The notes under the pieces are model-generated. The model worked only from the letters and a program-made list of their open reading frames with translations. It was not told where the DNA came from and did no database searches. Source: a bacterium (GTDB lineage: Bacteria; CSSED10-310; JAJRTK01). Taken from it: a DNA stretch of 10,205 bases. The position numbers and the translations under genes were made by a program. Shown one piece after another: positions 1-10,205 of this stretch. Each line of letters starts with the position of its first letter. Position 1 is the stretch's first letter. The stretch spans positions 1-10,205 of the forward strand of contig JAJRTK010000460.1 in assembly GCA_024278345.1 (NCBI GenBank), read 5' to 3'.

Positions 1-180
1 GCCAGGGGATGGAATCCCCGGACCACCTACGGGTAACGCGCGGCGTGACCCGCCGAGCGATAGCGAGGCGTTGCCCGGACGCTTGCGATTCCACGGTCCC
101 GGGAATGTCCCGCCTTGCGTGGATACCCAGCAAGTCAAAACGATTGGATAGAGGCATCGATCTCTTCCCGGAGAACCCCC
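1..180. other. Upstream region of the oxidoreductase gene, no gene called
   Basis: One frame is open from the window edge to about 150, but it shows no recognisable domain. A perfect six-base-pair hairpin (GGGGAT 5-10 with ATCCCC 14-19) sits at the very edge, without a T-run. GGAG at 170-173 serves the ATG at 181. No convincing promoter hexamers were found. Confidence 0.4.
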
Positions 181-1320
181 ATGCAAATCGAGCAATGTGA
201 TCTCATCGTCGTCGGAGGCGGGATCGGAGGAAGCGCGGCGGCCCTGCGTGCCGCCCAGTACAATCTGAAACAGGTTTGGATCTTGGGAGACCGCTCCACG
301 GCGAAGGCGAGCCGAGGGAAGTACGTCTACAACATCGACAACATGCTGGGGATTCATCCTGGTCTCTTGCTTCCAAAAATATTGAAGCTCCTGAACCACC
401 CCAAGCACGAAGAAGCTCGAAGAACGTTGGAGACAGCCGAGTTTCGTATCGGTACCGCCGATATCATCCAAAACGCCATCGAGCGCATTCGAAAAGATTA
501 CGCGGAGAAAACCGCAATGGTCGAGGAGAAGGCGATAAAGGCCAAAAAAGAGGGAGATTGCTTCGTCGTGACCACCAGTAAGGGCCGGTCGCTTCGTGCC
601 AGAAACCTCGTGTTGGCCACGGGCTGTATGGACCGGCAGCCCCGGATCATGAAAACAACCAAGAGGGGAAAAGTCCTGGACGAAATCCACTGGCTTTATC
701 CCTACGCCAACCATGAATCGCTCCTCTATTGCATCCGGTGCGAAGGGCATCTTACCCAGGAGACGAGGACCGCGGTCATCGGCGCGGGAGAATCGACCGC
801 CCAGGTCGCCCTCAGCCTCCATGAACGCTATGCCACCAATGTCGCCCTCTTGACCAATGGCGAAGAACTCCAAGCAAAGGACGAGACGAAGAAACTACTG
901 GGGCTCTATGGCATCTCGGTCTGTTCTGGGCGGATCGTCGAACTCCTGGACGGCGGCGGAAAACCAAAGGGCCGGCGCTTACGAGGATTCGTCCTGGAGG
1001 ATGGCCGGCGCGTGGAAGTCAGGTTCGGGATGATCGTCATGGGTCTCTTCAAGGTTTACAATGACCTGGCACGCCAACTTGGAGCGGCTCTTGAATCAGG
1101 AGAAGGCCTGTCTGACGATGTTCGGCACGTGCTCGTAGCGGAGCGCACCAGTGAGACCGATGTTCGGGGGCTCTTTTGCGTCGGAGATATGAGCCGCACC
1201 ACCGGCAGCTCTCCATCGATGAAGCAGATCTACACGGCTCAAGAATATGCGGTGAGGGCCATCGATGCCATCGATGGCCGCCGCCGATCCGCGGCTAGAA
1301 AGGCGTTGCTGGCAAGCTGA
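181..1320 (+). CDS. Thioredoxin reductase-like FAD/NAD(P)-dependent oxidoreductase
   Basis: Predicted 379-residue cytosolic flavoprotein of the two-dinucleotide-binding-domain class. An N-terminal FAD-binding GGGIGG motif lies at residues 12-17 after a hydrophobic strand. A second Rossmann motif, GAGEST, at 201-206 should bind NAD(P)H. The C-terminal FAD motif GLFCVGD is at 330-336. Just before the NAD(P) motif is CIRCEG (C184, C187), placed and spaced like the redox-active CxxC-(D/E)-G of thioredoxin reductases, so a dithiol/disulfide role is inferred. The protein is longer than typical thioredoxin reductase (about 310-320 residues); much of the extra length falls in a charged, partly helical stretch around 65-125. 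ATG 181 was chosen because GGAG ends seven bases upstream and the FAD strand begins at once; an in-frame ATG at 115 would add 22 residues without any domain. The physiological substrate is unknown and no thioredoxin-like partner is adjacent. Family assignment is firm, the exact reaction is not. Confidence 0.88.
   Translation: MQIEQCDLIVVGGGIGGSAAALRAAQYNLKQVWILGDRSTAKASRGKYVYNIDNMLGIHPGLLLPKILKLLNHPKHEEARRTLETAEFRIGTADIIQNAIERIRKDYAEKTAMVEEKAIKAKKEGDCFVVTTSKGRSLRARNLVLATGCMDRQPRIMKTTKRGKVLDEIHWLYPYANHESLLYCIRCEGHLTQETRTAVIGAGESTAQVALSLHERYATNVALLTNGEELQAKDETKKLLGLYGISVCSGRIVELLDGGGKPKGRRLRGFVLEDGRRVEVRFGMIVMGLFKVYNDLARQLGAALESGEGLSDDVRHVLVAERTSETDVRGLFCVGDMSRTTGSSPSMKQIYTAQEYAVRAIDAIDGRRRSAARKALLAS
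1257..1279. repeat. 23-base near-perfect palindrome in the 3' end of the oxidoreductase gene
   Basis: Two 11-base arms (GGCCATCGATG and its reverse complement) flank a single central C. The same bases also form a direct repeat of GCCATCGAT, encoding the peptide AIDAID. It lies about 40 bases before the stop codon, close to where two convergent genes meet. It could be an accidental product of the repeated Ile-Asp codons, or a cruciform or binding site. No T-run follows it, so it is not a standard terminator. Confidence 0.5.
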
Positions 1321-1340
1321 CGATCCCTGGCCGTCCGAGC

Positions 1341-2300
1341 CTATCTGTTTTGGGCTTTCCCCGGAGCGCGTCCCGCACTCCGGGCCTTCGGGCTCCGCTT
1401 CTTCATCTCCTTGGAATGGCCGGTCTTCTCGGGCATAGCCCGGCTTGCCTTGGCGGGCTTGTGGCGGTTCTCCTTTTGGGGTCTTCCACGGCTTGCTCCC
1501 CTTGACGACGTTTTTCGCCTGGTGGGTTTTCTGGACGGGCGGCTTCGAGCCCGGGCCCATTTTGGAGATCGTTTCGCCGTGGGGGCTGGATCGACCTCCC
1601 TGTGAAGCGCATTGGCTTCATATACGGAAAGAGGCCGCAGTTCGCCAACCTTGAGATCGCCGATGACAAGCGAGCCGAACCGGACTCTCTTGAGGCGCAG
1701 AATCTGGGCTCTCACGACCATCATCATTCGTCGTATCTGGCGGTTTTTGCCCTCCCGGAGCAGGACGCGATACCAGGCGTGCTTACTGCGGCTGGGCAGC
1801 GGGGAGATCGCTTCCAGCTTCAGTCTTTCGCCTCCTTCGAAGATGCCTCGCCGAAGCCTTTGGAGCTGTTCCTGGCCAAGCGCTTCCTTGAGCTTCACCG
1901 CGTATTCTTTCTCCACACCCCAGCGGGGATGGAGCAGCCGGTGGGCCAATTGTCCGTCGGAAGTGAGGAGCATGAGCCCTTCGGACCCATAGTCCAGGCG
2001 GCCCACGGGAAAGAGCCGTCCCTTGACGGGGGGCATCAAGTCCTGGATCGTTTTGCGGCCCTCGGGATCGGACATGCTGGAAATGACGCCCCGCGGCTTG
2101 TGAAGGGCGAAATGCCGGTCGGCCGCCGGTAGCCTGACAGGGCGGCCATCGACGCGGAGGCCGCGGACGGTCGGAACCTTTTGGCCCAGAGCCACTCTCT
2201 CACCGTTGAAACTGATCCGACCTTCCCGGATCAAGTTTTCACAGCTCCGTCTTGAACCAAAGCCAGCTCGGGCGAGCCAGACCTGTACTCTTTCTTCCAC
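1341..2300 (-). CDS. rluB: 23S rRNA pseudouridine synthase, RluB/RsuA family
   Basis: Predicted 319-residue enzyme that isomerises a uridine in rRNA to pseudouridine. The first 50 residues form an S4 RNA-binding domain (VQVWLARAGFGSRR and the following LIREGRISFNGERV). The catalytic domain covers roughly 62-230, with the GRLD motif at 100-103 (D103 the expected catalytic aspartate), then SEGLMLLTSDG, and the late family motif REGKNRQIRRM at 182-192. In RluB the residue after GRLDxx is usually Thr; here it is Ser. From about 235 to the end is a Lys/Arg/Ser/Pro-rich tail of some 85 residues, likely disordered and RNA-binding. GTG 2300 is chosen because it puts the S4 domain at residue 4 and GGAG (2309-2312) precedes it by eight bases. 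It therefore overlaps the end of scpB by 70 bases. RluB and the related RsuA/RluE/RluF cannot be fully separated by eye; RluB is favoured by the scpB neighbour. Confidence 0.88.
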   Translation of the reverse strand: MEERVQVWLARAGFGSRRSCENLIREGRISFNGERVALGQKVPTVRGLRVDGRPVRLPAADRHFALHKPRGVISSMSDPEGRKTIQDLMPPVKGRLFPVGRLDYGSEGLMLLTSDGQLAHRLLHPRWGVEKEYAVKLKEALGQEQLQRLRRGIFEGGERLKLEAISPLPSRSKHAWYRVLLREGKNRQIRRMMMVVRAQILRLKRVRFGSLVIGDLKVGELRPLSVYEANALHREVDPAPTAKRSPKWARARSRPSRKPTRRKTSSRGASRGRPQKENRHKPAKASRAMPEKTGHSKEMKKRSPKARSAGRAPGKAQNR

Positions 2301-2851
2301 TTGTCCAACTCCGGGATAGAGGGAAGGGTCCCGAGATTCGGGAGCCCAAACAATTCGAGGAACTTTTCGGTGGTTCCATACATCATGGGGCGGCCAGGTG
2401 CTTCCTTCCGGCCAACGATTTTCACAAGCTCTTTGTCGATAAGACCGCGGATCGTCTGCTGCACGGAGACTCCGCGAATCGCCTCGATCTCCGGCGTCGA
2501 GACCGGCTGGACGTAAGCGATGATGGAAAGCGTCTCCAGCGCGGGCATGGAGAGCCGCACCCGCCGCACTTTCCGGTGGAACCGCTGGAGCAGCTCGGAA
2601 AAAACTGCTTTGGTCCGGAGCTGCCACCCGCCGGCGACGTGGTGAAGAGAAAGACCGCGAGAAGGGGCTTGAAACTGCTCATCCAGGAGATCCAGAGCCG
2701 TTTGTATCCGTTCCGGCTCCCAGGCCGGGAGGCTCTGGTGCAGCCGCTCCAGCGAAACGGGCTCGGAGCTGGTGAAGAGGATCGCCTCGATACCGGCAGC
2801 CAGAATCTCGAGATCGGGCGGGCTTTCTTGCGGTTCCGGATCGTTCGTCAT
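2231..2851 (-). CDS. scpB: Segregation and condensation protein B
   Basis: Predicted 206-residue kleisin-interacting subunit of the SMC-ScpA-ScpB condensin complex that organises and segregates the chromosome. Two winged-helix domains are visible: the first around residues 13-90, opening LEILAAGIEAILFTSSEPVS, and the second around 100-172, with the family hallmarks ALETLSIIAY, EIEAIRGV, LVKIVGRKEAPGRP and YGTTEKFLELFGL. Length is normal for ScpB. ATG 2851 is used; a TTG at 2866 in the same frame would add five residues (MLTEP), and neither start has a strong ribosome binding site. It is the first gene of a two-gene minus-strand unit with rluB, which starts inside its last 70 bases, so translation is probably coupled. 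scpA, often directly upstream of scpB, is absent here: the upstream neighbour is a divergent membrane-protein gene. Confidence 0.93.
   Translation of the reverse strand: MTNDPEPQESPPDLEILAAGIEAILFTSSEPVSLERLHQSLPAWEPERIQTALDLLDEQFQAPSRGLSLHHVAGGWQLRTKAVFSELLQRFHRKVRRVRLSMPALETLSIIAYVQPVSTPEIEAIRGVSVQQTIRGLIDKELVKIVGRKEAPGRPMMYGTTEKFLELFGLPNLGTLPSIPELDKWKKEYRSGSPELALVQDGAVKT
2309..2312 (-). promoter_or_regulatory. Ribosome binding site that fixes the rluB GTG start
   Basis: GGAG on the minus strand, eight bases before GTG 2300-2298 and inside the scpB coding sequence. No better start exists nearby: the next possible codons downstream would cut into the S4 domain. Confidence 0.55.
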
Positions 2852-2909
2852 GGGCTCGGTGAGCAAACCATAGGGGCGCCTGGTCTTGCGTGTTGCTGGA
2901 AGGAACCAT

Positions 2910-2938
2910 ATTTTAACACCTCAGCCGTGGGTTGACCA
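2910..2938 (-). promoter_or_regulatory. Candidate sigma70-type promoter for scpB-rluB
   Basis: On the minus strand, TGGTCA (2938-2933, four of six matches to TTGACA) is followed after 17 bases by TAAAAT (2915-2910, five of six matches to TATAAT). This sits about 60 bases ahead of the scpB ATG in the 194-base gap between divergent genes. The -10 element is in an AT-rich island in otherwise GC-rich DNA. It was found by eye only. Confidence 0.35.
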
Positions 2939-3045
2939 GCGGCTGCGGGGCCTCCACTCCAACGATACCTGCACTATTGGCACCTTTGTCGCCTGCCAGG
3001 CGCTCTCCATTGGCCCAGCAGCAACCTTGAAAAGGACCCCCTGGA

Positions 3046-3843
3046 ATGACGGGTTTTCAGATTCCCATCTGGAGAGCGCACCTGCAATCAGCGATTCAGA
3101 ACCTGGTGGTCCTGGCGCCATTTCTTCTGTCCGACAGGTTGGGGGAACTCCGTTTCTGGGGGATGGTCCTGGCCGGATATGGTTTCTTGACAGCCCTCTC
3201 TGTACTCCACGCGCTTCTTCTTCGGCAACCCAGGAGCCGCCTTCGAGGGGTTGCCTTCGGTTTTGCCTACGGCCTGCTCTTGGGCGGCGCCTTTTCCCTG
3301 GAGCCGACCTTTGGGGGAATTGCTCTTGCCTACACGCTTCTCGCCCTTTTCAACGGACTCCTTGGCCGGCGGGTGGTTGTTGTGGATGTCATCGCAATTT
3401 CCATGTCGGTGGGACTCAAGGGGCTGGGGGGCGTTGCTCTTCTGGGCGAAACCGCCTCGGTGTGGGGGCTCATCTGCCTCTTCATGGGGGCCTGCACCGT
3501 GGCCATGGGGCAGCGGCGAAACGAGATTATCCACCAGGGCCACCAGCTTCGGAAGGTGCTCGACCAGTACACACCAAAGCTCCTAGACCAGATGCTGTCC
3601 GTGGTGACCTCGTCAACTCTGGTTGCCTACGCCCTCTACACGCTGGATGCCGGGAATGGCCAGCCCAGCGAGTCCTTGGTCTATTCGGCCTTTCTTGTGA
3701 ACTTCGGCCTCTTTCGCTATCTCTTCCTGGTCTACCGCCGGGATATGAGCTGCGGCGCCGAGCTTGCCGTAATCCGGGACCCGCAATTGGTCGGCACATT
3801 GGCTCTATGGGGAACTTTTTTGTTCGGAATCCACAATGTCTAG
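3046..3843 (+). CDS. UbiA-superfamily membrane protein, divergent paralog lacking the Asp-rich catalytic motif
   Basis: Predicted 265-residue polytopic inner-membrane protein, clearly homologous to the protein encoded immediately downstream. The best match is the C-terminal part: QYTPKLLDQMLSVVT (174-188) here against QYSPELLDQMISVVT there, with 18 of 26 positions identical across the block through LYT. The block around VVVVDV (110-115) matches the second UbiA motif and keeps D114. The first UbiA motif, NDxxDxxxD, and the following HPxKxxRP are missing: the matching stretch reads SVLHALLLRQPRSRLRG (52-68), and the spacing to D114 is about 17 residues shorter than in the neighbour. The N-terminal RPKQWTKN is also degraded (AHLQSAIQN). 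The other two frames do not contain the lost motif, so a frameshift is not the explanation. AAAGGA at 3031-3036 precedes the ATG by nine bases. The stop overlaps the next gene by eight bases. Probably a non-catalytic partner or an altered-specificity enzyme; the function is unknown. Confidence 0.8.
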   Translation: MTGFQIPIWRAHLQSAIQNLVVLAPFLLSDRLGELRFWGMVLAGYGFLTALSVLHALLLRQPRSRLRGVAFGFAYGLLLGGAFSLEPTFGGIALAYTLLALFNGLLGRRVVVVDVIAISMSVGLKGLGGVALLGETASVWGLICLFMGACTVAMGQRRNEIIHQGHQLRKVLDQYTPKLLDQMLSVVTSSTLVAYALYTLDAGNGQPSESLVYSAFLVNFGLFRYLFLVYRRDMSCGAELAVIRDPQLVGTLALWGTFLFGIHNV

Positions 3844-4804
3844 GGAGACGATCTTGCCATCATCGGAACACGCGGATGCGCAGCCGGTAGAAAAGAGCAT
3901 AGCCCCCCGAGGCTCGAGATCCCCGGGATCTCTTCCGGGCGCTGTTCTACGGAGCTGCCGGCCCAAGCAATGGACGAAGAACGGCTTCCTGTTTGCCGCG
4001 CTCCTTTTCGCCCAAGAATATGGCGACTCGGCACAGATTTTGCGCGTCGTGGCCGCCTTCTTTGCCTTCTCCGCCCTGGCCGGAGCCGTCTACCTCGTCA
4101 ACGACATCTTGGACTTGGAAAAGGACCGGCTCCACCCAAGAAAATGTCGCCGCCCCATCGCCTCGGGACAGCTCAAACCTCGCGAAGCCGCCGTGGCAGC
4201 CTTTCTCTTGGCCTCCGGAGCCCTCGTGGCCGCCTTCGTCTTGGCGCAAGCTTTCGCCTTGGTAGCGGCCATCTACCTGGGCACCAATCTGGCCTATTCG
4301 TTGGGCCTCAAAAACCGCGTGATCTTCGATGTCTTCATTATTGCCCTCGGTTTTGTTCTTCGAGTCATCGCCGGAGCCCTGGTGATCCACGTTCCCATCT
4401 CACCCTGGCTTCTTATCTGCACCATGCAACTCGCCCTCTTCCTGGCCCTTTGCAAGCGCCGTCACGAGCTTCTGCTCATGGACGAGGAAGCCTCCTCCAC
4501 CAGGAAAGTCCTGAGCCAATATAGCCCCGAGCTCCTGGATCAGATGATCTCAGTGGTCACCGCTTCTTCTCTCATGTCGTACTCCCTCTACACGGTGAAC
4601 CCCGACGTACAGCTCCGCCAGCACACCACGAATCTCCACTTGACCATCCCCTTCGTCCTCTTCGGCATCCTCCGCTACCTCTACCTGGTCTACAAGAAGA
4701 ACCTGGGAGGCAGCCCGGAGCTGGTTCTCCTCAAAGATCTCCCCATGATCATCGATATTCTCCTCTGGGTCGTGGCCGTGCTTTTGGTCCTGACTTTTGG
4801 CTGA
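3836..4804 (+). CDS. Decaprenyl-phosphate phosphoribosyltransferase (UbiA superfamily)
   Basis: Predicted 322-residue integral membrane prenyl-phosphate transferase. Family members move 5-phosphoribose from PRPP onto a polyprenyl phosphate, giving the lipid-linked pentose donor used in envelope polysaccharides (EC 2.4.2.45 in mycobacteria). Signatures seen: RPKQWTKN at 42-49; the Asp-rich NDILDLEKD at 89-97 that binds Mg-pyrophosphate; HPRKCRRPIASG at 100-111, diagnostic of this subfamily rather than of UbiA/COX10 quinone or haem enzymes; and YSLGLKNRVIFDV at 154-166 followed by GFVLRVIAGA. About eight or nine hydrophobic segments follow one another from residue 50. An unusually long hydrophilic, probably disordered N-terminus of about 38 residues precedes the RPKQWTKN motif. 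The ATG lies within the last codons of the preceding paralog (8-base overlap), implying translational coupling. The polyprenyl chain length and the final glycan are not evident from the window. Confidence 0.88.
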   Translation: MSRETILPSSEHADAQPVEKSIAPRGSRSPGSLPGAVLRSCRPKQWTKNGFLFAALLFAQEYGDSAQILRVVAAFFAFSALAGAVYLVNDILDLEKDRLHPRKCRRPIASGQLKPREAAVAAFLLASGALVAAFVLAQAFALVAAIYLGTNLAYSLGLKNRVIFDVFIIALGFVLRVIAGALVIHVPISPWLLICTMQLALFLALCKRRHELLLMDEEASSTRKVLSQYSPELLDQMISVVTASSLMSYSLYTVNPDVQLRQHTTNLHLTIPFVLFGILRYLYLVYKKNLGGSPELVLLKDLPMIIDILLWVVAVLLVLTFG

Positions 4805-4857
4805 CTCCTCTCCCATCGAACAACGCCCAACTCCTGTCTCAGGCAACTTCCGGCCTT

Positions 4858-4886
4858 TTGACACCTCAAGGCTAGAAGGAGACGAT
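4858..4886 (+). promoter_or_regulatory. Candidate promoter ahead of the molybdate transporter genes
   Basis: A perfect TTGACA hexamer (4858-4863) lies in the 199-base gap after the phosphoribosyltransferase gene. At a 17-base spacing the -10 position reads GACGAT, only three of six matches, so the case is weak. The hexamer lies in the loop of a short hairpin (GCCTT at 4853-4857 with AAGGC at 4868-4872). No ModE-type inverted repeat was recognised in the gap. Confidence 0.22.
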
Positions 4887-5003
4887 CCCGAATCTTGTTT
4901 CTTTGTGTTGGGTTCCGCTCTCGTCGCTCGCAGCCGCTCGCGCCGTTCGCCCTGGAATGCACATCCCGATTCCGGGGCCGCTTGGAATTGGCCGTGGGCC
5001 TTG

Positions 5004-6707
5004 GTGCGGGGATTGGCCTGGCTGGCCCTCCTCTTGCCCGGGTCCGTTGCCGATTCCGCGGAGCTCGTGATCTCAGCGGCTGCCAGCCTGACGGACGTCA
5101 TGGGGGAGCTGGAGGATCTTTACGAAAAAACCGCCCACCAGGATCTCGTCTTGAACTTCGCAGCCACGGGGGTTCTCAAGACCCAGATCGAAAATGGTGC
5201 CCCCTGCGACCTCTTCGTGGCCGCCAACTCCCGCGAACCGGAATCGCTCTTTCGCCAGGGCCTCGTGGAAGCCCCCGGAGTTTTCGCCACGGGCCGGCTA
5301 GTGCTGGCGATCCAGGCAGCCAGCGGGCGACAGCACGGCGGTTTGACTCCCCGAGTTCGGCAAGTAACCCCGGCTGATCCCGCCGGCCTGCCGTTGGGGA
5401 GTGGCGAGGATGGTGTGAGGAGCGGTGGCGGTCTCGCGCCGGATGCCAGCGGCACCGAACCCCCAAAAAGAACGGATCTTGACCGGAATCCCGCCCTGCC
5501 CCGAGAGATCCTTAGGTTGTCCCGCCTTGCCATGGGATCCCCGGGGACCGTCCCGGCAGGCCGATACGCCTTGGAAGCCCTTCGGTCCCTGGGAGTCTGG
5601 GGAGCCGTGGAACCAAGAATCATCTACGCCGAAGATGTTCGCCAGGTCCTTCACTATGTCCAAACCGGTGTCGTGGATGGTGGGATACTCTACGAGACCG
5701 ACCTCCTTGGCCGGGCAGGAGTCCAAATGGCCTTTTCCTTTCCCTCTGAAAGCCACGATTCCATTGACTACACTTTCGCCGTGGTGTTGGGAAGCCCAAA
5801 TCTTCACCCTGCGCGGCGGTTCGCGGAGTTTCTCTTTTCTCCGGCTGCACGGCGGGTGTTGGAGCGCCGGGGGTTCGTGCCGGTGCGGTCCGCTGAGGCT
5901 CCTTCACCGGGATGGATCCACCGGGACCCGGTGGGTTCGAAGACGCCTGTTGTCGGGGCGGAACCGGGCCAGAAGCCGGGGAGTTCGGAGACCGACGGAG
6001 TCCCGTTGAGCCCAGGAATTGACCGCGAACCTCCAGTTTCGGGGCCGGCACCCTTAACGCCGCTCTGGCTTTCTTTGCAGGTGGCCCTCGCCGCCACGCT
6101 CATCGATCTGGTGGCCGGTTTGTGGTTGGCCCGGCTGCTGGCCTTCCGCGGGTTCCGGTTCAAGCTGTTGTTGGAGACTTTGGTGGATCTACCTCTCGTG
6201 CTTCCGCCCACGGTGTTGGGTTTTTTTCTTCTCCTTCTTTTGGCTCCCACGGCTCCGGTGGGCCGGTTCTTGGGCGCCGCCGGTGCGCCGGTGGTTTTTC
6301 ATCTCGCGGGCGCCATCTTTTGTTCCGCCATCGTGGCCCTGCCTCTCTTTGTCAGGACGGCTCGGTCCGCACTTGAGGCTGTCCCTGCTCATTATCTGGA
6401 GGTGGCCCGGGCTTTTGGAGCAAGCGAGAGAAGGCTCTTTCTTCAGGTCGTCCTACCTCTCTGCCGGCGAGGGATCGTAGCCGGCGCCCTCCTGTGCTTC
6501 GCCCGTGCCCTGGGCGAGTTCGGGGCGACCTTGATGGTGGCGGGCAACCTGCCGGGCAGGACCCAAACCTTGCCGCTGGCCATCTATTCCAGGGTCTTTG
6601 AGGGCCGTTACGCGGAGGCCTGGATTCTCGTGAGTCTCACGCTGCTTGTGAGCCTGTTGGCCGTGGGGCTGGGGCGGGCGCTCAACCAGGAGCCGAAGGA
6701 GACGTAA
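5004..6707 (+). CDS. Molybdate ABC transporter, fused binding protein (ModA) and permease (ModB)
   Basis: Predicted 567-residue single-chain fusion. Residues 1-19 look like a signal or anchor segment (MRGLAWLALLLPGSVADSA), then ModA (about 19-294) begins AELVISAAASLTDV with S28 of the oxyanion-binding AASL motif. IENGAPCDLFVAAN, GSPGTVPAGRYALEALRSLG and the GILYETD Tyr (Y230) are also typical. The second oxyanion-binding Ser region reads FAATGVL, so Thr may replace Ser. A Gly/Pro/Arg-rich insertion of about 60 residues (107-166) interrupts ModA, and a Pro/Gly-rich linker (295-353) joins it to ModB. ModB has five hydrophobic helices (near 354, 388, 430, 491 and 539) and the EAA loop EVARAFGASERRLFLQVVLP ahead of the fourth. 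GTG 5004 is chosen because it gives a compact signal sequence; the open frame extends to TTG 4797, but that part has lower third-position GC and no domain. The stop TAA overlaps the modC ATG by one base. Confidence 0.85.
   Translation: MRGLAWLALLLPGSVADSAELVISAAASLTDVMGELEDLYEKTAHQDLVLNFAATGVLKTQIENGAPCDLFVAANSREPESLFRQGLVEAPGVFATGRLVLAIQAASGRQHGGLTPRVRQVTPADPAGLPLGSGEDGVRSGGGLAPDASGTEPPKRTDLDRNPALPREILRLSRLAMGSPGTVPAGRYALEALRSLGVWGAVEPRIIYAEDVRQVLHYVQTGVVDGGILYETDLLGRAGVQMAFSFPSESHDSIDYTFAVVLGSPNLHPARRFAEFLFSPAARRVLERRGFVPVRSAEAPSPGWIHRDPVGSKTPVVGAEPGQKPGSSETDGVPLSPGIDREPPVSGPAPLTPLWLSLQVALAATLIDLVAGLWLARLLAFRGFRFKLLLETLVDLPLVLPPTVLGFFLLLLLAPTAPVGRFLGAAGAPVVFHLAGAIFCSAIVALPLFVRTARSALEAVPAHYLEVARAFGASERRLFLQVVLPLCRRGIVAGALLCFARALGEFGATLMVAGNLPGRTQTLPLAIYSRVFEGRYAEAWILVSLTLLVSLLAVGLGRALNQEPKET
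6696..6701 (+). promoter_or_regulatory. Ribosome binding site of modC
   Basis: AAGGAG, five bases before ATG 6707-6709 and inside the last codons of the ModA-ModB gene. It fixes the modC start, and with the TAATG stop/start overlap it indicates coupled translation. Confidence 0.7.
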
Positions 6708-7828
6708 TGGGGCGATTCCAAATGGAGATCGAGTTCCAACGGGGGACCTTTTCTCTGGGCGTTCGACTGGAGTCCCGGAGCGGCCGCCTCGCTCTTTTGG
6801 GCCCGTCAGGCGCGGGAAAATCAAGCATCCTGGCTGCCCTGGCGGGGTTATTGCCCGTGGCGAAGGGACGGATTCTTGTGGCGGATGCCACTTGGCTCGA
6901 TACAGGCGCTGGGATAGACTGGCCGCCCAGCCGCAGGCGAATAGGAATCGTCACCCAGCAGCCGTCGCTCTTTCCTCACATGAGCCTGCGGGAAAACGTC
7001 GCTTTCGCCCTGCGCTGCCTGCCGGCGGAGATCCGGCCATCCCGAAGGGAGGCCCTTCGGCGGGCGGCGGAGCAGCTCGATCATCTGGGGCTGAGCGCCT
7101 TGGCCCAGCGCCGGCCGGGGGACGTTTCTGGTGGCCAAGCAAGACGCGCCGAGCTGGCCCGGGCATTGGTGGCCGAGCCAAGCCTTCTCCTTCTTGACGA
7201 ACCCTTTACCGGCTTGGACCCGGCGACGAAAAACGCCACGGAAAAAGCGTTCCGCAATTTATTGGCGGCCAGTCCTGTCAACTGGCTGCTGGTCACTCAC
7301 GACCGCCAGGAAGCTCTGGGCCTGGCGGATGAGGTCGGGATTGTCATCGACGGCCGCGTCCGACAGGTGGGCCGGGCCGAGGAAGTCTTTTTCCGCCCCG
7401 TCGATCCGGAGGTCGCACGGTTTTTGGGCGGGGAGCTCGCCTGGCAAGGTCGCGTTCTTCGCTCGGATGCCGACATGACCGAGGTCGTCGTGGGAACCAA
7501 ACACCTCTGGGCTGCCACCGTCGTGCCGCTGGAACCGGAAACCACCGTCGTGGCCACTCTCAGGCCCGAGGATGTGACTCTCTGGTCCCGGCCCGTGCCC
7601 GCCGGCGCCTCTTCCAGGAACCAGTTCGAAGCTTGCGTCGTGGAGACGGAGAACCGCGGGCTGCACGTGCTCGTCCGCCTCGATGCCGGTTTTCCCATTG
7701 CCGCGCTCCTAACCCGCGGCGCGGCCTCCGAGCTTGAGCCCGGGATCGGAGCAAACCTTGGAGTGAGCTTCAAGGCGATGAGGCTTCACCTGATTCCCCA
7801 GGTAAAACTGCTGAGGACCGAGGATTAG
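6707..7828 (+). CDS. modC: Molybdate ABC transporter ATP-binding protein
   Basis: Predicted 373-residue cytosolic ATPase that powers molybdate (possibly tungstate) import through the ModB part of the preceding fusion. Walker A is GPSGAGKSS at 32-40, the Q-loop is around Q84-Q85, the ABC signature is VSGGQ at 140-144, Walker B is LLLLDEP at 160-166, the D-loop is GLD at 169-171 and the switch histidine is H198. The signature starts with Val instead of the usual Leu. Residues about 285-370 (LRPEDVTLW through VSFKAMRLHLIP) form a C-terminal MOP/TOBE domain, which binds oxyanion and is characteristic of ModC among importer ATPases. The length is usual for ModC. No modE regulator or molybdenum-cofactor gene is nearby. 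Substrate choice between molybdate and tungstate cannot be read from the sequence. Confidence 0.92.
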   Translation: MGRFQMEIEFQRGTFSLGVRLESRSGRLALLGPSGAGKSSILAALAGLLPVAKGRILVADATWLDTGAGIDWPPSRRRIGIVTQQPSLFPHMSLRENVAFALRCLPAEIRPSRREALRRAAEQLDHLGLSALAQRRPGDVSGGQARRAELARALVAEPSLLLLDEPFTGLDPATKNATEKAFRNLLAASPVNWLLVTHDRQEALGLADEVGIVIDGRVRQVGRAEEVFFRPVDPEVARFLGGELAWQGRVLRSDADMTEVVVGTKHLWAATVVPLEPETTVVATLRPEDVTLWSRPVPAGASSRNQFEACVVETENRGLHVLVRLDAGFPIAALLTRGAASELEPGIGANLGVSFKAMRLHLIPQVKLLRTED

Positions 7829-8007
7829 AGTGGCTTTCCGGTTGTGCTGGGCTTTTGGGAACAGGCAGCGGTCAAGGGCGATGACAGGCGAGTGGCGGCG
7901 GCCGGATGGACGCTGTCGGGAGCGGAACACAACCCAGAGAAAAGATGTCGTTTCTCCGCAGCCAGCGCCTCGTGAGGAGATCGCACGCCTCTTTGCTTCG
8001 GTGGGGT
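7829..8007. other. Gap between convergent modC and exbD, no gene seen
   Basis: About 180 bases between the two converging stop codons. A plus-strand open frame beginning with GTG at 7830 runs into exbD, but it has no domain, an Arg/Trp-rich composition and no ribosome binding site clear of modC, so it is not called. A weak six-base-pair hairpin (GAGAAA 7937-7942 with TTTCTC 7951-7956) is the only fold noticed; it has no T-run on either strand, so no terminator is claimed. Confidence 0.5.
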
Positions 8008-8415
8008 TTATTCGGGTTCAGTGGCAATGGCGAGTCCGGTGGCTCCGGCTTGTCTTGCGGCATCCATGACCTTGACGATGATGCCATGTTGGGTCTTGGT
8101 GTCCGCCGACAGGATCACCTCTTTCTTATTTCGCTTGGCCAGTTGTTCCTTGAGCTCCCTTTTCAGGTTTTCCAAGGAAACAGGCTGGTCTCCAAGAAAA
8201 AGCTTGCCATCCGGGCCAACGAAGAGGCGGATCTGTTGAGGCGGCGTCGTCTCCGCGGAGGAGGACTCAGGCAGAGTCAGCTCGATTCCCGGTTGTTCCA
8301 GAAACGTTGTGGTCACGGCGAAAAAGATGAGGAGCAGAAAAACGACATCGATGAGGGCGGAAATATCCAGCGTCACCCTTCGCCGGCGCTGTGCCCTTGG
8401 TGTCCTGAGGCTCAT
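8008..8415 (-). CDS. exbD: Biopolymer transport protein ExbD
   Basis: Predicted 135-residue inner-membrane protein with one transmembrane helix, part of the ExbB-ExbD proton-driven motor that energises TonB. A basic cytoplasmic N-terminus (residues 1-13) leads into LDISALIDVVFLLLIFFAVTT (16-36). D23 is at the position of the essential proton-carrying aspartate of the family (D25 in E. coli ExbD). The periplasmic part carries the usual VILSADTKTQHGIIVKVMDAARQAG near the end. Its ATG shares an ATGA with the exbB stop (four-base overlap), with GAGG seven bases upstream, so it is translated together with exbB. TolR is the main alternative, but the upstream tonB gene favours ExbD. Confidence 0.9.
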   Translation of the reverse strand: MSLRTPRAQRRRRVTLDISALIDVVFLLLIFFAVTTTFLEQPGIELTLPESSSAETTPPQQIRLFVGPDGKLFLGDQPVSLENLKRELKEQLAKRNKKEVILSADTKTQHGIIVKVMDAARQAGATGLAIATEPE

Positions 8416-9104
8416 GGCAGGGCCTCTGATACTGGCTCGGCGGGCGGCGGTGCGGCTGAGAGAGCAGACGGGGGGGAGGGATTGGCACGGGACAAAAGTC
8501 TGAGAAGGCGCAAGACTTCGCCCTCCATTTCCAGGAGAATGCCTTCGGCACGATCGCTAAAGAGGTTGTAGAAGACTAGAGAGGGGATGGCGACGATGAG
8601 ACCGAAAGCCGTGGTGAGGAGGGCTTGGGAAAGGCCGCCCGAGAGTTGCTTGGCCTGCCCTGTTCCAACGTCGCTGATCACCTGGAAGACGTCGATCATT
8701 CCGATGACCGTTCCCAATAACCCCAGCAGTGGAGCGATGCTGGCGATGGTGCCCAGCACCCCAAGAAACCGTTCGAGCCTGGGGATTTGTTGGCGTCCGG
8801 CATCTTCCAGGACCTCCTTGAGTTCGGACCGGGGCATGGACCGATTCTCGAGCCCCACGATGATGAGTTCGGAGATGACGGAGTTCGAGTTCCGGGCAAT
8901 TTGGATCGCTTCATCGACTTTGCCGACTCCTATGAGTGAATCGATATAGGGTCGAAGATCTCGGCGCAGAAGGCGTTTTCGCCGCAGTATTATCGCACGT
9001 TCAAGGATGATTGTGGCCGAGAGGATCGAGCAAATGGCCAGCGGGATCATCACCGGCCCGCCGGCGCGGAAGAGCTCCACTGCTTTGTCGAGAATCTGTT
9101 CCAT
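8412..9104 (-). CDS. exbB: Biopolymer transport protein ExbB (MotA/TolQ/ExbB family)
   Basis: Predicted 230-residue inner-membrane protein that forms the pentameric channel around ExbD and converts proton flow into movement of TonB. Three membrane helices are visible: about 17-38, 112-140 and 157-181. The family motif APLLGLLGTVIGM (124-136) holds T132, and SQALLTTAFGLIVAIP (159-174) holds T165; these match the conserved polar channel threonines of ExbB/TolQ. The C-terminus ends in an Ala/Pro/Ser-rich stretch of about 25 residues. It lies 83 bases downstream of tonB and overlaps exbD by four bases. The ribosome binding site is weak (AGGA about 12 bases from the ATG). Confidence 0.9.
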   Translation of the reverse strand: MEQILDKAVELFRAGGPVMIPLAICSILSATIILERAIILRRKRLLRRDLRPYIDSLIGVGKVDEAIQIARNSNSVISELIIVGLENRSMPRSELKEVLEDAGRQQIPRLERFLGVLGTIASIAPLLGLLGTVIGMIDVFQVISDVGTGQAKQLSGGLSQALLTTAFGLIVAIPSLVFYNLFSDRAEGILLEMEGEVLRLLRLLSRANPSPPSALSAAPPPAEPVSEALP

Positions 9105-9187
9105 CGGTTTGTGGGGTCCTGGGGAGAGGGTGGAGGGCGAGCTGAGGGGGGAGAGCCGTAGGTTGTCGGGTTCGGGGAGATTGCCGC

Positions 9188-10096
9188 CTAGGGAGGGACC
9201 GACACGTTGTAGAAGAAACGAAAAGTCACGCCGACGCGTTCCTTTTTGACCGCCTTGGGCAGCGGTGGCAGAGGGGCGGCACCGCGAACGGCGTTGAGGG
9301 CCGAGTTATCCAGTGATTCCCAGCCCGAGCTCTTGGAGACGTGCAGATCTTCGATTCCGCCGGAGCGGTTGATGCTGAACTTGAGCTCGGTAACCCCTTT
9401 CGCGAAGTGGCGGGCGACGTACGGGATGAACCAGGCGGCTTTTGTCCGTAGGTAGAGGATGCGGCCATAAGGGCCGAGCTCGTCGGCCTGCGTGTCGAAA
9501 GAAAGGGCTCCCATGTCGGTGTTGCCGCCTCGGGGCGCTTGGAGCTGACTGGGCTCGAAGATCCGGGAACGCCGTGCCTGCTTGAGTTTCCTGTACTGTC
9601 GATCAAAGCGAGTTTGGGGGACCGGAGGCCGGATGTCGGGTTTGGGGGCCTTTGCCGCGGCTGAGTGGCCTTGAGTCTTGGGAGGCCTCTGAAGCGTGGC
9701 TTTTGAAGGGGCCTCCTTTCGTGGCGGCCGGACTTTGGGTTGTGGAGGGCTGGGAGGGCTTGGCGGGGGCGAAGAATCTGGCGCGGTGGCGATACGTGGA
9801 GCCTTGGTTTCTCCCTCACTGTGGGGCCTTTCCTCTGCCCGTGGGTCGGGTTTTGGATTCTGGGCCTTCCGGTTTTTGTCACTGAGGACCGGAGCCTCGA
9901 CGGGATCCTTAGTCTCCGGCGCTTCGACGAACTCGAAGCGAAGAGGCCGGCTCCGTTCTTTTTCCGGAGTGCGACCCGCAAAAAAAGAAATTGAGTACCG
10001 GGCGGAAAGAGCCCAAAGAAGGACAATGTGCAGAAGAAGCGCCAAGAGGAGGGCGGCCCAGAACGGTAAGTTGTCTCTTCGTGTACCCTGGCCCAT
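9188..10096 (-). CDS. tonB: Energy transducer TonB
   Basis: Predicted 302-residue protein that spans the periplasm and passes energy from ExbB-ExbD to outer-membrane TonB-dependent receptors. A short cytoplasmic N-terminus is followed by one membrane anchor (about 11-31) with H23 in LLLHIVLLW, comparable to the conserved transmembrane His of TonB. A Pro/Lys/Arg-rich spacer (about 42-175) includes PPPSPPSPP. The C-terminal TonB domain (about 208-300) contains GVTELKFSINRSGGIEDL, SALNAVRGAAPLPPLP and VTFRFFYN. ATG 10096 is used because it gives a normal short leader; an in-frame GTG at 10135 would add 13 charged residues (PFHDQQREPKRV), and neither start has a strong ribosome binding site. First gene of tonB-exbB-exbD. 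No receptor or siderophore gene is in view, so the transported substrate is unknown. Confidence 0.88.
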   Translation of the reverse strand: MGQGTRRDNLPFWAALLLALLLHIVLLWALSARYSISFFAGRTPEKERSRPLRFEFVEAPETKDPVEAPVLSDKNRKAQNPKPDPRAEERPHSEGETKAPRIATAPDSSPPPSPPSPPQPKVRPPRKEAPSKATLQRPPKTQGHSAAAKAPKPDIRPPVPQTRFDRQYRKLKQARRSRIFEPSQLQAPRGGNTDMGALSFDTQADELGPYGRILYLRTKAAWFIPYVARHFAKGVTELKFSINRSGGIEDLHVSKSSGWESLDNSALNAVRGAAPLPPLPKAVKKERVGVTFRFFYNVSVPP

Positions 10097-10205
10097 GACA
10101 CGTTTCGGCTCTCGCTGCTGGTCGTGGAATGGCACGGCTCGCCTACAGGCCTTCGATCCGGCCAGAGAGCGGTGCGGAGGGGATAGCTCCCGTGTGCGGC
10201 GGCGA
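10097..10205 (-). other. Upstream region of tonB, nothing recognised
   Basis: About 110 bases to the window edge. It holds the alternative tonB GTG start at 10135 and would be expected to hold the tonB promoter. No Fur-box-like AT-rich inverted repeat or sigma70 hexamer pair was recognised in this GC-rich stretch. Confidence 0.3.

Follow-up and report, generated by a model that had tools for sequence, protein, structure and literature searches.

Two homologous UbiA-fold genes in tandem

The window, that is, the whole 10,205-nt stretch of DNA analysed, comes from a metagenome-assembled genome (G000 among the eight sampled from the small phylum CSSED10-310). Two intact, homologous ORFs lie in it at the coordinates given by the preliminary description: DEG, encoding a UbiA-fold protein devoid of catalytic motifs, and, directly downstream, FULL, encoding a homologue of polyprenyl-phosphate phosphoribosyltransferases (Table 1). 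The 8-base overlap reported between them is correct for an ATG start of FULL at 3836; the alternative TTG start, plausible in view of the AGGGAG ahead of it, would give a short gap and no overlap.

Table 1. Features of the DEG and FULL genes (window coordinates)
Feature	Position	Strand	Remarks
DEG, 265-aa UbiA-fold protein without catalytic motifs	3046..3843	+	nine TM helices predicted
DEG Q18 codon, site of the Rv3806c K28 equivalent	3097..3099	+	Gln in 3/3 DEGs, Lys in 48/48 catalytic homologues
DEG short loop (around residues 60-66), NDxxDxxxD/HPxKxxRP loop of FULL missing	3223..3243	+
DEG K125 codon, Rv3806c R160 equivalent	3418..3420	+	Lys in 3/3 DEGs, Arg in 48/48 catalytic homologues
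DEG TM7 block DQYTPKLLDQMLSVVTSSTLVAYALYT	3562..3642	+	best-retained segment; equivalent of the Rv3806c trimer-axis helix
FULL, 322-aa intact polyprenyl-phosphate phosphoribosyltransferase homologue	3836..4804	+	alternative start TTG at 3854
FULL RPKQWTKN	3959..3982	+	R22 and K28 equivalents of Rv3806c
FULL NDILDLEKD	4100..4126	+	N73/D77 Mg site of Rv3806c
FULL HPRKCRRP	4133..4156	+	K87/R90 pyrophosphate site of Rv3806c
FULL TM7 block SQYSPELLDQMISVVTASSLMSYSLYT	4514..4594	+

The homology of DEG to the family far exceeds chance: it shares 38% identity with FULL over 190 residues (E 1.1e-26) and matches NCBIfam NF008977 with E 1.5e-24, at 86.9 bits below the curated cut-off of 234 and with no Pfam match. 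Paralogy had been proposed from the block starting QY(T/S)P, and 18 of its 26 residues are indeed identical between the two proteins; only 9 of these 18 share the same codon, which rules out a recent gene conversion of this TM7 block. By codon use DEG is a coding gene: random synonymous codons score −0.199 (sd 0.041), the gene itself 0.139.

FULL as a probable phosphoribosyltransferase

Products of UbiA-fold enzymes include quinones, hemes, chlorophylls and lipid-linked pentoses. FULL looks like an ordinary member of its enzyme family. It passes the decaprenyl-phosphate phosphoribosyltransferase model NF008977 (284.1 bits versus the cut-off of 234) and keeps NDxxDxxxD, HPxKxxRP and RPxQWxKN, as had been described. 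Its best solved relative is Rv3806c, the decaprenyl-phosphate phosphoribosyltransferase of M. tuberculosis (PDB 8j8j, 8j8k; PMC10994848), with E 3.1e-40 for the sequence and Z 31.9 for the FULL model; fold, motifs and substrate residues are alike, and the Rv3806c ligands that were tested are present in FULL, the variable sites Q135 and Y157 being occupied by N and F. FULL probably moves 5-phosphoribose from PRPP onto a polyprenyl phosphate, and its lipid-linked product would serve as donor when pentofuranose is added to surface glycans. Ribose is likelier than arabinose as the final sugar, since no PF04030 (DprE1-type) match is found in the eight genomes of the phylum, several of which are incomplete.

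FULL also matches the UbiA-family PPPRS module of Citrobacter youngae ORF15, a polyprenyl phosphoribofuranose synthase (PMC11127046), and differs from ORF15 and the three-component pentofuranose systems described there in having no fused HAD phosphatase domain; no dead paralogue is described for those systems. In four genomes of the phylum (G004 to G007) a PMT_2-like or related GT-C gene is found in the vicinity of FULL, which fits the three-component systems of PMC11127046. At these loci (L036, L073, L074 and L075) the neighbours comprise a gene for a TPR/PD40-type predicted lipoprotein and one for a large PMT_2-like membrane protein, homologues of the latter in G000 and G001 being unlinked to FULL.

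Loss of the active site and retention of the fold in DEG

All three motifs are missing from DEG, as first noticed, and where the FULL model joins helices 2 and 3 by a loop of residues 93-114, including a short helix, that of DEG has only residues 61-65, a difference of 17. The second-motif Asp said to be kept is present as D114; since the G001 homologue has Asn at this position and Rv3806c has Glu, it does not count as a catalytic Asp shared by the whole family. When DEG and its two counterparts from other genomes (see below) are mapped on Rv3806c, the equivalents of R22, K28, Y70, N73, D77, K87, R90, Y138 and R160 are lost or unmaintained, residue placement within the shortened loop depending on the alignment. 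The Mg/PRPP residues (N73, D77, R22, K28, K87 and R90 equivalents) are thus not preserved in the three DEGs, none of which has an acidic metal ligand or the K/R cluster left. In Rv3806c, mutation of most of the residues listed strongly cuts activity (R160 is not discussed) and K28 is the Lys that touches both substrates (PMC10994848). Two of the three DEGs keep the equivalent of K191, which contacts the lipid phosphate; the window protein has Gln instead. An N159/K125/Q18 set is common to the three; no further new conserved polar cluster was found among these sequences, which are too few for firmness. Since the PRPP/Mg site and the Lys contacting both substrates are lost, DEG should not be able to perform phosphoribosyl transfer, the reaction of FULL.

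The fold appears to be intact. An AlphaFold2 model of DEG (pLDDT 89.5, pTM 0.87) shows the UbiA arrangement with its nine TM helices, superposing on 8j8j with Z 23.1 (3.3 Å over 256 residues) and on the archaeal UbiA 4tq6 with Z 19.8; catalytic homologues were plentiful in the underlying alignment, which may favour their fold. DEG is therefore like Rv3806c in its nine-helix fold and in TM7 and unlike it in having neither the Mg/PRPP site nor the K28 Lys. Catalytic residues lost and fold retained is what a non-catalytic subunit would present, and the suggestion that DEG is a pseudoenzyme is supported by this combination and by the persistence of the protein in three families.

Uneven conservation along the DEG sequence

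Retention is far from uniform. For TM7, DEG-to-FULL identity is 55%, versus 66% among the FULLs of the phylum, and for TM2 plus CL1 it falls to 16% versus 49%. Corrected for conservation in the FULLs, TM7 is the best-retained segment, in the top 1% of same-width windows; the best 26-residue window corresponds to Rv 213-238 and the worst stretch, Rv 67-95, to the active site. TM7 is 63% identical among the DEGs. In Rv3806c this helix forms the trimer axis and L231W abolishes activity (PMC10994848), while turnover rises with A249G, a change at the protomer interface, which is filled with lipid. As far as the sequences tell, the DEGs keep a small residue at the T227 site and have Val or Leu at that of L231. 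Retention is moderate for TM6 and TM8, the helices in contact with the prenyl tail of the Rv3806c substrate (PMC10994848).

Because the dead copy retains the trimer helix, DEG has the appearance expected of a non-catalytic trimer subunit; retention of TM7 would be just as expected if DEG formed homotrimers or if the helix were needed for structural reasons alone. The trimer itself is known for Rv3806c only, and not for FULL. Own-genome DEG/FULL pairs are no more similar in TM6-8 than cross-genome pairs, so that there is no sign of co-adaptation between the two proteins in this region.

Distribution and origin

DEG proteins occur in G000, G001 and G004, representing three families of CSSED10-310, with intact frames at 29-37% mutual identity. 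A profile search returned no further DEG among 386 sampled genomes: the three score 416-443 bits and anything else at most 212, a gap inflated by the three having themselves built the profile, and sampling around other centres gave mostly the same genomes again. Scanning a genome-contig collection with a single DEG sequence gave no match; with the three-DEG alignment the matches were confined to the loci in G004 and G001 (in G001 at the catalytic or the DEG region) and to three catalytic homologues. Every intact catalytic homologue inspected in the 386 genomes and the contig scan keeps NDxxDxxxD, second or N-terminally weak matches elsewhere all have the Asp motif except one cut by a contig end, and no DEG-type homologue that retains NDxxDxxxD was encountered. 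The distribution, restricted to one phylum in the sample, is not the scattered one against which the preliminary description had warned. Decay, another of its concerns, is contradicted by the intact frames and the selectively conserved segments of proteins too divergent for dN/dS. Judged from its sequences, DEG is conserved, narrowly, and is not a product of decay.

FULL is present in all three DEG genomes, a co-occurrence that is uninformative since seven of the eight genomes of the phylum have FULL. In four of them FULL is present and DEG was not found (some being incomplete), so FULL has no general need of DEG.

In the tree the three DEGs fall on one side of a branch with 100/99 support and the FULLs of the phylum on one side of another, long-branch attraction being a caveat with DEG branches of 2.6 to 5.2 changes per column. 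Trees with a single DEG give it no settled position, and grouping the G004 DEG with the FULLs of the phylum is not rejected (p-AU 0.98). As leave-one-out profiles are inconsistent, a profile of two DEGs placing the third above all FULLs in just one of three tests, the case for a single origin is made by the tree together with the shared K-to-Q and R-to-K changes; that the DEGs form a single family is suggested by these characters and not proved.

Genomic context of DEG

Linkage to the full-length gene had been anticipated as a constant feature and is seen in two of the three genomes: DEG adjoins FULL in the window and in G001, where it lies directly upstream with a 52-nt gap, and in G004 the two are on different contigs. 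There, DEG closes a glycan-type cluster that includes a GT2 glycosyltransferase gene alongside radical SAM and methyltransferase-like ones, and overlaps the end of the radical SAM gene ahead by 4 nt. Beyond it are two large predicted membrane proteins, one of them PMT_2. At this locus (L035:730-4755) DEG comes after two radical SAM genes, of which one has a B12-binding domain.

Possible roles of DEG

We regard DEG as a conserved, catalytically dead paralogue of FULL, and give about even credence to its being a non-catalytic membrane subunit, or regulator, of that enzyme, the likeliest of the roles considered. Hetero-oligomerisation, a mixed trimer and regulation are what we infer from the comparison with Rv3806c: DEG would join a mixed trimer with FULL via TM7 and, within it, might stabilise or tune its partner. 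The more specific proposal that the working phosphoribosyltransferase is such a mixed trimer, with the dead UbiA-fold subunit setting activity or lipid choice, is tentative and in our view somewhat short of an even chance. The separation of DEG from FULL in G004 and the want of co-adaptation in TM6-8 point against a partnership.

The glycan-type run in G004, with its PMT_2 gene beyond, would suit a protein that acts apart from FULL, binding, handing over or flipping polyprenyl phosphate or a lipid-linked pentose in glycan assembly without catalysis. DEG retains helical bundle 2, on the lipid-tail side of the pocket, having dropped the PRPP side, and the moderate retention of TM6 and TM8 and the K191 equivalent of two DEGs agree with this; the other lipid-phosphate Lys, equivalent to K28, is however Gln in all three, K191 is Gln in the window DEG, the best-kept helix is TM7 and not the lipid-contacting TM6 or TM8, and two of the three copies adjoin FULL. 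We know of no UbiA-fold flippase or carrier, and we hold such a role to be unlikely. A new enzymatic function is less probable still. The preliminary description had considered a neofunctionalised enzyme acting on sugar-lipids, a reading much weakened by the loss of the diphosphate/Mg site; an intact fold and the shared N159/K125/Q18 set would leave room for a different, Mg/diphosphate-independent chemistry on polyprenyl-phosphate substrates, against which stand the disappearance of the acidic metal ligands and the K/R cluster and the failure of three sequences, too few for a firm verdict, to reveal any further conserved polar cluster beyond that set.

Very long branches and the single success in three leave-one-out tests are also what three independent degenerations of FULL duplicates would produce, each copy decaying or recently freed and functionless. 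We consider this highly improbable: frames are intact across three families despite the low mutual identity, codon use is of the coding type, TM7 is strongly conserved among DEGs, all nine helices are kept in the model, the same two replacements (K-to-Q, R-to-K) occur at invariant sites, and the DEG side of the branch is well supported, albeit with long-branch attraction possible.

Relation to known systems

The reading of DEG as a partner subunit has its closest likeness in the heterodimeric geranyl diphosphate synthases of plants, whose small subunits are catalytically inactive paralogues, some without the Asp-rich motifs, that modulate the catalytic subunit (PMC6651613). Those are soluble prenyl synthases for which the partnership is proved, unlike DEG, for which it is inferred. 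A full-text search of the open-licence literature for UbiA and pseudoenzyme together found no paper; within that literature, a pseudoenzyme subunit appears as a feature of soluble prenyl synthases and no description of one was found for UbiA-fold enzymes. Accounts of Rv3806c give it as a homotrimer and mention no dead paralogue; breaking the trimer abolishes its activity (PMC10994848), and this raises the question of why a trimer is required; a natural dead copy with the trimer helix would offer a direct route to why a phosphoribosyltransferase must be trimeric.

Other genes of the window

Downstream of FULL, a 636-aa ORF (4797-6707, +) matches the molybdate-binding ModA and the permease ModB end to end, an apparent ModA-ModB fusion, and is followed by an ABC ATPase with a TOBE domain (6707-7828, +). 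A pseudouridine synthase gene beside ScpB (1341-2866, −) and a TonB-ExbB-ExbD set (8008-10135, −) are ordinary neighbours. The first ORF (115-1320, +) encodes a thioredoxin-reductase-like FAD/NAD(P) oxidoreductase scoring well under the curated cut-offs of named families.
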